Below the pieces are notes generated by a model. That model ran no database searches. It saw nothing but the letters and a program-made list of their open reading frames with translations, and had not been told where the DNA came from. From Fischerella sp. CENA71 (GTDB lineage: Bacteria; Cyanobacteriota; Cyanobacteriia; Cyanobacteriales; Nostocaceae): DNA of 64,000 nt. How positions within the stretch are numbered: the first letter of the stretch is position 1; each line of letters opens with the position of its first letter. This document shows, in pieces, positions 1-64,000 of this stretch. The position numbers were made by a program, and so were the translations under genes. The stretch spans positions 124,001 through 188,000 of the forward strand of contig JANBVI010000008.1 in NCBI GenBank assembly GCA_024239075.1, in the 5' to 3' direction.

Positions 1-1708
1 CTGCATAACTTTCTGGATGCACTGCGGTATTATCCAACGGGTTTTTACCATTACGAATCCGTAGAAATCCTGCTGCTTGTTCAAACGCCTTTGGTCCTAA
101 CTTGGGAACTTTCAGCAGTTCCCGACGATTTTTAAAGGCTCCGTTTTGGTTACGATAGGTGACAATGTTATTAGCAACCGTAGGTGAAATTCCGGAGACA
201 AAAGTCAAAAGTTCTTTGGAAGCAGTATTCAAATCTACGCCGACGTAGTTAACACAACTTTCAACTGTTTCGTCTAGTTTCTTTTTCAGCAATTTCTGAT
301 CTACATCGTGTTGATATTGTCCCACGCCAATAGATTTCGGGTCTATCTTCACTAGTTCTGCAAGTGGATCTTGCAAGCGGCGACCGATACTAATTGCCCC
401 ACGCACGGTAACATCTAAATCGGGGAATTCTTGAGCTGCAACTTTGCTAGCACTATATATAGATGCACCAGATTCGTTGACTATAACTTTGATTGGTTTG
501 CGTTCCAAACTTTGCAATACTTGGGCGACAAACTCATCTGTCTCGCGAGAAGCTGTACCATTACCAATAGCGATTAACTCTATCTTGTATTTTTCAATCA
601 GATTTTTGAGTGTTTGTGCAGCTTTGAGGCGCTGTTCGGCTGCTTGGTGGGGAAATACTGCTTGATATTCCAAGAATTTCCCAGTTTCATCCATTATGGC
701 AACTTTACACCCAGTTCTAAAACCCGGATCAATCGCCATTGTTGGTTTCATCCCCGCAGGTGCAGACAAGAGCAACTCCCGCAAGTTTGCTTCAAATGTC
801 TTGATCGACTCAACATCGGCGTATAATTTCTTCTCAGAAATTACCTCGCTAATCAAAGAAGTTTTCATCAGACGATTGAATGCATCTTTGAGCATTTCCT
901 GATAAAAATTGCGGACAGGACGATGTTTGGTGCGAATTTCCTGGGATTCTAAATAGGAAAGCACCACATCTTCATCAAAGCTAATCCCAAAACTCAATAT
1001 TTCCTCATTTTCACCGCGACATAGTGCCAGGAGATTGTGGGGTGCAATATTCTTAACTTTAATCTGATAGTTGCGGTACATCTCAAACTTAGTTGTACCT
1101 TCAGGATGTTCATCTTTGATCCACGAGGCAAATATTCCTTCTTCTAGCAAATATTCACGCAGATATGCGCGTAATTCGGCTTTTTCTGCTACTTCCTCAG
1201 CTAGGATATCAGAAGCACCTCTGAGCGCTTCTTCTGGTGTTTTCACTCCCTTTTCTTCAGAAACATACTTTGCTGCTGCTTCTTCCAAAGATGTGGGTGC
1301 GGTGTTTTTGGTATTTAGCGATTTGATCAATTCAGCTAGCGGTTCTAGTCCTTTTTCTCTAGCGACAGTGGCGCGGGTGCGGCGTTTGGGACGGAAAGGT
1401 AAATATAAATCCTCCAGTTCCGTTTTTTGTAAACAAGCTTCGATTTTCGCTTTGAGTTCGTCTGTCAGTTTACCTTGTTCAGCGATCGCATTCAAAATTG
1501 CCGATTTTCGTTCTTCTAGTTCGCTTAAGTAGGTATGTCTATCTGCTAAATCGCGCAGCTGGACTTCATTCATTTCCCCAGTGCGTTCTTTACGGTAACG
1601 TGCAATGAAGGGAATTGTTGCACCCTCCGCCAGTAGTTCCAGCGCATTTTGCACCTGATAGGCTTTGAGGTTGAGTTCAGTTGCCAGTAGTTGAGGAATG
1701 TTCAGCAT
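1..1708 (-). CDS. tex: Tex-family RNA-binding transcriptional accessory protein (3' end beyond window)
   Basis: Reading the minus strand from the ATG at 1708 gives an open frame of about 569 codons that runs off the left edge. It starts MLNIPQLLATELNLKAYQV and contains the Tex N-terminal helical region with the motif TIPFIARYRKERTGE, then a YqgF/RNase H-like part (AIDPGFRTGCKVAI, IAIGNGTASRETDEF) and a helix-hairpin-helix region (ISPTVANNIVTYRN, LLKVPKLGPKAFEQAAGFLRI). Tex proteins are usually about 700-780 residues, so the missing part should be the rest of the core and the C-terminal S1 RNA-binding domain. The family is cytoplasmic, binds nucleic acid and is linked to transcription and RNA handling. 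It is a lone gene, divergent from the gene at 1961. Family assignment is confident; cellular role is by family only. Confidence 0.95.
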   Translation of the reverse strand, partial: MLNIPQLLATELNLKAYQVQNALELLAEGATIPFIARYRKERTGEMNEVQLRDLADRHTYLSELEERKSAILNAIAEQGKLTDELKAKIEACLQKTELEDLYLPFRPKRRTRATVAREKGLEPLAELIKSLNTKNTAPTSLEEAAAKYVSEEKGVKTPEEALRGASDILAEEVAEKAELRAYLREYLLEEGIFASWIKDEHPEGTTKFEMYRNYQIKVKNIAPHNLLALCRGENEEILSFGISFDEDVVLSYLESQEIRTKHRPVRNFYQEMLKDAFNRLMKTSLISEVISEKKLYADVESIKTFEANLRELLLSAPAGMKPTMAIDPGFRTGCKVAIMDETGKFLEYQAVFPHQAAEQRLKAAQTLKNLIEKYKIELIAIGNGTASRETDEFVAQVLQSLERKPIKVIVNESGASIYSASKVAAQEFPDLDVTVRGAISIGRRLQDPLAELVKIDPKSIGVGQYQHDVDQKLLKKKLDETVESCVNYVGVDLNTASKELLTFVSGISPTVANNIVTYRNQNGAFKNRRELLKVPKLGPKAFEQAAGFLRIRNGKNPLDNTAVHPESYA

Positions 1709-1960
1709 TGGGTGTCAGTCAGAAAAGCTACTCAATCAAGGTAATACCTTAGATAGCTTTGATGATGCAAGCGTATGATGGTAATATCATATATTAGAGT
1801 TTTTTGTAATTACTGTTAATGGTGTTGTTGTTTATTAGTAGCACATTGTGGCTTAAGAAAAAGCGTGAATGTATAATTACTACACGTCTTTAAACAATAG
1901 CCCCAAGATTCAAATACCAACAATTTAGCGCTTCTGGTTTAGTTCAGAGGTGAAAGAAAG

Positions 1961-2404
1961 ATGACTTTGTTGTTTGTGATCCCACTTTTTACTGGTCTAG
2001 TAGCTGGCTACATCTTCAAAAAAAGTACTGATGAAATTGGCCAGATTATAGGTGTAGTTGCAGCTATTAGCCTAGCTTTAGGTTTGATCTTAGCGCCTTG
2101 GCAAGTACAACTTTTGTTGCTAATCGTCGTTTTCGTGAGTACAAAAAAACTCCTACAACAAAATGAATACAAACTGAAGCCGCAGGAAAAAGATCAAGAA
2201 CAACTCAATAATAATCAGAACCAGGAATTAATTAGTTCTCAACCTCAAGAAATTGAGAATGAAGCAACACTTAAGTATCGTGGTAGTAACTACCAAACAA
2301 CAGATGTGAATGTTGAAATTCAAGAGGGAGAAGTTGTTGGGAGGTATCGTGGTATTCCTTGGAGAATGCATCAAGTAGTTAATACATCCAGAATTATGGA
2401 ATGA
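1961..2404 (+). CDS. Membrane protein with C-terminal DUF4278 domain
   Basis: A 147-residue protein. The first 65 residues hold two hydrophobic stretches (LLFVIPLFTGLVAGYIF and a longer one around residues 28-62), so it is probably a membrane hairpin. A charged, Gln/Asn-rich linker follows. Residues about 108-138 match the DUF4278 pattern found across cyanobacteria: LKYRGSNYQ at the start and GEVVGRYRGIPWR at the end. The function of DUF4278 is unknown to me. A second DUF4278 protein with two copies and no membrane part lies at 32847. The ATG is preceded by GAGGTGAAAGAAAG, which contains a usable ribosome binding site. It stands alone, convergent with the gene at 2428. Confidence 0.8.
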   Translation: MTLLFVIPLFTGLVAGYIFKKSTDEIGQIIGVVAAISLALGLILAPWQVQLLLLIVVFVSTKKLLQQNEYKLKPQEKDQEQLNNNQNQELISSQPQEIENEATLKYRGSNYQTTDVNVEIQEGEVVGRYRGIPWRMHQVVNTSRIME

Positions 2405-2412
2405 TTTTATTG

Positions 2413-2439
2413 GTCATTTGTCATTTGTCATTTGTCATT
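2413..2439. repeat. Short tandem heptamer repeat (TCATTTG)
   Basis: About four tandem copies of TCATTTG with a slightly degenerate last copy. It lies between two convergent genes and reaches into the last codons of the minus-strand gene. The same heptamer recurs at about 3546, 17410, 27958 and 63890, as is typical of short tandemly repeated repetitive sequences in filamentous cyanobacteria. Confidence 0.85.
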
Positions 2440-2937
2440 CGTGATGATTTGTTCGTACATTTGTTTATGTGTTGCTAAAAGCTGAAGATATTTCTCGTTA
2501 GTTTTAGCTTGTATCCACTTTTGTTTAAAAATTTTTGCCGATTCAGCCTTAACAGGGTCTTCTTCATAAGGTAAAACTTCTGTTCGCGCTTGCTTTTGTG
2601 CTTCTGCTGAATTTTCCTTTTGTGGATTTGTTTTATATTTTTTGCCACTTTTGTGGTTTGTATAACGACGCGAGCGTGTGTAACCCATTTGTAAAAATTT
2701 CCGCGCCATATCCGCGCCTACAAAATCATCTTGTTCAAGATAAGCCAAAAAAATTTCATAGATTTTTTCGCTAGATTTTCTGGCGATATCTGGTGTTTTG
2801 AAGCGCCAATATGGCAAAATTTCCGATTTATATGGTTCTACTAAAAGTACACCCTGTTCACCTTTGCCAACACGATATAACTCAGGGTGTTGTCGAAAAT
2901 TAATATTTTGAAAGTCTAATGAATAATTAAATAGCAT
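2428..2937 (-). CDS. DUF4385 family protein
   Basis: A 169-residue soluble protein starting MLFNYSLDFQNINFRQHPE. It contains the conserved stretches YRVGKGEQGVLLVEPYKSE, DDFVGADMARKFLQMGYTR and RRYTNHKSGKKY, which I recognise as the DUF4385 family, found in many bacteria without assigned function. The basic, charged tail (about residues 100-169) is less conserved and ends inside the heptamer repeat region. No signal peptide or membrane segment. It is monocistronic; its start is about 80 bases from the divergent VOC gene at 3015, and the two promoters must share an AT-rich gap. Family call is good, function unknown. Confidence 0.8.
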   Translation of the reverse strand: MLFNYSLDFQNINFRQHPELYRVGKGEQGVLLVEPYKSEILPYWRFKTPDIARKSSEKIYEIFLAYLEQDDFVGADMARKFLQMGYTRSRRYTNHKSGKKYKTNPQKENSAEAQKQARTEVLPYEEDPVKAESAKIFKQKWIQAKTNEKYLQLLATHKQMYEQIITNDK

Positions 2938-3014
2938 GTTAGATTTTTATTATTAAAAATAAACTTTCAAAAAATATTTGCCATCTATCCACAAAAGTAA
3001 ATTTTAGTAAAATA

Positions 3015-3476
3015 ATGCTATCTAGTCCCCATTCTCTCAACACTGTTCTGACTTCCGGAGACTTGCGTCGTGTACATCATATTGCTTTGAATGTCCAAGA
3101 CATGCAAGCTTCGCGCAACTTCTATGGGAATATTCTAGGTTTACACGAATTAATAGGTGATGAGGTTCCAGAAACATTAAAAGATTTAGTCGCTCAGGGA
3201 AAAGTTGCTAACTTTGTGACTCCTGATGGAATTATCCTAGATTTATTTTGGGAACCGGAATTATCACCCCCAGATCCTAATCCAGAACGCACTTTTACCA
3301 GAGCTTATCATCTAGCTTTCGACATAGACCCTCTGAGTTTTGACCGCGCTGTCGAAGTACTTAAACAAAAGCAAATTGCGATCGCACACGGACCAGTCAC
3401 TCGTCCCACAGGGCGAGGCGTTTATTTTTATGATCCTGATGGCTTTATGATCGAAATTCGGTGCGATCCCAGTTGA
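3015..3476 (+). CDS. VOC (glyoxalase/bleomycin resistance/dioxygenase) superfamily protein
   Basis: A 153-residue protein. After about 18 residues it shows RVHHIALNVQDMQASRNFYGNILGL, the standard first beta-alpha-beta unit of the vicinal oxygen chelate fold, and ends with GRGVYFYDPDGFMIEIRC, the second unit with the metal-ligand Glu. A conserved His (HHIAL), HLAFDI and the late Glu can supply metal ligands. Members include glyoxalase I, fosfomycin-resistance proteins and extradiol dioxygenases; substrate cannot be told from sequence. It is monocistronic, followed by AT-rich and heptamer repeats. Confidence 0.88.
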   Translation: MLSSPHSLNTVLTSGDLRRVHHIALNVQDMQASRNFYGNILGLHELIGDEVPETLKDLVAQGKVANFVTPDGIILDLFWEPELSPPDPNPERTFTRAYHLAFDIDPLSFDRAVEVLKQKQIAIAHGPVTRPTGRGVYFYDPDGFMIEIRCDPS

Positions 3477-3580
3477 AGAGAGACAAAACAATTAAAAATT
3501 AAAAATTGGGAAGAAGGGGAAGGGGACAAGGGAGATGTATAGAATAACAAATGACAAATGACCGATGACAAATGACAAAA

Positions 3581-3856
3581 ATGCAAATCTTCCAAGTTAT
3601 TGAACAAGCAATCACAAAACCTCCAATTCCACACGAACCAGCAAGACAATCATTAAAAGCTTGGGCGATGTATTGCTTGCGAGACAGAGGTTTTAAGGTG
3701 GTATATGCTCAAAATGCTGATTTTGCTATTGAAATGAAGGGTGGCGAAAAAATTTATTTTAAAGTAGCAAATAATGACGAGAATTTAGATCATCAATTTG
3801 GTTGGATAATTTGGAATAGTGGGACGAAAACTGCTAGCCTTGTCCCTCCACAATAG
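3581..3856 (+). CDS. Conserved hypothetical protein
   Basis: A 91-residue soluble protein (MQIFQVIEQAITKPPIPHE). I do not recognise a domain. It is amphipathic at the N-terminus and has a beta-rich second half (GFKVVYAQNADFAIEMKG, KIYFKVANN) ending in Pro-Pro-Gln. An upstream in-frame ATG at 3572 lies inside the TGACAAA heptamer repeat, so the ATG at 3581 is the safer start. Codon use and HIP1-poor composition match the neighbours. Function unknown. Confidence 0.6.
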   Translation: MQIFQVIEQAITKPPIPHEPARQSLKAWAMYCLRDRGFKVVYAQNADFAIEMKGGEKIYFKVANNDENLDHQFGWIIWNSGTKTASLVPPQ

Positions 3857-4010
3857 TAACTTTTAGTTTGGCTCTAAACCCTCTGTTCTTTGTTCTCTTG
3901 TTTTGTAAAAAGTGAAAGGGTAAGGGGTGTTCTTTTCATCCCTTTCCCTCTTCCCTTTAAGCAAAAAGTAGTGCCTACCCTAATAAAGTTTTATTAAAAT
4001 TCAATTTATG

Positions 4011-4406
4011 CTACAGGGTAGCTAAATTGCAATCTTGTGGGCGTTCTATGTCATCTTCACCCAAATATTCGCCATTTTGAATTTCCAGAATAATTAGTGG
4101 GATAAATCCTGGATTTTCTACTTTGTGAAGTGTGGCTGGAGGAACAAAAGTTGATTGATTTTTATTAAGCAATTTTTCCTCTTGACCACAAGTAACCTTT
4201 GCTGTGCCAGAAACTATAACCCAGTGTTCACTGCGGTGATAATGGATTTGTGGTTTGATGCCTTGCTTAGGCTTAATTTCAATACGATTAATACTGTAGT
4301 TCTTCCCCTTTTCTATAACTTCTACTTTACCCCAATATCGGGTATCAGTATATGAAGAAGATTGATAAACTGGCGACTGAGGATTACTGTTTTCATTCTG
4401 GATCAT
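4011..4406 (-). CDS. Cupin-domain protein, type II phosphomannose isomerase-like
   Basis: A 131-residue single-domain cupin. Core: YWGKVEVIEKGKNYSINRIEI, then the metal-site motif 1 region KPQIHYHRSEHWVIVSGTAKV (ligands His-His-Glu-His pattern HYHRSEHW), and motif 2 around VPPATLHKVENPGF. This layout matches the C-terminal cupin of bifunctional mannose-6-phosphate isomerase/GDP-mannose pyrophosphorylase, but the nucleotidyltransferase half is absent. It may act as a stand-alone mannose-6-phosphate isomerase in sugar nucleotide supply; this is inferred from family only. It is upstream of, and co-oriented with, cutA (gap about 400 bases between this start and the cutA start, 80 bases between genes), with no sign of coupling. 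Confidence 0.85.
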   Translation of the reverse strand: MIQNENSNPQSPVYQSSSYTDTRYWGKVEVIEKGKNYSINRIEIKPKQGIKPQIHYHRSEHWVIVSGTAKVTCGQEEKLLNKNQSTFVPPATLHKVENPGFIPLIILEIQNGEYLGEDDIERPQDCNLATL

Positions 4407-4485
4407 AACTAGTTTCTCAACTAGACAGCTATTACCATTCTTCTCTACTGTTAGGAAAAAATGTTGAGTGCTATAGAATTTTTAA

Positions 4486-4809
4486 CTACATTTTTTGTAA
4501 TGAATTGAAGGGAACTTCAGCATTTAACCATTCAAGAAAATTTTGGTTGATTTCTGTGGGTGAAATTTCAGCAAGAAAGTTAGTGTAATTGATATGTTGA
4601 CTAATCACTCCTTCAATTTGTTCCCGATAACCTGCTTGAGTTTTCACAATTAGCACCATTTCTGGCTCTTCTGTAATTTCTCCTTTCCATATGTAAGCGC
4701 AAGTAATAGGAAACCAATTGACGCAAACAGCTAATTTTTGTTCCAATAAAGCACGACCGATTTGACGTGCTTCATCTGCATTATTTAGGGTAATGTAGTA
4801 AAGTTTCAT
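4486..4809 (-). CDS. cutA: Divalent-cation tolerance protein CutA
   Basis: A 107-residue CutA1 protein. Diagnostic features are the opening strand MKLYYITLNNADEARQIG, the motif LAVCVNWFPITCAYIWKGEI, EPEMVLIVKTQAGY and the closing region FLEWLNAEV. CutA forms stable trimers in the cytoplasm and binds divalent metals; its physiological role remains unsettled. The ATG at 4809 is chosen over a TTG two codons upstream. A second, truncated copy (about 90 percent identical over 61 residues by eye) lies at 49696 next to an IS630 element, so this is the intact copy. Confidence 0.93.
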   Translation of the reverse strand: MKLYYITLNNADEARQIGRALLEQKLAVCVNWFPITCAYIWKGEITEEPEMVLIVKTQAGYREQIEGVISQHINYTNFLAEISPTEINQNFLEWLNAEVPFNSLQKM

Positions 4810-5257
4810 TTCCAAAAAAGTTGCTTATTGTAATCTAATTACTTGACTTTTATGAAAAAATGCGCTTTTTTAGTCTAACTAAGTTTTTTCACAACGTATT
4901 ACTAATAATCTTAATAAATTTTGCGATCGCGATTTTTGTCGATTATTAAATCTCCTTATCATATTGATTAATTTGACGACAGGTAGACTCAAAGTAACTG
5001 TCACATTGCCTCTAGTTTGTGACACTCTGCTGCATCCTAATTTATTTTAAAGGAAAAATAATAATATCTCATTGCTATTGCTTATAGCACAAGCTATACA
5101 GCTGATTATGTGTTTGAGGACAAGGTGAATCTATCCCATCAAAATCTTTAATCTATCTTTAATCTAGATGTTACAGAATCAAAAAGTGTCTAAAGATAGT
5201 GCAGTTAAAGGTAAAAGTAGCCAAAATTAATTATAGGTATTTATGAGAGATTTGTTT
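4810..5257. other. Intergenic region, no gene seen
   Basis: About 450 AT-rich bases between divergent genes. It contains one HIP1-type site (TTGCGATCGCGAT, near 4920) and no hairpin followed by a T run, no tRNA and no reading frame with protein-like composition. Probably two promoters. Confidence 0.5.
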
Positions 5258-5647
5258 ATGAAACGCTTACTTCTGAATTTAGTAGTTTTAGTTAGTACAC
5301 TCAGCGTTATTCCCAGTGCTTATGCTAACCCAGTGAATACTCCAATCGCCAATCGAAGTAATCGAGCTGGTTTTTTAGTTACCAAACCAGTGACGATTAA
5401 GAATAACTGGGGTAATGTCAGCAACCGAAATAATAGGCTAAGACAAACTGCGGGTACAATTTCAGTTGTGAGACAGCAAGGATGCACCAAAATTGACCCG
5501 CTTGAGATTATTCAGAATCCTGGTCTGATCATAAAGGAATGCGAAGAACGAAAAAACCAAACTCCTGAGTATCTCCAGCCAATAGAGTATTTCAAGACTC
5601 CCAAACAAATCAATTCTGGTATTAACGTTACAGTTACTAAATTTTGA
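5258..5647 (+). CDS. Secreted or periplasmic hypothetical protein
   Basis: A 129-residue protein from the ATG at 5258 (an in-frame ATG at 5243 would add five residues). It begins MKRLLLNLVVLVSTLSVIPS-AYA-NP, a classic signal peptide with an A-Y-A cleavage site. The mature part is basic and Asn-rich (NRSNRAGFLVTKPVTIKNN, NVSNRNNRLRQ) with two Cys residues (QGCTK, KECEE) that could form a disulfide. No domain recognised; likely a small exported protein of a cyanobacterial family. Confidence 0.6.
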   Translation: MKRLLLNLVVLVSTLSVIPSAYANPVNTPIANRSNRAGFLVTKPVTIKNNWGNVSNRNNRLRQTAGTISVVRQQGCTKIDPLEIIQNPGLIIKECEERKNQTPEYLQPIEYFKTPKQINSGINVTVTKF

Positions 5648-5821
5648 TTTTACCAAATTAGTTAAAATAATTATAACCCTGATAGATATTAAATTTCTTG
5701 TATGGGCGTACATATGTACGTCCACACCAATGTCTTGGCAGAATTACAATTAAATGGTGTAACTAATTTTGCTTTTTGAGGAAATAAATCAAAGTCACAT
5801 CACAAAGTTATCAAAATAGTT

Positions 5822-6010
5822 TTATGATTTTTTCTGGTCAACTTTGGCAACTAAATATTCTGCCATTTCAATAGCAACCATCATCAATTCTTGCTCTTGC
5901 TGACCTTTAGCACCTTCATCACTTACGGTTGCATAAATGTGAGGATTAGAAAGCATACTAGCTAACAACTGTGCAGCAATTTGTTTGACTTCATTAACTT
6001 TAGATTGCAT
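5822..6010 (-). CDS. Conserved small protein of unknown function
   Basis: A 62-residue helical protein (MQSKVNEVKQIAAQLLASML ... EYLVAKVDQKKS) with no Cys, signal peptide or membrane segment. It is preceded by a strong Shine-Dalgarno AGGAGG ending about 10 bases before the ATG, which argues that it is a real gene despite its size. The sequence suggests an all-alpha fold. No function assigned. Confidence 0.65.
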   Translation of the reverse strand: MQSKVNEVKQIAAQLLASMLSNPHIYATVSDEGAKGQQEQELMMVAIEMAEYLVAKVDQKKS

Positions 6011-6231
6011 CTTTGTTTTCCTCCTAGATTAGTAACCCAATTTTCCCGAAATTACACTAAACTTTGAAATACATTTTTACTACCAGAGAAAAAATTGACT
6101 ATTAAGCAAAAGCTTATTACTTTAGTTTTACTTTTAAAATAAAACAACAATGTGAGAAAGTTGTGAGGTGACACCTATAATCATCCTTAACTGAACCATA
6201 TTGAGATATAAGATTCCTAATTTAATTTTTC

Positions 6232-6999
6232 ATGTTACATAATCACTGGAATACAACTCTCTACGAGGGTCAACACGGGTTTGTTTGGCAGTATGGCGAA
6301 GATTTGCTCAACTTACTTTCTCCCCAAGTGGGCGATCGCATTCTGGATCTGGGTTGCGGTACAGGACAGTTGACTGATAAAATTGCTACTCATGGCGCAG
6401 ATGTCTTGGGTATTGATCATTCTCCCGCCATGATTGAGAAAGCTAGACAAAACTATCCGCATTTGCGATTTGACATTGCTGATGCTAGGAACTTTCAAGT
6501 TGAACAGCCACTAGATGCTATTTTTTCTAATGCTGCACTACACTGGGTAAAAGAAGCAGATGCAGTAGTGAGTTGTATTTACAAAGCCTTAAAATCAGGT
6601 GGAAAGTTCGTAGCTGAATTTGGTGGGAAAGGAAATATCAAAACTATTGTTCAGGCATTGGAAAATGCTTTGATAGAATTGGGTTACAACTCTCCAGGCA
6701 CAATCAATCCTTGGTATTTTCCGAGTATTAGTGAGTATGCAACGTTACTAGAAAAACAAGGTCTAGAAGTAACCTATGCTACCTTATTCGACAGACCAAC
6801 TGCTTTAGAAGGGGGTAATATGGGTATGGCGAACTGGCTACAAATGTTCTTTACCAGTCAATTTTTAACAGGATTTTCTGATACACAACAAGCAAAAGTC
6901 ATCCAAGCTGTTGAGGAACGTTTGCAACCTATATTGTATAAAGATGGTAGGTGGTGGGCAGACTATCGTAGAATTCGCGTAGTTGCTATCAAACCATAG
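6232..6999 (+). CDS. Class I SAM-dependent methyltransferase
   Basis: A 255-residue Rossmann-fold methyltransferase. SAM motif I is ILDLGCGTGQLTDKIA (residues about 37-52), the acidic end of strand 2 is VLGIDHSPAMIEKAR, and motif III-IV is LDAIFSNAALHWVKE, which is the pattern of trans-aconitate 2-methyltransferase-like enzymes (Tam subgroup). Substrate is unknown. The DapF-like gene starts only 5 bases after its stop, so the two are almost certainly one operon. That linkage hints that the pair may make or modify an amino-acid-like small molecule. Confidence 0.87.
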   Translation: MLHNHWNTTLYEGQHGFVWQYGEDLLNLLSPQVGDRILDLGCGTGQLTDKIATHGADVLGIDHSPAMIEKARQNYPHLRFDIADARNFQVEQPLDAIFSNAALHWVKEADAVVSCIYKALKSGGKFVAEFGGKGNIKTIVQALENALIELGYNSPGTINPWYFPSISEYATLLEKQGLEVTYATLFDRPTALEGGNMGMANWLQMFFTSQFLTGFSDTQQAKVIQAVEERLQPILYKDGRWWADYRRIRVVAIKP

Positions 7000-7004
7000 G
7001 TGAG

Positions 7005-7856
7005 ATGAAGTTTTATAAATATCATGCTCTCGGTAACGATTATTTGGTAATTAATCCTCAAGATTTACCATTTGCGCTCACACCTGAGAAAATTAAAGCA
7101 ATATGCGATCGTCATTTCGGAGTTGGTTCCGATGGTATTTTATTTGGGCCATTGTCTTCAGAAATAGCAGAGTTTGCACTTCGTATTTTCAATCCTGACG
7201 GTAGTGAAGCAGAAAAAAGTGGTAATGGCTTGCGTATTTTTTCCCGCTACCTCTGGGATCTAGGATTAGTCAGCGAAGAATCTTTTACAATTCAAACCGT
7301 TGGTGGGATTGTACGTTCTCTAGTCAAGGATGCAGGAAAAACCGTTCAGGTGGAAATGGGGAAAGTTAGCTTTTGGAGTGATGAGATACCAGTTGTTGGC
7401 GATCGCAGAGAAGTTTTAAAAGAATCAATCTGTGTTGATGATCAAACTTTTTCTTTCTGTGCTGCGACGATTGGAAATCCACACTGTGTAATTCCTTTAC
7501 CAGAAGTCACACCTATTCTTGCCAAACAATATGGACCGAAGCTAGAAATCAATCCATTGTTTCCCAAACGAACCAATGTTCAGTTCATGAAAGTCATGAA
7601 TAGAAATCAAATACAAATCGAAATTTGGGAACGTGGTGCAGGTTACACTCTAGCTTCTGGTAGCAGCAGCAGCGCCGCAGCCGCAGTTGCCCATAAACTA
7701 GGTTTGTGTGACACTGATATTACAGTACAAATGCCTGGTGGTTTGATTGATATTCAAATCAAAAACGACTTCACAATTATCATGACAGGCTCTGTCACTA
7801 AAATATCTGAAGGAAATCTATCAGAAGAATTGTTTAAATATTACGAGGGGAACTAA
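7005..7856 (+). CDS. Diaminopimelate-epimerase-fold protein lacking both catalytic cysteines
   Basis: A 283-residue protein with the full DapF architecture: YHALGNDYLVI at the start, FGVGSDGILFG, the first active-site loop NPDGSEAEKSGNGLRIF and the second ERGAGYTLASGSSSSA. In true DapF both loops carry a Cys (pattern E-M-C-G-N-G and L-A-C-G-T-G); here they are Ser72 and Ser218. Cys-Cys is the two-base racemase machinery of this superfamily, so ordinary diaminopimelate epimerisation is unlikely. The gene follows a methyltransferase by 5 bases. I infer a paralogue of altered function; lysine and cell-wall synthesis would need a canonical dapF elsewhere in the genome. Length is normal and there is no sign of decay. 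Confidence 0.85.
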   Translation: MKFYKYHALGNDYLVINPQDLPFALTPEKIKAICDRHFGVGSDGILFGPLSSEIAEFALRIFNPDGSEAEKSGNGLRIFSRYLWDLGLVSEESFTIQTVGGIVRSLVKDAGKTVQVEMGKVSFWSDEIPVVGDRREVLKESICVDDQTFSFCAATIGNPHCVIPLPEVTPILAKQYGPKLEINPLFPKRTNVQFMKVMNRNQIQIEIWERGAGYTLASGSSSSAAAAVAHKLGLCDTDITVQMPGGLIDIQIKNDFTIIMTGSVTKISEGNLSEELFKYYEGN

Positions 7857-7984
7857 AAGCAAAAGGTTTTCATCAGCAATCTTTTGTAAGTTAAAAATTC
7901 CCAATTATGACTTCCTAATCAAATTCACAAGCTATTGTGTCTTGTAGGTATTCACTCCCATCAAAGACGCAAAAGTAAATCATT

Positions 7985-9274
7985 ATGAAAAGACCTAAAC
8001 TATCTAGTTTATTTAAATTCACTACGGTAACACTGATCAGTTTTTCTGTATTGCTCCTGTTTTGGCTCGCCTCCCCATTACCAAAGACACTCGCCAAACC
8101 AGAAACTAAAATCTTTGAACAAGTTTGGCAAACCGTCAATGATAACTTTTACGATCCAAAATTTAATGGTGTGGATTGGAAAGCAATGCGGGAAAAGTAT
8201 AAATCTCAAGCCATGCAAACCAAATCTAACCAAGAATTTGTAGCGATTATCAATCAGATGCTTGGTGAATTGCAAACTTCTCACACCCGCTATTACACCC
8301 AAGATGAACCTGCTTACTATCAGATTTTAGGTATTTTTGTACCCAGAAGTGGTGAATTACAAAAGCAGCTAGCAAAATTCTTGCCGAAAGGCAAAATAGA
8401 ATACACTGACATTGGTGCATTTACCAAAAACATCAACGGCAAAACGTATGTTAGTGCCATTCTTGAGAAAAGTCCCGCCGCCGTAGCTGGGTTAAAAATT
8501 GGCGATCAAATCCTCAGTGTCGATGGTCGTCCCTATCAACCCATACAATCTTTTAAAGGAAAAGCAGGAGAAAAAGTCAAATTATTAATTCAACGTTCAG
8601 CCGCAACAAATAGTCAAACAGAAATTGCGATCGCACCCAAAAGTTATGATGCCAAAACCATGTTTATCGATGCTCAACAAGCCAGCATCCAAAACATACA
8701 ACGGGAAGGTAAAAAAATTGGCTATATTCATATCTGGTCACACGCAGCCAACGAAGACCAACAGCAGCTGCAATCAGAAATTATTTATGGTCGTCTTAAA
8801 GATGCAGATGGGTTAGTTTTAGACTTTAGAGACGGTTGGGGTGGAGGAGATGTCAATTCTCTTAACCTATTTACTGCTGAAACAGGGCCAAGTGTTACTA
8901 GTGTTTCCCGTGATGGTAAAAAGTATACTTACATCTCTCAGTGGAAAAAACCTGTGGCGATGTTGATCAACGAGGGAAGCAGAAGCAGCAAAGAAATTTA
9001 CGCCTATGGCTTTCAGCAACATAAAATTGGGCCTGTCATTGGTACCAAAACAGCCGGAGCAGTAGTTGCTGGTCGTCCTTTTTTTATGCAGGATGGTAGC
9101 TTACTTTACGTAGCAGTTGCAGATGTGTTTGTGAACGGAAATCAAAGATTAGAAGGTAAAGGCGTGACACCAAATATCAACGTTCCCTTACCATTAGAAT
9201 ATGCTCAAGGTGCAGATCCACAAAAAGAACAAGCCATAGAAACTGTACTAGAGGCTATTAAGCAAAGAAGCTGA
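7985..9274 (+). CDS. S41-family (C-terminal processing/tricorn-like) peptidase, exported
   Basis: A 429-residue protein. Residues about 10-35 are hydrophobic and end ASPLPKTLAKP, a signal peptide or anchor. Then comes an N-terminal helical domain (FEQVWQTVNDNFYDPKFNG), a PDZ-type region (SAILEKSPAAVAGLKIGDQILSVDGRP) and the peptidase core (LVLDFRDGWGGGDVN, KPVAMLINEGSRSSKEIYAY, IGTKTAGAVVAG). The Ser in GSRSSKE and the Lys in GTKTAG fit the Ser-Lys dyad of CtpA-like enzymes. It should act in the periplasm or lumen on unfolded or C-terminal substrates. The layout differs from the D1-processing CtpA by the long insert before the PDZ, so I do not call it ctpA. Confidence 0.88.
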   Translation: MKRPKLSSLFKFTTVTLISFSVLLLFWLASPLPKTLAKPETKIFEQVWQTVNDNFYDPKFNGVDWKAMREKYKSQAMQTKSNQEFVAIINQMLGELQTSHTRYYTQDEPAYYQILGIFVPRSGELQKQLAKFLPKGKIEYTDIGAFTKNINGKTYVSAILEKSPAAVAGLKIGDQILSVDGRPYQPIQSFKGKAGEKVKLLIQRSAATNSQTEIAIAPKSYDAKTMFIDAQQASIQNIQREGKKIGYIHIWSHAANEDQQQLQSEIIYGRLKDADGLVLDFRDGWGGGDVNSLNLFTAETGPSVTSVSRDGKKYTYISQWKKPVAMLINEGSRSSKEIYAYGFQQHKIGPVIGTKTAGAVVAGRPFFMQDGSLLYVAVADVFVNGNQRLEGKGVTPNINVPLPLEYAQGADPQKEQAIETVLEAIKQRS

Positions 9275-9312
9275 ATACAAAATGACTCTGCGTTTAAAAA
9301 CTCCACAACTTT

Positions 9313-10479
9313 TCACACCAATGTCTTCTGCTTCCTTAAACTTTGAATCGTGGAAATAGTGTGTTGTGCTACTTGCTCTATCTCCTCTGCTGTATTAAAC
9401 CTACCAATACCGAATCTTAGTGACGCATAAGCTAATTGTTCTGTATGTCCCAAGGCTGTGAGAACATGAGAAGGTGCAGTGGTTGCTGAGGAACAAGCTG
9501 AACCCGAAGATACTGCCATAACTGGTTGCAATCCTAACAGCAACGCAGCTCCATCCACGCCGTCAATACTAATATTTAAATTTCCTGCTAATCGTTGAGT
9601 AGGATGACCATTGAGATGAATTCCCTCTAATTGGGAAAGTTGCTCCCATAATCTTTGTCGGAGTTGGGTGAGGTATTGATTTTCTGTAGCTTGTACTTGC
9701 AAAGCTATTTCCACGGCCTTACCAAATCCGACGATTTGCGGTGTATACAAAGTGCCAGAACGCATTCCCCGTTCATGTCCACCACCGTGCTGCTGGGGAG
9801 CTAGTTGCACTCTGGGGTTGCGACGTCGGACGTACAACGCACCGATCCCCTTCGGACCATAGACTTTGTGTGCTGTCAGTGACATCAAGTCAATTTGCAT
9901 TGCCTGTACATCTAGAGGGATTTTACCAATAGCTTGAGCAGCATCACTATGAAAAATTACACCACGTTCCCGACACATGTCACCAATTTCCGCTAATGGT
10001 TGCAATACTCCAATTTCATTATTTGCAGCCATTATTGAAACTAAAATTGTGTCAGGACGAAAGGCTTTTTCTAATTGAGTTAAATCTATCAGTCCGTCTT
10101 TTTTAACAGGAAGAATTGTAATTTCAAAACCGAGAGTTTGCAGATATTTACAAGGATCAAGTACAGCATTATGTTCAGTCGCAACAGTAATAATATGCTG
10201 ACCTTTTTGAAAATAAGCTTCTGCAACTCCTTTAATTGCTAAATTATTGGCTTCTGTTGCACCACTAGTAAAAACAATTTCTTCTGGTGTGGCGTTGATG
10301 GCTGCTGCTAATATTTCTCGTGATTTTTTGACAGCTGCTTCCGTTTCCCAACCATAAACATGATTGATACTAGAAGGGTTGCCAAAATGATCGGTGAAAT
10401 AGGGTAGCATTGCTGCTAGTACCCGTTCATCTACGGGTGTGGTGGCGTGGTTATCGAGATAAATAGGACGATGAGACAT
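9313..10479 (-). CDS. Cysteine desulfurase, NifS/IscS family
   Basis: A 388-residue PLP enzyme. It starts RPIYLDNHATTPVDERVLAAML, binds PLP through the Lys in LTAHKVYGPKGIGALY, and carries the mobile catalytic Cys loop SSGSACSSATTAPSHVL. The short Cys loop and HATTPVD start place it in group I (NifS/IscS) rather than SufS. It takes sulfur from cysteine to make enzyme persulfide for Fe-S clusters and thio-cofactors. No nifU or iscU gene is adjacent and there is no nif context, so a housekeeping role is likelier than a nitrogen-fixation role. It is convergent with the S41 peptidase gene, 38 bases apart. Confidence 0.95.
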   Translation of the reverse strand: MSHRPIYLDNHATTPVDERVLAAMLPYFTDHFGNPSSINHVYGWETEAAVKKSREILAAAINATPEEIVFTSGATEANNLAIKGVAEAYFQKGQHIITVATEHNAVLDPCKYLQTLGFEITILPVKKDGLIDLTQLEKAFRPDTILVSIMAANNEIGVLQPLAEIGDMCRERGVIFHSDAAQAIGKIPLDVQAMQIDLMSLTAHKVYGPKGIGALYVRRRNPRVQLAPQQHGGGHERGMRSGTLYTPQIVGFGKAVEIALQVQATENQYLTQLRQRLWEQLSQLEGIHLNGHPTQRLAGNLNISIDGVDGAALLLGLQPVMAVSSGSACSSATTAPSHVLTALGHTEQLAYASLRFGIGRFNTAEEIEQVAQHTISTIQSLRKQKTLV

Positions 10480-10658
10480 AATTATTAAATTAAAATTTGA
10501 CTCATATTTTTTAATATACTAAAAACTTTGTATAATTCATTTTCTCCATTTAAAAGGGTAAAGTCATCAGACAAAGCATATATTAGTAGATTTTGCTGAA
10601 TTAATTTCAATAAAATAAACTCGCTGCCATTCAATACTAATCCAAAATTTGGTCGAGT

Positions 10659-10823
10659 ACGCAGGTTGGGATATTAATAAATCCTGATGAATTAACTGTG
10701 AGTGTGTATCGTCCAACTGGTGAGATGGAACTGTTAGCAAGTGAGGATAAGTTAGCTATTTCTGAGTTGTTTCCTGGTTGGGAAATTGCTATTTCTGAAC
10801 TATGGCCGCCTGTGTTTGAGTAG
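10659..10823 (+). pseudogene. Remnant of a Uma2/DUF820 endonuclease-fold gene
   Basis: The plus-strand frame ending at the TAG at 10821 reads TQVGILINPDELTVSVYRP, followed by DKLAISELFPGWEIAISELW. This is the C-terminal part of the Uma2/DUF820 family, which is expanded in cyanobacteria and has a restriction-endonuclease-like fold. Nothing upstream supplies the N-terminal core, so it is a leftover of about 55 codons. It is followed by a GAGTGC-TTCA-GCACTC hairpin at 10856. Confidence 0.6.
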
Positions 10824-10887
10824 TGTCTGTTGGTTTACGTTAGTGGTGTGGTTATGAGTGCTTCAGCACTCACTACAAGCTTTAAAT

Positions 10888-12618
10888 TTAGAATTGGTAC
10901 TGTTTACTACTAGTTATTTGTAATTGGGATGTAGTATCGGTGTTTAAATTGAGCGATCGCACTAATGACAGTGGTAATGGTTGCTGACTAATTCTGTTAA
11001 TATAATTTCCACTCAGATAAGGCAAGTAATTTAGCTGATTAGCAACATAGGTTTGAAAAAAAGATAGACCTAAAAATTTAACATAGCGTTGTGCTAATGC
11101 TGGATTTGGGCCGATTACTTGTTCTGGTACTGGGATAGCAGAGTTTGGTGATTCTGCTATTGTCGAAAAGTGTGTACCATTATTGATTAATGCTAAATAT
11201 TTGTTGGCAGTTGTTAACCAAGTAAAAGGTTGAATTTGTTCAGGTAAAGATGGAGCAGCTGTATCTTTACTACCACTGACAATCATCACTGGTATTTTAA
11301 TTTGACTGAGGCTGTCTTTGCCAAGAACAATACTGTCAATTGGGTTAATAGCGATCGCTGCTTTAATGCGTGGATCAGACAGATCATACTGACCAGTTAA
11401 GGGTAACTCCGTAGTCAAGCACTGAAGCAACAGTGAGACGTTCAGGGTATCTTTTGAAGGTGGACAACTTTTTTGGATTTGGGGAAAGTTTATCGGCGCG
11501 CCTGCTAATGCTAAAGCTGTGTAACCTCCAAAGGATTGGCCAATCACCCCTACTTGTTCCAAATTCAAGCGTCCTTGCCAAATTGGATTGGATTGAGAAA
11601 GTTTACTGAGTTGATCCAAAAGGAATTTAATATCTAAAGGTCGATCAATAAATTCTCTGGGACTAGTAATTTCTGCTGACCTACCCGATAATAGGGCTTG
11701 TAACTGCGCCGCGTTGCTACCAGGATGTTCTGGAACTGCAACCACAAATCCATAGGAAACTAGATGTTCGGCTAAGTAAACAAAGCTGGTTCGATCAGAA
11801 CCAAGTCCGTGGGAGATGACGATTACTGGTCTAGGGCTAGAAATTTGTGGTAGGTAAATGTCAGCCTGGTATTTACGACTCCGAGAGACGTCATTGAGTT
11901 CAATTGTTTGCTTTTGCCATTTATAAGGCCCTGGTTGCAGTAAGTTTTTGGCAGTATTGGTATTCTCTGCGGAATTAGTCGTTACTTCTTGGCTAGCTTC
12001 TTTTTCAATCAGTGCGATCGCTTTTTGAGTCTGATTTAAAAAATTCTGGGCTAGGTTGGCTAACTCTAGAGCGCGAGCTAAATTAATTGCAATCTGACTT
12101 GAGGGAAATTTCCGTAGTACATTCAATAAAGTTAAGCCTTCCGGTTCCGCCGCAGCTAAAATTAAGGCTGCACGAATTCCATATAAACCAGTAGCCAGAC
12201 TATCACCCTCAATCACTGTTGCTAAATTTTCCAGTAATCTCTCGCCTATTGGGGTGTAGAGAAACTGCGAAATTTGTACCGCATTTAAGGGAATAGGAGT
12301 CAACAATACTTCTTTAATCTGCTGTAGTTGTTCTTTGGGTGCATATTGAAAATACGCAGCCAATTCGTTATCTATTTTACCTGTTTTGGCGTAATTTTCT
12401 AGAGATTGGACTGATACTGAACGCTCCAATAAACCATAGGATAGGGTTAAGCGTTCTGCACTTAACACAGGACGAGGAATGAGAGTTGGTATCAAACAGG
12501 TGGTGAGTATAAAGCCACCATAGAACCACTTAAATTTATTTTTTGTATTATTTTTGATAGTAAATATAAATTTATCTATGCTTTTGGATATTTTTTGAGC
12601 AAATTTTAAATTTGACAT
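10888..12618 (-). CDS. Alpha/beta hydrolase with N-terminal DUF1400 domain
   Basis: A 576-residue protein. After a basic start there is a hydrophobic segment (WFYGGFILTTCLIPTLIP), so it is anchored or exported. Residues about 50-140 form a DUF1400 domain (ERLTLSYGLLERSVSVQSLE, PLNAVQISQFLYTPIGERLL), common in cyanobacteria. The hydrolase domain begins near residue 250 with PRPVIVISHGLGSDRTSFVY, has the nucleophile elbow VGVIGQSFGGYTAL, and a late His in NNGTHFSTIAE. It resembles platelet-activating-factor acetylhydrolase-like esterases. Likely an exported lipase or esterase; substrate unknown. Confidence 0.85.
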   Translation of the reverse strand: MSNLKFAQKISKSIDKFIFTIKNNTKNKFKWFYGGFILTTCLIPTLIPRPVLSAERLTLSYGLLERSVSVQSLENYAKTGKIDNELAAYFQYAPKEQLQQIKEVLLTPIPLNAVQISQFLYTPIGERLLENLATVIEGDSLATGLYGIRAALILAAAEPEGLTLLNVLRKFPSSQIAINLARALELANLAQNFLNQTQKAIALIEKEASQEVTTNSAENTNTAKNLLQPGPYKWQKQTIELNDVSRSRKYQADIYLPQISSPRPVIVISHGLGSDRTSFVYLAEHLVSYGFVVAVPEHPGSNAAQLQALLSGRSAEITSPREFIDRPLDIKFLLDQLSKLSQSNPIWQGRLNLEQVGVIGQSFGGYTALALAGAPINFPQIQKSCPPSKDTLNVSLLLQCLTTELPLTGQYDLSDPRIKAAIAINPIDSIVLGKDSLSQIKIPVMIVSGSKDTAAPSLPEQIQPFTWLTTANKYLALINNGTHFSTIAESPNSAIPVPEQVIGPNPALAQRYVKFLGLSFFQTYVANQLNYLPYLSGNYINRISQQPLPLSLVRSLNLNTDTTSQLQITSSKQYQF

Positions 12619-12766
12619 TGGAACACCCTCATCTCTTTTTTGTTAAAAACATGCGAATTTAGCTTGTTAGTGACAGCAAATTATTAGGATTGCTTTACTT
12701 TCTGAGTATCTCAGTAGTAAAAGATGAGGGTGTAAGTGATACTATCACTGGATATATTGTGAATCG

Positions 12767-13144
12767 CTAATGCGATCGCCTTTCTTGCCACCGATTTAGA
12801 AAAGGAATTACTATTCCATCATAAACTGGGTAATCAGTCGGGATTGGATATTTTTCCTCCAAATCGCTCAAACAGCCTTGAATGACTGCTTTATAAGGTG
12901 GTTTTCCTCCACCAAATCTTTCAGATGTAATATCGAAGTGAATACCTTTGTAGCAATTCCAGGCGTGATGAATGCATAAACGATAGTATCCTTCGACATA
13001 ATCTACGTCTGGAAACTGTTGCGATAACAACATAGCGTTTCCAAAACAACATTGAGGTTGTACAACTTCATCAGCTATTCTATAGATGATTTTTGCTACA
13101 TCTTTGGGAAGTGAGAACAGCAGTTTGATTTCAATGTGGTTCAT
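12767..13144 (-). CDS. Conserved hypothetical protein
   Basis: A 125-residue soluble protein from the ATG at 13144 (MNHIEIKLLFSLPKDVAKI); an upstream GTG/ATG-type extension to 13189 looks non-homologous. It is rich in aromatic residues and Cys/His (QPQCCFGNAMLLSQQF, YRLCIHHAWNCYKGIHFDI), which might bind metal. No domain recognised. The gene is alone, downstream of a long intergenic region. Confidence 0.6.
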   Translation of the reverse strand: MNHIEIKLLFSLPKDVAKIIYRIADEVVQPQCCFGNAMLLSQQFPDVDYVEGYYRLCIHHAWNCYKGIHFDITSERFGGGKPPYKAVIQGCLSDLEEKYPIPTDYPVYDGIVIPFLNRWQERRSH

Positions 13145-13640
13145 AATTGCGCCGAAGGTAGATGTTTTATTGGTATAAAAGCACACCATTCTGGGCTAAT
13201 GTTAGCAAAACTAACACCAAGTGTCTCATGCTCATGCACTACAAGTTTTACCCAGATTAGCTTCTAGTTTTTTTCAGTAATATACCTCTCAAAAACTAAT
13301 ACAGTTTTGAGAAGCAATAGTGCGAGAAAATTTTGAAAAATTATCGGGTGTTTGAATGATTTTTACACAGATAAATTTTGCCAAAAATATGTCATCTTTT
13401 ATCCTGCAAATACATTCATAAATTTAATAAAAGACATGGCATTTTATAAAATTTTCTCTATCACTGAGCAAACAATTAGGATACTTTAATCAAGCATTAA
13501 GCAGTTTTTAAGCATCCTTAATAAACTTACTGGGTAAAAATAAGGAACTTATAAGAAAGTTATAATAAATTTGATCTGAAATCTTGTTAACCCTGTCAAA
13601 ACAAGAATATTTGCTTTATTAAAAAACTAGTATTGATAAA

Positions 13641-13674
13641 AAAATCCCTTCTATCAGTTTGGAAGGGATTTTTT
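13641..13674 (+). terminator. Rho-independent terminator-like hairpin
   Basis: The arm AAAATCCCTTC and the arm GAAGGGATTTT are separated by a 10-base loop and followed by a T run (plus strand). The upstream sequence has no CDS on the plus strand for more than 400 bases, so the transcript it ends is unknown. Confidence 0.75.
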
Positions 13675-13935
13675 GATGCCTGTTGAACTCTTAGTGTTAA
13701 GTTTGCCTTGATTTAATATGGCAACAAATAATATTAAATCAAGCAACAAGCAACATAGACCACCTTAATCAAATTACCAGATGTATATAAGAAAGTTATA
13801 AATCCGAAATCATTTTTGGGTTCGGCGAAATCATTTATAAGAACATAGGTTGAAAACCCCCTACTGTGTACACACAAGTCGGTAAAACCTCAATACTGCT
13901 CGGATAAGACAAATCGATTGACATTTAAACCCACC

Positions 13936-13959
13936 AGAGACGCGCCATGGCGCGTCTCT
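13936..13959. repeat. Perfect palindrome of the AGAGACGCG type
   Basis: The arm AGAGACGCGCCA is followed directly by its reverse complement TGGCGCGTCTCT. GAGACGC-based intergenic palindromes of this kind are dispersed in Nostocales genomes; a related half (GTAGAGACGCTTTGCG) occurs near 33325. Confidence 0.7.
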
Positions 13960-14079
13960 ACATGGCCCAAATTATGACGAAAAATCCTTAACCGAGAAAT
14001 ATTGGGGAAAACCTGATGCACATTGACTCGAAAAGCCTAAAATAATAACCTCACCCCCATTCTCCATGCCCGATCCCTA

Positions 14080-15474
14080 TTACGCCTCTCCCCCAACAAC
14101 CACATCGCGTATTCGCAGACTTGGCCCGCCACAACCTACAGATAAACCATTTTGTCCACCTTTACCACAACCACCGGATTCGTCCCAGTAAAAGTCGTCA
14201 CCAACTGCTTCTATATCTGTCAAGGTTTGAAATACGTTTCCTGAAAGAGTGACATCTTTGACTGGTTCGGCTATCTTCCCATTTCTAATCATCCAAGCTT
14301 CCCCAGCGCTAAAGGTGAACATTTCGCCGTTAGTCATTCCACCCAACCAGTTACGGGCGTAAACTCCTTGTTTGATCCCACTAAATAAATCAGCTACAGG
14401 TGTTTTACCTTTTTCTATCCATGTGTTGGTCATGCGGACAATAGGTGCATAGTGATAATTAAGACATCTAGCATTACCTGTTGCTGCTTCTCCTAATTTA
14501 CCTGCGGTTTCGCGAGAATGTAATCTTCCGACTAATATACCATCTTGAATTAACTGCGTAGTTGTCGCAGGTGTTCCTTCATCATCATATAAATAACTAC
14601 CTCTATGTCCATTTGGGGCTGCACCATCAAAAATTTGCAATTCTTTTGGGCCAAACCTGCGTCCAATCGTCATCACTTCCAGCAAATCTGGGTTTTCGTA
14701 AGCCATGTCTGCTTCTGAAAGATGTCCAAAGGCTTCGTGAACAAATAAACCTGTGAGAATGGGATCAATAACTACAGTGTAAGTATTACCTTTGACTGAT
14801 GGTAGTGTTAAGGCTGCTACTGCTCTTTGGGCGGCACTTTTGACTTGAGTGTCTAGATTAATTAAATCTTCAAAACCTTGTCGAGAACCGATGGTTTCTC
14901 TACCAGTTTGCACAGTTTCATCATCTCTGGCTGTGGCAGCAAAACGCATTTCCATATCTACCCAAGATTGTTCAATGAAAGTACCTTCACTAGTAGCTAT
15001 TATTACCCGTTGGCTGGTATCACTGTAGCGTACAGATGTGGTGGTGATGCGATGGTCTACACTTTTAAGGAGATCACAGTAGCGATCGCACAATTCTTTT
15101 TTGCGAGTCAAAGAAATATACCGGGGATTAGTACCTGTTAAGGGTAATTGACACACAGTTTGCACTGGTTGAATGGGAGCAAGTACAGTTTCTTCATCAC
15201 CAACCAGGCGCGCCGCAGCAATTGCTTCTTCGATGCGTTCAGCAATTGTTGTCAAGCGGTTGAAACTGCTGAATCCCCATCCACCTTTATAAGCAGCACG
15301 AATATGTCCACCAATGGAGATCGCTTCGCTGAGAGTTTCGACTTTTTCACCACGCAAAAATATATCTGTACCTTCAGCTTCTTCTAGGCGAATCATTAAA
15401 TAATCCACCTGTGATGAATAGCGCTGAACTAAGTCAGAAAGCAAATTCTGCACATCTATAAGTAAACTAGGCAT
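14080..15474 (-). CDS. tldD: TldD-type metalloprotease (TldD/PmbA family)
   Basis: A 464-residue protein. The metal motif HExxxH is seen as VHEAFGHLSEAD near residue 250, with the late Cys-Gly-rich region GGCGKGGQNGLSVGCGGPSLR at the C-terminus. Other family blocks are GTPATTTQLIQDGILVG and NARCLNYHYAPIVRMTNTW. TldD pairs with PmbA/TldE to cleave unfolded or ribosomal peptides, for example in maturation of modified peptides and degradation of antitoxins. The partner gene is not in this window. The gene is alone, divergent from the DUF2079 gene. Confidence 0.93.
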   Translation of the reverse strand: MPSLLIDVQNLLSDLVQRYSSQVDYLMIRLEEAEGTDIFLRGEKVETLSEAISIGGHIRAAYKGGWGFSSFNRLTTIAERIEEAIAAARLVGDEETVLAPIQPVQTVCQLPLTGTNPRYISLTRKKELCDRYCDLLKSVDHRITTTSVRYSDTSQRVIIATSEGTFIEQSWVDMEMRFAATARDDETVQTGRETIGSRQGFEDLINLDTQVKSAAQRAVAALTLPSVKGNTYTVVIDPILTGLFVHEAFGHLSEADMAYENPDLLEVMTIGRRFGPKELQIFDGAAPNGHRGSYLYDDEGTPATTTQLIQDGILVGRLHSRETAGKLGEAATGNARCLNYHYAPIVRMTNTWIEKGKTPVADLFSGIKQGVYARNWLGGMTNGEMFTFSAGEAWMIRNGKIAEPVKDVTLSGNVFQTLTDIEAVGDDFYWDESGGCGKGGQNGLSVGCGGPSLRIRDVVVGGEA

Positions 15475-15649
15475 TTGACTGCTAGGAACAACGACGACTT
15501 GAATTTATTCTCCGATAAAGTGTGAAGGGATAAGAGAGAAGGGAGAAGAGTAAACAGAGTAAAGTAGATATTTTTTGATCGTTTATCCTGTATTCTTTGT
15601 TAATGCGATCGCCATAAAACGTACAGAAAGCCTTGACTATTTATCCTTG

Positions 15650-17311
15650 ATGTGGTTAAAAATGCAAGAAAAACTGCCAAAAATCTTTAAATTAGAGGCA
15701 GGTAATGCCAGTAAAAATGTTTTGCTGTTGGCAGGAATCTTTTTTTTCCTGTGTCTGTTATTTACCCTGCACCGCTACTATAGTTTTTACGCTTCCTTCG
15801 ACCAAGGCATTTTTAACCAAGTTTTTTGGAATAATCTGCATGGTCGCTTTTTTCAAAGTTCTCTTTCTTCTAGTCTTTCTACTAATGTAGTTCATGCGGG
15901 CGAATTTCCTACAGTATATTACCATCGGCTTGGGCAACACTTCACACCAGCGTTATTGTTGTGGCTACCAATTTACGCTTTATTTCCCTCTCCGGCGACT
16001 TTGACTGTTTTGCAAGTCACACTGATCACGGCAGCTGGTTTAGTGCTATACGTACTCGCTAGGCTATATCTCCAACCACAATTAGCAGTCATGATTACCG
16101 CTAGCTTTTACGGTGCAAATGCGGTGATCGGCCCGACTTTAAGTAACTTTCATGACATTTGCCAAATTCCTCTGTTTGTATTTACCCTGCTGCTAGCAAT
16201 GGAAAAACGCTGGTGGTGGTTATTTTGGTTGATGGCAGTTTTGATTTTAGCTGTCCGGGAAGATGCAGGTATAGGATTATTTGGGGTGGGAGTTTATATG
16301 ATTTTGAGTCAACGCTTTCCTCGTGCTGGCGTTGCTGTGTGTATTCTCAGTTTTGGTTACATATTGGTGTTGACTAATAAAATCATGCCTCTGTTTTCTG
16401 AAGATGCTTCACGCCGATTTGCGATCGAACGATTTGGACAATATATTGATGGAGATGAAGGTTCGACTTTAGATATCATTCGGGGCATGATTAGTAACCC
16501 TGTGCAATTATTAGTCGAATTAATTACACCGATAGATAGAACAATTAAGTATTTACTTGGTCAATGGTTGCCCTTAGCGTTTGTACCTGCTGTTTCTCCT
16601 AGTTCTTGGATGATAGCTGGGTTTCCATTATTACAATTATTCATTAGCCGGGGTGAATCTGTTCTTTCAATTACAATCCGTTATGCCTTAACTGTAGTCC
16701 CAGGATTATTTTACGGCTCTATTCTCTGGTGGGCACACCGTCAGCAAAAATTGAAACCTTCATTACGCCGCTTATGGATAGGTTGTATTTGTCTGTCTTT
16801 ATTTTTTAGCTTCACATCTAACCCAAATCGCACTTTTTATTTTCTGATTCCTGATTCAGTAAAACCACTGGTATATGTGTCATTACCAGAACAATGGCAG
16901 CATGTTAATCAAATGCGTCCCTTGCTGGCACAAATTCCCTCTGATGCCAGTGTATCTGCAACAACATATTTGGTTCCCCATCTTTCAAGTCGGCGAGAAA
17001 TCCTGCGTTTACCTGCTTTAGAACTACGTAATGATGCTAAAGAAGTGATAAAAGTAGATTATGCGATCGCTGATCTTTGGCAATTACAAAAATATCAAGC
17101 TGCATTTAAAAGCGATCGCCGTTTATTAAAAGATTTAGTACCACTGATTGACCAGCTTACCAATAATCGCGAATATGGAATCATTGGCTTTCAAAATGGC
17201 GTCATTCTCTTAAAAAAAGCTGCCAGTTCGGACACACAAGCAACAGCAGCTTGGTTACAATTCCGGCAAGAGTTGGGAGAAGGGATCGGGGACAAAACAA
17301 TTAAAAATTAA
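15650..17311 (+). CDS. DUF2079 polytopic membrane protein
   Basis: About 553 residues from the ATG at 15650; an upstream non-ATG extension is less likely. It opens with a hydrophobic helix (NVLLLAGIFFFLCLLFTLHR), then YYSFYASFDQGIFNQVFW, the signature of DUF2079, and about ten further hydrophobic segments. The last 120 residues are soluble (MRPLLAQIPSDASVSATTYL, a GT-C-like C-terminal domain). DUF2079 proteins resemble GT-C glycosyltransferases or mannosyltransferases with a periplasmic catalytic loop; the exact sugar and acceptor are unknown. The gene ends in AT-rich and heptamer repeats. Confidence 0.85.
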   Translation: MWLKMQEKLPKIFKLEAGNASKNVLLLAGIFFFLCLLFTLHRYYSFYASFDQGIFNQVFWNNLHGRFFQSSLSSSLSTNVVHAGEFPTVYYHRLGQHFTPALLLWLPIYALFPSPATLTVLQVTLITAAGLVLYVLARLYLQPQLAVMITASFYGANAVIGPTLSNFHDICQIPLFVFTLLLAMEKRWWWLFWLMAVLILAVREDAGIGLFGVGVYMILSQRFPRAGVAVCILSFGYILVLTNKIMPLFSEDASRRFAIERFGQYIDGDEGSTLDIIRGMISNPVQLLVELITPIDRTIKYLLGQWLPLAFVPAVSPSSWMIAGFPLLQLFISRGESVLSITIRYALTVVPGLFYGSILWWAHRQQKLKPSLRRLWIGCICLSLFFSFTSNPNRTFYFLIPDSVKPLVYVSLPEQWQHVNQMRPLLAQIPSDASVSATTYLVPHLSSRREILRLPALELRNDAKEVIKVDYAIADLWQLQKYQAAFKSDRRLLKDLVPLIDQLTNNREYGIIGFQNGVILLKKAASSDTQATAAWLQFRQELGEGIGDKTIKN

Positions 17312-17478
17312 AAATTAAAAATTAAAAATTGGGAAGGGAGTGGGAAGACAAGGGAGGGTGGTGAGACAAGGAGGACAAGGAAGACAAGGAAGAATTTATT
17401 CCAATGCTCAATGACAAATGACAAATGACCGATGACTAATGACAAATGACCAATGACAAATGACCAATGACAAATTTT
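17299..17478. repeat. Two short tandem repeat tracts (AAAATTA and TGACAAA)
   Basis: Four copies of the heptamer ATTAAAA at about 17299-17330 are followed by purine-rich repeats and then six or more copies of TGACAAA/TGACCAA at about 17410-17475. This is the reverse complement of the TCATTTG heptamer seen elsewhere in the window. It fills the gap before the GT4 gene. Confidence 0.85.
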
Positions 17479-17511
17479 AGAGAAATGTAAAGGCTTGGGG
17501 GATTGCATCCA

Positions 17512-18699
17512 ATGAAAATACTAGTACTGAGTTGGGAATTTCCGCCCCGTATTGTTGGAGGAATTGCGCGTCATGTCTCAGAGTTGTATCCTGAACTCGT
17601 TAAGTTAGGACATGAAGTTCATCTGATCACACCTGAATTTGGTCATGCACCCATGTATGAATTAGTGGAAGGGGTGTGTGTGCATCGGATTCCTGTAGCT
17701 GGTGGAAACGATTTTTTCCACTGGGTAGTAAACATGAACCAAAGTATGGGTAGTCATGGCGGAAAATTGATTGCGGAGGAAGGCCCTTTTGATATCATCC
17801 ATGCTCATGATTGGTTAGTCGCAGATGCAGCGATCGCTCTCAAGCATACCTTTAAAGTTCCGTTGATTGCCACAATCCACGCTACTGAATACGGACGCTA
17901 TAATGGTATTTATACTGATACTCAACGTTATATAAGTAGTAAAGAAGAACTGTTAGCCTACAACGCTTGGCGGGTGATCGTCTGCACCGACTACATGCGT
18001 CGGGAAGTAGAACGAGCGTTACACAGTCCTTGGGATAAAGTTGATGTTATATATAACGGTATTCGTCCAGAAAAGAAACGTCACCACGAAGATTTTCACG
18101 CCTTAGACTTTCGTCGCCAATTTGCTGATGATGGCGAAAAAATTGTTTACTATGTTGGTCGCATGACCTATGAAAAGGGTGTATCCTTGCTGCTTGCTGC
18201 GGCTCCTAGAGTTTTGTGGGAAATGGGTGGTTATGTTAAGTTTGTGATTATCGGTGGTGGCAATACTGATCATCTTAAAAAACAAGCTTGGGATACAGGT
18301 ATTTGGGATAAATGTTATTTCACAGGCTTTATGTCTGATGAGTACTTAGACAAATTTCAAACTATCGCTGACTGTGCTGTTTTCCCTAGCCTTTACGAAC
18401 CCTTTGGAATCGTGGCGTTAGAAAGCTTTGCTTCTCATGTACCCGTAGTTGTATCTGACACTGGTGGTTTTCCAGAAGTAGTACAACATACAAAAACAGG
18501 TATTATCACGTATACTAATAATCCTGATTCTCTGGCGTGGGGAATTTTAGAGGTGCTAAAAAACCCCGGATATCGGCAATGGTTGACTGATAATGCTTAT
18601 GAAGATTTACAACGGCGCTTTAACTGGCCGAAATTAGGTAAGCAAACAGAACAGGTGTATAAGCGAGTGGTACATGAGCGATCGCTCATAGTTTGGTAG
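17512..18699 (+). CDS. Glycosyltransferase family 4 (glycogen-synthase-like)
   Basis: A 395-residue GT-B fold enzyme starting MKILVLSWEFPPRIVGGIAR; this ATG is preferred to a TTG three codons upstream. The N-domain has the GG(I/L)xRHV acceptor loop. The C-domain has KIVYYVGRMTYEKGVSLL and the E-x7-E nucleotide-sugar motif in LYEPFGIVALESF, followed by PVVVSDTGGFPEVV. It resembles glycogen/starch-synthase-like GT4 proteins of cyanobacteria that transfer glucose or related sugars from ADP- or UDP-sugar. Donor and acceptor cannot be read from sequence. It is monocistronic. Confidence 0.9.
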   Translation: MKILVLSWEFPPRIVGGIARHVSELYPELVKLGHEVHLITPEFGHAPMYELVEGVCVHRIPVAGGNDFFHWVVNMNQSMGSHGGKLIAEEGPFDIIHAHDWLVADAAIALKHTFKVPLIATIHATEYGRYNGIYTDTQRYISSKEELLAYNAWRVIVCTDYMRREVERALHSPWDKVDVIYNGIRPEKKRHHEDFHALDFRRQFADDGEKIVYYVGRMTYEKGVSLLLAAAPRVLWEMGGYVKFVIIGGGNTDHLKKQAWDTGIWDKCYFTGFMSDEYLDKFQTIADCAVFPSLYEPFGIVALESFASHVPVVVSDTGGFPEVVQHTKTGIITYTNNPDSLAWGILEVLKNPGYRQWLTDNAYEDLQRRFNWPKLGKQTEQVYKRVVHERSLIVW

Positions 18700-18874
18700 C
18701 AGTTAGAATGCAGAGGGACGCAGAGAAATATAATTCTTTGCGTCTTTAAATATATGCAAGTTTAGTAAGTCGATACAAATTCAAGATAACTGGCAAGGGT
18801 ATGTATATCTTTTACATGCTTTTCAAAAAAAATCTAAACATGGTATGGCAACATCACAACAAGATGTTGAACTC

Positions 18875-19762
18875 TCAATCTAAATAGACAACTTGTCTGA
18901 CTACTTCCAAAAACCTCTGCACCGTTGCAGATGTGTTGTCGCGTCGCCAAATCATCGCCAGCGCTACCTTAGGTGTCGGTTCTTGCATTGGTTTATAAAC
19001 TACCCCAGTTCTTTGCAAATGTTGCAGTGACTCCGGTACGATCGCCACACCCATCTCTGCTGCAACTAAACTCACAATAGTTTGCATCTGAATTGCTTCT
19101 TGGGCAACCATAGGACTAAAATTGGCTTGCTGGCAAAAACTAATAATTGAGTCGTACACTCCAGGAGCTAAAGGACGAGGAAATAAAATAAAGGGTTCAC
19201 CTTGGAGTGCAAACAGCGATACGCTCGATTGATTAGCTAGTGCATGGGTTTCTGGTAACGCTACCACTAAGGATTCGTAAAAAATAACTTCCCAACAAAA
19301 TATATCTTCTTCTATCGGTGGACGCAGAAATCCAACATCAATTCGGTTATCTCGCAGCCATTGTAATTGTTGATCTGTAGTCAATTCATGCAATTCGAGA
19401 TTGACATTGGGGATACTACTACGAGATGTCCGTAAGATATTTGGCAAGATATTATACGCCGCAGAACTCACAAAGCCAACTACAACCTGTCCCCCTAAAC
19501 CACGACTGGTTTGTCTTCCCAATTGTACCGCTTGTTCTAGCTGCTTGAGAATTTGTTGAACTTCACCTAAAAACACCTCTCCAGCTGCGGTTAACTGCAC
19601 AGTTCTTTTGGTGCGGTGAAATAATTGAAAACCCAACTCTACCTCTAACTGACGAATTTGTTGACTTAGAGGAGGTTGAGCGATGTGTAAGCGTTCCGCC
19701 GCCCGTCCAAAATGCAATTCCTCAGCCAATGTCACAAAGTATCGTAGGTGTCGTAGTTCCAT
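18875..19762 (-). CDS. LysR-family transcriptional regulator
   Basis: A 295-residue LTTR. The N-terminal helix-turn-helix reads MELRHLRYFVTLAEELHFGR with PPLSQQIRQLEVELG, ideal for the CatM/BenM-like branch. The effector-binding domain follows a linker helix (QQILKQLEQAVQLGRQT) and has two Rossmann-like lobes (VGFVSSAAYNILP, IDVGFLRPPIEED, EMGVAIVPESLQHLQ). The inducer is unknown. LTTRs usually regulate a divergent neighbour; here the adjacent gene (coaE) points the same way, so no target is obvious. Confidence 0.9.
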   Translation of the reverse strand: MELRHLRYFVTLAEELHFGRAAERLHIAQPPLSQQIRQLEVELGFQLFHRTKRTVQLTAAGEVFLGEVQQILKQLEQAVQLGRQTSRGLGGQVVVGFVSSAAYNILPNILRTSRSSIPNVNLELHELTTDQQLQWLRDNRIDVGFLRPPIEEDIFCWEVIFYESLVVALPETHALANQSSVSLFALQGEPFILFPRPLAPGVYDSIISFCQQANFSPMVAQEAIQMQTIVSLVAAEMGVAIVPESLQHLQRTGVVYKPMQEPTPKVALAMIWRRDNTSATVQRFLEVVRQVVYLD

Positions 19763-19772
19763 TGTGGAGACA

Positions 19773-19801
19773 AGTTATCAGTTATCAGTTATCAGTTATC
19801 A
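19773..19801. repeat. Short tandem heptamer repeat (CAGTTAT)
   Basis: Four copies of the heptamer CAGTTAT, with the outer copies slightly altered. The tract overlaps the last codons of coaE. Confidence 0.85.
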
Positions 19802-20411
19802 AATTAAACTGTTCACTGATTCCTGTCCCAATGGCTTGATCAACTTGTTTCAACAATGCTTCTAAAGTGGAGGAATTATCTAAGACTATATCAGCACGCG
19901 CGGCTTTTTCTGCAATTGGCATTTGACTGTGAATTCTCGCTTGTGCTTGCTCGAATGTGAGATTGTTTCTTTGCATTAATCTTGCTAATTGCTGTTGTTG
20001 GGAACAACACACCACCCAAGTTTCTGTGACTAAATCAGTCATTCCGGCTTCAAATAATAAAGGCACAACTAATACTAGTATTTTTGCGGTAGATGCTTGA
20101 ATCTCGGCTAAAAAGCGATCGCGTACGTAAGGATGAATCAAATTCTCTACCCAAGAGCGTTCATCAGGATGATGAAAGATGATTTCACCTAATTTTTGAC
20201 GATTGAGATCACCATTTGGTAGTAAAATTTGATTACCGTAATGAATGGCGATCGCGTCGAGAATAGGTGAACCAACACAGACAGCTTGTCGAGCATAAAT
20301 ATCCGCATCCAAAATTGGCAAATCATAAGCATCTGCCAAGTAATTGGCAACTGTTGTTTTGCCTGTAGCAATACCACCTGTTAAGCCGATGATTTTTGGG
20401 TCATTGGTCAT
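19785..20411 (-). CDS. coaE: Dephospho-CoA kinase
   Basis: A 208-residue P-loop kinase: IIGLTGGIATGKTTVANYLA is the Walker A region, ILDADIYARQAV the CoA-binding acidic motif, and LVVPLLFEAGMTDLV the lid region. It phosphorylates the ribose 3'-OH of dephospho-CoA, the last step of CoA synthesis, in the cytoplasm. The last residues (FNLITDN) are encoded inside the CAGTTAT repeat, so its C-terminus has been shaped by the repeat. Upstream, 30 bases away and co-oriented, is hemD. Confidence 0.95.
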   Translation of the reverse strand: MTNDPKIIGLTGGIATGKTTVANYLADAYDLPILDADIYARQAVCVGSPILDAIAIHYGNQILLPNGDLNRQKLGEIIFHHPDERSWVENLIHPYVRDRFLAEIQASTAKILVLVVPLLFEAGMTDLVTETWVVCCSQQQQLARLMQRNNLTFEQAQARIHSQMPIAEKAARADIVLDNSSTLEALLKQVDQAIGTGISEQFNLITDN

Positions 20412-20441
20412 TTATCATTGGTTAATTTTAAATTCTCTGGA

Positions 20442-21308
20442 CTATTGACTATTGACTATTGCCCATTGAATTAGTGCTTGTGTTAAACCTTCTAGTGTAT
20501 ATTCTTGGGCTTCGACATCTACACGTCCGAATAGAGAACGACAAGTGTTTGAAGTCTGGGGACCAATAGAAGCAATACAAACTCCTTCTAGAGAATCTGC
20601 TACTACAGATAATTGGCTTTGTGATGAGTGACCAGAGAAGATTTTTTCTGCCAGTTGATAGAAAAATTGCACTGTTTTGGAACTGGCAAAAGTGATCACA
20701 TCAACTGTACCACTCTGTAAAGCTAGTTCTGCTGAGGGAGGAACACTATTCGGACAGCAAGATTGATAAGCCGGAACTTCGATCACTTCTGCACCTTTGG
20801 CGCTGAGTTCTCGAATCAAAATTTCCCGTCCGCCGCTTTCGACTCTGGGAAATAAAATTTTCTTACCTGTGAGGTCTTCGGGAAAGTGTTCGACTAAGGA
20901 GTCAGCCACAAAGTCTGGTGGGATGAAGTCAGGTTGTAAACAATGGTGTCTGAGAGTTTGAGCAGTTTTTTCACCGACTGCGGCAATTTTGACTTCTGCC
21001 AAGGCGCGAATGTCTTTACCCTGAGCCAGCAGTCGTTCGCAGAAGTAGCCTACACCGTTGCTAGAAGTGAGAATTAACCAGTCAAACTCAGATAACCGAG
21101 CGATCGCCTGATCTAAAGCTTCCCAACTAGAAGGGGGACCAATTTCTAAGGCAGGCATTTCCACAACATAAGCGCCTGCTGCTGTTAAGAGTTCTGCAAA
21201 TTGACTCGACTGCCCAACTGAACGTGTTACCAGAATCGTTTTACCGTTGAGAGGTAAATGGGAAGTTGTGGGAACGGCAATAGAGCCAGAGGAGGAGTTG
21301 CTTGCCAT
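20442..21308 (-). CDS. hemD: Uroporphyrinogen-III synthase
   Basis: A 288-residue HemD. Seen: LNGKTILVTRSVGQSSQF, LLTAAGAYVVEMPALEIGPP, FDWLILTSSNGVGYF, KIAAVGEKTAQTLRHH, and VIEVPAYQSCCP with TFASSKTVQFF in the second half. HemD sequences vary greatly but this two-lobe pattern is clear. It cyclises hydroxymethylbilane to uroporphyrinogen III, the branch point for heme, chlorophyll, siroheme and cobalamin. The gene is 54 bases downstream of cobA in the same direction, so the two are likely co-transcribed. Confidence 0.92.
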   Translation of the reverse strand: MASNSSSGSIAVPTTSHLPLNGKTILVTRSVGQSSQFAELLTAAGAYVVEMPALEIGPPSSWEALDQAIARLSEFDWLILTSSNGVGYFCERLLAQGKDIRALAEVKIAAVGEKTAQTLRHHCLQPDFIPPDFVADSLVEHFPEDLTGKKILFPRVESGGREILIRELSAKGAEVIEVPAYQSCCPNSVPPSAELALQSGTVDVITFASSKTVQFFYQLAEKIFSGHSSQSQLSVVADSLEGVCIASIGPQTSNTCRSLFGRVDVEAQEYTLEGLTQALIQWAIVNSQ

Positions 21309-21362
21309 AGTGTTTGGGAGTAGTGCATTCTGGGAATCGTCTAAGACTATATTCTCAGGTTG

Positions 21363-22079
21363 TTAGTTTCTGCGTAACCCCACCACTTCCCCAATTACAA
21401 TTACTGCTGGTGAGAGGAAAATTTCTGAGGTTTGCTCCACAATGGTTTCGAGTGTTCCTGTCCAAATTTGTTGTTTTTTAGTTCCTGCCCAGAGAATAAT
21501 TGCAATTGGTGTAGATGGCGATCGCCCTTGTTGTTGTAAGCGTGTAATAACTTGATTTAAGTTCTGTCCACCCATCAAAATTACTAATGTTTCTAGTCGT
21601 GATAGCGCCTCCCAATCTAAAGCATCAGGTTCATGAGCAGTAAATACAGCAAAGCAGCGACTCACAAGTGGATCTGTCAGAGGAATTCCTGCTAATAGAG
21701 GTGCTGCTAAAGCCGAAGATATTCCTGGTACAACTTCAAATTCACAACCTGCGGCTGTCAAAGTAGCCATTTCCGAATTAGAGCGACCAAAAATAAACGG
21801 ATCGCCACTTTTGAGGCGGACGACTTGTTTACCCTGCTGACAGTATTTGACGAGTAAGTTATTAATTTCTGCTTGGGGTGTGCTGGGTTTACCACCACGC
21901 TTGCCTACATCTAGCTTCAAACAATCGGCTGGTGCTAACTCTAATAACTCTCCATCAACAAGGGCATCGTAAACCAAAACTTGAGCGATCGCTAAAAGCT
22001 TATAAGCCTTAAGCGTTAAGTATTCCACATTTGGTAGTCCCGCACCCACGAGATAGACTTTACCCTGTTGATTTGTCAT
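21363..22079 (-). CDS. cobA: Uroporphyrinogen-III C-methyltransferase
   Basis: A 238-residue SUMT: VYLVGAGLPNVEYLTLKAY at the start, VLVYDALVD, KRGGKPSTPQAEIN, VVRLKSGDPFIFGRSNSE and EVVPGISSALAAP are all family signatures. It methylates uroporphyrinogen III at C2 and C7 with two SAM to give precorrin-2 for siroheme and cobalamin. It is a single-domain enzyme, not the CysG fusion. It feeds on the product of hemD next door. Its start lies opposite the hli gene; the HLR1-like site sits between the two. Confidence 0.95.
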   Translation of the reverse strand: MTNQQGKVYLVGAGLPNVEYLTLKAYKLLAIAQVLVYDALVDGELLELAPADCLKLDVGKRGGKPSTPQAEINNLLVKYCQQGKQVVRLKSGDPFIFGRSNSEMATLTAAGCEFEVVPGISSALAAPLLAGIPLTDPLVSRCFAVFTAHEPDALDWEALSRLETLVILMGGQNLNQVITRLQQQGRSPSTPIAIILWAGTKKQQIWTGTLETIVEQTSEIFLSPAVIVIGEVVGLRRN

Positions 22080-22155
22080 TCTTATACGGCATTCCCAACC
22101 TGTTCTGTACGGTTTACTGTACTTTGATTTCTAAGTCAATAGGTTGCAAATATTT

Positions 22156-22173
22156 GTTACATATTGTTATATT
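22156..22173 (+). promoter_or_regulatory. HLR1-like site (RpaB-binding candidate) upstream of hli
   Basis: The sequence GTTACATA-TT-GTTATATT matches the cyanobacterial HLR1 consensus of two GTTACA(A/T)(A/T) half-sites two bases apart, with one mismatch in the second half. It ends 32 bases before the hli ATG. HLR1 is bound by the response regulator RpaB and represses or activates high-light genes. Confidence 0.65.
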
Positions 22174-22205
22174 TATTTACAACAAGCAATCAAAAGAGAA
22201 ACATC

Positions 22206-22415
22206 ATGGTAAGAGGCTTTACAATCAACGAACGCGGTCAACTCAACAACTACGCTGTTGAACCAAAAGTTTATGTTGAACAAACTCCCCGCACTGGCTT
22301 TACCGAATATGCCGAAAAGCTGAATGGACGTTTAGCAATGATCGGTTTTGTCTCACTGATCGCTTTAGAAGCCTTCACTGGACACGGTGTGATCGGATGG
22401 TTGACTAGCCTGTAA
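22206..22415 (+). CDS. High-light-inducible chlorophyll-binding protein (Hlip)
   Basis: A 69-residue one-helix protein. The chlorophyll-binding signature E-x-x-N-G-R-x-A-M-x-G is seen in [20 protein letters not shown], the single transmembrane helix of the family. A polar N-terminal tail ([20 protein letters not shown]) is on the stromal side. Hlips bind chlorophyll and carotenoid in thylakoids and protect photosystem assembly under strong light. AGAGAAACATC precedes the ATG. The upstream HLR1-like site predicts light-stress control. The small membrane protein gene at 22471 follows closely in the same direction. Confidence 0.95.
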
Positions 22416-22470
22416 TAGTTTTGGGAATTTGAAATTTTTAGATTTAGATGAGATTTAGGATTGTAAAACC

Positions 22471-22710
22471 ATGAAAACTGACTTTAACTACCCCAACACA
22501 GACTTACTTGGACCCGTTGTATTTAGACCAGATTTCAACAACTTTGAGAAAATCGATCTCAATCAAGCTTGGTCATTGTTCTTCACCGCAGGTCAAGAAG
22601 ACAAAGTATTAGGTCAACAAGTTGAATTAGGCAAGTTTTTCACTAACTTGTTAATTGCGATCGCATTTACCGGAAGTGTTTGGGCGATTTACTTCAATCA
22701 CATCGCATAA
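22471..22710 (+). CDS. Small single-helix membrane protein, conserved hypothetical
   Basis: A 79-residue protein (MKTDFNYPNTDLLGPVVFRP) with a soluble front half and one C-terminal transmembrane helix (FFTNLLIAIAFTGSVWAIYF). I do not recognise a named family. It lacks the ExxNGRxAMxG motif, so it is not an Hlip. The gene lies 55 bases downstream of hli in the same direction and ahead of a terminator, so the pair probably form one light-regulated unit. Confidence 0.65.
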   Translation: MKTDFNYPNTDLLGPVVFRPDFNNFEKIDLNQAWSLFFTAGQEDKVLGQQVELGKFFTNLLIAIAFTGSVWAIYFNHIA

Positions 22711-22743
22711 ATGAGGTCGTGTGTCACATCTAAGTCAAAATTG

Positions 22744-22777
22744 GAAGTCTTGGTTTCCACAACTAAGACTTCTTTTT
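22744..22777 (+). terminator. Rho-independent terminator after the hli pair
   Basis: The arm GAAGTCTT pairs with AAGACTTC over a 13-base loop and is followed by five T residues on the plus strand, 34 bases beyond the stop of the small membrane gene. Confidence 0.8.
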
Positions 22778-23030
22778 GCTTTTGATGTCAGAAGGCTATA
22801 TATCAATATTTATTATTAGAAAGATGAAGATTTCCAACTTTATAAAAATTATTAAATCTGTTAAGTATTGTTGTCTTAACGCTATATTTTCTCAATTAAT
22901 CAACTATTTTCTTTCGTTTCAGGATTTGGTTAAAATCACTCATTTTCGATATGCTAAAATTTTTGAATAAGCTGGCTGTTCATGTGGCTTTTTGAAATCT
23001 TGCGATTTCAGCTAGTTTTCACCCGAAAAA
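22778..23030. other. Intergenic region, no gene seen
   Basis: AT-rich sequence between the terminator and the TPR gene. A 64-codon open frame here has no ribosome binding site and a random-looking Ile/Lys-rich composition. Nothing else seen. Confidence 0.5.
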
Positions 23031-23501
23031 TTAAGCATTATTATCTACTGAAGAAATTTTCTGTAGTAACTGTTGAATTTTTTCGGCTTTATCGACCTGG
23101 CGCTGTTTTTGGAATAAAGCTTCGGCTTGTTGCAAAACAGTAACCGCTTCTTGGGGTTTTTGTTGTTGCATCAAAGCTTGAGCTAGGCGTAAATAAGCAT
23201 CGACTTTTTTGGGAGCGCGCTCAATTACATCTTGAAATTCAGTAATTGCGGCTTCGACCTTGCCTTGCTGCATCAGTGCATCACCTAACAATAAATGCAC
23301 AACATCGTTAGTAGAGTTAATCGCGATTACCTGACGAAAGGCTGCTTCTGCACCTGGAAAATCTTTTTGCTGGTAAAGTCTGATTCCTGTTTGGAAATGT
23401 TTATCGGTGATGATAGTTCTGATAGCTAAATAAATGAGAGTAGACAGACTGATTAAGACTATAAATATAGCTATGAAGTTAGTAGTTTGAAATAATTCCA
23501 T
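23031..23501 (-). CDS. Membrane-anchored TPR protein
   Basis: A 156-residue protein. Residues 7-29 form one transmembrane helix (FIAIFIVLISLSTLIYLAI). The rest is about three tetratricopeptide repeats (GIRLYQQKDFPGAEAAFRQV, LLGDALMQQGKVEAAITEF, AYLRLAQALMQQQKPQEAV) and a final Gln-rich helix. Such small anchored TPR proteins usually act as assembly or scaffold factors at cytoplasmic or thylakoid membranes. No partner is evident. Confidence 0.82.
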   Translation of the reverse strand: MELFQTTNFIAIFIVLISLSTLIYLAIRTIITDKHFQTGIRLYQQKDFPGAEAAFRQVIAINSTNDVVHLLLGDALMQQGKVEAAITEFQDVIERAPKKVDAYLRLAQALMQQQKPQEAVTVLQQAEALFQKQRQVDKAEKIQQLLQKISSVDNNA

Positions 23502-23553
23502 CTTTATTTTCCCTACTTATCCTAGTTTGGGTATATTGTCCTCGCAAACTAGT

Positions 23554-24831
23554 TTATACCGTGGGACTCATAATTGGAATTTTGATAATAAACTCAGTTC
23601 CTTTACCTGGTCGAGAATTAAATTCTAATTCACCATTGTGTTTGTCTACAACTATTTGATGGGCGATAGATAAGCCAAGTCCCGTCCCTTTGCCAACAGG
23701 TTTTGTAGTAAATAAAGGTTCAAACAACCGTTCTTGGACAGATTCTGGAATACCCATTCCATTGTCAGCAATCTTAATCACAACCCATTGCTCAGAATCT
23801 ACCTCTGTGAGAATTTGAATTTGAGGAATAGGATCGTTAATTTTGTCTTGGGCGATCGCTTCATCAAGAGCGTCAATTGCATTTGCCAGAATATTCATAA
23901 ATACTTGATTAATCTGCCCGACATAGCAGTTTACTTCTGGCAATGTACCATAAGTTTTGCTGACTTCAATGTAGGGACGATCGCCATTACCCTTGAGGCG
24001 ATGTTGCAAAATCATCAACGTACTATCAAGCCCTTCGTGTAAATCCGCAGGGATTTTGACATCACTATCCGAACGGCAGAAACTGCGGAGTGATGTAGAA
24101 ATTTTCTCAATGCGTTCAGATCCTACTTTGAGTGATTCTAAGATTTTGACCATATCTTCAAGAACGAATTCCAAATCCAACCTTTCAATAGCAGTGGTGA
24201 TTTTGTTTGTCGGGTTGGGATATTCTTGTTGATACAGTTGAATAATTTCACTCACTCCAGCGATGTATTCTTCTAAAGGCGGGAGATTGTTAGCAATAAA
24301 ACTGATGGGATTATTTATTTCGTGAGCAACACCAGCAATTAACTCTCCCAAAGTTGATAGTTTTTCTTGTTGCACCAATTGCACTTGAGCTGTTTGCAAA
24401 GCCGCAGTGCGATCGCTGACTTGTTGTTCTAAAGATTCGGTCAGTCGTTTGAGCTGCAAATGTACACGCACCCTAGCAATCACTTCTTCCTGGGCAAAAG
24501 GTTTGGGAATATAGTCGACAGCACCCAAAGAAAACCCCTTTGTTTTGCTTCCGACATCACTTAAAGCAGTAGTAAAAATAATCGGAATGTTTTGAGTCGC
24601 AGGATTGGCTTTGAGACGGCGACAGGTTTCAAATCCGTCAATACCAGGCATTTGTACATCCAGTAAAATTAACTCTGGTTGATGACGTTCGACTTGAGCG
24701 ATCGCACTTTCTCCATCGACTGCAACACGGAAACGAAATCCCTCACTCTTGAGTGCTTCACACAGAACACACAAATTTGTTGGATTATCATCCACAATCA
24801 AAATAAATCCAGTATTTAAAGTAGGTATCAT
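23554..24831 (-). CDS. Response regulator-histidine kinase fusion
   Basis: A 425-residue protein with an N-terminal receiver domain (ILIVDDNPTNLCVLCEAL, phospho-Asp in ELILLDVQMPGIDGF, Lys in DYIPKPFAQEE), a coiled-coil linker, a phospho-acceptor region LGELIAGVAHEINNPISFI and a HATPase domain (N box QVFMNILANAIDAL, G1 DNGMGIP, G2 GKGTGLGLSI). The kinase subtype with HEINNP is frequent in cyanobacteria. It has no output DNA-binding domain and no sensor other than the receiver, so it probably receives phosphate from another kinase. The neighbouring kinase at 24938, same strand and 106 bases upstream, is the obvious candidate partner. Confidence 0.93.
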   Translation of the reverse strand: MIPTLNTGFILIVDDNPTNLCVLCEALKSEGFRFRVAVDGESAIAQVERHQPELILLDVQMPGIDGFETCRRLKANPATQNIPIIFTTALSDVGSKTKGFSLGAVDYIPKPFAQEEVIARVRVHLQLKRLTESLEQQVSDRTAALQTAQVQLVQQEKLSTLGELIAGVAHEINNPISFIANNLPPLEEYIAGVSEIIQLYQQEYPNPTNKITTAIERLDLEFVLEDMVKILESLKVGSERIEKISTSLRSFCRSDSDVKIPADLHEGLDSTLMILQHRLKGNGDRPYIEVSKTYGTLPEVNCYVGQINQVFMNILANAIDALDEAIAQDKINDPIPQIQILTEVDSEQWVVIKIADNGMGIPESVQERLFEPLFTTKPVGKGTGLGLSIAHQIVVDKHNGELEFNSRPGKGTEFIIKIPIMSPTV

Positions 24832-24937
24832 GGATGGAATAATAAAATTTACCTATAATTTGACTTGAAATAGGGAACTTTTAATAGTAAAGAGGTTTTT
24901 CATCCGTTGTTGGTGTCCACACCTCAGTCAGAGCTAG

Positions 24938-26839
24938 TTAATTAATGTATTGTTGAATAAAAGTTTCTAAACGTTTGATTTGAAAATTACTAGCCAGTTG
25001 AATGATTTGCTGGGTAAAAGGCGTCAAATTCTCATCAAATGCAGAAAGTTGTGCAGTAATTTCTAAAATTCCTTGAATATCACCATCTTGTGACAATTCA
25101 AGTAACTTTTGTAAAATATCATTGGCAGGAGGAATCATATCAGCTGAAACATCCAGACTAACTACATTAGTTTTTTTGGTGTTCTCTGCCTTGCTGTCAT
25201 AAATCCATTCCAATTGCAAATATTGTCGCAGCATTTCCAGCAGCGCGTCGCCTTCTACAGGCTTTGGCAGAAAAGTATCTGCACCTGCATCAATACTTTT
25301 GTACTTATCTGTTGCAAACACACTGGCAGAGGAAGCGATCACAGGAATCTCTTTGAAAGGCGAAGATTGACGCAGACGCTTGATGAACTCAAATCCATCC
25401 ATGATTGGCATGACTAAATCGGTAATAATCAAATCTGGTTTGTAAGCGATCGCTTGTTCCCATGCTTCCTGTCCGTCAGTAGCTTCGACAACAGTAAATC
25501 CAGCTGGTTCCAGTAAATTGACAATTACTGATCGGTTTTCCCATCTGTCATCCACAACCAGAATGGTACGCCTTTGCCCTTCATAGCCAATTATCGTTCG
25601 CTTCTCAATGACTCTGGAAAGCTTTGCCCAATCTTTTGCTTCTGGTAACTGTACCTCAAACCAGAAAGTGCTACCTTTGCCAAATTCACTTTGCACCTGA
25701 ATCTGACTACCCATCAACGCGACAATTTTTTGGCTGATAGCTAATCCCAAGCCTGTACCTTCTGTTTGTCGTTTCTGATTTCCTGCTTGCTCAAAGGGCA
25801 AAAAGATTTTCTCGACTTGCTCAGAGTTGATACCCACGCCTGTATCTCTTACCTCAAAGCGAATTGTGTAGTTTGTCGTTTGTTTATTGTCATTTGTGCT
25901 TTGTTCTGACTCTTGACTTATGACTTCAACTGTGAAAGTAACACTACCTTGATGAGTAAATTTAATCGCATTACCCAGCAAATTAATCAGCACCTGACGC
26001 AAGCGTTTTTCGTCAGTACGAATCCCTGTTGGTAAAGCAGGATCAAGTTGGACGTCAAACCGAATTACCTTTTGTTCGGCTCGGATGCGAGAAATTTCAA
26101 TTATACTGTCTAGAAACGCAGGCAAATAAAAATCAATCGGATTCAATTCCAGTTTACGAGCTTCGATTTTGGAGAGATCCAGGATATCATTAATCAGCGT
26201 TAACAGATGGGAAGCACATTGATAAATGATCTCAACTCCTTTGCGTCCTTTTTCTGTTAAGGGTTCCGTACGTTGAAGAATTTGAGCATAGCCTAAAATT
26301 CCGTTGAGGGGTGTACGTAGCTCATGACTCATATTGGCAAGAAATTCACTTTTGGCTTGGCTGGAGTTTTGAGCAATTTCCTCTGCCTGACGTAGTTCTT
26401 GTTCAATCCGCTTACGCTCTATAATTTCATTACTGAGTGTTCGATTGATAGCTTCTAATTGGGCAGGGCTAGGTAATGTTAGAGCTTGAGGAATTAGATA
26501 AACTAATGTAAATGCTGTATAGATTGAAATAATAGCAGTGACAGCTTTCAGACCACCTGAAATCCAATAATCAGGATGCCAAAGCGTCCAAATATCCATG
26601 AAGTGTCCAGTACCACAAGCAACAATAAAAGCACCAAATAATAAAAAAACTCCGTTAAAAGGAACATCCTTGCGCTTGGAAATAAAGTAAAGCAGTGAGA
26701 TGGGAATAGAATAATAGGCAACACCGATCGTTGCATCAGAAATAATGTGCAGCCAAACTAGTCCAGTCTTCCACAGGTAACAATGTCCATGGGGGATAAA
26801 ACCGCTTGCTTGAAAAGGATGATTGAAAAGTGCCAGCAT
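24938..26839 (-). CDS. Hybrid histidine kinase with ethylene-receptor-like membrane sensor
   Basis: A 633-residue protein. Residues about 25-115 are three transmembrane helices closely matching the ethylene-binding domain of plant ETR1 and cyanobacterial Etr1: Asp35 and Tyr42 in SDATIGVAYYSIPISLLYF, and Cys75 and His79 in FGAFIVACGTGHFMDIWTL. In ETR1 the equivalent Cys and His bind the copper ion that captures ethylene. Next come a coiled coil, a HisKA domain (FLANMSHELRTPLNGILGY), a HATPase (LINLLGNAIKFTHQG, GTGLGLAIS), a receiver (ILVVDDRWENRSVIVNLL, Asp in DLIITDLVMPIMDGF, PKPVEGD) and an Hpt-like or helical tail. It lacks the GAF domain of ETR1. Ethylene sensing is inferred from conserved ligands, not shown. 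Confidence 0.9.
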   Translation of the reverse strand: MLALFNHPFQASGFIPHGHCYLWKTGLVWLHIISDATIGVAYYSIPISLLYFISKRKDVPFNGVFLLFGAFIVACGTGHFMDIWTLWHPDYWISGGLKAVTAIISIYTAFTLVYLIPQALTLPSPAQLEAINRTLSNEIIERKRIEQELRQAEEIAQNSSQAKSEFLANMSHELRTPLNGILGYAQILQRTEPLTEKGRKGVEIIYQCASHLLTLINDILDLSKIEARKLELNPIDFYLPAFLDSIIEISRIRAEQKVIRFDVQLDPALPTGIRTDEKRLRQVLINLLGNAIKFTHQGSVTFTVEVISQESEQSTNDNKQTTNYTIRFEVRDTGVGINSEQVEKIFLPFEQAGNQKRQTEGTGLGLAISQKIVALMGSQIQVQSEFGKGSTFWFEVQLPEAKDWAKLSRVIEKRTIIGYEGQRRTILVVDDRWENRSVIVNLLEPAGFTVVEATDGQEAWEQAIAYKPDLIITDLVMPIMDGFEFIKRLRQSSPFKEIPVIASSASVFATDKYKSIDAGADTFLPKPVEGDALLEMLRQYLQLEWIYDSKAENTKKTNVVSLDVSADMIPPANDILQKLLELSQDGDIQGILEITAQLSAFDENLTPFTQQIIQLASNFQIKRLETFIQQYIN

Positions 26840-27009
26840 AAAACTAGAGCTTAATTAGTTCTGAAATAAATGCCTACAACTCCAGTACTTCCATAACTTT
26901 AAACAAGGAGGCGCGATCGCATGATTTTGGTATTTGGATGAATTTTTCCGCCAGTTATGAATGTACTAGAAAAGATAGTTTAATACTGGCGCTCGCATCC
27001 AAAACTAAA

Positions 27010-27951
27010 CTAAGCTAAAAGACAAGCCATCGGAAAAATTAGATACTCAATAAAAAACAGTTTCCAAATAAATTGATAGAAACGCGCAATAGCATTTTTA
27101 TCTTCTAAATCTACACCCCGACTTTGCCACCACATAATAGCAAGTGCAACTAAATGAGTAATCACTAAAAACACAGAATTAACTTCTGCTAGATGCAGAA
27201 ATCCAATTAAAATCATTCCTCCATAACATACACTTAATACCCAAAGGGCAAGATTAAATACTGCTTGCTTACCGAGTTTAATTGTAAAAGTAGTGATATT
27301 GTATTGCAAGTCGCCTTCTAGATCAGGAATATCTTTGAATATAGCGATCGCAAACGTAAATACCAACACAAATATAGTTAATACCCATACTGCGGCAGGA
27401 ATTACTATCATCAATGTCATCAAACTATTTTGTTTCAACACCCAATTAAAATGTAGAAACAATCCTAAATTAACAATTGCTCCCCGCACAGAAAAAATAC
27501 ATAAAGCTGCCCAAAAAGGAAACCTTTTTAAACGGATTGGCGGCAAAGAATAAGCTGTACCAATAGCTAAACTTATTCCCACCATCCCAAATAAAAAAGG
27601 TCCACCTAACCAAGCAACTACCAATGCCAAAACACCAGTAATGACCACAATTAATTTACCTGTTTGTTGAGAAAACTCCCCCGCAGCAATCGGTAAATGT
27701 GGTTTATTAATCTGATCAATTTCCACATCTTCTAGTTGATTCAAGCCCACAATATAAACATTGCCACACAAACAAGCAAACCATGCTACCAAAACAGGTG
27801 ATAGAGAAAAACTACTATTTACTAAAGCAAAAGCAATTAGATATAACCCTAATACACTTAAACTTGTACCAATAATTGTGTGTGGGCGAGAAAATTTCCA
27901 AAAAGCATAAAGCCAACTACTTTGAGAAGCTGATTGTGAAACTTGATTCAT
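27010..27951 (-). CDS. hpt: Homogentisate phytyltransferase (UbiA family)
   Basis: A 313-residue UbiA-family prenyltransferase with about eight or nine transmembrane helices. The two Asp-rich motifs are seen as NQLEDVEIDQINKPHLPIA and FKDIPDLEGD, with RPHTIIGTSLSVLGLY at the start, all typical of the cyanobacterial enzyme that condenses homogentisate with phytyl diphosphate, the committed step of tocopherol synthesis. An ATG at 27963 lies in the heptamer repeat, so the ATG at 27951 is chosen. The adjacent methyltransferase (28123) is of the tocopherol type, which supports this assignment over a chlorophyll or quinone prenyltransferase. Confidence 0.9.
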   Translation of the reverse strand: MNQVSQSASQSSWLYAFWKFSRPHTIIGTSLSVLGLYLIAFALVNSSFSLSPVLVAWFACLCGNVYIVGLNQLEDVEIDQINKPHLPIAAGEFSQQTGKLIVVITGVLALVVAWLGGPFLFGMVGISLAIGTAYSLPPIRLKRFPFWAALCIFSVRGAIVNLGLFLHFNWVLKQNSLMTLMIVIPAAVWVLTIFVLVFTFAIAIFKDIPDLEGDLQYNITTFTIKLGKQAVFNLALWVLSVCYGGMILIGFLHLAEVNSVFLVITHLVALAIMWWQSRGVDLEDKNAIARFYQFIWKLFFIEYLIFPMACLLA

Positions 27952-27957
27952 AATATT

Positions 27958-28004
27958 TGTCATTTGTCATTTGTCATTTGTCATTTGTCATTTGTCATTT
28001 GTCA
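27958..28004. repeat. Short tandem heptamer repeat (TCATTTG), about seven copies
   Basis: About seven consecutive TCATTTG units directly upstream of the phytyltransferase gene, then purine-pyrimidine mirror-like spacer repeats (CCCCAATCCC type) up to 28120. The tract probably lies in the leader of the transcript. Confidence 0.9.
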
Positions 28005-28122
28005 TTGGATAGGGAACAGGAAACAGAGAACGGGGATTGGTTATTCTCCTTTGTCTTTCTGCTCCCTGCTCCCTTGTCTGCCTTGTCTTTCTTCCAATCC
28101 CCAATCCCCTATCCCCAATCCC

Positions 28123-28968
28123 CTATCCCTTCTGTCCACATAACAATCCAAATCTAATTAACCCACGCTCGTAACCGTCACGCATCAATCCCAACGACAA
28201 CGCGCCCACAATCGTACTCCAACCGGATCGCACTAACCCAAATATTGCTTTCAAAGTGAAGGCCGAATCAATCACCACATTCCAAAAAGGTGCTACTGCT
28301 TGTGACCAATCAGCAGTGCGGATATTTTGTAAGCCTAATTGCAGAGCGATCGCTTCATACTCCGGCAAAGAAATCACATAGGGTAAACAATATACCTGAT
28401 AAATTTTTGCTAAATGCTGTTGCTCATCATTAGTTAATGGCGAATTATCTGTAGGACGATGACACCAAGTCACCATGATCAACTTTCCACCAGGTTTCAA
28501 TACCCGATAACACTCTTGCATAAACTTGGTTTTATCGGGCATGTGTTCACCACTTTCTAGCGACCATACCAAGTCAAAAGAATTGTCACCAAAGGGCATT
28601 TCTAGAGCATTTGCCACTTGAAAATGAGTCCGGCTACCTAAATTCACCTCATCAGCTCTTTCCTTGGCTCTAGCGGCTTGCACAGGACTCAAAGTAATTC
28701 CTGTTGCTTGAGCATGAAACTTGGTTGCCAAGTATAAGGAACTACCACCAATTCCACAGCCCACATCTAAGATGTTTTCTGCTTGCTGCACATCTGCCCA
28801 ATTGAGGATCTCTTCAATTAAATCAATTTGTGCCTGCCGACGGTTTTTTTTCTCTCTACCATCTGCACCATAGTAACCATGGTGCATATGTTCGCCCCAT
28901 ATTTCTTCCCATAAACCAGAAGAAGCATCGTAAAATTGCTGAATTTGCTTGTAAATAGTTGCGCTCAT
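28123..28968 (-). CDS. Tocopherol-type SAM methyltransferase (probable gamma-tocopherol methyltransferase)
   Basis: A 281-residue class I methyltransferase. It starts SATIYKQIQQFYDASSGLWE with EHMHHGYYG, the typical opening of the sarcosine/tocopherol methyltransferase group. SAM motif I is ILDVGCGIGGSSLYLA, followed by GITLSPVQAARAKE and SFDLVWSLESGEHMPDK. Cyanobacterial gamma-tocopherol methyltransferases share all of these. It would methylate gamma- to alpha-tocopherol. The adjoining phytyltransferase gene in the same direction places it in vitamin E synthesis. A related plastoquinol-type methyltransferase cannot be fully excluded. Confidence 0.82.
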   Translation of the reverse strand: MSATIYKQIQQFYDASSGLWEEIWGEHMHHGYYGADGREKKNRRQAQIDLIEEILNWADVQQAENILDVGCGIGGSSLYLATKFHAQATGITLSPVQAARAKERADEVNLGSRTHFQVANALEMPFGDNSFDLVWSLESGEHMPDKTKFMQECYRVLKPGGKLIMVTWCHRPTDNSPLTNDEQQHLAKIYQVYCLPYVISLPEYEAIALQLGLQNIRTADWSQAVAPFWNVVIDSAFTLKAIFGLVRSGWSTIVGALSLGLMRDGYERGLIRFGLLCGQKG

Positions 28969-29097
28969 GGAAAAGCAGGATCAAAAAACACATAATCGTA
29001 GGCTACCATGTGTGTTTTTATTTAAAGTAGGGATTTTTTTGTGAGGCAGTTAAAACACTGCACACAATACCTTAATTTGTTTGTTTTTTAGCAAAAT

Positions 29098-30432
29098 ATG
29101 ACTGTTTCTCGGACAATTTGTTTGGGATTTTTGGCAGTCATCGCAGTTGGAACTATCCTGCTGATGATGCCTTTTTCTACCAGCAGCGGTACATGGAATG
29201 ATCCCATTGTTGCCCTGTTCACGTCAACTTCCGCAGTATGTGTCACAGGTTTATCTGTTGTTGATCCTGGTAGTTATTTTTCCTTTTGGGGCGAGTTGTG
29301 GATTGTGCTATTAGCACAAATTGGTGGGTTGGGTTACATGACGACTACGACTTTTTTGATTTTGTTGATTGGACGTAGATTTGATCTGCGCCAAAAAATT
29401 GCCATTCAACAAGCCTTAGATCGTCCGGGAATGAGCGGTAGTACACAAATTATTCGCTCAATTATTGCTACGACATTAATCTTTGAAATCACCGGGATAT
29501 TTTTACTATTGCCAGCTTTTGTACCCGATTATGGATGGCAACAAGGGCTGTGGCTAGCAATTTTTCATAGTGTTAATGCTTGGAATAATGCAGGGTTTAG
29601 TCTTTTTAAAGATAACCTGATTGGTTATCAATCTTCCGTTTTAGTTGTTTTAACAATCACAGGCTTAATTATTTTTGGTGGAATTGGTTATCAAGTAATT
29701 TTAGAAACTTACTTTTGGATACGCGATCGCATCCGCAATAGGCAAGAAAAACTCTTATTCTCCCTTGATTTTAAAGTTGCTTTGAGTACAACAATTGTAC
29801 TTTTAATTCTGGGAACAATTGCTTTTTTCTTTGTAGAAATACGAAACCCCGAAACATTTGCCAATCTCAATTTTACCGATAAAATTTTAGTTGCCTGGTT
29901 TCAATCTGTGACTCCCAGAACTGCTGGTTTCAACACGATTGATATCGGTAAAATGACAACAGCAGGTTTGTTTATTACCATTGCACTCATGTTTATTGGT
30001 GCAAGCCCAGGTGGTACAGGCGGCGGAATTAAAACCACTACTCTGAGAGTACTTACAAGTTGCACAAAAGCAATTCTCCAAGGCAAAGAAGAAGTATTAT
30101 TGTACGAAAGAAAGATCGCAGTCTCTTTAGTTTTAAAAGCTGTGGGCGTATTAATTGGCTCTGTTGGTACAGTTATTATCTCCACAATCTTAATTGCTCT
30201 GACAGATCCAAAACTTGAGTTTATTCAAATCTTATTTGAAGTTGTGTCAGCCTTCGCTACAGTAGGACTTTCAACAGGGATTACAGGCACTGTTTCCACA
30301 GCAGCTAAACTGATATTAATTGCCACGATGTATGTGGGTAGGGTAGGTATTTTACTATTAATGTCAGCTATGCTAGGAGATCCTCGCCCCAGCAGAATCC
30401 ATTATCCGGAAGAAAATTTGCTTGTTGGTTGA
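29098..30432 (+). CDS. ktrB: KtrB/TrkH-type potassium (or Na/K) transport subunit
   Basis: A 444-residue transporter of the Trk/Ktr/HKT superfamily with four membrane-pore-membrane repeats. Seen: the first P-loop STSAVCVTGLSVVDPG, GGLGYMTTTTFLIL, SVNAWNNAGFSLF, SVTPRTAGFNTIDIG, GASPGGTGGGIKTTTL and VSAFATVGLSTGITG; each repeat has the selectivity Gly after TxxG-type loops. It forms the membrane channel of Ktr, driven by the regulatory subunit encoded 84 bases downstream (KtrA). Ktr supports potassium uptake and osmotic adaptation. Confidence 0.93.
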   Translation: MTVSRTICLGFLAVIAVGTILLMMPFSTSSGTWNDPIVALFTSTSAVCVTGLSVVDPGSYFSFWGELWIVLLAQIGGLGYMTTTTFLILLIGRRFDLRQKIAIQQALDRPGMSGSTQIIRSIIATTLIFEITGIFLLLPAFVPDYGWQQGLWLAIFHSVNAWNNAGFSLFKDNLIGYQSSVLVVLTITGLIIFGGIGYQVILETYFWIRDRIRNRQEKLLFSLDFKVALSTTIVLLILGTIAFFFVEIRNPETFANLNFTDKILVAWFQSVTPRTAGFNTIDIGKMTTAGLFITIALMFIGASPGGTGGGIKTTTLRVLTSCTKAILQGKEEVLLYERKIAVSLVLKAVGVLIGSVGTVIISTILIALTDPKLEFIQILFEVVSAFATVGLSTGITGTVSTAAKLILIATMYVGRVGILLLMSAMLGDPRPSRIHYPEENLLVG

Positions 30433-30516
30433 TTGTTGATAGTTAGTTGTTGAGATTCATGTTAAAAATCAACAAATATCTATTGACCGAGACAATTTTG
30501 GATTAAGGAAACAATT

Positions 30517-31212
30517 GTGAATCTTTCATCATTAGGATTTTTTCGTAGTCTGCGTAAAGATAATCATCAATTTGCTGTGGTTGGCTTAGGTAGATTTGGG
30601 CGTGCTGTCTGTGCAACACTACATAAATTGGGATATGAAGTGTTAGGAACAGATGTTGATGAAAAACGAGTATCTGATGCTTTAACTGATCAAATAGTTG
30701 GTCATGCTTTACAATTAGATTCAACAGAACCAGCTGCACTCAAAGAAGCAGGAATTTTTGAATTTGATACGGTGATCGTCGCCATCGGAAATTATATCCA
30801 AGAAAGTATCATCACCACCCTCAATATGAAAGAAGGAGGTGTACCTCATGTAGTAGCAAAAGCTTCTAGTGAAGTTCACCAGAAACTACTGCTACGAGTG
30901 GGAGCAGATCATGTTGTATTTCCGGAATTTGAAGCAGGATGTTCACTGGCGCGATCGCTCACTAAACCATCAATCTTAGAACGATTTGACCTCGACCCAG
31001 ATCACAGTATTGTAGAGTTAATTGTTCCTGATGAATTTCATGGCAAAACTATCTCTGAATTGCAGCTACGTAATCGCTATGGCTTAAATTTGTTAGCGGT
31101 AAGTCATGATGGCAAATTTCAAATAAATCCTTATCCAACCCAACGTCTGGAACGCGGTTCTGCAATTGTAGTCATTGGTTGCAACAAAGATATTAATCGT
31201 TTACCAATCTAA
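30517..31212 (+). CDS. ktrA: KtrA potassium uptake regulatory subunit (RCK domain)
   Basis: A 231-residue soluble protein beginning at a GTG. It has the RCK-N Rossmann core FAVVGLGRFGRAVCATLHKL, the acidic end of strand 2 EVLGTDVDEKRVSD, and an RCK-C domain (IVELIVPDEFHGKTISEL, IVVIGCNKDINRL). It binds NAD(H) or ATP/ADP and gates KtrB. The upstream gene is its partner. The GTG start fits the N-terminal extension of about 15 residues before the Rossmann strand. Confidence 0.93.
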   Translation: MNLSSLGFFRSLRKDNHQFAVVGLGRFGRAVCATLHKLGYEVLGTDVDEKRVSDALTDQIVGHALQLDSTEPAALKEAGIFEFDTVIVAIGNYIQESIITTLNMKEGGVPHVVAKASSEVHQKLLLRVGADHVVFPEFEAGCSLARSLTKPSILERFDLDPDHSIVELIVPDEFHGKTISELQLRNRYGLNLLAVSHDGKFQINPYPTQRLERGSAIVVIGCNKDINRLPI

Positions 31213-31267
31213 AAGTGCATAGTAGATAGTGATTAAAAAGCAACAACTAACCACTAACTACTAAGTA

Positions 31268-32386
31268 TCACTGCTTTAACCCAGGTGATGGTTCTAAGGA
31301 AAAAGGTACTTCTTCGGGATTGATTTCCTCTGGAGTCGGTATTTCTTCTTCAACCGAAGTCGGGATATCACTTGGGTTCGCTTCTGGATCTATGGAATTA
31401 TCTGGGTTTGACAAGTCGTCTTGGGAAACCTGGCTAACTTGCGGTTGCTTAGGTTCTTGCATTTGTGCAACTTGCTGCATTAACTGTTCAATCTTAGAAG
31501 CTCGTTCTGTGTTACCCTGTTGACGATATTGTTTATGCGCGCGCTTAAAAGCACTACTGGCTTTTTTGAACTCGCCTTGATTATATAAGGCTACTCCCAA
31601 GTTGTAGTAAGTCTCAGCATTATTAGGCAGGCGTTTAATAGCTGTTTGATAAGTAGCGATCGCTTCCGATGTTTGACCTTGAATGGTCAACAGGCTGCCC
31701 ATGTTATTGTAAGCTACAGCGTTGTCAGGATTGAGCTTAAGAGTTTGGCGATAAGCTGCGATCGCTTCTTCTAATTTTCCTTGCTCTTGGAGAGCGATCG
31801 CTAAGTTAAAGTAAGCATTAGCATTGTTGCCATCTAAATTAACTGCTTGCTTATAGGCTGCGATCGCTGCTTCTGGTTGTCCTTTTTCATATAATGCTAA
31901 ACCCAAGTTATACTGAGCATTTGCCATCGTCGGATTGATAATCAAAGCTTGACGATAAGCAGTAATCGCGGCTTGGGCTTGTCCTTGTTTATGCAATCCC
32001 AAACCCAAGTTATAATAAGCTTCGCCCAAGTTGGGATTGAGTTTGATCGCCTCTCCGTATTCTTGTGTTGCAGCATCAAAACGATTTTGCTGCAACAAAA
32101 TGTTACCTAAATAATTATGTGCAGAAGCAATATTGGAGTCTAGCTGCAAGGCTTGACGAAACGCATATTCTGCACCAGCTAAGTCTTTTTGGTGATAGCG
32201 CATCACTCCCTGTTGAAAATAACTCGCTGCTTCCAAATTCTGAGAAACAACATTCTGCGCCAGCAGCTTACTTCCTGGTAACTCAGTCATCGTTGCTGCT
32301 ACGAACACCAAAAAAGCGGAAGAACAGAATAATACTACCTTGCGTAGACCGGAAAACCGCAGGCTTTCTTGATATATTTGAGACAT
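31268..32386 (-). CDS. Secreted or anchored TPR protein
   Basis: A 372-residue protein. Residues about 16-35 are hydrophobic (VVLFCSSAFLVFVAATMTEL), likely a signal anchor. About six or seven canonical tetratricopeptide repeats follow (ASYFQQGVMRYHQKDLAGAE through AETYYNLGVALYNQGEFKKA), then an acidic, Pro/Glu-rich tail (PEANPSDIPTSVEEEIPTPE) of low complexity. It is probably a periplasmic or membrane scaffold. It is convergent with ktrA. Confidence 0.85.
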   Translation of the reverse strand: MSQIYQESLRFSGLRKVVLFCSSAFLVFVAATMTELPGSKLLAQNVVSQNLEAASYFQQGVMRYHQKDLAGAEYAFRQALQLDSNIASAHNYLGNILLQQNRFDAATQEYGEAIKLNPNLGEAYYNLGLGLHKQGQAQAAITAYRQALIINPTMANAQYNLGLALYEKGQPEAAIAAYKQAVNLDGNNANAYFNLAIALQEQGKLEEAIAAYRQTLKLNPDNAVAYNNMGSLLTIQGQTSEAIATYQTAIKRLPNNAETYYNLGVALYNQGEFKKASSAFKRAHKQYRQQGNTERASKIEQLMQQVAQMQEPKQPQVSQVSQDDLSNPDNSIDPEANPSDIPTSVEEEIPTPEEINPEEVPFSLEPSPGLKQ

Positions 32387-32846
32387 AATTTGCAGACCTG
32401 TACTGATTGCTAAATGCTCATAAAGTCAGAATACCCAGTACATAGATCAAAAATGAATGTGTGATCAAATTTCTCAATGTGTACTACTTAGCATCTAAAT
32501 TCTAGAGGAATAATAATGAATTTTTTATGCGAGTTTCTTGACTTTTGCACAAAAGTGTTACAATAAATACAGAAAATAAAATCGTTCATCTCTTTAAGAC
32601 TGTGACACCACATTGTGTCTTGATCAGGTAACTTATCTGGTTAACAGAAAAAACCAAAATGTTTGTAGTGAGGGTTTCAGCGCTCAACAAAGCACTCTTC
32701 GTGCTTACTACGAACTAGTGCAGCTTTTGATTACTTACAGCGAATGGGGGAAATCAGCTTAAGAGACGGAAGTAAGGAGACATCCTGAAGGAACGCGCCT
32801 CTATTTAATTCCAACCTACAAAACAATTAAAACCGAGGCGAAGCAA
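32387..32846. other. Intergenic region with small hairpin repeat
   Basis: No gene seen in 460 bases. A dispersed-type imperfect inverted repeat built on GTAGTGAGGG...CTTACTAC lies at about 32660-32712. The rest is AT-rich promoter-like sequence. Confidence 0.5.
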
Positions 32847-33245
32847 ATGAAACTAACCTATCGCGGTGTAGATTATGAATCTAATCCCCTAGCTGTAGAG
32901 ATGATTCCAGGGGAAATTAGTGGTAAGTATCGTGGGCAGCAATGGAGACGTAATTATCCGAGACATATTCCTACACCTCAACCAGTAGCAGAGTTGAAGT
33001 ATCGCGGCGTAGCTTATTGTATTGGTGATCCCATAGACGTAGAGGCAATGAAACTACGCAAACAACCGGAAGCGATCGCCACTGCAAAAACAAAACAAAA
33101 AACAGGGCAAGAATTAGCAAATACTCATCTTGCCCATATCCGGAGTAATTTAGAACATCGCCTGCAAGTAGCCAGACAAAAAGGAGATCAAACTCTGATC
33201 CGTCTGTTGGAAGATGAAGCAAGGCAAATAATGGTTGGTAGTTAG
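32847..33245 (+). CDS. Protein with two DUF4278 units
   Basis: A 132-residue soluble protein with two related units: MKLTYRGVDYESNPLAVEM with GEISGKYRGQQWRR (residues 1-36), and LKYRGVAYCIGDPIDVE (about 49-66) as a shortened second copy. The C-terminal half is helical and basic (HIRSNLEHRLQVARQKGD). The same domain closes the membrane protein at 1961. Function unknown; the domain is widespread in cyanobacteria. Confidence 0.8.
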   Translation: MKLTYRGVDYESNPLAVEMIPGEISGKYRGQQWRRNYPRHIPTPQPVAELKYRGVAYCIGDPIDVEAMKLRKQPEAIATAKTKQKTGQELANTHLAHIRSNLEHRLQVARQKGDQTLIRLLEDEARQIMVGS

Positions 33246-33341
33246 TTGATGGTTGTTTGCTGCTTAGAATAGTTAAGACTTGCGATCGCAAGTCTGGTAC
33301 AACAACCAATAACCAACAAAGAGTAGAGACGCTTTGCGCCT

Positions 33342-33989
33342 CTATTTTTCGCGATTTATCCAAATACCTCTTAATCCAGCCGCTTTTGCTGCTTGATAAT
33401 CTTCTGCAACACTGTCCCCAATGTGCCATGCAGCTGTTGGTGGACAGTGATGTTTTTCCAAAGCAATAGTAAATATTTTGGGATCTGGTTTGGCTGCACC
33501 TGCTTGAGTAGAAATGGTAACGGAACTGAAATAGTCTCTAAGTTCCAAGGCCTGTAATACAGAAAAGATCCGAGAATCAAAGTTTGATATTATTCCCAAT
33601 TCAATACCCATCTTTTGCCAATTTGTCAAAGATGGTAAGACATCAGGATAGACAAACCATGGCTCGCCTGTGCCAAAGTGAATATAAACTTCGCTAAAAA
33701 AAGCTGAAAAATCAGAAAATTTCTCTAGAACACCTGCTTTTTCAAAAGTATCAGAAGCAATGCGAAGCCACCACTCAAATTCCCACTGTGGGATATCTTG
33801 TGCTTGTGCAGTTGCAAATACAGGTGGTGGTGCAGCTTTAAAGCTTTGGGTAAATGTTTTATTCAAAGTTTCAGTAGAAACTTCGACACCAAACTCCTGC
33901 GCGATTTGACTATAAACTTCACCCACACTGCCTTTGACGCCGAAGAGAGTGCCAACTGCATCTAAAAAAATAACTTTCGGTCGTTCCAT
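33342..33989 (-). CDS. HAD-superfamily hydrolase, subfamily IA
   Basis: A 215-residue protein. HAD motif I is VIFLDAVGTLF; note Ala instead of the usual second Asp (DxD becomes DxV/A-type DAVGT), which is found in some HAD hydrolases and haloacid dehalogenase-like proteins with REG-2 similarity. Motif II is GIISNFDSR, motif III the Lys of GAAKPDPKIF, and motif IV HIGDSVAEDYQAAKAAGL. It likely acts on a phosphorylated small molecule; the missing second Asp argues against a standard phosphatase. The ATG at 33989 is chosen over a TTG. Confidence 0.87.
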   Translation of the reverse strand: MERPKVIFLDAVGTLFGVKGSVGEVYSQIAQEFGVEVSTETLNKTFTQSFKAAPPPVFATAQAQDIPQWEFEWWLRIASDTFEKAGVLEKFSDFSAFFSEVYIHFGTGEPWFVYPDVLPSLTNWQKMGIELGIISNFDSRIFSVLQALELRDYFSSVTISTQAGAAKPDPKIFTIALEKHHCPPTAAWHIGDSVAEDYQAAKAAGLRGIWINREK

Positions 33990-34159
33990 CAACCTATAAC
34001 TATTTTGGATTTTAGATTTTAGAGAAATAATGTATTTGGTGCGAAACGTAATGTCTTACGACAAAACGATAGGCGTATTTTCAAGCTGATTATCTCACAG
34101 ATTGTAGCCTGGAGTTACAAATGCAAAGTCCAAATTATAATTTTTAGCCTGCATACACA

Positions 34160-34215
34160 AACTTAGTTCGTGTAGCCGGGGTAGCGCACTTTCGGGTATT
34201 GTACCCGTTGCAGCG
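34160..34215. repeat. Small dispersed hairpin repeat
   Basis: Imperfect inverted repeat with core CGGGTA-TTG-TACCCG and outer arms GTAGC...GCGACTAC in a 270-base gene-free gap. It resembles the small mobile palindromes found elsewhere in this window. Confidence 0.5.
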
Positions 34216-34291
34216 ACTACCGTTCATCTGGAACAGGTGTTAGGCAGTTTGAAAACAGAGGCTATGACGTCTATGTTTAATACACCATCTA

Positions 34292-35485
34292 TTATTTTGA
34301 TAATGTTTCTATGATAGGACGAGCGAGCCAGTTAAAACCTACTTTGAGTTTATGATCTAAAGTTGGCATTCGATATAGATAGGCTAGACGACGGGCTAGA
34401 TAAGCCAAAGAACCGTCTAATTTGATGCCTAATCCACTCAAAGTCGCATTGTCTATCCCCAATGCCATCATTTCACCTAAATATTGGTAGCGGAATGGGA
34501 TTTGAGGACGATGAGTCAGATTTGCCCAAATATTCCAAGCTGTGTAATCGGCTTGTTGAAAAGCTGCTTGGGCTGTAGTGGGGATTAGTTGTCCTTCCGC
34601 ATCATGACATTCTGCTAAATCTCCCAAGGCGAAAATTTCTGGATGATCAGGAACTTGGAGAGTTGGTGTAGTCGTAATTTGTCCACGGTGATTTTGCTTT
34701 AAACCAAGATTTCGGACTACAGGCGAGACTCGCGTTCCCACTGTCCAAATTACTAAATCTACGGGTATAGTGTCTATTTGGCCTTTATATTCCAGGGAAA
34801 TCGTATCTTGAGCGATCGCTTCTACTTTGGTTTCTAAGTCAATAAATATACCGCGTTCTTCTAGGGCTTTTCTAGCTGCTTCTCGGTTAAAATCTGGTGA
34901 GGTTCGCAAAATTTGGTCAGTAACTTCTATTAATCGGAAACGTCCTCTTGACCCTAGTCTGTCTGCTAGTTTACACGCTAACTCGACACCACTGTAACCA
35001 GCACCAACAATTGCCACTCGAATTTTATCGCTGTCAGAGTCTTCTAACACTCGTAAGCGTTCTTCTAAACGGTAGACATCAGTAATTGTACGGAAAGGAT
35101 AAGCATAGGAAGTTGCACCTGGTACGATATCTAAAGGCGTTTCGCCACCCAGCGCCAACACCAAGCGATCATAACCAATTTCCGGCCCATCCTGTAAATG
35201 GACTCGTTGCTGTTCCATGTCAATTCCCGATACAGCAGCTTGATAAAAACGTACACCTGTATCTTTTAATAGTTCTGCAAAGGGAGGTGCAATTTCCCAA
35301 GTTTGCAGTTCTCCTGTTAGCAGTTCGTAAAGTAGAGGAGAAAAAACAAAGCGATCGCTTTGATCTACTAAAATTATTTCCGGTTTGGGTAACGACTCCC
35401 AAGGTAACTGACTCAGCCTTAAAGCCGTGTAGAGGCCACCAAAGCCTCCACCCAGTATACAGATTCTTGTTTTATATTCGCTCAT
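34292..35485 (-). CDS. Type II NAD(P)H dehydrogenase / FAD-dependent pyridine nucleotide oxidoreductase
   Basis: A 397-residue flavoprotein from the ATG at 35485 (MSEYKTRICILGGGFGGLYT). FAD-binding GxGxxG is seen as ILGGGFGGLY, the NADH-binding site as VAIVGAGYSGVELACKLA, and the second FAD contact as IFALGDLAEC. The AQAAFQQADYTAWNIWANL stretch and basic C-terminus fit NDH-2 enzymes that oxidise NADH and reduce quinone at the membrane surface without proton pumping. Gene is alone; its start lies 73 bases from the left end of the IS at 35559. Confidence 0.88.
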   Translation of the reverse strand: MSEYKTRICILGGGFGGLYTALRLSQLPWESLPKPEIILVDQSDRFVFSPLLYELLTGELQTWEIAPPFAELLKDTGVRFYQAAVSGIDMEQQRVHLQDGPEIGYDRLVLALGGETPLDIVPGATSYAYPFRTITDVYRLEERLRVLEDSDSDKIRVAIVGAGYSGVELACKLADRLGSRGRFRLIEVTDQILRTSPDFNREAARKALEERGIFIDLETKVEAIAQDTISLEYKGQIDTIPVDLVIWTVGTRVSPVVRNLGLKQNHRGQITTTPTLQVPDHPEIFALGDLAECHDAEGQLIPTTAQAAFQQADYTAWNIWANLTHRPQIPFRYQYLGEMMALGIDNATLSGLGIKLDGSLAYLARRLAYLYRMPTLDHKLKVGFNWLARPIIETLSK

Positions 35486-35741
35486 TTTGATAATGGGCAA
35501 TAAATCCCAGTAGGGCAACTTCTATCAGTTTAATAATTTATTCCAAGATTTTTCTTAACTGATATCTTGCACCTAGCTGTATAAACACTTAATACGTAGA
35601 ATAACAGTATCAAGTATTGCATATTTATTAAGTGGCTACATACTGAGCATAAAGTCATTGATAATACTTAGTGATGCTTTAAATACTTGAGTATTTCAGT
35701 GAATGATATTATGGATAATGATAATCATGAAGAGGGGCAAA

Positions 35742-35774
35742 GGTGAGTGGGTGAGCGACGCTCACCCACTCACC
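35742..35774. repeat. Perfect 16-bp-arm hairpin in the IS leader
   Basis: The arm GGTGAGTGGGTGAGCG, one A, then the exact reverse complement CGCTCACCCACTCACC. It lies between the left IS end and the transposase start. The deletion that made the MITE at 57897 has its left breakpoint inside this first arm, after 35747. Confidence 0.85.
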
Positions 35775-35904
35775 CCCAGAAGGCGATTATCATTTTCATG
35801 AGTTAGTTAATTGCTTTCCAGTACAATTAAAGCGGCTCTTATTGCTTAAAGTGACCAAAACATGAGAGAAAAGGGCGTATTAACTCAATTTATCAGCAAG
35901 AACA

Positions 35905-37077
35905 ATGAAATATCTTCTTGCTCACGCCCAAGAGCTAGTTTACATCTTAGAATCATTAATTCCTTCTACTTACCAGCAAGAAACTTTTAATGCCTTGTTG
36001 GGATTATTCTTGGAGGCAAAAGGTTATCCTCTACCACAGCACAGCCAAACCAAGTCGGCTAGTGCTATCAGTCGCTTCCTAAATATTTATGATTGGCCAA
36101 CCCGTAAGGTGATTCGTTTTACCCGTAAGCAGATAATTACTGAGATTCTATCTTTTTGCCCTAAAGGACGTAAACCTCAACTGCAAGTAATCCTTGACCT
36201 GACAACTTTGGAAAAATGCGGTAAATTCAAAGCTTTTGAGGATTTAATCCGCGTATATAACCATAAACGTGGATTACATTTAGTCGTTATGTATCTGGTT
36301 TTCGGGCAGTGGCGAGTCCCTTGGAGCTTTCGGGTTTGGAGGGGTAAAGGTACACCATCACCTGCACAGTTAGGTCTTAAACTGCTCAAAAATTTACCCA
36401 AGTCATTAACCGAACGCTTTCGAGTTATGGTTTTGGCGGATACTGCATTTAGTAGTGCCGATTTTATTCATGGTGTCCGCTCTCTTAAATATCATGCTGT
36501 TACCGGTTTGCTTTCCAGTCGCCGACTAACTGATGGGCGGCTTTTAAGACGCTTACATAAACGTGGTCAACAAGTTCACCTCCAAGGTTTCAATTGTCCC
36601 GTCTGGGTTTCTTGGTTTTACCTCAAGCGTCACGATGGTAAGCGGGAGAAACGATTTGTTTTATCTACAAGACCAATGAAAGCCAGCACTATCAACTGGT
36701 GAGCCAGCGCGTTGCGGGGGTTCCCCCCGTTGTAGCGACTGGCGAACCCGAAGGGTGGGGTAAGCGTCGATGGCAGCCTTGTTGGTTGGTTTAAAACAGC
36801 AAAGCACCGTTTTGGACTTCATCGTTTTGGACAAGGAACACTATTGGGCGTTTACCGTTGGTTAGTTCTTTCTTTCCTAACCTTTGTCTTAGCGCATTGG
36901 ACTTATTTATCTACCAACACTCAAGATTTACCTGACTGGGGACAAGCGGCGAAAACCGCCCTTGAGTTCATCTTCCCTAAAATTCTTGTGTCTTCTTTTT
37001 TACTTCATCTTGCACATATGATTCCTCTTGCACGTAGTTGTGGTTTTGACATCTCTATTTCCAGGTGCAAGATATAA
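35905..37077 (+). pseudogene. IS701-family-like transposase, interrupted
   Basis: DDE transposase beginning MKYLLAHAQELVYILESLIP. The first part (residues 1-265) includes LQVILDLTTLEKCGKF, with the first catalytic Asp, and VMVLADTAFSSADFIHGV, with the second. At TINWW the frame is cut by a 56-bp insertion that brings a TGA straight after TGG. Removing it restores WWGKRRWQ, but a further +1 frameshift then separates this from GWFKTAKHRFGLHRFGQGTL and YRWLVLSFLTFVLAHWTYLS, the usual C-terminal block. The gene is therefore doubly broken. Mobilisation would need a transposase in trans. Confidence 0.88.
36700..36755 (+). repeat. 56-bp small palindromic element inserted in a transposase
   Basis: The insert begins TGAGCCAGCGCG and ends GGCGAACCCGAAGGG. 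GCCAG pairs with CTGGC and an inner CGGGGG with CCCCCG, so it folds as a hairpin. Its ends match those of the 82-bp insert at 50255-50336, and both insert at TGG^T. Confidence 0.85.
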
Positions 37078-37078
37078 G

Positions 37079-37632
37079 GTAACCCGTCGGGAAAAAGTTA
37101 CTATTTTGCAATGCGAGTACTAGAACGTGCCGGACTCAAAGATACTGATGTAGACTGGGTGCAAATTGAGAATGACGCAGGTAGATCTGCATTATTATCA
37201 GGTGCTATTGATATTTGGGGAACATGGGACCCTTTTTATGCCAGTGCTGAAGTTGCTAAAGAAGTAGTACCCTTAGTTGATGGAGAAGGATACCACTTAA
37301 ATTATGTAGCTTTGTTTGGACGAATAGATTACATAGAAAAGAATTCAGAGGCTGTACAAAAGTTTTTGGAAGCCTATAAAGGGGCAATAACTTGGGCAAA
37401 AGACAACCGTCAACCAGCAGTAGATATTCTGGTCAAAGAAAATAAGTTATCACCAGAAGCGGCTGGCTTAACTTTAGGTCGTCGAAACCTCATATTTGAA
37501 CCTCCAAATGATGAGTATCGTCAAGAATTGATCAACCAGTCCCAATTACTTGCTCGTCTCGGACTCATCAAACAACAGCCAAATTGGGATAAAGCAATTG
37601 ATACAACATTGGCTAAAACTGTTGCTTCTTGA
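37079..37632 (+). pseudogene. Truncated ABC transporter substrate-binding protein (aliphatic-sulfonate type)
   Basis: Directly after the IS end the frame reads GNPSGKSYYFAMRVLERAGL, then VDWVQIENDAGRSALLSGAI and IWGTWDPFYASAE. These are the second-lobe blocks of SsuA/TauA-type periplasmic binding proteins. The N-terminal half and the signal peptide are missing; the sequence left of the IS is the upstream region of the NADH dehydrogenase gene, so this is a deletion or rearrangement rather than a simple insertion. About 183 residues remain. A different, similarly truncated relative lies at 48692. Likely non-functional. Confidence 0.85.
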
Positions 37633-37818
37633 GACCATACTCCTGTAGGAGTAGGCAAAGTGGCGTTTGCCAAAACTTCTCGGTGTAAGCCAATGAATTT
37701 TGGATTTTAGATTGATCCTATGCCTAAAGTCAGGGAGTTGTGCATTGAATCTTAGATTTTGGATTTCGTCGTAGCCCCCAATCCTCAGTCTTTTACCATA
37801 TATTCACAGAGAAAAACA

Positions 37819-38274
37819 ATGACTCAAATTGAACAAAAAGTTCTAGATCCCACAATCCAGTTTTTGGTTCCTGTCAAAGCCAACTCTCCAGAACTGCAAA
37901 CCCTTTTCGATTTCATAGCTCTGGGAGCAAACGATCGCGATCGCATCCTGCCTTATGATGTCATTGAACTAATCAGGCGATCGCGCTTGGGTGCATTGAG
38001 AATCCCCGTTGCTGAAGGGGGTGGTGGTAGCTCTGCACGGGAATTGTTCGAGGTCGTAATTACTCTGGGAGATGCTGACCCGAATGTTTCTCACATTGTG
38101 CGAAATCATTTCTCCGTCACAGAACGGATTTTGCGTGCTAAACGCAGTGAAAGAAATCGCCGCTGGCTCAAAGCCGTAGTCGACGGCGCGATTATTGGAC
38201 TCGCTTCGACCGAACTGGAAGTCAAGCGATCTGGTGGTGGACAAGTCGCGAATACGAAATTGGGCGTTGCATAA
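37819..38274 (+). pseudogene. Truncated SfnB/DszC-type flavin oxidoreductase (second copy)
   Basis: From MTQIEQKVLDPTIQFLV the sequence matches the intact gene at 41190-42428 almost residue for residue through ELEVKRSGGGQVANTKL (about 148 residues), and then diverges at GVA-stop where an IS1-like end begins (GGCGTTGCATAATGAG). It therefore keeps only the N-terminal acyl-CoA-dehydrogenase-like helical domain. It is opposite in orientation to its intact copy and follows the truncated binding-protein gene, so this was once a sulfonate-uptake plus oxygenase locus. Confidence 0.88.
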
Positions 38275-38459
38275 TGAGAATATGAATTAGGGTGAATTTT
38301 CATGGAATGTCCGCGTTGTAAATCCCATCATATCCGTAAGAATGGCAAACAAAGAGGTAAACAAAACTACATTTGTGCAGATTGTGCTCGTCAATTCATT
38401 GAATATCATAATCAAAAGGGTTACAGTAATGAAATTAAACGAGAATGCTTAGAAATGTA
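38263..38459 (+). mobile_element. Left end of an IS1-like element, truncated
   Basis: After GGCGTTGCATAATGAG comes an open frame (ATG at 38302) MECPRCKSHHIRKNGKQRGK ... CADCARQFIEYHNQ, the zinc-finger InsA protein of IS1. It ends at a TAG formed at the junction with the next IS (38460). The right half is missing. Confidence 0.75.
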
Positions 38460-38488
38460 GGAAGTGTTGTAGAGGTGTTGATATAGCT

Positions 38489-38961
38489 TTAAATCAAAAT
38501 TCCGAATTCATATCTATTAATAAATAATCCAATCACAATATCGTGCATAAGAATAGATTTAGAAAAGCAAATTGTTTTTCTAGCTAATCTTTTAATTCAG
38601 GTTCTTAGATTTAAATGTTTGTTTTCTATTTTCTGCATATCATATTTGCTAATTACATGTATTTCTGAGGTCAAGCAGCGTTTATATGTCCCCAAAGCAT
38701 CTGTATAAAATCGAGTAATTCCGAATGGTGATAATAAAGCTTTAAGTTTGAGAAAAACTTCATCTTTACGCTGCCCAAATGTATAAGCTAAAATCTTGAC
38801 AGTATTACAATCGATTGCCTGCCACAACCAACGTTCTTCAGATTTTTTACCAATATAACTCCACATTTCATCTATTTGAGATTCCCGTAGCTCTTCGTTT
38901 TCTGCTGGCTGAACCAATTGAATCTCAACTGTAACTTGTTCTGGTTTTAGTTGCTTTAATA
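38489..38961 (-). pseudogene. IS1-type InsB transposase with premature stop
   Basis: The frame reads EELRESQIDEMWSYIGKKSE, AIDCNTVKILAYTFGQRKDE and FGITRFYTDALGTYK, the DDE region of InsB. At 38597-38599 a TGA follows NLRT; the same frame then continues IKRLARKTICFSKS and IVIGLFINRYEFG to a natural stop at 38489. The TGA replaces an expected Arg codon (CGA to TGA), so a single transition killed the gene. The 5' end overlaps the end of InsA and would be read by frameshift in a live IS1. Confidence 0.85.
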
Positions 38962-38979
38962 ATGGTAAATTTACCTGCT

Positions 38980-39270
38980 TTATTTGAGTTTTCTTTTTTT
39001 TATTTCTTTAATCACAGTGCTGGTACTAATTTTTAAAACTCTAGCACTATCTCGGATTCCACTACCGTTGACTGCCATATCTATAATTTGCTTTTTTACT
39101 TGTTTTGACTGACCCGCATAGGAATAGTCTAAAATGAATGTTCTACCATCACAAGGCTCCTCTCTACATAAAAATCTTTGCTTGCCTTGTCGAGTCTTAC
39201 CATTTCTTACAATATCAGTGCCTTCACAGTGAGGACAGTGAAGTATTTGTGTAATCACTTGTATTAACAA
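38980..39270 (-). CDS. IS1-type InsA protein
   Basis: A 96-residue zinc-ribbon DNA-binding protein: LHCPHCEGTDIVRNGKTRQG, QRFLCREEPCDGRTFILDY and the helix-turn-helix DSARVLKISTSTVIKEIKKR. InsA binds the IS ends and represses or, by frameshift fusion with InsB, forms the transposase. It looks intact, but its partner InsB is broken. Confidence 0.88.
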   Translation of the reverse strand: MLIQVITQILHCPHCEGTDIVRNGKTRQGKQRFLCREEPCDGRTFILDYSYAGQSKQVKKQIIDMAVNGSGIRDSARVLKISTSTVIKEIKKRKLK

Positions 39271-39322
39271 TATTTTTTATTTTCTATATACATTACCACA
39301 TCAACACCTCTACAACACCTCC

Positions 39323-39812
39323 GGAAAAAGGCGGGCGTATCGTGGCTCAGGTGAAAGATGATGTATTCGAGTTTGATTTTGCGATCGCGGGTACAGGTTA
39401 CTTCGTCGATCCGACAAAGCGCCCCGAACTAGCCGACTTTGCCCAGCACATTGCCCTGTGGCGCGATCGCTACGAACCACCAGCAGACCAGCGCGACGAT
39501 GATTTGGGAACGCACCCATACCTTGGTAGCGCCCACGAATACCTAGAGAAAGTACCTGACACTGCGCCCTACTTCAAAGATATCCACGTCTTCAATCCTG
39601 CTGGTTTCGTTAGCTTCGGTCTGCCCATTGGTGACGTACCCAGTATTCGCCGCGACGTGCCTGCAATAGTCTCACGCATCAGTCACGACTTGTTCTTCGC
39701 CGACTGGGAGCAGCACGAGGCACGCATCACCAGTGATAACATCGCACCCGATTTTGAGGAATCACTGTACGCCGCCGCAGTTTGGAAACAGCCAGCTAAG
39801 GCTCATCCGTGA
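39323..39812 (+). pseudogene. C-terminal fragment of an FAD/NAD(P)-dependent monooxygenase
   Basis: The reading frame enters from the IS1 end without a start and reads FEFDFAIAGTGYFVDPTKRP, ADFAQHIALWRDRYEPP, and SFGLPIGDVPSIRRDVPAIV. The GTGY motif before a PxxxPEL stretch is the second nucleotide-binding region of flavin-containing or Baeyer-Villiger-type monooxygenases. About 160 C-terminal residues remain; the FAD-binding N-terminus is lost. Given the neighbours it may have been a sulfur- or amine-oxidising monooxygenase. Confidence 0.75.
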
Positions 39813-39823
39813 GAGGACATTTG

Positions 39824-40315
39824 TCAAGAGGGTGCAGGAAAAGGGGATAAATCCAGCTTGTAGACTGGTTTTCGTAGAGATTTGACAACCCCTAAATCTT
39901 GATTTTCTGAAGCAGCAAAGTACTTAATAGGGTCATTCGCCTTTCCTTTGTCATAAGCAACGCTGAAATGGTACAAACCACGATAAATCATCTCGAAAGA
40001 AATGCAGTCAAATGGGAGAGATAGTTCATCCGCAAAAGCATCACCTAAATCAACCAAGACAGCATAAAATAACCAAGTTGCCCATACTTGTAATTTAATT
40101 CCATTAACAGAGCCAGTCCACAAATAAGACAGCACCAATAAGCGTTTAACAGAATAAAAAGCTTCTTCAATTCTCCATCTTTGTCCATATAAGTCAGCGA
40201 CGGACTAGGGAGGTAAAATCTGTGGATCAAGGACAGAAGTAATATAAGAATAACTAGTTTTACCAACTTTGATTTCGCTTAAACGTAAAGTGAGAACTGG
40301 TGCCGCAACCATGAG
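39824..40315 (-). pseudogene. IS4-like transposase remnant
   Basis: Read across a stop at about 40207, the minus strand gives LTLRLSEIKVGKTSYSYITS, LDPQILPP-stop-SVADLYGQRWRIEEAFYSVK and LWTGSVNGIKLQVWATWLFY. The Y-(2)-R-(3)-E-(6)-K signature of IS4 transposases is present (YGQRWRIEEAFYSVK). Only the C-terminal third is left. No inverted repeats found. Confidence 0.78.
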
Positions 40316-40360
40316 GGACAAATGAGCTTATGTTGGTCTTCTTTTTTTTGTTTTTAATTT

Positions 40361-40849
40361 TTACTTTTTTAATTTGAGTTCCATAAATATTTCGGCTATT
40401 TCATTGTCATTATATTTATTAATTTCTTGAAATCCATATTTTTCAAAAATCTTCCTAGCTGCAATAGATTTTCTCATTGTATCCAATCTTAATATATGTA
40501 ATTCGTTTTTGTTGGCATTCAATAATAAATGTTCCATTAATAATGTACCTATTCCTTTACTCTGATATGAAGGTAAAACAAAGTACCTTTTAATCTCTCC
40601 TATTTTATCTATTTTGTTTAATATCTTTAATCCAATACTTCCAATTACTACGGCATTTTCCCTCATAATCCAGAAATTTCCCCCTTGACTTTGGTATATA
40701 TTTTCAATATTCCTTATATCTGACTGTAAGCCAGTTGGATCAAATTTATATCCTCTGTACGAATACATTATTTCCAAAAAATCTTCCAAACTAGCCTGGA
40801 ATTCGGAACTGTATGAGATTAATTCCATTTGTTCAAAGAGAATTGTCAT
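40361..40849 (-). CDS. GNAT-family N-acetyltransferase
   Basis: A 162-residue protein with the acetyl-CoA-binding motif A in YFVLPSYQSKGIGTLLMEHL (Q/R-x-x-G-x-G/A) and motif B in SIAARKIFEKYGFQEINKY. Substrate cannot be told. Base composition is more AT-rich than the flanking oxidoreductase genes, which suggests separate origin. It stands alone between an IS remnant and a repeat-rich gap. Confidence 0.85.
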   Translation of the reverse strand: MTILFEQMELISYSSEFQASLEDFLEIMYSYRGYKFDPTGLQSDIRNIENIYQSQGGNFWIMRENAVVIGSIGLKILNKIDKIGEIKRYFVLPSYQSKGIGTLLMEHLLLNANKNELHILRLDTMRKSIAARKIFEKYGFQEINKYNDNEIAEIFMELKLKK

Positions 40850-41019
40850 GGGTTATTACCATCCGTGAAGAGCATAACTTAATAAAAACTGAGTAACCTT
40901 CGCAAGGTAAATTCAAGTAGGCAAACAAGGTAATGAAAAGTTTGGTGTTCCACCATGCCCAAGGGACAAAAACAAAACGCTGACCACGCCCATAGACATA
41001 ATACTCCTACTACTGCCTC

Positions 41020-41170
41020 ACCACAGCGCTGGCTCCTTTAAACCGGAGAACCTGACGCCAGTTGCTACAATGGAGCGGAGCCGGAGACGCTTCGCCTCCG
41101 GGGAACCTCAACAGACAGTTTGACGCCACTTGCGCGACTGTCGGGAAACCCGTAAGGGCGCAGTCGCTCC
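41020..41170. repeat. Cluster of small hairpin repeats
   Basis: A gene-free stretch packed with palindromes: CCGGAG-ACGCTTCGC-CTCCGG (41081-41101) and GCGACTG...CAGTCGC (41134-41167), plus AGCGCTGGCTC, which resembles the start of the element that interrupts the two transposases. GC content rises sharply here. Confidence 0.7.
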
Positions 41171-41189
41171 CCCATCCTAATTCACAATC

Positions 41190-42428
41190 TTAGAAAAATC
41201 CTCTTGTCGGCAGGGGCGTGCCGTTGATTTCGTAGTCTCCGATCGCACGGGCTTTGAAGTGACTTGGATTGTGAGATGCCAAAGTGCGAGCATTACGCCA
41301 ATGACGATCCAAGTTGGAGCTTTTTTTGGTTGTGGAAGCCCCACCAACTTCAAATAGTAGGGTAGCGGAACGTAGTGCCAACTCATCAACAATCAATTTG
41401 GCTTTGGCTGCACTTAAAGAAGCTGCCAGCGCCACTGTGGTTTCCGACTCTTCACCTTGGGCTTGGGCAGCAGGAAGGCGATCAAGAGCATCGGCGGCAG
41501 CTAGGACGATCGCTTCGGCAGCAAAGGCATTGGCGGCAATCTGACCGACGGTCTGCTGCAATAGTGGATCGTCTGCTGCTTGCTCAGTTACGGCATGATA
41601 GAAGGTTCTGGGTCGTTTGTGAACGAGGTTTGTTGCATCGCGCAACACGCTGCGAATAATGCCAGCGTTAATCGCAGTCAGGAACAATTGCGGCACAATG
41701 TTGTAGGGTAAGTTCTCTTTATCTATATCTGTATTAAGAATTACTTCATCTGCCTCTACACGAACATTGGCGAACGTAGTCGTTCCCGTACCCGTGAGCC
41801 GTTGCCCAAAGCCGTCCCAGTCGTCTACAAGTTCAATCCCTTTGCGGTTGGTAGGAATGAGTATGAACGCTGTAGCATCATCGGGTGTTAACACCCGGAC
41901 GAATATCAAGTCTGCATAAATACTACCAGTGCTGTAATACTTTCTACCGTTGAGACGATAGCCACCGTTATCGGGAGTCAATTTCGTATTCACCACTGCA
42001 CCGCCCCCAGAACGCTTAACTTCCAGTTCGGTGGTGGCGAGTCCGATAATCGCTCCATCAACGACAGCCTTGAGCCAACGGCAGTTTCTCTCACTGCGCG
42101 GAGAGCGCAAGATGCGCTCGGTCACGGAGAAATGATTCCGCACAATGTGAGCGACGTTCGGATCGGCATCTGCCAAACGAATCACCACCTCAAATAGGTC
42201 CCGCGCTGAACTACCACCACCACCTTCGGCAACGGGAATGCGCAATGCACCCAACCGGGAACGCCTAATTAGGTCGATGACATCAAAAGGCAGGATGCGA
42301 TCGCGATCGCGCTCAGTTGCTCCCAGAGCGATAAAATCCAACAGAGTTTGCAATTCAGGAGAGTTGACTGTAACAGGAGCAGAGAACTCAAAGGCGGAAT
42401 CTAAAGCTTTTTCTTCAATTTGAGTCAT
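41190..42428 (-). CDS. SfnB/DszC-type flavin-dependent oxidoreductase (acyl-CoA dehydrogenase fold)
   Basis: A 412-residue protein with the acyl-CoA dehydrogenase fold: helical N-domain (IRRSRLGALRIPVAEGGGGS), beta domain (GLATTELEVKRSGGG, NGRKYYSTGSIYADLIFV) and helical C-domain ending TLASHNPSHFKARAIGDYEI. This group (SfnB, DszC, sulfur-acquisition oxidoreductases) uses reduced flavin and oxygen to oxidise sulfones, sulfoxides or similar heteroatom compounds. The LLM monooxygenase gene is 35 bases upstream in the same direction, the usual two-enzyme pairing. A truncated near-identical copy lies at 37819. Confidence 0.88.
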   Translation of the reverse strand: MTQIEEKALDSAFEFSAPVTVNSPELQTLLDFIALGATERDRDRILPFDVIDLIRRSRLGALRIPVAEGGGGSSARDLFEVVIRLADADPNVAHIVRNHFSVTERILRSPRSERNCRWLKAVVDGAIIGLATTELEVKRSGGGAVVNTKLTPDNGGYRLNGRKYYSTGSIYADLIFVRVLTPDDATAFILIPTNRKGIELVDDWDGFGQRLTGTGTTTFANVRVEADEVILNTDIDKENLPYNIVPQLFLTAINAGIIRSVLRDATNLVHKRPRTFYHAVTEQAADDPLLQQTVGQIAANAFAAEAIVLAAADALDRLPAAQAQGEESETTVALAASLSAAKAKLIVDELALRSATLLFEVGGASTTKKSSNLDRHWRNARTLASHNPSHFKARAIGDYEINGTPLPTRGFF

Positions 42429-42463
42429 TGTTTTTCTCTCTGATATTTATGGAATGGCCACAT

Positions 42464-43810
42464 CTACCTTACAGATGCGATTGTGGTCGGGAAGAAGCGA
42501 TTAGCGGGGCGAGCAAGTCCCAGATTTTCCCGCAGCGTCTTACCTTCATACTCCTGGCGGAAAATCCCACGCCGTTGCAGTTCTGGCACAACCTTATCTA
42601 CAAAATCGTTCAGCCCCTCTGGCAGATAAGGGAACATGACATTGAATCCGTCAGAGCCTTCCTCGGTGAGCCATTGCTCCATTTCATCGGCGATCGTTTG
42701 CGGCGTACCAACGAACGCCAACCCACCGTAACTACCAATACGTTGCGCCAGCTGTCGAATTGTGAGGTTTTCCCGCTGCGCCAGCGCTATGACTCGTTCG
42801 CGCGATGTCTGCCCAGCGTTAGTTGGGGGAATTTCTGGCAAGGGGCCGTCCGGATCGAAGCCGGAAACGTCGTAGCCAAGAGTGCTGTTCAGGCTGGCAA
42901 TGCCGCTGTCATAGTGTACTAAGCTATCCAAATGGACACGCTTGGCGCGGGCTTCGGCGACAGTTTCCCCGACAATTACCAAAGCACCTGGAAGAATTTT
43001 GATGCTTTCTGGATCGCGTCCAATCGCCCGTACCCGCCCTTTAATGTCAGCAAAGAAGGTCTTACCTACTTCCAGACTACTGGCTGATGCAAACACGACC
43101 TCGGCAGTTTCCGCCGCTAATTGCCGACCTGCTTCGGAAGCGCCTGCTTGAACAATCACAGGCCAACCCTGGACAGGTCTGGCGATGTTCAATGGCCCTC
43201 GTACCGAGAGATGTTTTCCCTGATGACCGAGAACGTGAATTTTTGCCGGATCGAAATAAATCCCTGATTCCACATCCCGAACGAACGCATCATCAGCGAA
43301 GGAATCCCAAAGACCCGTGACGACATCATAGAATTCTCTAGCTCGCACGTAGCGTTCGTCATGTTCTACCTCTTCTGACAAACCGAAGTTGAGCGCTGCA
43401 TCGGGATTGGCTGTGGTAACGATGTTCCAGCCAGCACGACCGCCGCTGATGTGGTCAAGAGACGCAAAGCGGCGAGCGATGTGATAAGGCTGATCGTAGG
43501 TTGTAGAAGCGGTAGCTACCAGCCCGATGCGTTCGGTGACGCTGGCAAGGGCAGACAGCAAAGTGAAAGGCTCAAAGGAGGTGACGGTGTGGCTACGCTT
43601 GAGAGCATTCAGCGGCATATTCAGCACTGCTAAGTGATCGGCCATGAAGAAGGCATCAAACTTACCCTGCTCTAGTTTTTGAATAAATTGTTTCAGTGCC
43701 GGGAAGTTGAAATTCGCATCAGGCAAAGCCCCAGGATAGCGCCAAGCGCCAGTATGTATGCTTACCGGACGCATGAATGCACCCAGTTTTAATTGCTTCG
43801 ATCTGCTCAT
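42464..43810 (-). CDS. LLM-class FMN-dependent monooxygenase, NtaA/SnaA/DszA type
   Basis: A 448-residue TIM-barrel flavin monooxygenase: MSRSKQLKLGAFMRPVSIHT, FDAFFMADHLAVLNM, SVTERIGLVATASTTYDQPY, SGGRAGWNIVTTANPDAALN, and VIVQAGASEAGRQLAAETAE are all diagnostic for this family. It uses FMNH2 from a separate reductase to attack sulfones, nitrilotriacetate or related substrates. The nitroreductase-family protein upstream might supply reduced flavin, but that is inference. It is the second enzyme of a likely desulfurisation operon. Confidence 0.92.
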   Translation of the reverse strand: MSRSKQLKLGAFMRPVSIHTGAWRYPGALPDANFNFPALKQFIQKLEQGKFDAFFMADHLAVLNMPLNALKRSHTVTSFEPFTLLSALASVTERIGLVATASTTYDQPYHIARRFASLDHISGGRAGWNIVTTANPDAALNFGLSEEVEHDERYVRAREFYDVVTGLWDSFADDAFVRDVESGIYFDPAKIHVLGHQGKHLSVRGPLNIARPVQGWPVIVQAGASEAGRQLAAETAEVVFASASSLEVGKTFFADIKGRVRAIGRDPESIKILPGALVIVGETVAEARAKRVHLDSLVHYDSGIASLNSTLGYDVSGFDPDGPLPEIPPTNAGQTSRERVIALAQRENLTIRQLAQRIGSYGGLAFVGTPQTIADEMEQWLTEEGSDGFNVMFPYLPEGLNDFVDKVVPELQRRGIFRQEYEGKTLRENLGLARPANRFFPTTIASVR

Positions 43811-43928
43811 CTTAAATGGGTTATTAGTAAATACAAGTCTTTCAGTTCAATTCAAGAGTCGCTAGTCACAAGCGCGATCGCAAAGCCGTCGTAACCTTTG
43901 CTACCCACTGTTTGGATTTCTGTAGCAC

Positions 43929-44522
43929 TCACACGTTTGCTGCCAATAGCTCGTTGAAGCGACGTATCCCCTGCACGCTATGATCGCTACTAGTAGCATC
44001 GACCACCGACCCATTACGTACAACATTATCGGCAATAATCAAGCTACCACGACGGGAAAGCTTCAGCGCCCAAGCTAAGTAATCGGGATTGCTTGCCTTG
44101 TCGGCATCAATAAAGATGAGGTCAAATGGAGCATATCCTTCAGTGGCGATCTGTGGCAATGTATCCAGCGCTCGTCCCAGGCGGATATCTACGAGGTTGG
44201 ACAGACCAGCGCGTGCGATGTTATTGTGGGCAATTTCAGCGTGCTTGGGGTTAGCCTCCAGCGAAATCAAGCGACCGTCAGCAGGTAGCGATCGCGCTAG
44301 CCAAATCGTGCTGTAACCGCCTAGTGTACCAATCTCTAAGATGGTGCGCGCTTTCTGGATCTGCGCTAATAAAAATAGCAGTTTGCCCTGATTTGGTGAA
44401 ACATTATGCGGTGGTAGCCCTGCATCGGCAGCAGTTTGCAGTGCTGTCTCTAGGGCGAGGTCAGACTGGATAAACAAGTCGGTGATATAGCGATCGACCG
44501 CAGCCCAATGTTCTTGGGTCAT
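43929..44522 (-). CDS. SAM-dependent O-methyltransferase (class I, CCoAOMT-like)
   Basis: A 197-residue methyltransferase: ARTILEIGTLGGYSTIWLAR is SAM motif I, LISLEANPKHAEIAHNNIAR is motif post-I, and FDLIFIDADKASNPDYLAWA with the acidic metal site matches the caffeoyl-CoA O-methyltransferase-type family (Methyltransf_3). It may methylate a catechol-type group. It lies within the flavoenzyme cluster (118 bases from the LLM gene, 40 bases from the nitroreductase gene) on the same strand. Confidence 0.9.
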   Translation of the reverse strand: MTQEHWAAVDRYITDLFIQSDLALETALQTAADAGLPPHNVSPNQGKLLFLLAQIQKARTILEIGTLGGYSTIWLARSLPADGRLISLEANPKHAEIAHNNIARAGLSNLVDIRLGRALDTLPQIATEGYAPFDLIFIDADKASNPDYLAWALKLSRRGSLIIADNVVRNGSVVDATSSDHSVQGIRRFNELLAANV

Positions 44523-44562
44523 ATTACCTCCAAAACCTCGATAGAGTTTTTTATCGATACCT

Positions 44563-45168
44563 TTAGTCTTTCAACAACGGTAAGATATGCCCCCACTGTC
44601 CAGTAAAGACAAATTCTTTCAACGGCTTGCGGACACGGGGAGCCAGTTCGCGATCGCGTAGTCCATCGGGGAGGCTTTGGGGATCGCCAGGATAGCCAAC
44701 TGTCACCACAGTTGCAGGCTCATAGTCTTCTGGAATTTGGTATGTTTCCCTGGCGGTGTCTGCATTAAATCCCGCTATTTGATGGGCGAATAAACCTAGA
44801 GAAGTCGCCTGAAGGATGAGGTTTTCTAACGCCAGTCCGACATCATGAAATGCGTGTCTGTTTGTTTTCCCATCGTCAGTAAGGATTTTAGCAACCGCAA
44901 GTATCAGTACCGGAGCATTTTTCGCCCATCCTTGATTAAACTCTACCAAGGTACTAAGTAGACGATTGTATTCCGTTGGGTCATCTTTGGTGGCAACAAT
45001 AAAGCTCCAAGGCTGATGATTATAGGAAGAAGGTGCCCAACGAGCTGCTTCTAGCAATGAGAGTAGTTTATCCTGCTCAACTGAGCGATCGGCAAAAGCT
45101 CTCGGACTCCAACGACTCCGAATGAAGTCATGAACAGGGTATTGCGTTTGGGCAAGTTTCTGCGTCAT
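44563..45168 (-). CDS. Nitroreductase-family flavoprotein
   Basis: A 201-residue protein: HDFIRSRWSPRAFADRSVEQ, LEAARWAPSSYNHQPWSFIV and ALENLILQATSLGLFAHQIA are the FMN-binding blocks of the nitroreductase family. Such proteins reduce nitro groups, quinones or free flavin with NAD(P)H. It is the first gene of the minus-strand cluster, so it may serve the two downstream flavin oxygenases by supplying reduced FMN. Confidence 0.9.
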   Translation of the reverse strand: MTQKLAQTQYPVHDFIRSRWSPRAFADRSVEQDKLLSLLEAARWAPSSYNHQPWSFIVATKDDPTEYNRLLSTLVEFNQGWAKNAPVLILAVAKILTDDGKTNRHAFHDVGLALENLILQATSLGLFAHQIAGFNADTARETYQIPEDYEPATVVTVGYPGDPQSLPDGLRDRELAPRVRKPLKEFVFTGQWGHILPLLKD

Positions 45169-45442
45169 TTTAATGAATTTCCTTGTTGATACTCTATTTG
45201 GATTGGCAGTAATAAACTGTCTATGCCTGCATCACTGATTAATAATTAATTGCGGTTTTTCATGACTTGCAGCAGTGAGGAAAACCTTTTCTTAGACAAC
45301 AAATCTTATACTACGCTTAGTCTATAGAATAACAGTATTTTGTTAATGGTACTGCATCAATGAGAGGATAATCAAGCATCAGCTACGCAAGATTGGCATA
45401 AATTGCTAAAACAAAATATTTATTTTGGGATGTTGATAATAC

Positions 45443-47155
45443 ATTGGACTTTGGACAAAAAGGCTCGTTCGCGAGTGATACTCGCGAACAAATTAACAAG
45501 ACATGATAAACTACCTCAGTTATTTTCATAACCGAGTAAAATGAATCAAAAAGCAGAGTAATTACGCAGCTTTACTATTTACAGGTGTTGTTTTAGACTG
45601 TTTTTTGACTACAGGCTGCTTTGTTCTTCGTCTAATTACTTGACCTTGAAGCCGACCAATTGAATTTCCTCGGGTTTTGGGAGAACGGGCAGGTGTCCCA
45701 ATCTCTGAAATAATTCTTTGAAAATCTCTTTGCACCACACAAGGGGTTACAATCTTATCATTATTTTGTTTTAAATAACGTTCCCAAGGCTTTGGTAAAT
45801 GTGTTGCTAAATGCTTTGCAGCCCATAGCTGCACGTAAGCTAATAAGACGAATTGTATCCAATTTTCCTCATGTTCGACATCTGGAGTTTGAAATTGGGT
45901 CATCAGCAAACGCTGCTTCCCAAATCGCAGCATATGTTCAATGTCAAATCGTTGTCTGTAGCAAGAATAAGCAAGCGTAGGTGAGATTTGTTCACGTTTT
46001 TCGCCCATGACAATTAACCACATGGGTTTCCAGACAGTTTGATTGGTATCGTCAGTCACACTAATTCTAATAAGGGTGAAAGGATGACGGTACATTTTTT
46101 GATGCTTAGTTCCTCTGATTAACATTTGATGCCAAGCTTGTATGGTTACATTTAGAACACGACCTTTACGAGTTATCTGTTGTATAAGGGTTGTTTCGTC
46201 TGGAGAATGCCAAGTATCAGCATCGCCTAAATCAAACCGTTCACCGTATTTTTTTGGGCAGCCACGTTTTTTATTTAACTCTTCAATTGGTGGAGATTGG
46301 TAAAAGACTCGATTGCTACGACACCGGGCTATCACTACTAAATTGCTGTGTTCGGACTGTTCAACAAGGAACTTGCGTTTACTAAAAGCAGTATCTGCGA
46401 CCAATACAGAAACTTTTTCATGCCAGGGGAGTGATGAATCTGACATTGCAACTTGAATTTGCTCGCTTGCGACATCAACACCATCTGTATCGAGAGGTAC
46501 TCTTTTTCCTGATCAGGGAACTGCCCATGCTGCGTGATTATCAGTTTCTTTCTCAGGTAAAATTGAAAGCAGTGAGTAAGAATGACCAATATTAATCGGT
46601 TGTTACCTTTGACTGTATTGGGTTGATAAATATACCCACGTTCAGCTAAAATTTTAGCGTAAGGACGTGGATGGGGTGTTGTATCAGTTGTAAATAAGTA
46701 AAAAGGTCGTTGTTGTGGTTTCTCAATCAACTGAGATACTGCTCTAATTAATTTAGAAGATGTTTCTTCTTTTTTTTCATCGTCACTTTTATCTTCTATC
46801 TTTGTATTAAATGATTCTTTTATTGCTTTATAAATAGAATTATAACTTCTTTGAAATAAAGGATTTAAAGATAACTCTGCAATTGAATTAGCGTCCGTAT
46901 TTCCCGAAAGAGCATCCAACAAATCCATACAAGCATCCTTACATGAAGAGAAACATTTGTAAATTTTCTGTCTAAAATCCTGGAATTGAGTTATTAATTG
47001 ATTGTTATTTAATTTAGGAATAGCCATCAGTATTTCCCACTTAACGCTTTGTCGTTGATACTACTATGCGTTGGGAATGATAGCTATCCTTTTTTTATGC
47101 CTGAATTTAATTCGCTAGCTTTTCTCGCGAACCAGTTTTTTGTCCAAAGTCCAAT
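45443..47155. mobile_element. 1.7-kb insertion sequence with 5-bp target duplication
   Basis: A 1713-bp element with inverted ends ATTGGACTTTGGACAAAAA (left) and the matching right end ending GTCCAAAGTCCAAT, flanked on both sides by AATAC (45438-45442 and 47156-47160). It carries one minus-strand transposase gene. The intact duplication shows simple, complete insertion. Family is not certain; the transposase resembles a type common in Nostocales. Confidence 0.9.
45562..47027 (-). pseudogene. Transposase of the 45.4-kb IS, frameshifted
   Basis: The 5' part (MAIPKLNNNQLITQFQDFRQ to RGYIYQPNTVKGNN) and the 3' part (LPWHEKVSVLVADTAFSKRK to the basic tail) are in different frames. The shared frame between them reads INIGHSYSLLSILPEKETDN and, after a TGA, SGKRVPLDTDGVDVASEQIQ. 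So one single-base indel near 46615 and one nonsense codon near 46510 inactivate it. DDE-type residues are plausible in LVADTAFSK and the C-terminal YRQRFDIEHMLRFGKQRLL (Y-R-E-K-like). Because the flanking duplication is intact, the insertion is relatively young yet already dead. Confidence 0.85.
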
Positions 47156-47282
47156 AATACACTTGGTTAACGTGAAGTAATGTAGAGTGTAAATTTACAT
47201 TTTGTATTATAAACTACAGGTATTGGACTAGGACAAAATGAATCGAATCGCCCATGAAATACCCAGTTAGATTGACAAACTA

Positions 47283-47579
47283 ATGTCCAACGAGCGAATA
47301 AACCAAGTAATCCGAAATAATGCCGTATGGTGCGATACTATTTGCCAAATCCACGGCAAACCGGGGAAATTCACGGGCACAATATGGGTCAATCAACATC
47401 AAACCCACCGCTTTTATCCCAATGCTGTAACTTTATCGAGAACTGTAGAATCTACCGAGCAGATGGAGTGGATTCAGTCTCTCACCAAGTCAGGATTATC
47501 TGGGGAATGGGGAGTTAAGGATAGTTTCTCTAAGCTCGATCTAGCCCCATTAGACATCTCCAAAATAGTAACGTTCTGT
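47283..47579 (+). pseudogene. Truncated conserved hypothetical protein
   Basis: The frame starts MSNERINQVIRNNAVWCDTI and continues GKPGKFTGTIWVNQHQTHRF, WIQSLTKSGLSGEWGVKDSF to KLDLAPL, a pattern I associate with a conserved cyanobacterial family, possibly GNAT-like, whose function I cannot name. After LAPL the frame enters the left end of the IS5-like element (ACATCTCCAAAA) and ends 14 codons later at 47621. About 90 residues of the original are left. Confidence 0.6.
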
Positions 47580-48691
47580 GGTAAAAGAACATCAGATATC
47601 TTTTTTGACACAGAAACATGAGTGACATACTGACACACATTGAAGAAAATCCTAAAGAAACACAGAGGTTAATTGGTATAAAGTATGAACAGTTATAACA
47701 GTTAATTCAAAATGCGGAACGATTACATGACGAAAAACAAGCTATCTTAGAATTAAAGAAAATTAGAATTATCTCTGGTGGAGGTGGGCGTAAACCAAAA
47801 TTATCTAGAAAGAAAAAATAATTTTAACCTTGGTTTATCTCAGACATTTGACCACATTTCAACTTCTTGGCATTCAGTTTGGAGTCAGTGAATCTACGGC
47901 AAATGATACATTTAATTATTGGTTGCCAATATTGAGAGAATTGCTTCCATCCAGTTTAATTGAACAAGTAAAAAAAAAGAATCTGACTTGATATTAGTGA
48001 AAGAAATACTCACAGATTATGAATTAATTGTAGACAGCTATGAACAAGTCAGAGAAAGACAAGCGAGAGAATGATGAACAAGAAAAATATTTTTCAGGCA
48101 AGAAAAGTAATCATACCTTTAAAAGTCAAATGATTGTCATGCCTGATGGTAGAGATATTGTTGATGTTGTGGCAGGAGAACCTGGACCAAAAAGCGATAT
48201 AACAATATTTAGGGAATATCGCTCAGAGTTTGACCTCCAACAAAGATTTAAAGGAGATAAAGCATATTTTGGAGAAGATTTAATTACAACTCCCATTAAA
48301 AAACCAAGAAATCGAGAACTAACAACTGAACAAAAAGAACAAAACAAACAATTTTCATCTAATCGGATATTCGTTGAGCATCGAATTCGGTTAGTCAAAA
48401 TATTTCGAGTTATCCAAGAACGATTTCGGCTAAATCCTCAAAAATATGAACAAATAATGCTGACAATTTGTGGATTAGTAAGATTGCGAATTAGGGCGCT
48501 AATATTACCAGGAGAAATATCCTCTATGTCATCGGGTTAAAATTAACGTATATAACTAAATATTTTTGCCTAATTATCAACATAAAATATCTCAAAGCCT
48601 TATTTTATCGTAGATATTAGCTAATTTACTATGATTGCATTTATGCCCTCTAACCTAGTTTTACAAAGGGTTTGATTATTTTTGGAGATGT
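47554..48691. mobile_element. IS5-like insertion sequence (defective)
   Basis: A 1138-bp element with inverted ends ACATCTCCAAAA at both sides (left at 47554, right end GGAGATGT at 48684-48691). It truncates a hypothetical gene on its left and a substrate-binding protein gene on its right. No clear target duplication. Confidence 0.8.
47618..48540 (+). pseudogene. IS5-family (DDE_Tnp_4-like) transposase with stops and frameshifts
   Basis: Pieces in order: MSDILTHIEENPKETQRLIG with a TAA after YEQL, then ELKKIRIISGGGGRKPKLSR, FQLLGIQFGVSESTANDTFN, ILTDYELIVDSYEQVRERQA, and the long intact 3' part KKSNHTFKSQMIVMPDGRDI, GDKAYFGEDLITTPIKKPRN, EHRIRLVKIFRVIQERFRL. This is the helix-turn-helix plus DDE_4 domain of IS5-group (HARBI-like) transposases. 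At least one stop and two shifts of frame make it non-functional. Confidence 0.85.
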
Positions 48692-49203
48692 TTTTTGTAC
48701 TCAAAGCCTTAGAGAGTGCTAAACTGACGCTGAATGATATTCAACCTGTTTACTTAAAAATTCCCGATAGCACTACGGCTTTTGAAGGTGGTAATGTAGA
48801 TGCCTTACCTATTGGCGATCCTTATCTGGCTTCTAAAGAATTAAATGGTAGCGTGCGTATATTAGTTAGAGGTTCCGATGTCGCACCTCAACGCGCCTTT
48901 TACATCGCTACGAAAAATTTTGCCAAAAATCACCCCGATTTAGTCAAAATCGTTTTAGAAGAACAGCGCAAAGTAGAAGACTGGGCTAAAGCTAATCCTA
49001 ATGAAGTTGCGAAATTACTTGCAGAAGAAACCAAATACAAGCCAGAGGTTTTGGAATATTCTTTAAAAAATCGTCCCTATTTTGGTGTTTTTGAGATGAA
49101 GGATAAATATATTACTGAACAACAGCAAGTAGTTGATTTGTTCTACAGTCAAAAGCTGATTCCTAAAACTTTTCAAGTCAAAGATGCTATTTGGAAACCT
49201 TAG
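48692..49203 (+). pseudogene. Truncated ABC substrate-binding protein (sulfonate/taurine type)
   Basis: The frame emerges from the IS end as FFVLKALESAKLTLNDIQPV, then IPDSTTAFEGGNVDALPIGD, FYIATKNFAKNHPDLVKIVL and KPEVLEYSLKNRPYFGVFEM. This is the C-terminal lobe of an SsuA/TauA-like periplasmic binding protein. The N-terminal half and signal peptide are missing. It is a paralogue of, not a duplicate of, the fragment at 37079: they share layout but little identity by eye. Confidence 0.85.
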
Positions 49204-49251
49204 TTCTCTGAGGATATATTATCCCTCTGATAAACAAAAATTTGTTATTTT

Positions 49252-49674
49252 TTACAGACGTTTACCCATACTAACAACATCATCTATTTTGAATCCTAAA
49301 TGCTCGTAAAACTCAATAACATCTGTATTTGAATTACGTATCTGGATATTAATTTTTGGACAATTTAGGGACTTCAGTTTAATAGTTGCTTGCTCAACGA
49401 GATACTTACCAATACCTTGTCGTTGATATTCTGGTGCTACCGCTAAATAGTTGAGCCAACCACGATGGCCTTCATACCCTGCCATGATAGTAGCAACAAC
49501 TTGAGTTTCCATCAAACCAACAAGAAATAATTGTGGTTGTACTTGCAATTTAAATTTAATATCTTGTTTAGGGTCATTCCAAGGTACTACTAAATTACAT
49601 CGATACCATAAATTAATTACTTGTGCTTCATCTTGCTCTTGATAGGGTCGCAGCAATAAATTTATGTTTTGCAT
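49252..49674 (-). CDS. GNAT-family acetyltransferase (YpeA-like)
   Basis: A 140-residue protein from the ATG at 49674 (MQNINLLLRPYQEQDEAQVI). The acetyl-CoA motif is LAVAPEYQRQGIGKYLVEQA, and the closing motif is VIEFYEHLGFKIDDVVSMGK, as in the YpeA acetyltransferase family. It seems intact despite the IS-rich setting. Substrate unknown. Confidence 0.87.
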   Translation of the reverse strand: MQNINLLLRPYQEQDEAQVINLWYRCNLVVPWNDPKQDIKFKLQVQPQLFLVGLMETQVVATIMAGYEGHRGWLNYLAVAPEYQRQGIGKYLVEQATIKLKSLNCPKINIQIRNSNTDVIEFYEHLGFKIDDVVSMGKRL

Positions 49675-49695
49675 TTTATAGTACAATATTGTCCT

Positions 49696-49932
49696 ATGAA
49701 ATTATATTACATCACCTTAAATAATACAGATGAAGCTCGCCAGATTGATCGTGCTTTGTTAGAACACAAACTAGCTGTTTGCGTCAATTGGTTTCCGATT
49801 ACCTGTGCTTATATATGGCAAGGAAAAATTACAGAAGAGCCAGAAGTAGCGCTAATTGTCAAAACTCAAGCAGGTTACCTGGATTTCTCACAAAGGCTAA
49901 AAGAAGAGGGGTCAAAAACTGTGAAAATGTAG
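49696..49932 (+). pseudogene. Truncated second copy of cutA
   Basis: The first 61 residues (MKLYYITLNNTDEARQIDRA through IVKTQAGY) match the intact cutA at 4486 with about 8 differences. At 49879 the match stops abruptly at GY and is replaced by LDFSQRLKEEGSKTVKM-stop, so the C-terminal trimer-forming part (about 45 residues) is missing. The junction may be the end of another mobile element. The adjacent IS630 lies 103 bases further on, so it did not cause the break by itself. Confidence 0.82.
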
Positions 49933-50050
49933 ATTAGTGTCGATTAACAAGATAGTTGGGTGTACATTTAAAATAAAGTCTTAAAGTTTCATCAGGTGAA
50001 AGGCTTGAACTACCGTACTTATGCTTGGGTGTAGTAGTCAGCCAAGAAAA

Positions 50051-50821
50051 TTATGACAGGTATAAATCAGGATATAATCGTTGGAATTTAACTCTGGCAT
50101 CTGAAGCAGCAAAACGCCAATCAATTTTAACTTTTTGGTGATTACGTTGTTGCTCCCAAGCATCAATTTCTTGACGTAAAATTTCAATATCGGCAATGCG
50201 ACGTTCCAAGCATTGACGGGAGAGAACAGAGATTTCAATTTCTACTTGATTTAACCCTTCGGGTTCGCCAGTCGCACTCTGCGAGAAGCCGCTTACGCGT
50301 CTACATGGGGGAGACCCCCAAGACCGCGCTGGCTCACCAACTAGCATGTTTTGGAGTGTAGTGAAACTCTAAACGCTCAATAATTCTTCGAGCTTCAATT
50401 GGAGGAAAAGTCTCATATAAAGCAGCAGGAGTATGAGTATTTAAGTTATCTAAAACTACCCGAATTTTATCTGCTCTTGGGAAATGAACATCTACTAAAT
50501 CTTTCATTTGGTGAGCGAAATCTTTTTTGGTTCTTGACTGTGTAACTTCTACATGTCGCCAGCCGTAGTGCGGAGCATAAAAAACAAATAAGTTACACAC
50601 CCCTTTACGAGAATATTGGTAATCTGTTCGTGGTGGTTGTCCAGGTTCACAAGGTAGAGGTTGTACTATATCAGCCAATAATTGATAGGGTCGCTCGTCA
50701 AAACAAACAATCGGGTCAAAAGGGGTAAAATACTCAGCATACAAGCATAGTAAGTCTTCCATTCTATATATGTATTCAGCATTTATTTCCCCAATACACC
50801 ATTCTTCTTTCAACCAAGGTT
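50051..50821 (-). pseudogene. IS630 transposase OrfB (DDE domain), interrupted
   Basis: After the frameshift site the frame reads KPWLKEEWCIGEINAEYIYR, PFDPIVCFDERPYQLLADIV (first Asp), and IRVVLDNLNTHTPAALYETF (second Asp), to RLEFHYTPKHASW. There an 82-bp insertion puts TGA directly after the TGG codon. Beyond it the gene resumes LNQVEIEISVLSRQCLERRI to its end at 50051. Without the insert the block HYTPKHASWLNQVEIEISVL is exactly the conserved C-terminal DDE region with the catalytic Glu, so insertion destroys the active site. Confidence 0.9.
50255..50336 (-). repeat. 82-bp small palindromic element inserted in IS630 transposase
   Basis: On the minus strand it begins TGAGCCAGCGCG, has a central GGGGGTCTCCCCC hairpin and ends GGCGAACCCGAAGGG. 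Both ends match the 56-bp element at 36700, and it lies at the same target form (TGG^T). The middle differs, so the two are length variants of one family. Confidence 0.87.
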
Positions 50822-51250
50822 TTACTTTATTTTTTTTAATGTTGTGCGTACTGTTTCGTCTGAAATGCTGTCAATTAATTCTAGGCTAACTAATCTATCA
50901 GCCAACAATTGCATTGTCCAACTTTCGCATCCAGTTGGTGGATTGCTACAAGCAGTTGCAATTAAAAAAGCTTCTGTTTCTGGAGTCAGCTTTTTATCTC
51001 TACCCTTACGGGGGCGTTCGGCTAGCGCTAAGTCTACTCCTTCTTCTACATATTTCTGACGTGTGCGATGAACTGTTGATTCTCCTACCATTAACATGTC
51101 CGCGATCGCTTCATCTGTATAATCTTCATTTGCTAATAGTAGAATTTGCGCTTTCTTGAAGGTACGAGCCGAGTTTTTCCCTTTTTTGGTTAAATCCAAT
51201 AGTTTATCTTCTTCTTCTTGAGTTAGGTTAACAGTATATTTAGTTGACAT
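50822..51250 (-). CDS. IS630 transposase OrfA (helix-turn-helix part)
   Basis: A 142-residue DNA-binding half: STKYTVNLTQEEEDKLLDLT, the HTH AIADMLMVGESTVHRTRQKY and LAERPRKGRDKKLTPETEAF. It ends at TAA just after an A8 run, a typical slippery site for +1/-1 frameshifting into OrfB in IS630 elements. The OrfA/OrfB fusion is the active transposase; here OrfB is broken. Confidence 0.88.
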   Translation of the reverse strand: MSTKYTVNLTQEEEDKLLDLTKKGKNSARTFKKAQILLLANEDYTDEAIADMLMVGESTVHRTRQKYVEEGVDLALAERPRKGRDKKLTPETEAFLIATACSNPPTGCESWTMQLLADRLVSLELIDSISDETVRTTLKKIK

Positions 51251-51400
51251 ACTTTTGAATGAGTTTTTATACCATTATCTCATCTCCAGATAAACCTGTC
51301 AAAATAAGTTTGGTGGACTAGTAGGAAATAATAAAGTTGTGAAGTTTGAGAGGTAAAATCTCCAAGCGATCGCAGATGGAAATAATAAAGTCTTAAACTG

Positions 51401-51523
51401 TCACACAGGCGAAAATCCCATCACCAATTGAATCTGCTCCTGCTCAACACCGCTTGTAGTTTGCCCGTAGCTTTCGATAGTCGGTTGGGCTGGTTTGGGT
51501 TTGAGGAAATTCAGTAGTTTCAT
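51401..51523 (-). CDS. Possible small protein or gene fragment
   Basis: A 40-residue frame MKLLNFLKPKPAQPTIESYG to QIQLVMGFSPV with protein-like composition and no recognised family. It could be the 5' end of a gene cut by the IS630 region. Evidence is composition only. Confidence 0.25.
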   Translation of the reverse strand: MKLLNFLKPKPAQPTIESYGQTTSGVEQEQIQLVMGFSPV

Positions 51524-51605
51524 GAGCGAAGGGGAACGCAACTATTACTAGTTTTCCCTGATTGGAGGGGTGCGATCGCTTCTTCTTACAGGTGATTAAA
51601 AAATA

Positions 51606-51633
51606 AAACCCCACGTCTGAGGTGGGGGGTTTC
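51606..51633. terminator. GC-rich hairpin (terminator or IS end)
   Basis: AAACCCCAC, a short loop GTCTGAG, then GTGGGG followed by GGTTTC. It could terminate transcription, or be the subterminal hairpin of a lost IS200/IS605 element; no TnpA or TnpB coding sequence is seen beside it. Confidence 0.45.
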
Positions 51634-51832
51634 TCTTGTTGATACAAATGTACTATAGAGTGACGAAGTTGACAAGCGATTTAGAGGGGCGATCGCTTCC
51701 TACCGCAAGGATTTGTGACAATGATTAGACCAAAATCACATAGTTGATTGTCCTAAATCACAATTAGATATCTGGAGAATTGCTTGTCTAGGTTGAAGAT
51801 ATTTGTAGAAATCAAAAATTGAGGTAACAAAA

Positions 51833-51943
51833 ATGACTTTTAATTTAAGTGATGCCGTTCAAGTTATTCTGATTGCTGCTGTTGCAAGCGTGGTATTGTC
51901 TTCTGGTATTTGCTGGAGGTTGCCTAAAACTAAAAAAGCATGA
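51833..51943 (+). CDS. Small single-pass membrane protein
   Basis: A 36-residue protein, MTFNLSDAVQVILIAAVASV ... CWRLPKTKKA, with one transmembrane helix (about residues 8-27) and a positively charged C-terminus. A good Shine-Dalgarno (GAGG, 9 bases before ATG) supports translation. No family recognised. It stands alone between a hairpin and the pentapeptide cluster; it is convergent with the cluster end. Confidence 0.6.
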   Translation: MTFNLSDAVQVILIAAVASVVLSSGICWRLPKTKKA

Positions 51944-52006
51944 TTATAAGAAGCGATCGCTCAATTTGTGAATTTACTATCTCAGCATTGATAAACCCAC
52001 CAACAA

Positions 52007-53293
52007 TTAGTTGTCAGTGTTTTGAATATTACCGCCAATCTGCTCTGCGTTGACAGTGTTAGCATCTACAATTCCACCAGCTATTTGGGAATTAGGTTGA
52101 TAATAAATAGAAACTTTTCCAGAGGTTTGTGCTAATTTTTTATTTAGTCGATTAATTGAAGAAAATAATCGATTAATTACTTTATCTTTATCTTCAAGTC
52201 TTGCTTGATATTGTGCTTCTAATGCTTTATGTGCGAATTCATAACCCTGCATGAAGTCGCCATGTATTTTTGCCTTGTCGGCATCAGGGGCAACTGACAC
52301 TCTTACTACAAGAATACCTTCCCCTTTTTTCTCAATGCTTTGGACATCTAGTTGAGCGCCTTGGTTTTCAACTTCTACTTTCTTGAAAGAGTATGCAAAA
52401 GCGTCCCAGTCTATGCCGTTGCGGAAAATTAGGTCTAAAGTTTCTAATGATTTTTGAAATAATTTAGTAAACTCTCCTGGTGCAAAGTTTCCACTAATGG
52501 GACGGCGTTCTTGTTGGTCTTGGCGGAGGTAAATATAATCACAAATTACGTAAGTGAGATTTGTAGTGCTGTTGGTATGCCAGTCTTCTATACAGGCTCC
52601 TGTGAACGTTGCTCCAGTGAAATTAACTCCTAGTGCTTCAGATTCAATAAGGTTAGCCCTACTAAGATTAGCGTCGCTCAGATTAGCCTGACTCAAATTA
52701 GCCTTATTGAGATTAGCGCCGCTAAGGTCAGCCTGACTCAAATTAGCCTTATTAAGATTAGCGCTGCTAAGGTTAGCCCTACTCAGATTAGCTTCGCTAA
52801 GATTAGCCTGTTGAAAGTCAGCCCCAAAAAAGCTTGCAACAAGATCAGACCCTTTTAGATTAGCTTCTCTAAAATTGGCTTTAGCAAAAGTAGCCCCTCT
52901 AAGGCTAGCTTCACTAAGGTCAGCCTCACTGAGATTGACTCCTCTAGAATCAGAGTTTGTGAGGTCAGCTTTACTAAGACTTGCTGCAAAGAGGTTTGCC
53001 CCGAAAAGGTTTGCTCCTGCAAGGTTTGCTCCTGCAAGGTTTGCGCCGCTAAGGTTTGCTCCTGCAAGGTTTGCGCCGCTAAGGTTTGCTCCTGCAAGGT
53101 CGATATCTCTGAGATTAGCATCTCTGAGGTCAGTGTTTTTCAAGTTAGCATCACTGAAGTTTGCGCCTCTAAAGTTAGCCTCTCTGAGATCAGCACCACT
53201 AAGATTTACCTTGACGTTAAAACTTTTCTTCCACAAATTCCAAAGTTTTATATTTAGTAGAAAAAGGATAACTTGATGTCCTACATTTGCCAT
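52007..53293 (-). CDS. Pentapeptide-repeat protein with C-terminal QIGGNI motif
   Basis: A 428-residue protein. After a short hydrophobic start (HQVILFLLNIKLWNLW) there are about 35 pentapeptide repeats (A-N/D-L-x-x, residues 30-220: NLSGADLREANFRGANFSDA onwards), which form a right-handed quadrilateral beta-helix. Residues about 225-375 are a conserved module (ACIEDWHTNSTTNLTYVICD, GEFTKLFQKSLETLDLIFRN, AFAYSFKKVEVENQGAQLDV) also found in the 597-residue neighbour. A coiled coil follows, and the end carries NSQIAGGIVDANTVNAEQIG-GNI, matching the CHAT protein. It is the last gene of the four-gene minus-strand cluster (71 bases after the CHAT gene). Confidence 0.88.
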   Translation of the reverse strand: MANVGHQVILFLLNIKLWNLWKKSFNVKVNLSGADLREANFRGANFSDANLKNTDLRDANLRDIDLAGANLSGANLAGANLSGANLAGANLAGANLFGANLFAASLSKADLTNSDSRGVNLSEADLSEASLRGATFAKANFREANLKGSDLVASFFGADFQQANLSEANLSRANLSSANLNKANLSQADLSGANLNKANLSQANLSDANLSRANLIESEALGVNFTGATFTGACIEDWHTNSTTNLTYVICDYIYLRQDQQERRPISGNFAPGEFTKLFQKSLETLDLIFRNGIDWDAFAYSFKKVEVENQGAQLDVQSIEKKGEGILVVRVSVAPDADKAKIHGDFMQGYEFAHKALEAQYQARLEDKDKVINRLFSSINRLNKKLAQTSGKVSIYYQPNSQIAGGIVDANTVNAEQIGGNIQNTDN

Positions 53294-53364
53294 CTAACGT
53301 AAGCCTTTTACCTTTTATTATTGAATGCAGCTTAACCTAGTTCTTGTTTCCTCAAAAACAAGGT

Positions 53365-54513
53365 TTACTCCGCCTCCTGCCAACCTTCTATAGAAGCCAA
53401 CAGGATATTAATTAAAGGATTATCAATTAGCTCTTTCAACGCTTCCGTTCCACCTGCTTTCAATGCCCCAATAACTCGCGCTTTTAAAGTAGGATTTTTC
53501 TCAATTTCATCCACAGCCTTAGCCACAACCGTCATTTTTTCTGCACTGGTTGTAGTGGGGTAAGTTTGTTGCAAGTGTTGCAGGAGAGCTTCAATTTCTT
53601 TAGCTGCTTCTACAAGGTTTTGCCTTTGTTCAGGCGTGTAGTTGGTGATATTGCCGCCAATTTGCTGCGCGATAACAGTTTGAGCGTTTACAAGACCACC
53701 TGCAAATTGGGCATTGGAAAGGTCAAAATTAGAAGTTTTATTTTTCATACTTTGCCTATATTGATTACCTTGTATATAGTCACCTTCAATACGCTCGTTA
53801 TAATTACCACTACCCATATTAATAATGCGAGCGCCAGCCATTTTTGCTTTTTTCTCCTTGAAATTAGGTATGAATAAAGTTTTAGAATTATTTCTAATTT
53901 TTATCTTTGGAATGAGAGACTCTGGTATACCATTGAGGTCAATATTATTGCGACCAAATTCAAAAGCATCTTGATAATTTCTTCCTGCACCAAGAGCGTC
54001 ATAAAATGCTACAGAGAAATTAATAGCAGCTTTATCTGTGATAGCGCGTTCCATGCCAATAACACAGTGAATATGCTGATAAATTGCCTCTGCTTGAGCT
54101 TCAGAGTAGCAAGCATTAAGTAGTACGCATTCAATTGAGTCTTTACATAACTCAAATAGGGTTGCTAGTGAGTTTGTACTAACTAGTTGCATTTGACCGG
54201 AGTTATTTTCTAAAGCTATGCCACCTGATTGAGAATTTAAGCGGATAGCATTGCGCTGATGCTGCTCATAATTATTCTTTGAATCTACACCATTATTTTT
54301 TGTAGCGTGACCAGAAAAATGTACAATTTGTGGTTCATTATCTAATAAAGCACGGCGCAAATCATCAATCCGAACTGCCCACCTGGTAATTAATTCAAAT
54401 TCTTCTCTTGCTCTCGAACGTTCCAAAGCAGCTTGGATTTCCCGCACTTCCTCATCTAAACGAAGTTTATTTGTATCTTTTGGATTAGCTGATAAAACTA
54501 AAATTTTTTTCAT
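53365..54513 (-). CDS. CHAT-domain (caspase-like) protein with two shared adaptor motifs
   Basis: A 382-residue protein from the ATG at 54513 (MKKILVLSANPKDTNKLRLD). The CHAT protease domain covers about residues 1-215: catalytic His in PQIVHFSGHATK and catalytic Cys in ECVLLNACYSEAQA, followed by VIGMERAITDKAAINFSVAF. CHAT is related to caspases and separase and acts as a protease in several bacterial immune or cell-death systems. After a linker it has GSGNYNERIEGDYIQG (about 235-250), then AQFAGGLVNAQTVIAQQIGG (about 268-287), then a helical tail (EIEALLQHLQQTYPT to the end). The first motif is shared with both upstream genes, the second with the downstream gene. No transmembrane segment. 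Substrate unknown. Confidence 0.9.
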   Translation of the reverse strand: MKKILVLSANPKDTNKLRLDEEVREIQAALERSRAREEFELITRWAVRIDDLRRALLDNEPQIVHFSGHATKNNGVDSKNNYEQHQRNAIRLNSQSGGIALENNSGQMQLVSTNSLATLFELCKDSIECVLLNACYSEAQAEAIYQHIHCVIGMERAITDKAAINFSVAFYDALGAGRNYQDAFEFGRNNIDLNGIPESLIPKIKIRNNSKTLFIPNFKEKKAKMAGARIINMGSGNYNERIEGDYIQGNQYRQSMKNKTSNFDLSNAQFAGGLVNAQTVIAQQIGGNITNYTPEQRQNLVEAAKEIEALLQHLQQTYPTTTSAEKMTVVAKAVDEIEKNPTLKARVIGALKAGGTEALKELIDNPLINILLASIEGWQEAE

Positions 54514-54539
54514 AAACATACACAATATTATGAAATTGC

Positions 54540-55691
54540 TCAGACTCTGCTAAAAATATAGCCACGTCCATCATTACCTGTGCCATAAAATTTATTGTCC
54601 TTGATGCTTTGTATGGCTATGACAAGCATATATGGTTGCCAACCACTAATTAAGCCTTGTACTTGTAGTATTTGAGTTTGAGGAATAAACGCCCATTGAC
54701 CAGTAAATGGAATATTTGATCCTAATAATCCTGCTAGTTGTATACCTTGAAAAGTTCCATTGGGATAGAAGATAGCTTGCATCATACTTCCATCAGTTAC
54801 TTGTAGGAGCCATTGACCAATGGGTTGAAACTGAATGGGGTCTGATATTTCCAACGGATACTTTTCTGAAACTTTGTGATTGTCATGAAGCAAAATATCG
54901 CATTGTCTTACCCATTCTGTACGACCGATCTGCTCAAATATTGCCCGTGCATCGTGTAACAAATCAATGTGGGTATTATTGCCAGATGTCGCAAGTAAAA
55001 AGGTAGCTTGAGCCTGACGGAATTTATCAATATCACTTATAGGCTCATGCAAAAGATTTAAAACACGATAGAGAATTTTACGCATCTCATACGGCTCATC
55101 AGGTGTTAACTGACCCAGAGCTTGTGCCATATGTAGAAGCACTTCAGTATTTGATGGCTCAAGCTCATTTGCTTCCCGCAGCAGCTTCAAAGACTGCTTT
55201 AGTTTTGCCGTATGTGCTGCCCTATCAAAACCGACAAGTATATCATTCAAGTCAAGTTGAAAAGTATCTCCTATGGCTTGTGCTTTTGCTTTTTCTATCT
55301 TGGATTTGTGACGCTCAAGCTGATCAAAAAACAATTGCTCTGCTTCTGTTTTTAGCAAGACAGCTTTCTTGATAAGTACATCAACACGGGAAATTTTCAA
55401 TTTATCTGCTCGAATCTCCTTGAGATGCTCTCCCTGTTGTTCTAAGCCTTTGACAACATTTAAAATTTCGTCAAGGTTGTTTTGTATAGTTTTGAGTTCC
55501 TGCTGACTTTCTGTCTCAGAAACTAGGCTTGGTTGTACTTCTGTTGGAATTTTTGCAATTTGGCGCAATTGGTCAATGGCTTCTTGTGACGGGTTGACCA
55601 ATTGAATAACAGATCCAATTTGTATATAATCGCCTTGAATGTACTCGTTATAATTGCCGCTATCCAGATTAATAACGTGCCTATTAGCCAT
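54540..55691 (-). CDS. Helical (coiled-coil/TPR-like) protein with N-terminal GNYNE motif
   Basis: A 383-residue protein. The N-terminus (HVINLDSGNYNEYIQGDYIQ) is the shared motif. Residues about 40-135 are a coiled coil (QQELKTIQNNLDEILNVVKG, KAKAQAIGD), and about 145-245 a TPR-like helical region (KLLREANELEPSNTEVLLHM). The last 95 residues look like a beta-barrel-type domain with GQW signatures (PIGQWLLQVTDGSMMQAIFY, FTGQWAFIPQTQILQVQGLI). I do not recognise a named family for the whole. Its start overlaps the stop of the upstream gene by 8 bases, and the CHAT gene lies 26 bases downstream, so it is operonic. Confidence 0.75.
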   Translation of the reverse strand: MANRHVINLDSGNYNEYIQGDYIQIGSVIQLVNPSQEAIDQLRQIAKIPTEVQPSLVSETESQQELKTIQNNLDEILNVVKGLEQQGEHLKEIRADKLKISRVDVLIKKAVLLKTEAEQLFFDQLERHKSKIEKAKAQAIGDTFQLDLNDILVGFDRAAHTAKLKQSLKLLREANELEPSNTEVLLHMAQALGQLTPDEPYEMRKILYRVLNLLHEPISDIDKFRQAQATFLLATSGNNTHIDLLHDARAIFEQIGRTEWVRQCDILLHDNHKVSEKYPLEISDPIQFQPIGQWLLQVTDGSMMQAIFYPNGTFQGIQLAGLLGSNIPFTGQWAFIPQTQILQVQGLISGWQPYMLVIAIQSIKDNKFYGTGNDGRGYIFSRV

Positions 55692-55761
55692 ATTCTGAAT
55701 AATCTCCCTTTATATAATCACCTTGAATATCCTCGTTGTAATTTCCATCTCCCATATTTAT
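55620..55761 (-). other. Two adjacent copies of the GNYNE-I-GDYI motif
   Basis: The end of the 597-residue gene (55687-55761) and the start of the 383-residue gene (55620-55676) each encode the motif, only about 10 bases apart across the overlapping stop/start. The third copy lies at 53767-53814 in the CHAT gene. DNA as well as protein is conserved (for example TATATAATC-CCTTGAAT on the plus strand), which suggests recent duplication or gene conversion. Confidence 0.8.
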
Positions 55762-57477
55762 GGTGCGATTTTCGCTGTAAAAACTAGGACGTTCTAACGC
55801 CGTCATGACCATATTTTCTAATCTGCGAATTTGATTCTCTTTTTCTGCTACTAATAATTTTATTTCTCGTGCTGTTAAGGCTTTTATCTCATTGTAAGTA
55901 TCAAAATATTCAGCACTTAATTCAGACTTATCAGCAGTTTCTGCTGTCTTGGCTCTAAGTAAAAACTTATCCTGACCCCGTTTTTCCATTGCCACAATTT
56001 CTAGTTCTGCATCTGGATTGTTTTCAGCTAGTTGTTTAAAGGCGATCGCAATCGCTCTGGGATCAACACCTTGGTTGTGGTAGAGGTCGAGGGTATCAAC
56101 AATTGGTTTGATAAAGTCGGCAAAGTCGCCGTCAGAAAATTTTTCTTCCCAATTGTCAGGCTTACGGTGGGGGTTAGGGTCTTCTTTAGTTGGGAGTCGC
56201 ATAAAAACATACTCACACCTCACCCCATGCAACTTAGTATGATTTGTAATGCCCCAGTCTTCGATAGTTGCTCCTGTTAAAGTAGCTCCTGTTAGGTCTG
56301 TTGCATCTAGTTGGGTTTGTACCAGCTTTGACCGCGATAAATCTGTATCTTGTAAATTAGCCTTATTGAGGTCTGTGCTGACAAAGCTAGCATCTTTCAG
56401 GTTGGCTCCACGCAAGTTGATACTGCATAGGTCAAGGCGATCAAAGTTTTGATCTTGTCCATCATTTGTAATTACCAATTGCTGTACCTTGGGATTTAGG
56501 AGATAACTTTCTCCTAGTCGGGCATAGTCTAGCTTTTGAGCTTGGAACCAGTAAGTACGGTTGAGTTTAGCACCTCTGAAATCTGTACTTTTGAGGATTG
56601 TTTGGCTAAAGTCTGCATTTGTCAAATTGCTCCTTTGAAAACTAGTTCCAAATGTTGTCGCAATGGCAACGGCAATATTGCGAATGAAAGCTTGCTTTTG
56701 ACCTTTAAAGAAAGCGCACCGACCAACGTAAGTAGAAGACGCTGTTACTCCCACTGCCACTGCTACTGCTCCTGCCATTGTCACTGTGAGTGTCACTGTC
56801 GTCCCTGCTGAAGCTGCCGCTCCCGCTAGTATCATCGCACCTGTGGCAGTCACTGCTTTTACCACGACCGCTACTCTTAGCCATGCTAATGTCACTATCA
56901 CGATTACTGTCGCTAGGACTGCTCCGATCATGGTTCCTAGCCCTGACAATGCTACTGCCACTGCCCCAAGTACAACTACCCCTGTCACCAAAAACCCTGT
57001 TCCCACTACTGCTACTGCTGCTGCCACTGTTACTGCCGCTTCCTCTACCACTACCGCTGTCAGTGCGCCCAGCACTGCCACTGCGATCGCTATTGTCCCT
57101 GCCATTAACAAAAATCTAAAGGCTGCTACTAAATTTTGATCAACAGCAACGATTAAAAAAACTGCTAGTACTACTAAACTGACTACACCAGCAAACAGAT
57201 AATTTAAATCGCCACTAATTAGGCAAAGTCCGATGGCAGCTCCACTAACTGCTGAAATAAAACCTGAAACTGCCTCGAGCAGTAATGAAAATATGACTAA
57301 GCTAATTGTCCAACGGTTCTGTAGCCCAGCCTTAGCCCCTGTAAACTTTGCCCCTCTTAAGTTAGCGTTACTAAAATCTGCACCTCGGATATCTGCACCA
57401 CTAAAATTTGCCCCTTCAAGATTTTGACCTTTAAAGGAGCGGCCACGAAGATTCTGTCTAGAGAAGTCCAGGGGCAT
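55684..57477 (-). CDS. Pentapeptide-repeat protein with large hydrophobic insert and C-terminal GNYNE motif
   Basis: A 597-residue protein, first of the cluster. Residues 1-50 are pentapeptide repeats (NLRGRSFKGQNLEGANFSGA). Residues about 55-250 are extremely hydrophobic and built almost only of Ala, Val, Thr, Gly, Leu and Ile (VVEEAAVTVAAAVAVVGTGF, GAVLATVIVIVTLAWLRVAV), probably five to seven membrane helices. Pentapeptide repeats resume at about 280-415, followed by the module shared with the 428-residue protein (ATIEDWGITNHTKLHGVRCE, DGDFADFIKPIVDTLDLYHN). A coiled coil leads to the last 25 residues, INMGDGNYNEDIQGDYIKGD. It could anchor the complex to a membrane. The long gene-free HIP1-containing region upstream should hold the promoter. 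Confidence 0.85.
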   Translation of the reverse strand: MPLDFSRQNLRGRSFKGQNLEGANFSGADIRGADFSNANLRGAKFTGAKAGLQNRWTISLVIFSLLLEAVSGFISAVSGAAIGLCLISGDLNYLFAGVVSLVVLAVFLIVAVDQNLVAAFRFLLMAGTIAIAVAVLGALTAVVVEEAAVTVAAAVAVVGTGFLVTGVVVLGAVAVALSGLGTMIGAVLATVIVIVTLAWLRVAVVVKAVTATGAMILAGAAASAGTTVTLTVTMAGAVAVAVGVTASSTYVGRCAFFKGQKQAFIRNIAVAIATTFGTSFQRSNLTNADFSQTILKSTDFRGAKLNRTYWFQAQKLDYARLGESYLLNPKVQQLVITNDGQDQNFDRLDLCSINLRGANLKDASFVSTDLNKANLQDTDLSRSKLVQTQLDATDLTGATLTGATIEDWGITNHTKLHGVRCEYVFMRLPTKEDPNPHRKPDNWEEKFSDGDFADFIKPIVDTLDLYHNQGVDPRAIAIAFKQLAENNPDAELEIVAMEKRGQDKFLLRAKTAETADKSELSAEYFDTYNEIKALTAREIKLLVAEKENQIRRLENMVMTALERPSFYSENRTINMGDGNYNEDIQGDYIKGDYSEYG

Positions 57478-57636
57478 AACTTAAAGCTGAAGATAGGCTT
57501 AATCTTCTTATACAGGAACAGGGCGAAAGTTTCCCGAATTGTCACACCTCAAATCTCACACTCACAGGCTTCAGGTGCGATCGCTCTGGCTACTGGCTAA
57601 GTTAAATGAGTGAGTAGCGATCGCACCTAACTTATT

Positions 57637-57669
57637 AAAAAGGCGACCAACTCGTGCGATCGCCTTTTT
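57637..57669 (-). terminator. Terminator of the small gene at 57673
   Basis: The arm AAAAAGGCG at 57637 and the arm CGCCTTTTT at 57661 form a stem whose T run lies, on the minus strand, just after the stop of the 39-residue gene. The loop contains a HIP1 site. Confidence 0.75.
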
Positions 57670-57672
57670 AAC

Positions 57673-57792
57673 CTATTTCTTTTGAGCAGGAGGTTGTAAC
57701 AGAGAAGCAAACTTATCCTTCAAGTCTTCGCTTATCTTGGGGGCTTGAATTGGCTGAAGCAAATTTTCAGAAAAGAGAGTATTTTTATTCAT
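57673..57792 (-). CDS. Small hypothetical protein
   Basis: A 39-residue polar protein, MNKNTLFSENLLQPIQAPKI ... SLLQPPAQKK, with a terminator 4 bases beyond its stop. Its ATG overlaps the end of a preceding 28-codon frame (57785-57871). No family recognised, but the stop-terminator spacing and start overlap support a real transcript. It could be a small peptide precursor; that is speculation. Confidence 0.5.
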   Translation of the reverse strand: MNKNTLFSENLLQPIQAPKISEDLKDKFASLLQPPAQKK

Positions 57793-57896
57793 GACTTTTT
57801 TTCTCTTGGACAAGTTTTCTTTCCTGCTCACTGCACCAAGCAGCAATTAATTCTTTAGCAACACTACTCATATCCGTTTCTGCCTGGACACATAGG
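57785..57896 (-). pseudogene. 3' fragment of a gene cut by the MITE
   Basis: The frame entering from the MITE edge reads LCVQAETDMSSVAKELIAAW then CSEQERKLVQEKKSHE-stop, a helical, charged sequence. It overlaps the next small gene by ATGAATAA, as in an operon. An ATG exists at 57871, so a 28-residue peptide might also be made. No matching 5' half is recognised beyond the MITE. Confidence 0.4.
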
Positions 57897-58205
57897 CTGA
57901 TATCTTGCACCTAGCTGTATAAACACTTAATACGTAGAATAACAGTATCAAGTATTGCATATTTATTAAGTGGCTACATACTGAGCATAAAGTCATTGAT
58001 AATACTTAGTGATGCTTTAAATACTTGAGTATTTCAGTGAATGATATTATGGATAATGATAATCATGAAGAGGGGCAAAGGTGAGCCCTTGAGTTCATCT
58101 TCCCTAAAATTCTTGTGTCTTCTTTTTTACTTCATCTTGCACATATGATTCCTCTTGCACGTAGTTGTGGTTTTGACATCTCTATTTCCAGGTGCAAGAT
58201 ATAAG
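57897..58205. mobile_element. 309-bp MITE derived from the IS at 35559
   Basis: Bases 57897-58085 are identical to 35559-35747 and bases 58086-58205 are identical to 36959-37078. So this is the two IS ends joined by one internal deletion of 1211 bp, with a single G of overlap at the joint. It keeps both inverted ends (ATATCTTGCACCT type). No transposase remains. Zero mismatches over 309 bases by eye imply very recent origin. Confidence 0.95.
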
Positions 58206-58229
58206 TTAACAAAGACTATCAAATTCAAG

Positions 58230-58258
58230 AGGCGGTTTGCGCCAATCACAAACCGCCT
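58230..58258 (-). terminator. Hairpin downstream of the chaB-like gene
   Basis: AGGCGGTTTG and CAAACCGCCT form a 10-bp stem with a 9-base loop, 29 bases past the stop of the minus-strand ChaB-like gene. T-run support is weak, so it may be a bidirectional or processing hairpin. Confidence 0.6.
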
Positions 58259-58286
58259 TTGAGTTAATATCTAAATTAGTCCAAAA

Positions 58287-58598
58287 TTAATTACCACCAG
58301 AAGTGACAGCTTTATGATGTTGGGCAGTAACTTCTCCTTTCGAGTGCCATTTACCGTCAGCGCCTTTTTCATATTGATTTTTCACGCTGTTCCAGGCAAC
58401 TTGACGCGCGCCCTCTTCACTTATACCATCGCTTTGAGCAGCTTTGAAAGCAGCAGCAAAAATTTGTTGAGCTTCTTGAGGTAATTCTGCTTTAATTTCT
58501 TCAGTTAAAACCCCAGCATTATTATTTTTGCTTTCTGCTGAAGTTTGCTCTTGATTATTATTTTTATTTTCTGATTGCTCGACGTTGATATCAGTCAT
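58287..58598 (-). CDS. ChaB-family protein
   Basis: A 103-residue protein: a low-complexity Asn/Gln/Glu-rich head (NNNQEQTSAESKNNNAG), then the ChaB domain ELPQEAQQIFAAAFKAAQSD, EEGARQVAWNSVKNQYEKG and a closing GKWHSKG. ChaB was named as a regulator of the ChaA cation antiporter, but its real role is uncertain; many cyanobacteria carry stress-related ChaB proteins. It is soluble, and a hairpin lies downstream. Confidence 0.88.
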   Translation of the reverse strand: MTDINVEQSENKNNNQEQTSAESKNNNAGVLTEEIKAELPQEAQQIFAAAFKAAQSDGISEEGARQVAWNSVKNQYEKGADGKWHSKGEVTAQHHKAVTSGGN

Positions 58599-58778
58599 CA
58601 GTCCACTCCGATATTATCTTAATCTCAAATTAGTCTTGACTTCATCGTAAAAACTCAAAGACTCATTCTCCTCTTTCTGCAAGCATAGATATGGATTAAC
58701 CCCCAGTAGTAATTGCAGAAATTTAGTTTTCTTGTCATTCAGTTTTGGGGATGATTTCAAAGTTTAATTCAGTCAATA

Positions 58779-58880
58779 TCAAGAGCCATGAGCATCAATA
58801 TAAGGTTGCAGAACTAATGCGATCGCTCCTACAACTACGAACGCTAACGTTACCCAAAGTAGCATCATGTTTAGTCTCAT
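58779..58880 (-). CDS. Small single-pass membrane protein
   Basis: A 33-residue protein, MRLNMMLLWVTLAFVVVGAI ... LQPYIDAHGS, almost entirely one transmembrane helix. Shine-Dalgarno GGAG lies 10 bases before the ATG. No family recognised; size and shape match small stress-induced membrane proteins. It lies between the ChaB-like and Usp genes, all on the same strand. Confidence 0.55.
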   Translation of the reverse strand: MRLNMMLLWVTLAFVVVGAIALVLQPYIDAHGS

Positions 58881-59071
58881 AATTTGTTATCTCCAAAGCA
58901 TCTAGAAATTTTGAACAGCGAAAATTTACAATAATTCAGATGCTATGAAGCTAAAAGAATGTTTTTCTTCTTTCTAAAGAAGGGTCTATTTATAAAGAAA
59001 TAATTTCAAAAATATCCGAATAAATCATACCTTTGGTAGAAGTTAAAGTGTACCCAGTTCATAAAGCTTAC

Positions 59072-59590
59072 TTAAGTTTTTGCAGTTAGCTCATTTGGTT
59101 CAATTGCATGAATTAATCCTTGTACTGTCAAAACAGAGCAAGAAGCATGATGCAAAACATAATTGCTAACACTACCAAGGAAAAATTCACTCAGTCCTCG
59201 ACGACCTCGACGACCAATTATAATTAAGTTAGCTTCCCAATTTCGGGCTACTTCACAAATTACTCTACCTGGTTCACCAAAATTTTGCGTATATTCAGTT
59301 GTGACACCTTTAGCGATCGCCTGATTATAAAAAATTTTTAAAAATTCTATACCTTCTTGCTTAAGTGTTTCCCACTGATCCATGTAGTAATTTACAGCTT
59401 CCGAATGAAAACTTGGATAAAGACTATCTGTTTGTAAAGCTATAGCACTTGGGTAACGTTCATCGAAAGGATCGAGAACGTGAAGCAACATCAAACGAGC
59501 ATTTAGTTTTTGTGCTAAAGCAAGAGCTTCATCAAAAACGTATTGTCCAATTTCAGAATTGTCTATACCAACCAAGATTTTATTCAACAT
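59072..59590 (-). CDS. Universal stress protein (UspA family)
   Basis: A 172-residue protein starting MLNKILVGIDNSEIGQYVFD. The ATP-binding signature G-2x-G-9x-G-(S/T) is seen in IIGRRGRRGLSEFFLGSVSN, so it should be of the ATP-binding type. An insert of about 25 residues (YPSAIALQTDSLYPSFHSEA) is typical of cyanobacterial Usp proteins. It probably acts in the cytoplasm in stress survival. Isolated gene with a long AT-rich upstream region. Confidence 0.92.
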   Translation of the reverse strand: MLNKILVGIDNSEIGQYVFDEALALAQKLNARLMLLHVLDPFDERYPSAIALQTDSLYPSFHSEAVNYYMDQWETLKQEGIEFLKIFYNQAIAKGVTTEYTQNFGEPGRVICEVARNWEANLIIIGRRGRRGLSEFFLGSVSNYVLHHASCSVLTVQGLIHAIEPNELTAKT

Positions 59591-60355
59591 GCTAATTTTT
59601 CCTGATTTAAAATTTATGGATTAACTTGATGAGTGACATCTCTACAAAAGCAAATTCCTATAAATATTGTGAATTGAACATTTTACAGACACAATTGTTC
59701 GTTATAAACGTGATTTACACTTATTCAGGTGAACATTGCCATTTTTACTTTTTACATTTATAACCATATAAAATTAATTTGAGGATCTTGTGAAGAATGA
59801 ATCATGAAACAAAAATAGGAATCCAATTTGATTGTTTATTCCATTCACAACGGGTAGCGTGCGCCGCTCGTGAGGCGCTCTTAACAGGGAACAGGAAAGA
59901 AGAGAGGTAGAAGTTTACTGAGTTTTTAAGTGCAGAGCGCAGGCTACGCCAATAAAAATCACATACGAGTTCTATAGTAGATAGCCAAATTTTATATATT
60001 TTTACATTTAGCAAAATAAATACTCAGTCTAATTTTGAGATAAATCACATAATTTATAAAAATTTTAAATATTAGTCGCCTAATTCTTACAATAGGTAAT
60101 GATTATAGATAAATAAACAAAAGATTTTGTGTTTTTCAAGAGATTAAGTAAGTTGATAGTAATACATTACTTTGTGTAAATAAATATGAATTCTTTATCA
60201 TTTTTGCCCAACAGTTTTTAGTTATACCAAATAATCTAGAATCCTCTGTATTGCACAAGCGTTCACTAATATACATTTATTCATACCAATTGACTTAATT
60301 AAGAGTTTGTTTTTTTGTAATTAACACAATTTAAGCTAAATTTTTTCAAAAACCT
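59591..60355. other. Long intergenic region, no gene seen
   Basis: About 765 AT-rich bases. A short GC-rich island at 59852-59890 (CGGGTAGCGTGCGCCGCTC, GAGGCGCTC) looks like another small hairpin repeat. No terminator, RNA gene or convincing frame seen. Confidence 0.5.
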
Positions 60356-60529
60356 ATGAATTACTGTCCTTGCTGTTCCAGCCCTCTTTTATTACATATA
60401 CGTGGATCTGAAATATACTGGTTTTGCCGTCATTGCTGGGAAGAAATGCCTGTGCTGAACTGGGAAAAGCACATTTCATCCTCTAAGTTATTCGTAAAAG
60501 ATTTAACTCTTTCTGCTGCTGCTTCGTAA
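60356..60529 (+). CDS. Small zinc-ribbon protein
   Basis: A 57-residue protein, MNYCPCCSSPLLLHIRGSEI with YWFCRHCWEEMPVLNWEKHI. The four Cys (CPCC and CRHC) fit a zinc ribbon. Short proteins of this type are common in Nostocales and have no known role that I can name. It is short but has clear metal-site logic, so it is likely real. The long hairpin at 60576 lies just downstream. Confidence 0.75.
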   Translation: MNYCPCCSSPLLLHIRGSEIYWFCRHCWEEMPVLNWEKHISSSKLFVKDLTLSAAAS

Positions 60530-60575
60530 AGTAAATAGATTATTCCAGCGTCTTTTCGCTATACCTGCTCAAAAT

Positions 60576-60648
60576 TCAACTAGATCCGCAAGGAGTCCCA
60601 ACACCAAATCAAAGATTATGGTGTGGGACTCCTTGCGGATCTAGTTGA
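60576..60648. repeat. Long inverted repeat upstream of ppa
   Basis: A 25-base arm at 60576-60600 (TCAACTAGATCCGCAAGGAG ...) pairs exactly with 60624-60648; after one unpaired A the stem continues CACC/GGTG, with a 14-base loop. There is no T run. It may be a strong RNA structure in the ppa leader, a terminator of the zinc-ribbon gene, or a small mobile element. Confidence 0.85.
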
Positions 60649-60788
60649 TGACCTTTGATAAGACTTGAATAGATTTTAGGTTACAGTTCCATGCCCTATT
60701 GGGATATGTCCCTCTTGGCCCTAAAATTCTACACGGGGAGCCAATCAAGGCTTGACCCGTGTATTACTATTATCTCAGGAGTTTTGTT

Positions 60789-61301
60789 GTGGACTTATCC
60801 CTTATTCCCCCTCAACCCAAACCAGGTCTAATCAACGTTCTGATTGAAATTACGGGTGGAAGTAAAAATAAATACGAATATGACAAAGAGCTACAGGCTT
60901 TTGCTTTAGATAGGGTACTTTACGCATCAGTGCAGTATCCATATGACTATGGCTTTGTTCCCAACACATTAGCTGATGATGGCGATCCACTTGATGGCAT
61001 GGTGATTATGGACGAACCTACTTTTCCAGGGTGTGTAATTGCCGCCCGACCTATTGGTATGTTAGAAATGATAGACGGTGGCGATCGCGACGAAAAAATC
61101 CTTTGTGTACCCGACAAAGATCCTCGCTATACCAACGTCAAATCAATCAAAGACATAGCCCCACATCGGTTAGAAGAAATAGCAGAGTTTTTCCGCACAT
61201 ATAAAAATCTTGAAAAGAAAGTGACAGAAATTCTTGGTTGGCATGATGTTGATAAAGTTATGCCTTTAGTGGAAAAATGCATTCAAGCTGGTAAAGGCTA
61301 G
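60789..61301 (+). CDS. ppa: Inorganic pyrophosphatase (family I, soluble)
   Basis: A 170-residue enzyme. The GTG at 60789 is the chosen start: the Shine-Dalgarno AGGAG lies 8 bases before it and the usual cyanobacterial start ([13 protein letters not shown]) follows. The active-site motif D-G-D-P-x-D is seen as [16 protein letters not shown], and [20 protein letters not shown] and [13 protein letters not shown] are family blocks. It hydrolyses pyrophosphate and drives biosynthesis. A long hairpin upstream may form in the mRNA. Confidence 0.95.
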
Positions 61302-61304
61302 AGT

Positions 61305-61340
61305 ATATCGGGGATCGGGGATCGGGGATCAGGGATCAGA
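61305..61340. repeat. Short GGGGATCG tandem repeat
   Basis: Three to four copies of ATCGGGG-type octamers after ppa, followed by pyrimidine-rich repeats (CCTTGTTCCTTG, CCCCAATCCC) up to panD. Confidence 0.75.
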
Positions 61341-61477
61341 AATTGCTATTTATTTTTCCCCTTGTCTCCCCACTCCTCTTGTCCCCCTTGTTCCTTGTTC
61401 CTTGTTCCTTGTCCTTCGTCTCCCCACATTCCCCAATCCCCAATTCCCAATCCCCAATCCCCCGCCCCCTACAATCA

Positions 61478-61861
61478 ATGCAACGCACACTTCTTTTAGC
61501 AAAAATTCATAACTGTACAATTACAGCAGCTAATCTCAACTATGTAGGTAGTATCAGTATAGATCGCATATTGATGGAGAAAGCTGGTATCTTACCTTAT
61601 GAGCAGGTACAAGTAGTAAACAATGCCAACGGTGAACGCTTTATTACTTATGCAATCCCCGCACTAGAAAATTCTGGGGCGATTGAACTAAATGGTGCAG
61701 CAGCACGTCTAGGCATGATAGGCGATCGCCTGATTATAATGGCTTACGGGCAGTTTACTACAGAAGAGTTAAAAAGTTACTCTCCGACTGTTGTCATTGT
61801 GGACGAAAAAAATTGTATTTCGGAAATTCGCTACTATGATGACCTGCTTAGTAAGACCTAA
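61478..61861 (+). CDS. panD: Aspartate 1-decarboxylase
   Basis: A 127-residue pyruvoyl enzyme from the ATG at 61478 ([20 protein letters not shown]). The self-cleavage site is Gly24-Ser25 in NYVGSISID; Ser25 becomes the pyruvoyl group. Further family blocks are [15 protein letters not shown] and [18 protein letters not shown]. It makes beta-alanine from aspartate for pantothenate and CoA, linking to coaE at 19785. An upstream in-frame ATG would add a repeat-derived tail and is rejected. The next gene starts 12 bases after its stop, in the same direction. Confidence 0.95.
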
Positions 61862-61872
61862 TAGCAAAAAAA

Positions 61873-62772
61873 ATGTCAAATTTTGAGCAGTCATCACCCC
61901 AGATATATTTGAATCAGAAGCAAGATATTCAACCCTCCAACCACCGGGGAAAATTCCTAGTGCAATTTTGGGGTGTACGGGGTTTAATTCCCACGCCAGA
62001 TAGCAGTACAAGCCGCTATGGTGGTAATACTGCTTGTGTAGAAATGCAGTTAGCCAACAAACACCTCGTTTTTGATGGAGGTACTGGTTTACGTATACTC
62101 GGTAAAACTTGGCTAAAACAACAACAGTCACTAGAAGCTCATTTATTTTTTACTAACTCCCAATCAAATCGGATTCAAGGATTTCCATTCTTTGCGCCAG
62201 CATTTATTTCTGAAAATAGTTTTCACATCTATGGAACAGCAGCCTCAAATGGAGCTTCTATCAAGCAATGTTTATATGATCAGATGCTGCTACCACACTT
62301 TCCTTACCCTTTACAGATGATGCAATCTGAGTTGCAATTTCACAATTTTCATCCGGGTAAGATAGTAAAGCTAGATGAGATCACGATAACGACTGCGCTC
62401 ATAAATAAAATCCAAAAGTCTATAGGTTATAAAATCAGTTGGCAGAATTGTAATGTTGCTTATGTAACTGATTTACCCAAGGAAGTTGACCCTACTGAGC
62501 AAGAAAACATCATTCAGCTAGTTAAAGATGTTGATTTGCTGATTACTAATATCAGCACTTCTTTAAGCTTCCACAAAACTGACTCTGGTAATTCACATTG
62601 GCAAACAGCTGTGGATTTAGCTGATATACATAATATCAAGCAAATAGTCTTTTCTCTCCATCACCCAGACGATTCTGATGATTGGCTTGATCAGATACAA
62701 ATAGAAATTGCATCTGCTTTTCCACAAGCTTTAATAGCTTGTGAAGGTTTAATTTTGAATGTTTGTCAATAG
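61873..62772 (+). CDS. Metallo-beta-lactamase-fold protein without metal ligands
   Basis: A 299-residue protein. It matches cyanobacterial MBL-fold hydrolases of the type FWGVRGLIPTPDSSTSRYGG-NTACVEM and HLVFDGGTGLRILG. But the metal motif normally T-H-x-H-x-D-H-xx-G-F-P is here TNSQSNRIQGFP (Asn95, Gln97, Asn99, Arg100). The later His of the GHSxW motif is also lost (SGNSHWQTAVDLA). HHPDDSDDWLDQI at the end is retained. The fold is probably kept while catalysis is lost, so it may bind a ligand or partner. The gene lies 12 bases after panD and could be co-transcribed with it. Confidence 0.87.
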   Translation: MSNFEQSSPQIYLNQKQDIQPSNHRGKFLVQFWGVRGLIPTPDSSTSRYGGNTACVEMQLANKHLVFDGGTGLRILGKTWLKQQQSLEAHLFFTNSQSNRIQGFPFFAPAFISENSFHIYGTAASNGASIKQCLYDQMLLPHFPYPLQMMQSELQFHNFHPGKIVKLDEITITTALINKIQKSIGYKISWQNCNVAYVTDLPKEVDPTEQENIIQLVKDVDLLITNISTSLSFHKTDSGNSHWQTAVDLADIHNIKQIVFSLHHPDDSDDWLDQIQIEIASAFPQALIACEGLILNVCQ

Positions 62773-62779
62773 TCAATGA

Positions 62780-63874
62780 TCAAGAGTCAATTGTTAGTAG
62801 CTTGGGATTATAGACTGTGGACTTCAGTTTATCAATGCTTTGAGTAACTTCTTGAAGTTTTACTGCTACTGCACCAGTTGTCAATAATTCTTTTGCCTTG
62901 GTAATACCCGATTGCATATCTGAACAAATACCAGAACGCCACAGGTAAAACCCACCGTTCCATAAAGCTGTTTCCATGAGTTCACAAGATATAGCTTTTA
63001 ATACACCTTGCATATCTGCCACTAGTTCTTCAGTAGTACTCAAGGGTACATTTGTGGTAGTAAAGCCGTAATCACGAGGAGCTAAATGCAATCTTTTTAT
63101 TTGATTGCTGGTTGCAGGTGTTAACAAACCAATAATCGCGGTGCGATCGCGTGGTAAATCACAACTACCTTCTAATCCTTTGACAGTTGTAAAATTAGTT
63201 ACTCCTCGCCTAGTCAAAGCATCTTGAAACATAGCTTCTGTGGGAGGATGAACAAACCCCGACACAATGTGAGCATTGCCAGCATAAGGACACCAAATTA
63301 ATTCCATAGTGGCAAAGGGTGGACGCTTACCTAATTGATCACGGTAATCCCAAATACTTTTAGTTAAGGTAAAATGCTGAGGTTGGTACACAAAGCCAAT
63401 ACCTGTTTCCTCAAGCACCTGTTGAGTTCTTTCCAAAATTAAACCAGTCCAATCTACCCCCAAACCCTGCCAAATTTCTACCAAAGGTAAACCATATTTA
63501 GTTGGTAAGCGATCGCCTCCATGCATCACTACTGGTTGTCCAGCAGCAGCTAATATCAACGCCGTGATCGGGCTAATGGGTGCTGTGCGGGTTCTGCCAT
63601 CATAGGGTATACCCAAAACCATAACTGGTTTTACAGAAGATATAGACGCTAGCTTTGGCCCTAGTTGATCATAGGCATCTAACATCCCTGCTAATTCCTC
63701 TCCATTCGGACGTTTAATGCGGTGAGCAATCAAAAAAGCCCCTATTTGGGCTGGTGTTGCTTCACCCAACAGCATCATCCTAGTAGCAGCAGCAGCTTCC
63801 TCACGAGTCAAATTTTCTCCCGTATGATTACCACTACCTACCTTTTTCAGTAAATCCCGAAATGTATTGCTCAT
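62780..63874 (-). CDS. TrpD2-like (anthranilate phosphoribosyltransferase family) protein
   Basis: A 364-residue protein of the nucleoside phosphorylase/phosphoribosyltransferase III fold: TREEAAAATRMMLLGEATPA, IGAFLIAHRIKRPNGEELAG, and LAAAGQPVVMHGGDRLPTKY. The phosphoribosyl-diphosphate loop of true TrpD (GNRxxSSxxGSAD) is replaced by GGDRLPTKYGLPLVEIWQG, as in the TrpD2/YbiB group, which binds nucleic acid and lacks TrpD activity. Hence it is not annotated as trpD. It is convergent with the MBL-fold gene, 7 bases apart. Confidence 0.82.
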   Translation of the reverse strand: MSNTFRDLLKKVGSGNHTGENLTREEAAAATRMMLLGEATPAQIGAFLIAHRIKRPNGEELAGMLDAYDQLGPKLASISSVKPVMVLGIPYDGRTRTAPISPITALILAAAGQPVVMHGGDRLPTKYGLPLVEIWQGLGVDWTGLILERTQQVLEETGIGFVYQPQHFTLTKSIWDYRDQLGKRPPFATMELIWCPYAGNAHIVSGFVHPPTEAMFQDALTRRGVTNFTTVKGLEGSCDLPRDRTAIIGLLTPATSNQIKRLHLAPRDYGFTTTNVPLSTTEELVADMQGVLKAISCELMETALWNGGFYLWRSGICSDMQSGITKAKELLTTGAVAVKLQEVTQSIDKLKSTVYNPKLLTIDS

Positions 63875-63884
63875 ATTTTTTGTC

Positions 63885-63945
63885 CTTTGTCATTACTCAT
63901 TTGTCCTTTATACAAAGACACTTGACCAATGACCAATGACCAATA
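63885..63945. repeat. Heptamer repeats between the two minus-strand genes
   Basis: Degenerate TGTCATT/TTTGTCC and TGACCAA heptamers fill the gap before the right-edge gene, of the same family as at 2413 and 27958. Confidence 0.7.
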
Positions 63946-63956
63946 ATTAATTGTAC

Positions 63957-64000
63957 TTAACAAGCGGATTTCTCTAAAGGAACTTGTGGTGGTACATTGT
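63957..64000 (-). CDS. Possible 3' end of a gene leaving the window
   Basis: A minus-strand frame ends at TAA (63957-63959) and reads NVPPQVPLEKSAC in its last 13 codons. Its Pro-rich, protein-like composition and position after repeats suggest the C-terminus of a gene, but too little is visible to name it. Confidence 0.35.
   Translation of the reverse strand, partial: NVPPQVPLEKSAC

Follow-up and report, generated by a model that had tools for sequence, protein, structure and literature searches.

Organization of the four-gene cluster

Four closely packed genes of Fischerella sp. CENA71, in which pentapeptide-repeat proteins accompany a CHAT protease, raise the question of whether they work as one module and, if so, by what principle. 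The window analysed here is a stretch of 64,000 nucleotides; the four open reading frames occupy positions 52007-57477 on its minus strand in the reading order A-B-C-D, and all features below lie on this strand. Gene A (55684..57477, 597 aa) overlaps gene B (54540..55691, 383 aa) by 8 bases, B is separated by 26 bases from gene C (53365..54525, 386 aa from TTG) when C is read from its ATG at 54513, and 71 bases lie between C and gene D (52007..53293, 428 aa). The order, strand and gaps (-8, 26 and 71) given in the initial annotation were thus confirmed from the reading frames, all of which are open and tightly packed. Promoter-like sites (13 vs 16.2 in shuffles) and terminator-like sites (8 vs 6.2) were not clearly above shuffled sequence. 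Transposase-like open reading frames, as named by eye, adjoin the cluster.

Protein A consists of pentapeptides, a long membrane insert, further pentapeptides, a common alpha/beta domain (PCD) and a C-terminal motif M1, while D contains pentapeptide repeats, a PCD and a C-terminal motif M2. The pentapeptide Pfam matches had E-values of 6.7e-29 for A and 9.8e-61 for D. Hydropathy placed several hydrophobic segments in the insert of A (56683..57330, residues about 50-265; the long hydrophobic run itself spans roughly residues 56-248), to which a homologous stretch, TM_A, exists in relatives; D had no hydrophobic segment above the threshold used. By blastp, A and D shared 30% identity over 291 columns (E 2.5e-36), covering the pentapeptides and the PCD. 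The PCD of A (55825..56226, residues 418-551) is predicted to fold as beta-alpha-beta-beta-alpha plus a long helix and gave no convincing Pfam family; that of D lies at 52172..52549 (residues 249-374).

Protein C was identified as a predicted CHAT protease (PF12770; domain at 53893..54510) with 48.1 bits against a cut-off of 24, matched the CHAT structure 8tl0 at 5.7e-11, and was also hit by two CHAT models of PADLOC. We take His73 (codon 54307-54309) and Cys139 (codon 54109-54111), in TTG numbering, to be its predicted catalytic pair. The His of HFxGH and the Cys of NAC were invariant in 12/12 aligned CHAT domains, one of which is a duplicate copy, and the middle residue of HxSGH deviated in 3 of the 12. 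Downstream of the protease domain, C carries M1 and M2 followed by a C-terminal helical domain, HEL (53374..53640, residues 296-384), for which no convincing Pfam match was found; a Bell entry was absent from the fold matches and Pfam tallies shown. Models of PCD and HEL gave no convincing PDB match, a TRADD-N entry was absent among the fold matches shown for PCD and the Pfam tallies shown, and Pfam detected no HeLo in A-D. Pfam and hydropathy therefore bear out the gene types first assigned, with A and D as pentapeptide proteins, A carrying a hydrophobic insert and C being a CHAT protein.

Protein B starts with M1 and continues as a coiled-coil/helical protein whose remainder belongs to no family, with a weak TPR-like match only. 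It had no Pfam family and no NTPase match, and PADLOC returned a weak match to LmuA (E 0.019). Searches of 388 genomes of the order, 21 relatives, plasmids and viral contigs found no homologue of B beyond residues 1-83, and B was consequently rejected as a conserved part of the system.

Two short motifs with strong matches in this genome only within the cluster

The core of M1, GNYNExIxGDYI, is present in A (55696..55767), B (55608..55679) and C (53758..53829), and that of M2, AGGxVxAxTVxAxQIGGNI, in C (53638..53724) and D (52016..52102), all as motif/profile matches. In blastp, the pairs A-B, A-C and B-C were significant solely over the M1 stretch of 22-24 aa (E about 1e-4 to 5e-7), and C-D gave a gapped alignment of 137 columns with 26% identity that ends in M2 (E 5e-8). 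The initial view that short motifs rather than whole-domain homology link the genes thus holds for the three M1 pairs but fails for A and D, because these two are whole-domain relatives.

Profile searches of the organism's own 7.47 Mb genome found M1 at three places, all of them in A, B and C, and M2 strongly at two (C and D), with two weak matches at E 0.006 and 0.6. As the profiles were built from the cluster's own sequences, the scores of A-D are high by construction, and the weight of the case lies on nothing else in the genome coming near. The cluster is genuine and goes beyond chance. That C might be a plain CHAT duplicate, which the initial annotation had named as one refuting case, was rejected, since among 27 CHAT matches in the genome only C carries M1 and a full M2. 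An 18-residue piece of M2 was observed upstream of another CHAT gene (C13) in the same genome. The profile searches found no NLR with M1 or M2 elsewhere in this genome.

Both motifs are short (24-29 aa) and distinct in composition. Proline makes up 0% of M1 and 0.6% of M2 vs 2.9% of the whole proteins, and G/N/Q content reaches 42% and 40% vs 19%. In single-chain structure models the motifs are disordered. Four motif peptides searched against Pfam at E 10 matched no model, EAD included, and EAD was likewise not among the Pfam matches of A-D. A full-text literature search for GNYNE and similar strings gave no title on this subject.

Matched motif classes in related loci

Most related loci were located via M1 or M2, and several pairs share one genome. 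In these relatives the motif sits N-terminally on NACHT, NB-ARC or STAND proteins that adjoin A-type, D-type or CHAT proteins. Among 37 long proteins with N-terminal M1 or M2, 21 including B were scanned with Pfam: 15 were NACHT, NB-ARC or nSTAND1 (one NACHT under cut-off), two AAA_35, one TIR and one WD40, and two, namely B and L080, were without NTPase match. An additional protein with N-terminal M2 is a CHAT-TIR-AAA_35 protein.

Parts of the neighbourhood recur as well. In Westiellopsis prolifica, counted here to the same genus, A, CHAT and NACHT+FGE+GUN4 proteins stand in a row, each with M1. One protein joins A, M1, M2 and CHAT in L067, another joins A, M2 and CHAT in L118 (Tolypothrix PCC 7910), CHAT adjoins NB-ARC in L066, and clusters reach up to seven motif genes (L121). 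The exact A-B-C-D set was found in no other annotated locus, so the conservation of neighbourhood proposed as a check was seen for parts of the cluster and not for the whole. Together with the matched motifs, these recurring parts uphold the original idea of a linked, adaptor-effector-like module.

For 28 of the 51 pentapeptide/PCD proteins, the next gene downstream encodes a partner with an N-terminal motif, and the motif class agrees in 28/28 pairs (9 M1-M1, 13 M2-M2, 4 M3-M3 and 2 M1+M3 with M3); permutation gave a mean of 10.9 and a maximum of 22 in 200,000. The four M3-M3 agreements arise by construction, because four pairs of this kind served to build the M3 profile; with M1 and M2 alone the agreement is 22/22. 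When one pair per genome and class was kept and the window left out, 16/16 agreed, a value reached by 21 of 200,000 shuffles. The other 23 PCD proteins were without a detected partner or without a motif. Finer matching inside clusters was not seen: motif likeness within one cluster vs the same class elsewhere was 0.73 vs 0.70 and 0.67 for M1, and 0.63 vs 0.62 and 0.61 for M2, hardly above same-class level, and thus no finer cognate tuning is apparent.

We consider the cluster to be probably a small amyloid-type (prion-like) signalling module with a logic like that of BASS/NLR systems, in which M1 and M2 would adopt an amyloid fold. The same motifs might instead be ordinary homotypic docking elements, such as a beta hairpin or beta-helix cap, that hold a fixed complex together without self-propagating amyloid, like effector-associated adaptor domains. 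The genomic evidence is compatible with such docking, as it shows the motifs to be common and matched, not how they fold, and the part of PMC7159879 consulted describes coupling via matching small domains in adjacent genes. However, at 24-29 aa the motif stretch is short for a globular fold; it is predicted to be disordered, is rich in G/N/Q and poor in proline, and the four peptides lacked any Pfam match. Docking is a serious but rather unlikely alternative to the amyloid-type module.

Distribution across genomes

An order-wide profile survey found M1 in 38/388 and M2 in 27/388 genomes, a patchy distribution. A neighbour with the same motif lay within 5 kb for 45/92 matches of M1 and 70/87 of M2, whereas random placement in 7.5 Mb gave means of 0.4 and 0.8 and maxima of 6 and 7; 47/92 and 17/87 matches were without such a neighbour, contig ends being included as they stand. 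In a set of 386 genomes from across the phylum, all convincing matches fell within the order of the window. Several relatives sit on plasmids, and viral contigs scanned for B and M2 contained no relative of either.

CHAT takes its name from HetF, and heterocyst regulation involves pentapeptide proteins such as HetL. The four genes could hence encode a developmental or stress complex that tunes differentiation rather than an immune or death circuit, and the NCBIfam HetL model does match D (1.1e-45, 155.8 bits) and A (7.2e-18, 64.8 bits). Yet both scores are far under the cut-off of 260 bits and other pentapeptide models fit A and D as well, while the relatives couple the motif to NACHT, NB-ARC, TIR and STAND proteins, lie in several cases on plasmids, and are patchily distributed. 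We regard a developmental role as improbable. Similarly improbable is a decaying remnant of a Westiellopsis-type M1 cluster that lost its NLR, gained B and D and ceased to function: the missing NLR, the orphan B, the adjoining transposase-like frames and the M2 piece near C13 would suit it, but none of the four closely spaced frames is interrupted, motif conservation is good, and C retains the CHAT His and Cys.

Comparison with known systems

The amyloid-type module comes closest to BASS. As described in the part of PMC7889193 consulted, BASS rely on short motifs that, in multicellular bacteria, an NLR receptor has in common with the effector encoded next to it, with CHAT and TIR among the less frequent partners, and the initial statement that no such system is known was therefore too strong. 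Compared by description, the Bell-NLR systems of Dyrka et al. 2020 (via PMC7889193) resemble the cluster in having the same motif in adjacent genes. Further likenesses to that partial account are the N-terminal motif on NLR-type proteins and its C-terminal or internal position in partners, the cyanobacterial hosts, and the CHAT and TIR partners. An NLR-type protein was found for 15/20 of the scanned long proteins with N-terminal motif other than B but not in the window, where B is without NTPase match. Unlike BASS as described in the same excerpts, where the partner is a Bell domain, the main partner here is the pentapeptide/membrane/PCD protein. Other differences are that HEL follows the motif, that the CHAT protein C has two motifs, that up to seven motif genes occur together (L121), and that the window is without NLR.

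The fungal HET-S/NWD2 and PP signalosomes, as far as the text of PMC9815663 considered here goes, follow the same logic of an NLR and an effector with a templating motif in neighbouring genes. The cluster differs from HET-S/PP in that A-D are without HeLo and that the pattern NxGxQxGxN occurs in 0/57 M2 and 0/57 M1 sequences. M2 also recalls RHIM/BASS3 by its Q-hydrophobic-G-G core, and 56/57 unique M2 sequences have a [Q/R]xG step. The strict patterns were nevertheless absent: the RHIM tetrad, [VI]Q[IVLC]G, is missing from 57/57 M2 and 56/57 M1 sequences, and by these patterns M2 was not accepted as RHIM/BASS3. Finally, the EAD-coupled and TRADD-N conflict systems (Kaur et al. 2020, 2021; PMC7159879, PMC8195603, both in part) use matching adaptors to couple effectors to NTPase switches in multicellular bacteria and include caspase-like and pentapeptide parts. 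The adaptors described there are globular, whereas M1 and M2 are motifs of 24-29 aa without Pfam match.

Proposed mechanism and significance

In the amyloid-type module, the input side would be B and possibly also D, the motif of B being N-terminal as on the NLR-type proteins of related clusters. Because no homologue of B was found beyond residues 1-83, it is its position that makes B a possible candidate sensor. Clustering of the input proteins would let their M1 or M2, for which disorder is predicted in the isolated chains, fold into beta structure and act as homotypic templates that recruit C and A through the matching motif. Such recruitment may gather the CHAT protease C, activate it by proximity and tether it to the membrane protein A. 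The M1 branch (A, B) and the M2 branch (D) would meet in C, because C carries both motifs. The likely outcome would be an immune or cell-death response in the form of proteolysis and of membrane damage or arrested growth. The absence of an NLR from the window cluster counts against this reading.

On a wider scale, and more tentatively, filamentous cyanobacteria might use amyloid motifs as an exchangeable code. A single pentapeptide/membrane/PCD family would carry M1, M2, M3 or M4, matched to the switch in the next gene, and two-motif proteins (C, L067 and two M1+M3 pentapeptide proteins) would wire two channels together, so that the window would represent a receptor-poor two-channel variant with a CHAT junction. 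If true, the reading would give a possible role to a protein family annotated merely as 'pentapeptide repeat-containing'. Bacterial prion-like immune signalling would then widen from Bell-NLR pairs to a membrane scaffold with several switches and proteases, and a natural two-motif protein would provide a direct test bed for insulation and cross-talk between amyloid channels.

Organization of the four-gene cluster

Checking the ORFs of the window bore out the count, order, strand and spacing of the four minus-strand genes described in the initial annotation. The product of gene A (55684-57477) has two pentapeptide stretches, separated by a long hydrophobic insert, and then PCD, an alpha/beta domain that it shares with D. 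Gene B (54540-55691) belongs to no Pfam family and gave only weak PADLOC and NCBIfam matches, while C (53365-54525) is a predicted CHAT protease (48.1 bits against a cut-off of 24) ending in a predicted helical domain, HEL. Gene D (52007-53293) encodes a pentapeptide protein with PCD, in which no membrane segment was found by hydropathy. The membrane insert of A (56683-57330) is of low complexity, rich in Ala, Val, Gly and Phe, and strongly divergent among A-type relatives such as that at 8209-10329 of the fetched stretch L076. Genes for ChaB and a universal stress protein lie upstream of the cluster, and transposase-like ORFs named by eye, some of them fragmentary, lie downstream (45562-47027, 48040-48540 and 50334-51250).

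The genes had also been proposed to be linked by short motifs rather than by whole domains. Pairwise protein comparison contradicted this for A and D, which are whole-domain relatives, and agreed with it for the other pairs, which are joined mainly via short motifs. M1 (24 aa, core GNYNExIxGDYI) is C-terminal in A, N-terminal in B and placed after the CHAT domain in C. M2 (29 aa, core AGGxVxAxTVxAxQIGGNI) follows M1 in C and recurs at the C-terminus of D, so C alone of the four proteins carries both. Profile searches of the own 7.47 Mb genome gave three M1 matches, all in the cluster, and two strong M2 matches, both in the cluster, plus two weak ones; because the profiles derive from the cluster sequences themselves, only the absence of other matches is informative. 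A further CHAT gene of this genome (L086 6012-7286, contig C13) has an 18-residue M2-like stretch immediately upstream, within a 29-aa frame, and looks like a decayed M2-CHAT.

No NLR (NACHT/NB-ARC/STAND-type switch) was found in the window cluster. Relatives of B were limited to one other match among 388 genomes of the order (residues 5-83 only) and to matches in three of 20 related genomes, all inside residues 1-73; none was found on plasmids or in viral contigs. Judged by these searches, B is an orphan.

Recurrence and architecture of related loci

Among the 388 genomes of the order, the window genome included, M1 occurred in 38, M2 in 27 and both in 10 (Fisher p 6e-5). A same-motif neighbour within 5 kb was present for 45 of 92 M1 matches (0.4 under random placement) and for 70 of 87 M2 matches (0.8), leaving about half of the M1 matches without one. 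In a phylum-wide sample of 386 genomes, which overlaps the order sample, each motif was detected in 10, with two M1 matches and one M2 match beyond the order (E 0.003 to 0.008). Within either class, the motifs of one cluster were hardly more similar to each other than motifs elsewhere.

Sixty stretches were fetched (59 from other genomes, one from the own genome) and annotated with local profiles together with the window and the Westiellopsis loci, yielding 122 non-redundant motif proteins at 56 loci. Among pentapeptide/PCD proteins, 29 of 41 had a same-strand partner sharing their motif within 600 bases; the figure was 14 of 16 for short motif-HEL proteins and 5 of 7 for CHAT proteins. The Pfam scan covered 21 of the 37 long proteins with an N-terminal motif: 15 were NACHT/NB-ARC/nSTAND1 (one below cut-off), two AAA_35, one TIR and one WD40, and two (B and that of L080) gave no NTPase match. 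Not counted among these is an N-terminal-M2 protein of CHAT-TIR-AAA_35 architecture.

Westiellopsis prolifica, which shares its genus with the window genome, has an A-CHAT-NACHT/FGE/GUN4 row with M1 in all three proteins. A third Westiellopsis A-CHAT pair with M1 (L163 7046-10182) is followed only by an 81-aa M1 ORF, where other copies have the NACHT protein. On a plasmid of Nostoc TCL26-01, six of eight consecutive genes carry M2, encoding two pentapeptide proteins, WD40, NACHT, an AAA-like protein and CHAT-TIR-AAA_35. M2-NACHT adjoins a pentapeptide-M2-CHAT fusion on a Tolypothrix PCC 7910 plasmid, and M1-NACHT adjoins a pentapeptide-M1 protein on a Nostoc ATCC 53789 plasmid. The single protein of L067, which combines an A-type part, M1, M2 and CHAT, is the closest parallel of C, the two-motif hub of the window; an 84-aa frame in the same genome (G361 C86) has M1 and M2 side by side.

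Motif exchange and class agreement

A third motif, M3 (GDNN repeats like VQGDNNxxV), was found in five pentapeptide/PCD proteins without M1 and M2, which had been fetched or noticed through A-homology, and in four of the five cases the product of the following gene carries it N-terminally as well. Over the M3 loci, the following genes are NACHT-annotated, formylglycine-enzyme-like or other. M3 loci are L170 5134-9948, L171 5350-8655, L167 5464-8274, L095 1-4473, L074 10219-13659 and L080 1-2148; the pentapeptide proteins of L074 and L080 carry M1 and M3 together.

Over all loci used, 28 of 51 PCD proteins had an adjacent downstream partner with an N-terminal motif, the remaining 23 lacking a detected partner or a motif. 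The motif class agreed in all 28 pairs (9 M1, 13 M2, 4 M3 and 2 dual M1+M3 with M3), against an average of 10.9 and a maximum of 22 upon partner shuffling, with the four M3 agreements arising by construction because the M3 profile came from those four pairs. M1 and M2 pairs alone agreed in 22 of 22 cases (shuffles: mean 11.4, maximum 20); M1 or M2 was the route by which most loci were found, and mismatched partners, still detectable, were not seen. With one pair per genome and class and the window excluded, agreement was 16/16, equalled in 21 of 200,000 shuffles.

The own genome encodes six PCD proteins, A and D included. Two of the other four, in the regions L178 3675-7985 and L179 662-8261 (contigs C66 and C61), share M4 (GGMQAAQGxxN), read by eye and left out of the agreement counts, with neighbours, one of which is a NACHT protein. 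Another two are without such a motif-sharing partner. The own-genome pentapeptide/PCD proteins of L180 (6285-8375) and L181 (6064-8208) have the stretch IGSVGxDFNASGQALNLGEI in common near the C-terminus, with no obvious motif partner adjoining.

Comparison with known systems

Judged by titles in a limited literature collection, no study on pentapeptide-NLR pairing was found; excerpts of PMC8086366, PMC12261475, PMC9815663, PMC7885112 and PMC10907252 served for further comparison. BASS motifs, as described in an excerpt of a review (PMC7889193), are common to adjacent NLR and Bell genes of multicellular bacteria, and less often have CHAT or TIR partners. By that review description of BASS, the cluster and its relatives follow the logic of amyloid NLR signalosomes (PMC7889193). 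We infer that signalling would include an amyloid step and may end in cell death.
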